The notes under the pieces: generated by a model | What the model saw: only the letters and a program-made list of their open reading frames with translations | What the model was told of the DNA's origin: nothing | Database searches by the model: none | In this document: positions 1 to 11,376 of the stretch, piece by piece | How the letters are laid out: each line of letters starts with the position of its first letter | Position numbering within the stretch: the stretch's first letter is position 1 | Origin: Nocardioidaceae bacterium | GTDB taxonomy: Bacteria; Actinomycetota; Actinomycetes; Propionibacteriales; Nocardioidaceae | Reading direction: 5' to 3' | Length of the DNA: 11,376 bases | Assembly (NCBI GenBank): GCA_020438665.1 | Contig: JAGQUE010000177.1 | Coordinates: forward strand, 1 to 11,376 | Translations under genes and position numbers: made by a program

Positions 1-604
1 TCTGCTTGTTGCCCTTGTTGATGTCCAGGGCGGTGGGGTCCAGGAAGGGGTCGGTGTCGTTGGGGTCGAGGTCACCGAGCTGGACGAGGCCGAGGCGCTT
101 GTAGAGCACGTCGACGGTGATCTTGCCGCCCTGGGCGGTGGTCAGCTCGACGCCGTCGGCCCCCAGCGCCGTCTTGGAGGTGATGGTCGCGCCCGGGACG
201 ACGTGATAGAGAAGGACCTGCTCGATGGCGTCGACCCCGACCGCGTTGACGAGCGCGTTGAAGGTCGCCTTCTCGGTCTTGGGCCGTGAGCCGGTCAGGT
301 CCTTGGCCAGCTGCTTGAACGACCAGTCGTTGGGGATGAACGCGGTGACGGGCTTCTTGCCCTGGGTGAGGATCTTGACCGGGCTGTCGGGCTTGGCGGC
401 CAGCACCGCGAGCACGGCCTCGGTCACGATGTCGTAGTCGAACGGGTTCTTGTCGAACTTGTTGCCGTCCGAGGTCAGCACCTTGGCCAGGCTGCGGTTG
501 CCCAGCTTCTTGCCCTCCTGGGAGCCGGCCGTGGCCGGAGCAGCGGTGCCGGCGGCGAGCAGGGCGGTGGCGGCCAGGGTGGCAGCCGCGGTGCGGAGCT
601 TCAT
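1..604 (-). CDS. Secreted fasciclin (FAS1) domain protein, C-terminus outside window
   Basis: 201 residues are visible and the frame runs off the window edge without a stop. The N-terminus is a typical Sec signal peptide: Lys2 and Arg4, an Ala/Leu-rich core (about 5-20), then APATA-GS, suggesting cleavage near residue 26. There is no lipobox Cys, so it is probably released or wall-associated rather than a lipoprotein. Residues 35-201 resemble a FAS1 domain: the H1-like segment TAFIPNDWSFKQL (87-99) and the H2-like YHVVPG (133-138) are both present. FAS1 proteins generally act in adhesion or cell-surface interactions; the specific role here is unknown. The ATG at 604 is supported by the purine-rich GGAAGGGGA (610-618) and by the signal peptide beginning there. 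A short upstream ORF ends on this start codon. The gene is divergent from the glycan operon, so a joint role is only a guess. Confidence 0.9.
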   Translation of the reverse strand, partial: MKLRTAAATLAATALLAAGTAAPATAGSQEGKKLGNRSLAKVLTSDGNKFDKNPFDYDIVTEAVLAVLAAKPDSPVKILTQGKKPVTAFIPNDWSFKQLAKDLTGSRPKTEKATFNALVNAVGVDAIEQVLLYHVVPGATITSKTALGADGVELTTAQGGKITVDVLYKRLGLVQLGDLDPNDTDPFLDPTALDINKGNKQ

Positions 605-645
605 GGTCTTCCCCTTCCGAAGTGGGCCGCCGGGTGCGGCCTCAT
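601..645 (-). CDS. Possible 14-codon leader peptide ORF coupled to the fasciclin gene
   Basis: A small ORF encodes MRPHPAAHFGRGRP. Its ATG (645-643) follows AAGGAGGGGAC, a better Shine-Dalgarno match than the one before the fasciclin gene. Its TGA (603-601) overlaps the fasciclin ATG (604-602) as ATGA, the classic arrangement for translational coupling. The fasciclin ribosome site lies inside this ORF. It could be a regulatory leader peptide or simply a device to raise or gate fasciclin translation. The composition (His, Arg, Pro) matches no attenuator family I recognise. It could also be chance, because an ORF this short is not statistically significant by itself; the strong ribosome site and the exact overlap are the only support. 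Confidence 0.35.
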   Translation of the reverse strand: MRPHPAAHFGRGRP

Positions 646-680
646 GTCCCCTCCTTCGTTGGCTGGGGCGAGTTGGTTGC

Positions 681-700
681 CGCAACGCCCGGGTGTTGCG
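681..700. promoter_or_regulatory. 20-bp near-perfect palindrome in the divergent intergenic region, candidate operator
   Basis: The 20 bases at 681-700 read CGCAAC-G-CCCGGG-T-GTTGCG. All pairs are complementary except 687/694 (G opposite T). An extra GTTGC at 676-680 forms a second, overlapping palindrome, GTTGC-C-GCAAC (676-686). There are therefore three half-sites of one motif within 25 bases, between the fasciclin start (604) and the GT4 start (775). The dyad has no loop, so it is a poor RNA terminator but fits a dimeric DNA-binding regulator. The regulator is not in the window and I do not recognise the motif as a known operator. Confidence 0.4.
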
Positions 701-774
701 AAATCGAAGGCCGGGTGTGCGGCTGACTAGCATGAGCGGGTCGACGATGCTTCGAGCGCGGACGGGGGAGCCAG

Positions 775-2634
775 GTGCCGGAGGTGGGACGCTTGCTCCG
801 GGGTGCCGCCCGTCGCGTCCGGTCCGTCCTCGGCCGGCCCGTCCGACGCGGCCGCGCCACCGGCGAGGGCCGCGCGCCGTCCGACGGCGTACGCCGCATC
901 CTCGTCGAGGAGGCCACCAACCTGGGCCCGCTGTTCGACGCGGGGGTGAGCCGCTCCCGCCGCCGGATGAAGAACGCCGGCCTCGACGCCGACTACGACC
1001 TGGCCTACGAGCACTTCGACGTCAGCCACTTCCTCATGCAGGTCCGTCCGCTGCTGGCCGGCAACCGTGACCCGCTGGCCCACTTCCTCGGCAACGGTGC
1101 GGAGGCCAAGGCGAGTCCCGAGATCAACTTCGACATGGCGGCCTATCTCGCGCGCCACCCCGAGCGTGCCGGTGACCGCGAGACGAGTCCCTATCTGGCG
1201 TGGCTCAAGCGAGGGCGCGCCGCCGGCGAGATCGCTGACCCGGCCGTGGGCCTCGAGGAGCTGGCCCCGGTGCTGGGCCTGGAGGTCGCCGACGTGGTCG
1301 CCGAGCTCCAAGCCGTCCGCCTCGACGTCCAGGAGCGGCTGCGCACCGGCACCCTCGGTTCTATGGTGGCCAAGGCGGCGGAGATCGAGCCGCTCATCGG
1401 CGACGTCTGGCCCGAGACGGCACGGTTGCGCATCCCGCCCTTCGCGACCGACGTCTCTGCCCGCCAGGTCGCCGCGATCCACCGCTGTCATGCCCAGGCG
1501 GGCTTCCGCCGGGCCCGTGTGGTGCTGGTCGTCAGCGACCCGCGCTGGGGCGGCGGCCGCCGCGTGGAGGGCCACCTGGCACATGCCATGTCTCGGGCGA
1601 TGTCGGCCGACGACATCGTGGTCGTCTACACCGACACGGGAGGCGCCGGCCCGGTGGGGCGGTTCCCGGCCGGTGTGCGCGAGGTGAGCCTCGCGCCGGA
1701 GCTCGAGGGCTTCGAGGACGAGGACGTCTCCCAGCGGGTGCTGGTGGAGCTGCTCCGCTCGTTGCGCGCCGAGGTGATCGTCAACATCAACTCGGTGCTG
1801 CTCTATCGGGCCATGTCGACCTATGGCAAGGCGCTCGCCGCGTCGGAACGTATCTTCCTGGTGATGTTCGGCAACGAACAGATGCCGGCCGGCAACTGGG
1901 TCGGTCTGCCGTTGCGCTACTTCTATCGCACCTTCGACGCGGTCGCCGGCGTCGTCACCGACAGCCACCACCTGCGGGAGTGGCTGATCGAGCGACACCA
2001 GCTCCCCGACGAGATGTCAGCCCGGCTCCACGTCTTCAGCGCCCCGGTCGATCCGGCCGTGGGTCCGGTGCCGCCGTCCGAGCGCCCGCCGGGACGGCCT
2101 CCCCAGGTCTTCTGGGCCGGCCGGTTCGACCGGCAGAAGCGCGTGGACGTCGCCTTCCAGGTGGCTCGACTCATGCCCGACGTTGGCTTCCGGTTCTGGG
2201 GAGAGAAGGTCCTCAACGCACCCGGGGCCGGACCCAAGCCCGACAATCTCACCCTCGAGGGCCCCTATGGGCACTTCTCCGAGGTCCCCCTCGCCGACGC
2301 CGACGCCTGGCTCTACACGTCCGGGTGGGACGGGGTCCCGAGTCAGCTCCTCGAGGTCGCCATGACCGGCGTGCCGATCGTGGGCAGCCTCGTCGGTGGC
2401 ACCGGCGAGATCCTGGTCCCCGGAGAGTCGTGGCCGGTCGCCGACCTCGACAACCCCGCCGCCTATGTCGCCGCGCTGCGGGAGGTTCTGGCCGACCCGC
2501 AGGCCGCCCGCGCCAAGGCGGCCCGGCTCCGCGCCATGATGATCCAGGAGCGGAGTGAGGAGCGCTACGCCGAGCACGCCCTCGCCGTCCTGCTCGGTCC
2601 CCCTCGACCCGATGGGCCGGAGGGGGCGCCATGA
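775..2634 (+). CDS. GT4-type glycosyltransferase with N-terminal FD-YL repeat region (619 aa)
   Basis: The last third is a GT4 (GT-B fold) nucleotide-binding half. FWAGRFDRQKRVD (446-458) opens it, followed by WGEKVL (475-480), LEGPYG (494-499) and GWDGVPSQLLEVAMTGVP (517-534), where Glu527 and the later GGTGE (541-545) match the donor-site E-containing motif of this family. Residues 245-440 look like the acceptor-binding Rossmann half. The N-terminus differs from a standard GT4 of about 380 residues: residues 72-155 hold two copies of a motif seen at the ends of many polysaccharide glycosyltransferases, FDVSHFL...DPLAHFLGNGAEAKASP and FDMAAYLARHP...SPYLAWLKRGRAAGEI. There is no signal peptide or membrane segment, so it is probably cytoplasmic. 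The GTG start is chosen because GGGGGAG (764-770) sits 4 bases before it. It is the first gene of the plus-strand operon, and its TGA overlaps the next ATG. The sugar donor and acceptor cannot be inferred. Confidence 0.88.
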   Translation: MPEVGRLLRGAARRVRSVLGRPVRRGRATGEGRAPSDGVRRILVEEATNLGPLFDAGVSRSRRRMKNAGLDADYDLAYEHFDVSHFLMQVRPLLAGNRDPLAHFLGNGAEAKASPEINFDMAAYLARHPERAGDRETSPYLAWLKRGRAAGEIADPAVGLEELAPVLGLEVADVVAELQAVRLDVQERLRTGTLGSMVAKAAEIEPLIGDVWPETARLRIPPFATDVSARQVAAIHRCHAQAGFRRARVVLVVSDPRWGGGRRVEGHLAHAMSRAMSADDIVVVYTDTGGAGPVGRFPAGVREVSLAPELEGFEDEDVSQRVLVELLRSLRAEVIVNINSVLLYRAMSTYGKALAASERIFLVMFGNEQMPAGNWVGLPLRYFYRTFDAVAGVVTDSHHLREWLIERHQLPDEMSARLHVFSAPVDPAVGPVPPSERPPGRPPQVFWAGRFDRQKRVDVAFQVARLMPDVGFRFWGEKVLNAPGAGPKPDNLTLEGPYGHFSEVPLADADAWLYTSGWDGVPSQLLEVAMTGVPIVGSLVGGTGEILVPGESWPVADLDNPAAYVAALREVLADPQAARAKAARLRAMMIQERSEERYAEHALAVLLGPPRPDGPEGAP

Positions 2635-3386
2635 CCGACCTGACCGTGATCGTCACCGCTCACGACGAGACGGTGGTGAGCGGACCGACGATGCGGTCGG
2701 CCGACCAGGCGGTCGCCGTCGCTCGGGAGGCCGGGCTCTCGGTCCAGCCGATCATCGTGCTCGACCGGGCGACCGCCGGGACCACCGCCTATTTCACCCA
2801 GCCGCGGTTCGGACAGTGGGAGACGCGCGTCTTCCACGAGGGCGACCTCGGGCGGGTGCGCAACGCCGTCGTGCCCGACACCGACGGTCGCTTCGTCGCG
2901 TTCCTCGACGCCGACGACCTGTTCAGCGAGAACTGGCTGGCCGCCGGCGTCGCGGTGCTCGACGCCGCCCACGAGCGCGGCGAGCGGGCCATCGCCCACC
3001 CCGAGCTCAACATGGTCTTCGACGGCACCCGCTCCGTGCTGGTCAATATTCCGGACGACTCCCCGCTGTTCACGCCCTACTACCTCTATGTGCGCCACTA
3101 CTACGACTCGCTACTGCTGGCGCCACGCGAGGCGCACCTGGAGATCCCCTACGTCGGCCGCGACGTCCCCAACGGGTTGTCCTACCAGGACTTCCAGTTC
3201 ACGATCGAGACGTTCGCCGCCGGCTGGCGCCACCTCGTGGTGCCCGACACCGTGATCTTCAAGCGCCGCCGCGACTTCTCCCTCGTCACCGAGAGCAACG
3301 CCCGCAAGTCCGTGGTCCGGTCCCTTCCGGCGATGGCGATCGACCGGGTGGCCGAGCTCGCCCGCCCGACAGGGAAGAGCGGCTAG
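2631..3386 (+). CDS. GT2-type glycosyltransferase (251 aa)
   Basis: This is a compact GT-A fold enzyme that would transfer a sugar from a nucleotide donor to a growing glycan. LTVIVTAHDE (4-13) is the first strand and nucleotide-binding start. FVAFLDADD (88-96) carries the metal-binding DxD (Asp93, Asp95). NGLSYQDFQFTIETFAAG (181-198) corresponds to the acceptor/catalytic ED-type region, here with Gln-Asp, followed by HLVVPDTVIFKRRRDFS (201-217), reminiscent of GT2 domains found with rhamnan-synthesis proteins. At 251 residues it is a minimal domain without membrane helices. The ATG overlaps the stop of the GT4 gene as ATGA and has a strong ribosome site, GGAGGGGG (2619-2626), so the two are almost certainly translationally coupled and made together. 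The exact linkage formed is unknown. Confidence 0.87.
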   Translation: MTDLTVIVTAHDETVVSGPTMRSADQAVAVAREAGLSVQPIIVLDRATAGTTAYFTQPRFGQWETRVFHEGDLGRVRNAVVPDTDGRFVAFLDADDLFSENWLAAGVAVLDAAHERGERAIAHPELNMVFDGTRSVLVNIPDDSPLFTPYYLYVRHYYDSLLLAPREAHLEIPYVGRDVPNGLSYQDFQFTIETFAAGWRHLVVPDTVIFKRRRDFSLVTESNARKSVVRSLPAMAIDRVAELARPTGKSG

Positions 3387-3391
3387 CACCA

Positions 3392-3422
3392 GCCGGCCGG
3401 ACCCCTGGCCTCCGGCCCCGGC
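3392..3422 (+). terminator. GC-rich hairpin after the GT2 gene, possible weak terminator
   Basis: Six bases after the GT2 stop, GCCGG and CCGG (3392-3400) can pair with CCGG (3412-3415) and CCGGC (3418-3422). This gives a nine-pair stem with a 2-base bulge and an 11-base loop. No T-tract follows, which is common for actinobacterial stems. It lies in the only sizeable gap of the plus-strand operon (3387-3504) and might attenuate or end transcription after the first two genes. GC-rich DNA forms such stems often by chance. Confidence 0.35.
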
Positions 3423-3454
3423 GTGCCCGATCCAGGGCCGCTCGTGGCTCGGAC

Positions 3455-3460
3455 TAGGGT
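3455..3460 (+). promoter_or_regulatory. Candidate -10 element upstream of the epimerase gene
   Basis: TAGGGT at 3455-3460 fits the actinobacterial TAnnnT -10 pattern. It would place a transcription start about 38 bases before the GTG at 3505. No convincing -35 box is seen 16-19 bases upstream. It is listed because it sits in the operon's one real gap, after the possible terminator hairpin, and so could be an internal promoter for the four downstream genes. Confidence 0.22.
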
Positions 3461-3504
3461 GGTGGCGGCATGCGGATGCCACAGGTCATGGTTGAGGGGG
3501 ATGC

Positions 3505-4428
3505 GTGCGGAAGGTCCTGATCACGGGCGGAGCCGGCTTCATCGGTCGTCATCTCGCCGACCACCTCGTCGGTCGTGGCGACGTCGCCGTCACCGTTCTC
3601 GACAACGAGTCGCTGGGGGACCGCCACCAGCTCGACCTGGACACGGTCCGTTTCATCCACGGTGACCTGCGCAGCCGTGACGACGTGCGCCAGGCTCTCG
3701 AGGGGCAGGATGCCGTCGTCCATCTCGCCGCCGACACCCGGGTGATGGACAGCATCGCGGACCCCACGTTCAACTTCCACAACAACGTGGTCGGTTCCTT
3801 CAACCTGCTGGAGGAGTGCCGCGAGCTCGGCGTCGGTCGCGTGGTCGTCGCGTCGACCGGGGGAGCGATCGTGGGAGACGTCCAGCCCCCCGTCCACGAG
3901 GCCCTGGCCCCTCACCCCACCTCGCCCTACGGCGCCTCCAAGCTCATGCTCGAGGGCTATGTCGACGCCTTCTCGGCCTCCTACGGCCTCCGGGGGTGCG
4001 CACTGCGGTTCTCCAACATCTATGGGCCGCGCTCATGGCACAAGGGCTCGGTCGTCGCGCAGTTCTTCAAGACGATCCTGGCCGGCGAGCCGCTCGTGGT
4101 CTATGGCGACGGCAGCCAGTCCCGCGACTACCTCTTCGTGGGTGACCTCGTCGAAGCCATCGGGGCCAGCATCGACAGCGACGCGGTCGGAGCCATCCAG
4201 CTGGGCAGCGGACATCCCACCACGATCAACGAGCTGCTCGACGCCATGCGACACGTCGTGGGCCGCGAGCTCGACGTCCACTACGCCGACTTCCGGGCCG
4301 GCGAGGTCCGCGAGACCTGGTGCCAGATCGACAGGGCCCGCGACCTCCTCGGCTTCAACCCCACGACGTCACTCGAGAACGGTCTCCAGGTGACCTGGGA
4401 CTGGTTCACCCACCAGCCGCGAGGTTGA
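3505..4428 (+). CDS. NAD-dependent sugar-nucleotide epimerase/dehydratase (307 aa)
   Basis: This is an extended short-chain dehydrogenase of the UDP-glucose 4-epimerase-like group, acting on a nucleotide sugar in the cytoplasm. TGGAGFIG (7-14) is the NAD-binding glycine motif. VVHLAADT (71-78) and the STGG segment (117-120) line the cofactor site. Tyr142 and Lys146 in PYGASK are the catalytic pair, with Ser117/Thr118 as partner. LRFSNIYGPR (167-176) and YGDGSQSRDYLFVGD (200-214) are substrate-side motifs shared by UDP-hexose and UDP-HexNAc epimerases. The 307-residue length is usual. The GTG start is firm: an in-frame TGA lies 12 bases upstream (3493-3495), GAGGGGG (3494-3500) is the ribosome site, and the NAD motif begins at residue 7. 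It probably supplies a sugar donor to the neighbouring transferases. Sequence alone does not tell 4-epimerase from dehydratase or decarboxylase activity. Confidence 0.9.
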   Translation: MRKVLITGGAGFIGRHLADHLVGRGDVAVTVLDNESLGDRHQLDLDTVRFIHGDLRSRDDVRQALEGQDAVVHLAADTRVMDSIADPTFNFHNNVVGSFNLLEECRELGVGRVVVASTGGAIVGDVQPPVHEALAPHPTSPYGASKLMLEGYVDAFSASYGLRGCALRFSNIYGPRSWHKGSVVAQFFKTILAGEPLVVYGDGSQSRDYLFVGDLVEAIGASIDSDAVGAIQLGSGHPTTINELLDAMRHVVGRELDVHYADFRAGEVRETWCQIDRARDLLGFNPTTSLENGLQVTWDWFTHQPRG

Positions 4429-4442
4429 CGCGGGCCCGCACG

Positions 4443-5495
4443 ATGCCGACCACACCCGAACGTGTCCTGGTGCTCCATCTGGGCCTCCACAAGACCGCCT
4501 CGTCCTATGTCCAGAACCTCCTGGCGGCCCGCCGGTCGGATCTGCTGGCCGCGGGCATCCTCTATCCGCGGACCGGCACCGTCGAGGGGAGGTCGAGCAC
4601 CCGGGTGGGCGCCACCTCGGGCCATGCCCTGTTCACCCGTCCCCAGCGGGTGGCGGGGCTGATGAACAAGCTCCGCCAGGAGGTCACGGCCGACACCCAC
4701 ACCGTGCTGTTGTCGTCGGAGGACTTCACGCTGCGGCGGGCGGCCGATCCGCTCCAGTTCCGCCAGCTGCTGAGTGGGTTCGACAGGGTCAAGGCTGTGT
4801 TGGTGCTCCGGCGCCAGGACGAGTGGCTGCTCAGCTGGTACAAGCAGGCCGTCGACCAGTTCGCGAACGACGAGCGTCGTCCCTTCGACGTCTTCCTCGC
4901 GGAGGAAGGTCCGACGCTGCTCGACTTCTACACCAGGTTCACCCCCTGGCGTGACCTGGTCGGTATCGACGACTTCCACGTGCTGTCCTATGACGACCTC
5001 GACGGCGGCGCCGAGATCTGTCGGCGCATCCTCGAGGTGGCCGGGGCTCCGCGATCGCTGTGGCCCGACGACAGCCAGGGTGACGTGGCCCGCTACGACA
5101 GCATCCGCGCCATCGACACGCTGGGGCTGCGCATCCTCAACGCCTATCGGGTGGGCAGCCGCGACGAGCGCATCGCCCTGGCCCGGACCATCTATGGCCT
5201 GCGCCCGCCCGGCGACATCGAGCTCCTCACTCCGTCCATCCGGGCCGGGATCCACCAGTTCTGCGCACCCGTCAACGAGCGCATCGAACGCGAGTGGTTC
5301 GACCACCCCGTGCCCGGTCTCAGGTTCGGTGCCGTCCCGCCTCCGCCGGCAGCTCCGCCCACCTCGGCCGACCTGGTCGGCTATCTCGATGCGGTGCTGG
5401 CTGTCTGCGAGGCGGCCGAGGGGCGGTTGGTGCCCGAGGTCGAGCAACAGCGACGGCGCCTGGCGTCCGCACGGGCGACGAGGTCGGCCCGATGA
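4443..5495 (+). CDS. PAPS-dependent sulfotransferase-like protein, first of a tandem pair (350 aa)
   Basis: It would transfer a sulfuryl group from PAPS to a hydroxyl, most likely on a glycan given its neighbours. [18 protein letters not shown] (10-27) is the 5'-phosphosulfate-binding loop, with Lys17 and the following small/hydroxyl residues. [17 protein letters not shown] (119-135) is the 3'-phosphate motif, in the R-x6-S form (Arg124, Ser131). SGHALF (59-64), SSEDFTL (91-97) and [10 protein letters not shown] (177-186) are shared with the next gene. There is no signal peptide or membrane helix. The ATG at 4443 is chosen because the family alignment with the neighbour begins there; longer readings would run back into the epimerase gene. 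Only 14 bases separate it from the epimerase stop, with a poor ribosome site, which suggests coupling. Its stop overlaps the next start. The acceptor is unknown. Confidence 0.82.
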
Positions 5496-6568
5496 CTGAG
5501 CGTGCCGAGCTGGCCGCACGCGTGCGCGATCGGACCCTGGTCCTCCACATCGGTCTTCACAAGACCGCCACGACCTTCGTCCAGAACCTGCTCAGTGCCT
5601 GCCGCTACCCGCTGCTGCAGTCCGGGCTGCTCTATCCCAGCACCGGGCTGTCGGCCGCCGACACCGGCCAGACCCGCGACGGCGCCCAGTCGGGTCACGC
5701 GCTGCTGTCGCGGCGTGGTGCGTCGGTCTATGACAAGCTGTTGCCGGCCCTCTATCGCGAGCTGCCCGACGACGTTGCGACGGTCCTGGTCTCGTCCGAG
5801 AACTTCACGCTCTTCCAGCGTGGCGTCCAGCCGGACGAATACCTCGAAGCGTTCCGGGACTTCGGCCGCCTGAAGGTGGTGCTGGTCCTCCGTCGGCAGG
5901 ACACCTGGATCGAGAGCTACTACAAACAGCTCGTCGACTCCTACATCGACTTCGAGACCCGCTCGTTCGCTGCGTTCGTCGAGTCGGCCGGGCCCGAGCT
6001 CATGGACTTCTATGGCCGGTTCGGCGGCTGGCGCGACGCGGTCGGTGCCGACAGCTTCCACGTCGTGTCCTACGACGACACCCCCGGCGGAGTCGCGTTG
6101 GCGCGGGCCATCGTCGAGGCGGCCGGTGGCGACGGCTCGACCCTCGACGAGGCCGCACGCCTGCCACTCCCGGGCTACCACAGCGTCCGGGGCATCGACA
6201 CGATCGGGCTGCGGCTTCTCAACGCCCACCGGTTCCCCGATCGCGAGCAGCGAAGCGCGCTCGCCAGGTCGGTCTATGTGGCCCCGCCTGCGGGAGACCT
6301 GCGCCTGCTGACGCCCGAGATCCAGCGCCGTATCCAGGCCGACCACGCGGCGATGAACGCGCAGATCGAGAGCGAGTGGTTCCCCACCCCCGTGCCGGGG
6401 TTCCGGTTCGGGGCCGAGCTCGACCTGAGCTCCCCGACGCCCCCGAGCGGTGCGGAGCTGGCGGACTACGTCGACCGGGTCCTCGGTTGGTGCAACGACC
6501 GCCGGCGGCCCGACGACAAGACCGACGCCATCGTGGGTCGGAGCGGAGGGACGGCCACCGATGGCTGA
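5492..6568 (+). CDS. PAPS-dependent sulfotransferase-like protein, second of a tandem pair (358 aa)
   Basis: A clear paralogue of the preceding gene along its whole length, sharing the phosphosulfate loop [17 protein letters not shown] (18-34), SGHALL (67-72), SSENFTL (101-107), the 3'-phosphate motif [16 protein letters not shown] (131-146; Arg135, Ser142), [10 protein letters not shown] (187-196), [15 protein letters not shown] (233-247) and the C-terminal ESEWF...PVPGFRFG (293-307). The loop KTATT is closer to the general sulfotransferase consensus than the KTASS of its neighbour. The ATG overlaps the upstream stop as ATGA, with GAGG (5480-5483) upstream, so the pair is translated together. 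The C-terminal 40 residues are unique and probably flexible. Divergence between the two suggests different acceptors or positions, but that is inference. Its end overlaps the next gene by 8 bases. Confidence 0.83.
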
Positions 6569-9287
6569 CCGAGCCCTCACGCCGCTCACCGGATCCGCCT
6601 CGCTGCAGGGCCTGGCCGTCTTCGCGTTGTTCCGCGGCGACCGGACCCAGCTCCTCCAGTGGGCCAACGCCCATGTGAGCGCCGGAGCCGACCACGTCTA
6701 TGCCGTGTTGGATCGCCCCGTCCCAGGGCTGGTCGAGGGCTTGCCCGAGCACTCCCGGGTCACCTGGATGACCCTCGGGCAGCAGACCTGGGACCAGTTC
6801 TATGTGCCCGGCGGCGACAACGTCGAGCGCAAGCAGGTCGACGTCCTCCGTGTCGTGGCTCGGCGGGCCGCCGCCGACGGTCACGGCTATCTCGCCTTCG
6901 TGGATGCCGACGAGGTCGTGATGCTGCGGCAACCGTTCGACGTCCTGCGTGCCCGCTTCCCGGATGCCGACGTGCTGCGCCTCGGCGTGCGGGAGGTCTG
7001 GTATGCCGACGACGCCGGGCCGACCGCACCCTTCGCTGCGTCGCTCGCCCTGCGCCGGCCGGCGGGGCGCTACGACTGGAGCCGCGCCCTCGGCTGGCGG
7101 GCGCAGTTCCTGCGCGCCGGAGTCCTGGGCCACGACGGAGGCAAGTGTCTCTATCGGCTGCCCATCGCACCCGGGGAGGTCGGGGTCCACGGACCGGTCA
7201 GCGGTCACCTTCGCGAGCGGACCGTCGACGTCCCCGCCGACAGCGGAGACCTGCTCCACTTCGACGCCGGCAGCGTGAGCACCTGGAACGCCAAGTGGCG
7301 CTCGCGGCTCGATCGGGACACGGTGGCGTTCGGTCTGGGGCCGCACCGCAAGGCCCAACTGCAGCTGTTCGCCCACGCGTTGTCAGGTGGTGCGGACACG
7401 CAGGAGGCGTTCTTCAGGGGCTTCTTCACGCTGACCGATGAGGCCCGCGAGACGCTGGACCAGGCCTCGCTCATCGAGCCGGTCGACCTCGAGGTCGCGG
7501 TCAGTGGCCCCCTCCCGGTCACCTCAGGGGGAGGGCAGGCAGGGCCACCTTCGCGGCCTCCCCTCGACGGGCATCGGGTGGACTTCCAGTTCGCGATGGT
7601 GTGCGACCAACGGTTCGTGGCTCCCACCATGGCAACGATGCTGTCGGTGATCGCGCAGATCGGCGATCGGGGCAGCATCCGGTTCGTGATCCTCGGCGAC
7701 GGGCTGACACCGGCCCACGCGGCCCGCTTCCGCGAGGTCGAGCTCACGCCCTACGACGTCGAGGTCCGCGTCCACGACGTCACCAGTGACCTCGACCGCG
7801 ACGTCGGGACCGAGGACGCCAAGCGTGCGACGTTCGGTCGCATCTACCTCATCGACCACCTGCCCCCGCAGCGAACCATCTATCTGGACGGGGACATCCT
7901 CGCGACGCGCGACTTCACCGAGCTCTTCCGGCTCGACCTTCAGGGAGCCTGCCTGGCCGGCGTCACCGACAGCGCGGCGCTGCGCCTGGACGCGAACCCC
8001 GCCGGGGTCCCCATCGAGCAACGGATGCGGCTGGTCGGGATCACCCGTGGCGACCCGTCGGACTATCTCAACGGCGGGGTGCTGATCTTCGACCTGGACA
8101 ACCCCGACTTCCAGCGCCTGGCCCTGGAGGCTCGCAGCCTGGTCGTCACACGAGGCCGCTCCCTCAAGCAGCGCGACCAGGATGCGATGAACCTGGCGTT
8201 CGCCGGCCGCAAGTATCGCCTGCCCAACACCTACAACTACATGACCCAGTTCTATGTCTCCGACCGGTGCGTGGACGAGGGCCTTCCGGCCGTCAAGTAT
8301 GCCCATGCCGACGCCAGCCTCATCCACTTCTCCGGGGCGGTGAAGCCGTGGGAGCACTCGGAGGCCGAGTTCTACAACGGGCTCTATCGCCGGCTGGTTC
8401 ACGAAGCCGAGGAGCGGCTCGGTGTGAGCAGCGGCCTCTATTTCTCACTCCCTGCCCGCTCGCCTCGCGAGGCCTGGTCGCCGCAACGCTGGGCCGACGT
8501 CCTGGGCGCCCCCGACCGGCCGTCACCTGACGCCGAGCGCACCCCGGACCTCGAGCTCGTCGACATCACGGCCGACGGCGTCTATGTGAGGATCTCGACC
8601 GACCTCCTCCGGCTGGCCAGGAGGCAGGATCTCGTGCTGCGCATCGAGTCGCGCGGGCAGGAGCTCGCCACGCTGCCGCTGTCGGCGCTGTCCCCTCCTC
8701 TCGTCCGGCTGGTGGCGTCGACCCGTCCTGGCGTGAGGAGGCTCCCGCTGGACCTCGAGGCTCTGCTGGCGGGCACCGACGGGATCGCGCGCGACGTCGA
8801 GCTGACCCTGGCGGCCCCTCAAGCGCTCGACGGGTTCTCCCGATGGGTCGCAGGGAGCCGGCTCCTGGCCGCACCGTCGGCCGCCACCGCTGGGCTGATC
8901 GAGGAGATCGGGATCCGCGCGGCCGTCACTGGTCTCGCCGACGGGATGCTGTCCGGGTGGTGCGACATCGACACGCTGGGTCAGCGGCCCCGGCTGTCGA
9001 TGCACGTGGCCGGGGAGCTGGTCGCACGGCTGCGCCTCGAGCCCTCCCTCGACGACCAGAGGGCGATGTTCTCCGTCCCGGTGGCTGACCTCGTCGGCCG
9101 GGGCTACCCCTCCGATGCTCCACTGACAGTCCGGATCCCGGCGACGAACGTGCCGGTGCCGGGTCCCCGTGTGACGATCGGCATGCTGGGCGAGCCGGCG
9201 TCGACGCGCTCGGCGCCCTCGACAGAGGCCGACACCGGACGAGGAAGGCCGCGGACGCGGTGGCGCCGGGGTCGCGAAGCTCAGTAG
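6561..9287 (+). CDS. Two-domain glycosyltransferase: GT2/GT92-like plus GT8, with C-terminal beta-type modules (908 aa)
   Basis: One uninterrupted frame carries two catalytic domains. Residues 15-300 resemble the Glyco_tranf_2_4/GT92-like group: [19 protein letters not shown] (20-38), then YLAFVDADE (110-118) with DxD Asp115/Asp117, and LLHFDAGS (231-238). A Gly/Pro/Ser-rich linker (315-337) follows. Residues 340-612 are a GT8 domain: [12 protein letters not shown] (344-355), [10 protein letters not shown] (439-448) with DxD Asp443/Asp445, [13 protein letters not shown] (501-513), RDQDAMN (538-544) and HFSGAVKPW (589-597), the family's metal-binding HxxGxxKPW. Residues 660-870 look beta-rich, and 790-845 ([13 protein letters not shown]..., [10 protein letters not shown]...) resemble small modules found at the ends of other glycosyltransferases. 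The tail is basic. ATG 6561 is chosen from GGAGGG (6545-6550) and the 8-base overlap with the sulfotransferase gene. Both DxD motifs are intact, so both domains may be active. It ends the plus-strand operon. Confidence 0.88.
7507..7536 (+). other. Stable RNA hairpin at the junction between the two glycosyltransferase domains
   Basis: Bases 7507-7516 pair with 7527-7536, giving a ten-position stem with one mismatch (7511/7532) and one G-T wobble (7513/7530), around a 10-base loop. It lies inside the gene, exactly where the flexible linker joins the GT2/GT92-like and GT8 domains. It may slow ribosomes between domains, mark an old fusion point, or only reflect Pro and Gly codons of the linker. 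Confidence 0.3.
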
Positions 9288-9991
9288 TCGTAGACCTCGA
9301 AGTCCTGGGCATAGAGCTGTTCGACCCGCGACACGAGGTCGGGGCGGCCGTCGAAGACGCTCCGCTCCCGCTGGCGTCGGGAGATGTTGCGGGACTCCGC
9401 CGGCAGGAACGGCAGCCCGGCCTCGTCGCGGATCCGTGCGATGTCGGCCGAGAACGTCTCCAGCTTGCCGACGTGGTCGAAGGTGATCAGGGGATGGAGC
9501 AGGTTGAGGTGCTGAGGCCGCCAGTGGCGGTCCATCTCGGTGAGCGGGTCTTGGCGCTCCACGGCGCTGAGGAACTCCTCGAAGGTGACTTCCCGGTCAC
9601 CGGCGTCCTTGATCTCGAGCAGGTCGAGGGCGTGCTGGCGCCACACGCGTGAATAGACCACCTTGTCCCAATAGGCCGACTCGATGCGTCGCAGGGGGTG
9701 GCGCACGAAGCTGAACCGATAGGCGGAGCCGTTGAGCATCGACAACATCCGGTCACGGCCCAGCTCCGCCACCGTGGGCACCCGATGGTCTTGATGGATG
9801 CGGGCCGGGGACTCGGACTCACCCGTGTGGAGCTGGTCCAGCCACGTCACGATCGTCGAGCAGGCCGCCTTGGGATTCTTGACATAGAACAGTTTCCAGT
9901 CAGGCACGGCCAACAGGTAGCGGCCGGGATGACGGCCCGGGAAATAGGACTTCACGGAACGCCACGTCGTGGGTTGCGCTGACACAGGCAT
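9281..9991 (-). CDS. Sulfotransfer_2-type carbohydrate sulfotransferase (236 aa)
   Basis: It resembles the carbohydrate sulfotransferase family (Sulfotransfer_2, the HNK-1/chondroitin sulfotransferase type) rather than the plus-strand pair. LFYVKNPKAACSTIVTWL (34-51) is the phosphosulfate loop, with Lys41 and Cys-Ser-Thr (44-46). YRFSFVRHPLRRIESAYWDKV (91-111) is the 3'-phosphate motif (Arg97, Ser105). HWRPQHLNL (156-164) and VGKLETFSAD (174-183) are typical later motifs, the first probably near the acceptor site. There is no signal or membrane helix, unlike the Golgi enzymes of animals, so it should act in the cytoplasm on precursors. Its ATG shares one base with the stop of the upstream paralogue (TGATG), so translation is probably coupled. 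Its last 7 bases overlap the end of the convergent glycosyltransferase gene. Confidence 0.87.
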   Translation of the reverse strand: MPVSAQPTTWRSVKSYFPGRHPGRYLLAVPDWKLFYVKNPKAACSTIVTWLDQLHTGESESPARIHQDHRVPTVAELGRDRMLSMLNGSAYRFSFVRHPLRRIESAYWDKVVYSRVWRQHALDLLEIKDAGDREVTFEEFLSAVERQDPLTEMDRHWRPQHLNLLHPLITFDHVGKLETFSADIARIRDEAGLPFLPAESRNISRRQRERSVFDGRPDLVSRVEQLYAQDFEVYDY

Positions 9992-10722
9992 CAGTATCCG
10001 TAGAGCTCGTAGTCGGTCGCATAGATGGTCTCGACCCGCTGCACGAGGTCGGGCCGGCCGTCGAAGACGCTCGTGTCGGCCCGTCGTGAGACGTTGCGCT
10101 GGGGGGCAGGCACGCGTGGCAGCCCCGCCTCCTGCTGGATGGCGTCAAGATCCGCAGCGAACGACTCGAGCCTGCCGATGCGGTTGAACCGGACTACCGG
10201 GTGAAGCAGGTTGAGGTGCTGGGGCCGCCAGTGCGGGTCGCAGTCGACCGAGCTCACCTGGTGCTCCACCGCGTCGAGGAACTCCTCGAAGCCGACGGTG
10301 CGATCCTCAGCCCCGAGGATCCCCAGCAGCCCGAGCACGCGGGGACGCTCCTTGTGGTCGGGAACCACCTTGTTCCAATAGGTCGACTCGAGCCTCGTCC
10401 GTGGGTTGCGCACGAAGCTGAACCGATAGGCCGACCCACCAAGCATCTCGAGGAGCCGGTCGCGACCGACCTCTCGAAGCCGGGGGAGTCGGTGCTGTTG
10501 GTGGATGTTGCCCGGCGGGGGCGGACTCCCGGTGTGCAGGTGGTCCAGCCAGGCCAGGATGGTCGAGCAGCCGGCCTTGGCGTTCTTGACATAGACGAGG
10601 TCGTGGTCGGGCAGCGCCAACACGAACGTGCCGACGTGGCGCCCGGGGAAGAACCGCTTGACCGCCCGCCAGGGCACCCCGTCCATCTGCGTGCCGGTCG
10701 TGCCGGTGGTGCCGGGCGGCAT
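9991..10722 (-). CDS. Sulfotransfer_2-type carbohydrate sulfotransferase, tandem paralogue (243 aa)
   Basis: A close paralogue of the following gene. LVYVKNAKAGCSTILAWL (42-59) is the phosphosulfate loop (Lys49, Ser53, Thr54), YRFSFVRNPRTRLESTYWNKV (99-119) the 3'-phosphate motif (Arg105, Ser113), and HWRPQHLNLLHP (164-175) and SVFDGRPDLV (218-227) are shared exactly. It lies between the UDP-sulfoquinovose synthase gene (3-base gap) and its paralogue (1-base overlap), so all three form one operon. The start at 10722 fits the tight spacing, but the first 12 residues (Gly/Thr-rich) have no match in the paralogue and no clear ribosome site. An alternative ATG at 10686 (MDGVPW) would align better. 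The role is presumably sulfation of the same glycan at another position or on another residue. Confidence 0.87.
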   Translation of the reverse strand: MPPGTTGTTGTQMDGVPWRAVKRFFPGRHVGTFVLALPDHDLVYVKNAKAGCSTILAWLDHLHTGSPPPPGNIHQQHRLPRLREVGRDRLLEMLGGSAYRFSFVRNPRTRLESTYWNKVVPDHKERPRVLGLLGILGAEDRTVGFEEFLDAVEHQVSSVDCDPHWRPQHLNLLHPVVRFNRIGRLESFAADLDAIQQEAGLPRVPAPQRNVSRRADTSVFDGRPDLVQRVETIYATDYELYGY

Positions 10723-10725
10723 GGC

Positions 10726-11376
10726 TCAGAGGTGGTGGGGGGCGTTGTCGGGGATGCCCGCCTTGTGGTCGCTGTTCCAGACCGAGTAGCACGGGATCCG
10801 GTCGACGTCGCACCGGTCGGCGTACTTGCGGGTGATCTCGGTGACCTCCTCCATCAGCCCGTCGCTCAACGTGATCGGGTCGAGGCCGAGGTGGAGGAAA
10901 CGATCGTTGGCGACGTGGAGCTCGTTCTCGTCGGCCTCGTTGCGCGGGTTGGAGACGAGGGCGATCTCGGCGCCCGTCCGGTCGGAGATCATCTGGGCGA
11001 GGTCGCGGACGCGGTGGGTCTCGGTCATCTGGTTCATGATCTGGACCCGATCGCCGCGCTCCGGCGGGTTCTCCAGCGCGAGCTGGATGCACTTGACCGT
11101 GTCCTGGAGGTGGATGAACGCCCGGGTCTGGCCACCGGTGCCGTGCACGGTCATCGGATAGCCGATGGCCGCCTGCATCAGGAAGCGGTTGAGCACCGTG
11201 CCGTAGTCGCCGTCGTAGTCGAACCGGTTGACCAGCCGCTCGTCGAGCTTGGTCTCGGCTGTCTGGGTGCCCCACACGATGCCCTGGTGCAGGTCGGTGA
11301 TCCGCACGTGGTCGTTCTTGGCGTAGTAGGCGAAGAGCAGCTGGTCCTGCGTCTTGGTCATGTGATAGATGCTGCC
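10726..11376 (-). CDS. sqdB: UDP-sulfoquinovose synthase (SQD1/SqdB/Agl3 family), C-terminal 216 residues
   Basis: These enzymes make UDP-sulfoquinovose from UDP-glucose and sulfite using bound NAD, putting a sulfonate on C6. The visible part starts just before the catalytic YHMTK (fragment residues 4-8; Tyr4, Lys8). It then shows features I associate with the SQD1 subfamily and not with ordinary epimerases: TDLHQGIVWGTQT (27-39), RFDYDGDYGTVLNRF (51-65), YPMTVHGTGGQTRAF (73-87), QDTVKCIQLALENP (91-104), NQMTET (115-120), NPRNEADEN (143-151) and LGLDP (163-167), with a C-terminal IPCYSVW (194-200). The N-terminal NAD-binding glycine motif lies outside the window. The fragment continues in frame to the last base. 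Two sulfotransferase genes follow 3 bases and 1 overlapping base apart, linking sulfosugar synthesis to sulfation. Confirmation of function needs the missing half, and a related NAD-dependent activity cannot be fully excluded. Confidence 0.82.
   Translation of the reverse strand, partial: GSIYHMTKTQDQLLFAYYAKNDHVRITDLHQGIVWGTQTAETKLDERLVNRFDYDGDYGTVLNRFLMQAAIGYPMTVHGTGGQTRAFIHLQDTVKCIQLALENPPERGDRVQIMNQMTETHRVRDLAQMISDRTGAEIALVSNPRNEADENELHVANDRFLHLGLDPITLSDGLMEEVTEITRKYADRCDVDRIPCYSVWNSDHKAGIPDNAPHHL

Follow-up and report, generated by a model that had tools for sequence, protein, structure and literature searches.

We report here that the UDP-sulfoquinovose synthase gene at the edge of the window, the 11,376-nucleotide stretch of Nocardioidaceae DNA that was analyzed, very probably forms the 3′ end of a gene encoding a CysH-SQD1 fusion protein, as judged from database proteins that share its sequence. 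The window contains the C-terminal 216 aa of this SQD1/SqdB type enzyme (10726..11376, minus strand; 1qrr/1i24, E 1.6e-46), and because the window edge cuts the gene, the fusion is absent from the preliminary description of this DNA. Three proteins of 677 aa (P0015, P0017, and P0018) match the fragment at 216 of 216 positions over residues 462–677 and carry a CysH half in front, so that sulfite should be both produced and attached to UDP-glucose by a single polypeptide. Searches of the open full-text literature gave no description of a CysH-SQD1 fusion. The fusion is what is new here, while sulfoquinovose synthases and the idea of a sulfite supply from PAPS reductase are already known.

We now put forward an explanation, to which we assign a probability of roughly 0.6, in which the locus makes a glycan (a polymer, a glycolipid, or a protein-linked chain) bearing both sulfoquinovose and sulfate esters, with activated sulfate (APS) being split between reduction to sulfite and formation of PAPS. 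In the first branch, the fused CysH half would reduce APS (PAPS is less likely) to sulfite and the SQD1 half would join this to NAD-activated UDP-glucose to give UDP-sulfoquinovose, with the linker holding the two halves together. In the second, an APS kinase whose gene lies outside the locus would form PAPS, with which the Sulfotransfer_2 and heparan-type sulfotransferase-fold proteins would sulfate sugar hydroxyls. The sugars would be supplied and, in a presumed order, joined by the GT4/GT2 pair, the GT2_4-GT8 protein, and the epimerase. The compact gene set of this soil-type bacterium is predicted to make a sugar coat or glycolipid with two kinds of sulfur group. More tentatively, and at somewhat less than even odds, we suggest that the single polypeptide passes its own sulfite straight to UDP-glucose without toxic free release, that the balance between fused and free enzyme is set by an internal ribosome site, and that one actinobacterial envelope glycan bears sulfonate and sulfate ester from one APS pool.

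The CysH half is similar to the CysH APS reductases in its CC, CxxC, and ECGIH motifs. The APS-reductase cysteines 109, 110, 192, and 195 and the catalytic 220 are kept, the top solved relative is the APS reductase 2goy (E 5.8e-48), and the fused homologues contain the PAPS_reduct domain, the iron-sulfur cysteines, and the catalytic ECGIH cysteine, with scores of 249 bits on NF002537 (above its cut-off of 154) and 235.0 on TIGR02055 (cut-off 235.3). In contrast to 2goy, it has a second domain and is an extra copy, since at least 7/10 fusion genomes (G002, G003, G108, G111, G237, G239, and G250) have a second, divergent CysH elsewhere (35–41% identity). This second copy argues against a very improbable reading in which the CysH of the fusion works for ordinary cysteine synthesis or the product of the SQD1 half is some other C6-modified nucleotide sugar, as do the intact catalytic and HFxEQR residues and the separate CysH that recurrently adjoins this synthase in alphaproteobacteria. 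Its basis is that NCBI names the proteins phosphoadenylyl-sulfate reductase and that the SQD1 half falls below the NF041015 cut-off. The names attached to the fusion proteins by their sources, mostly phosphoadenylyl-sulfate reductase or UDP-sulfoquinovose synthase, cover one half.

The SQD1-like gene had been described as a relative of UDP-sulfoquinovose synthase, and this holds in that the active-site residues are intact in the full-length database proteins with the same tail. The window fragment has, near its start, the equivalents of Tyr182, His183, and Lys186, and the full set (Thr145, Tyr182, Lys186, and HFxEQR) is present in P0015, P0017, and P0018. The T145/Y182/K186 equivalents and the HFAEQR motif of P0015 are invariant in 40/40 rows of alignment A1 (38 of 156 proteins plus two loci). 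The fusion shares with SQD1, SqdB, and Agl3 the SDR family, the catalytic Thr, and the Tyr-x-x-x-Lys and HFxEQR motifs, but differs in its N-terminal APS/PAPS reductase, its linkage to sulfotransferases, and a branch apart from the second actinobacterial synthase copies. On the NCBI model NF041015 (UDPsulfquin_syn equivalog), the SQD1 half scores 339–350 bits (P0015, 339) and four of the second copies score 463–471 bits, against a cut-off of 575 that was passed in just 1/14 control genomes, so that the model seems narrow. That the SQD1 half is of the same type as the second copies was rejected, as these hold their own side of the tree, which was built by a quick method with SH-aLRT only from 79 of the best 80 loci (of 591) and 20 hand-picked proteins of the 156. 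The neighbors of the second copies are GtrB-like GT2 and membrane proteins, in the GtrA/GtrB naming.

All 120 long homologues of the CysH half among the matches listed contain PF01507 plus PF01370/PF16363; that search took only proteins of 377–1200 aa, so this count and the 119/120 also obtained from such searches are conditional on length. With no length selection, this CysH type and SQD1 share one open frame in 10/294 Nocardioidaceae genomes among the matches listed, from a set drawn evenly from the larger family with up to three candidates scored per genome, and the ten include G002 and G003, both known beforehand. The fusion in G003 is one 724-aa frame that was reported as two pieces. No CysH of this type was met beside SQD1 but out of frame in these 294 genomes. 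At the class level the fusion is rare (3/394 genomes among the matches listed, up to three candidates scored per genome), and longer fusions proposed in G350 and G503 were rejected since these have long frames but tblastn gave no CysH. The linker spans 33–98 aa in the 136 proteins that could be parsed (20 unparsed) of 156 length-selected ones. AlphaFold modeled the complete fusion poorly (mean pLDDT 63.5), so we draw no site-to-site geometry from that model. An unfused CysH gene adjoining this synthase type is found in alphaproteobacteria: within the best 80 of 591 loci, a separate CysH adjoins the synthase in six, in addition to three that are fused, where a rough model expects 0.16 CysH neighbors by chance, and further such loci are L139, L161, L166, and L167. 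With the natural fusion and the repeated gene adjacency in unrelated bacteria, the hand-over of sulfite can be put to the test in a single purified protein.

A Shine-Dalgarno-like 5-mer lies ahead of the SQD1 Met in 10/11 fusion loci, versus 2/165 of the remaining in-frame ATGs in these ORFs, so that free synthase may also arise, and a conserved internal ribosome site probably yields free SQD1. The same motif could mean that there is no bifunctional protein, the internal start being the real SQD1 start and the open linker a relic, and in N. immobilis (L001) the SQD1 start is retained though CysH is a remnant. We regard this as quite improbable, given that the frame from CysH to SQD1 is open in 10/10 genomes with this arrangement, that linkers of the above lengths occur, and that L137 (G133) has no Met whatever at the usual SQD1 start.

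The gene inventory given previously, with four sulfotransferase-like genes, three glycosyltransferase genes, an epimerase, and a partial UDP-sulfoquinovose synthase, is borne out. On the plus strand are a family 4 glycosyltransferase with an N-terminal extension (GT4, 775..2634; PF00534 34.5 bits and PF13692 31.5 bits, both above cut-off), a family 2 glycosyltransferase (GT2, 2631..3386; PF00535 25.8 bits), a GalE-like NAD-dependent nucleotide-sugar epimerase (3505..4428; PF01370 194.9 bits) whose top solved relatives are UDP-glucose 4-epimerases (E 3.4e-55), and a two-domain GT2_4 plus GT8 glycosyltransferase with a C-terminus lacking assignment (6561..9287; PF13704 34.8 bits and PF01501 99.5 bits). 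The preliminary description had staked its proposal on the co-occurrence of the gene groups in related genomes, and they do co-occur, among the fusion genomes and on an alphaproteobacterial plasmid. Near the fusion, a GT2/GT4 pair is present in 10/10 loci (best GT4 copies 44–62% identity in most, 27% in L138; best GT2 copies 62–77% in most, 41–42% in L134 and L138), the epimerase in 8/10 (70–76%), and a sulfotransferase-like gene within ~13 kb in 9/10; only one fusion locus (L002, 53%) has a protein closely related to GT2_4-GT8. The home-made gene caller lost genes in L009, L045, and L047. The plasmid of Rhodobacteraceae M382 carries the set unfused in 25 kb (SQD1 73%, GT4 27%, GT2 38%, CysH 33%, ST_D-like 43%, epimerase-like 31%).

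This plasmid counts against a somewhat unlikely alternative, that one glycan island makes two products, one glycan with sulfoquinovose and another, sulfated one from neighboring genes. Two products would be in keeping with the strand layout of the window, where the Sulfotransfer_2 and SQD1 genes lie opposite to the GT block, and with the two GT2/GT4 sets in each of L131, L132, L135, and L136. However, in the window, L131, L132, and L138, the gene directly after the synthase is sulfotransferase-like and shares its strand, which fits one transcript.

The four sulfotransferase-like genes of the window comprise two with PF03567 and two that are Pfam-silent. The former, ST2_b (9281..9991, minus strand; 95.2 bits; motifs KNPKAACSTIVTWL and FSFVRHPLRRIESAY) and ST2_a (9991..10722, minus strand; 72.1 bits; motifs KNAKAGCSTILAWL and FSFVRNPRTRLESTY), are carbohydrate sulfotransferases of the Sulfotransfer_2 family (cut-off 22) with P-loop and RxPxxRxxSxY-like motifs; we take the names of PAPS-binding motifs to apply to the sulfotransferases here. 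A phmmer search of ST2_a against solved structures gave no match at E 1. ST_A1 (4443..5495, plus strand) was first guessed to be a sulfotransferase from its P-loop motif, an assignment retained as likely after a fold test, as it models as a heparan-sulfate-type sulfotransferase with the 5′ P-loop. Its identity to the heparan sulfate NDST and 3-O-sulfotransferases is 10–14%, and unlike them it is bacterial. ST_A2 (5492..6568, plus strand) is 45% identical to ST_A1, with the motif and sub-threshold Sulfotransfer_4 and Sulfotransfer_3 matches. The ST_C proteins, two of which in L003 are 21–24% identical to ST_A1, are candidate sulfotransferases by this distant likeness only. Matches to ST_A/ST_C that are strong (169 bits or more, the next being 88; up to seven candidates scored per genome) occur in 8/10 fusion genomes versus 1/284 others among the matches listed (p 3e-13), or 6/8 versus 1/284 without the two genomes contributing to the profile (p 2e-10), and PF03567 in 9/10 versus 101/284 (Fisher p 8e-4), p-values that overstate independence because the compared genomes are related. 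As to PF03567, G003 is without any, and in G087 the copy is 2 Mb away; its locus (L133) has an ST_D-like sequence only, a type that scores under the Pfam cut-off (17.9 versus 27 bits in L003).

Such tracking of the fusion by ST_A/ST_C is not expected of a chance neighborhood, as would apply if the SQD1 half fed an SQDG-like lipid and the sulfotransferases belonged to an independent neighboring glycan, which we consider unlikely. A plain SQDG operon was demoted to this rival role. What we take to be the S. meliloti sqdB neighborhood, with SqdD presumably as the GT8 enzyme, speaks for the lipid: the gene at the sqdB position (64–66% identity; NF041015, 332 bits) adjoins a GT8 protein and lies on the window-type side of the tree, on a long branch whose place is unsure, and the window too has a GT8 domain. 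The sqdBDC genes of Rhodobacter and Sinorhizobium resemble our locus in an SqdB-type enzyme with a GT8 neighbor, but the S. meliloti record has no annotated CysH or sulfotransferase within 6 kb and tblastn gave no CysH. Where an SQDG lipid locus would have an SqdD/SqdX-type sulfoquinovosyl transferase next to the synthase, GT4 and GT2 lie by the fusion; no stand-alone GT8 was seen by SQD1 in the ten fusion loci, and close GT2_4-GT8 proteins were found only in the window and L002. The sqdBDC operon is named in a passage of PMC11346425, and PMC10315480 names S. meliloti SqdB, SqdC, and SqdD in connection with the synthesis of phosphorus-free membrane lipids.

Returning to the glycan bearing both groups, a self-contained surface-polysaccharide or capsule locus was not supported. 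Gene lists of the Nocardioidaceae loci, read by eye with Pfam on selected proteins, showed no priming transferase, polymerase, flippase, or ABC exporter (L134 and L002 reach a contig edge), so we do not class the fusion loci as Wzx/Wzy or ABC-type systems. Elsewhere, synthase neighbors in L004 are WcaJ (above cut-off), a Wzc-type kinase, and a putative flippase, and in L011 an ABC exporter (by eye). As for the PAPS genes expected previously, no cysC, cysN, or cysD was seen in the loci, while APS kinase is encoded elsewhere in 9/10 fusion genomes; at 187 bits or more it is as common in comparison genomes (18/20), so it does not discriminate and was rejected as a marker of the system, nearly all genomes having one.

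A partner protein bound to SQD1 channels sulfite, and in the fusion the partner is instead covalent and of the sulfite-making enzyme class. Binding of a partner to SQD1 is noted in PMC4388408 (citing Shimojima 2005), which in 2015 described how UDP-sulfoquinovose synthases transfer sulfite in vivo as still unknown. For Leucomyxa, the relevant text of PMC11528492 (2024) proposes that a plastid PAPS reductase serves SQDG synthesis only, as the sulfite source. The proposed flow from reductase to sulfite to SQD1 is the same, but there it involves separate plastid enzymes in a colorless ochrophyte and here one polypeptide encoded beside sulfotransferases; this proposal lowers the novelty of a reductase as sulfite source but not that of the fusion. 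The Agl3 synthase of Sulfolobus acidocaldarius is likewise grouped with glycan genes, with sulfoquinovose in the S-layer N-glycan, but neither sulfotransferase nor CysH is among the genes named in that part of PMC4388408, and the product is an archaeal N-glycan. From the linkage of heparan-type sulfotransferases we predict a bacterial glycan bearing both sulfonate and sulfate, and this, if true, would widen the known sources of sulfoquinovose past sulfolipid and archaeal N-glycans. A putative UDP-sulfoquinovose synthase is also mentioned for a Mu-like virus in a passage of PMC7785012.

The gene list of the preliminary description was borne out by open reading frame, codon-model and profile results. 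The window set comprises GT4 and GT2 glycosyltransferases, an SDR epimerase resembling GalE, a GT2_4-GT8 protein and four sulfotransferase-like proteins, two of them Pfam-silent (ST_A1 and ST_A2) and two of the Sulfotransfer_2 family. The right edge cuts through a gene for a UDP-sulfoquinovose synthase-type enzyme, leaving its last 216 residues (SQD1; E 1.6e-46 to Arabidopsis SQD1). A gene for a putative secreted fasciclin-domain protein (window 1-604, minus strand) is divergent from the glycan genes and lies outside the claimed locus. A contig scan with the fragment gave a best 80 of 591 loci, and in three of them, from a Nocardioides MAG (L002), a Nocardioidaceae MAG (L003) and a MAG labelled Proteobacteria (L004), the reading frame of the synthase continues upstream into an APS/PAPS reductase (CysH) domain, with Pfam reporting PAPS_reduct at 133-144 bits plus Epimerase in each. 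Because the 216 residues are present without change in three fused proteins of 677 aa (P0015, P0017 and P0018), the window gene very probably represents the 3' portion of a CysH-SQD1 fusion of this kind, whose join would lie beyond the window. When the CysH half was searched against proteins of 377-1200 aa, a limit that favors fusions, 946 reached E 1e-20 or better, and each of the 120 listed has both domains. The Nocardioides coralli protein P0054 is another such fusion. Starting from L004, and again admitting long proteins only, a further search brought up fusions in Isoptericola and in other proteins; here 119 of the 120 listed have both domains (the exception is P0136). The fusion is rare among 394 genomes compared at class level, with three carriers. 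We propose that the system is a UDP-sulfoquinovose pathway with its own built-in sulfite source, set amid glycan sulfotransferases. The fusion and the co-occurrence of the gene set are well supported; the enzyme activity, the hand-over of sulfite and the doubly modified product are predictions.

P0015 retains the iron-sulfur APS reductase cysteines and the catalytic ECGIH cysteine in its CysH half, and in its SQD1 half the HFAEQR motif and the equivalents of SQD1 Thr145, Tyr182, His183 and Lys186. According to an excerpt of the Agl3 study (PMC4388408), activity was lost with alanine at the motif His or Arg, at Tyr182 or at Lys186, and the T144A variant stayed active. In its sequence the CysH half resembles APS reductases more closely than PAPS reductases (best solved relative 2goy; TIGR02055 score 235.0 bits, cut-off 235.3), so that APS would be the likelier substrate. 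The window-type side of the synthase tree holds, on a long branch, a Sinorhizobium meliloti gene that adjoins a GT8 protein and lies between ybgC and ruvB, which we take to be the place of sqdB. Since this gene also falls below the NF041015 cut-off of 575 (332 bits, with P0015 at 339), that cut-off is not decisive against function. On a 110-synthase tree, four state changes are required to account for the fused rows, at least three of them forced by starred branches, and the standalone synthase of Nocardioides immobilis (L001) falls inside the fused group; the state changes imply more than one gain or loss, and the tree does not establish a single origin of the fusion.

The pairing of reductase and synthase extends beyond the fused proteins. 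CysH adjoins the synthase in nine of the best 80 of 591 loci, three fused and six separate (L012, L031, L038, L041, L045 and L047), where a rough model of one CysH per 3.5 Mb would give about 0.16. The two genes are also same-strand neighbors in L139 and L161, and phosphoadenylyl-sulfate reductase genes are annotated beside the synthase on two alphaproteobacterial plasmids. Open full-text searches yielded no description of the fusion itself; a pathway link between reductase and synthase has precedent in Leucomyxa, for which an excerpt of PMC11528492 proposes a plastid PAPS reductase as the sulfite source for SQDG.

We conclude that the fused protein is predicted to be made, and a free synthase may also be produced from an internal start. 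A Shine-Dalgarno-like 5-mer lies just 5' of the SQD1 Met in 10 of 11 fusion loci, against 2 of 165 other in-frame ATGs of the same frames, and the purine run is kept although the residues that it encodes differ (EGK, GGN, GGE). The exception, L137, has no Met at the usual SQD1 start and thus depends on translation of the fused frame or on some start located more 5'. In N. immobilis the SQD1 start is kept and the upstream CysH is a remnant only, visible as a decayed stretch 5' of the intact start (L001:9244-9445).

Within the Nocardioidaceae the fusion occurs in 10 of 294 genomes, and we read 8-20 kb around each. GT4 and GT2 genes are near the fusion in all ten loci and the epimerase in eight, that of genome G002 being on a further stretch, L145. 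A sulfotransferase-like gene lies within about 13 kb in nine; the sole linked one in L133 is of a further type, ST_D, which scores below the Pfam cut-off, and L134 stops at a contig edge, with sulfotransferase matches on another contig of the same genome. PF03567 is found in 9/10 fusion genomes versus 101/284 others and is linked to the fusion in seven; there is none in genome G003, and in G087 (the L133 genome) it lies 2 Mb from the fusion. Among the matches listed for the ST_A/ST_C profile, 24 score at least 169 bits, in eight fusion genomes and one other (G256), and the next has 88 bits. Once the two genomes that contributed to the profile are excluded, the counts are 6/8 fusion genomes versus 1/284 others; for this profile and for PF03567 the p-values are a guide only, as the compared genomes are relatives. 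APS kinase, for PAPS, is encoded elsewhere in nine of the ten fusion genomes and is strong in 18 of 20 comparison genomes.

The idea that two sulfur chemistries travel together was supported across phyla by three loci. On a Rhodobacteraceae M382 plasmid, 25 kb contain relatives of SQD1 (73%), GT4 (27% over 539 aa), GT2 (38%), the epimerase (31%) and the L003 ST_D protein (43%), together with a Pfam-supported sulfotransferase and CysH. The L004 fusion belongs to an exopolysaccharide-type locus that also encodes WcaJ (over the cut-off), a Wzc-type kinase, a Pfam-supported sulfotransferase and a putative flippase that has only 23 bits to a profile. In Roseovarius L011, SQD1 is accompanied by an epimerase (53%), a GT2 relative and, by eye, an ABC exporter. 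For the Nocardioidaceae, the suggested look for polymerase, export and priming genes had a negative outcome: by eye, these loci showed no gene for a priming enzyme, a polymerase, a flippase or an exporter, and the genes on either side of the sets are of housekeeping type (ftsY, amtB, glnB and smc among them). Candidate products are a glycolipid, a protein-linked glycan and a polymer completed by genes elsewhere.

Several further arrangements were observed. A second SQD1 paralogue of Nocardioidaceae (L142:9290-13235, L146:6875-11197, L147:9016-13926, L148:8253-12854 and L149:8308-12315) adjoins a GtrB-like GT2, a large probable membrane protein and at times a GtrA-like protein, labels assigned by eye with Pfam run on L142 only; this context suggests sulfoquinovose carried on polyprenyl phosphate. 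On a Rhodococcus qingshengii plasmid (L165:4875-16390) an SQD1-type gene (62%) clusters with genes for a SulP anion transporter, an alkyl-sulfatase-domain protein and a glycosyltransferase. L133:9519-12509 is a single 996-aa open frame that seemingly joins GT4 to an ST_D-type sulfotransferase-like part. Two loci also encode proteins, about 480-550 aa long, that are probably secreted (L133:7110-8549 and L135:5585-7228), the latter with no Pfam match. Finally, a TylF-type methyltransferase (L131:16449-17390, 148 bits) makes an O-methyl group on the glycan possible.
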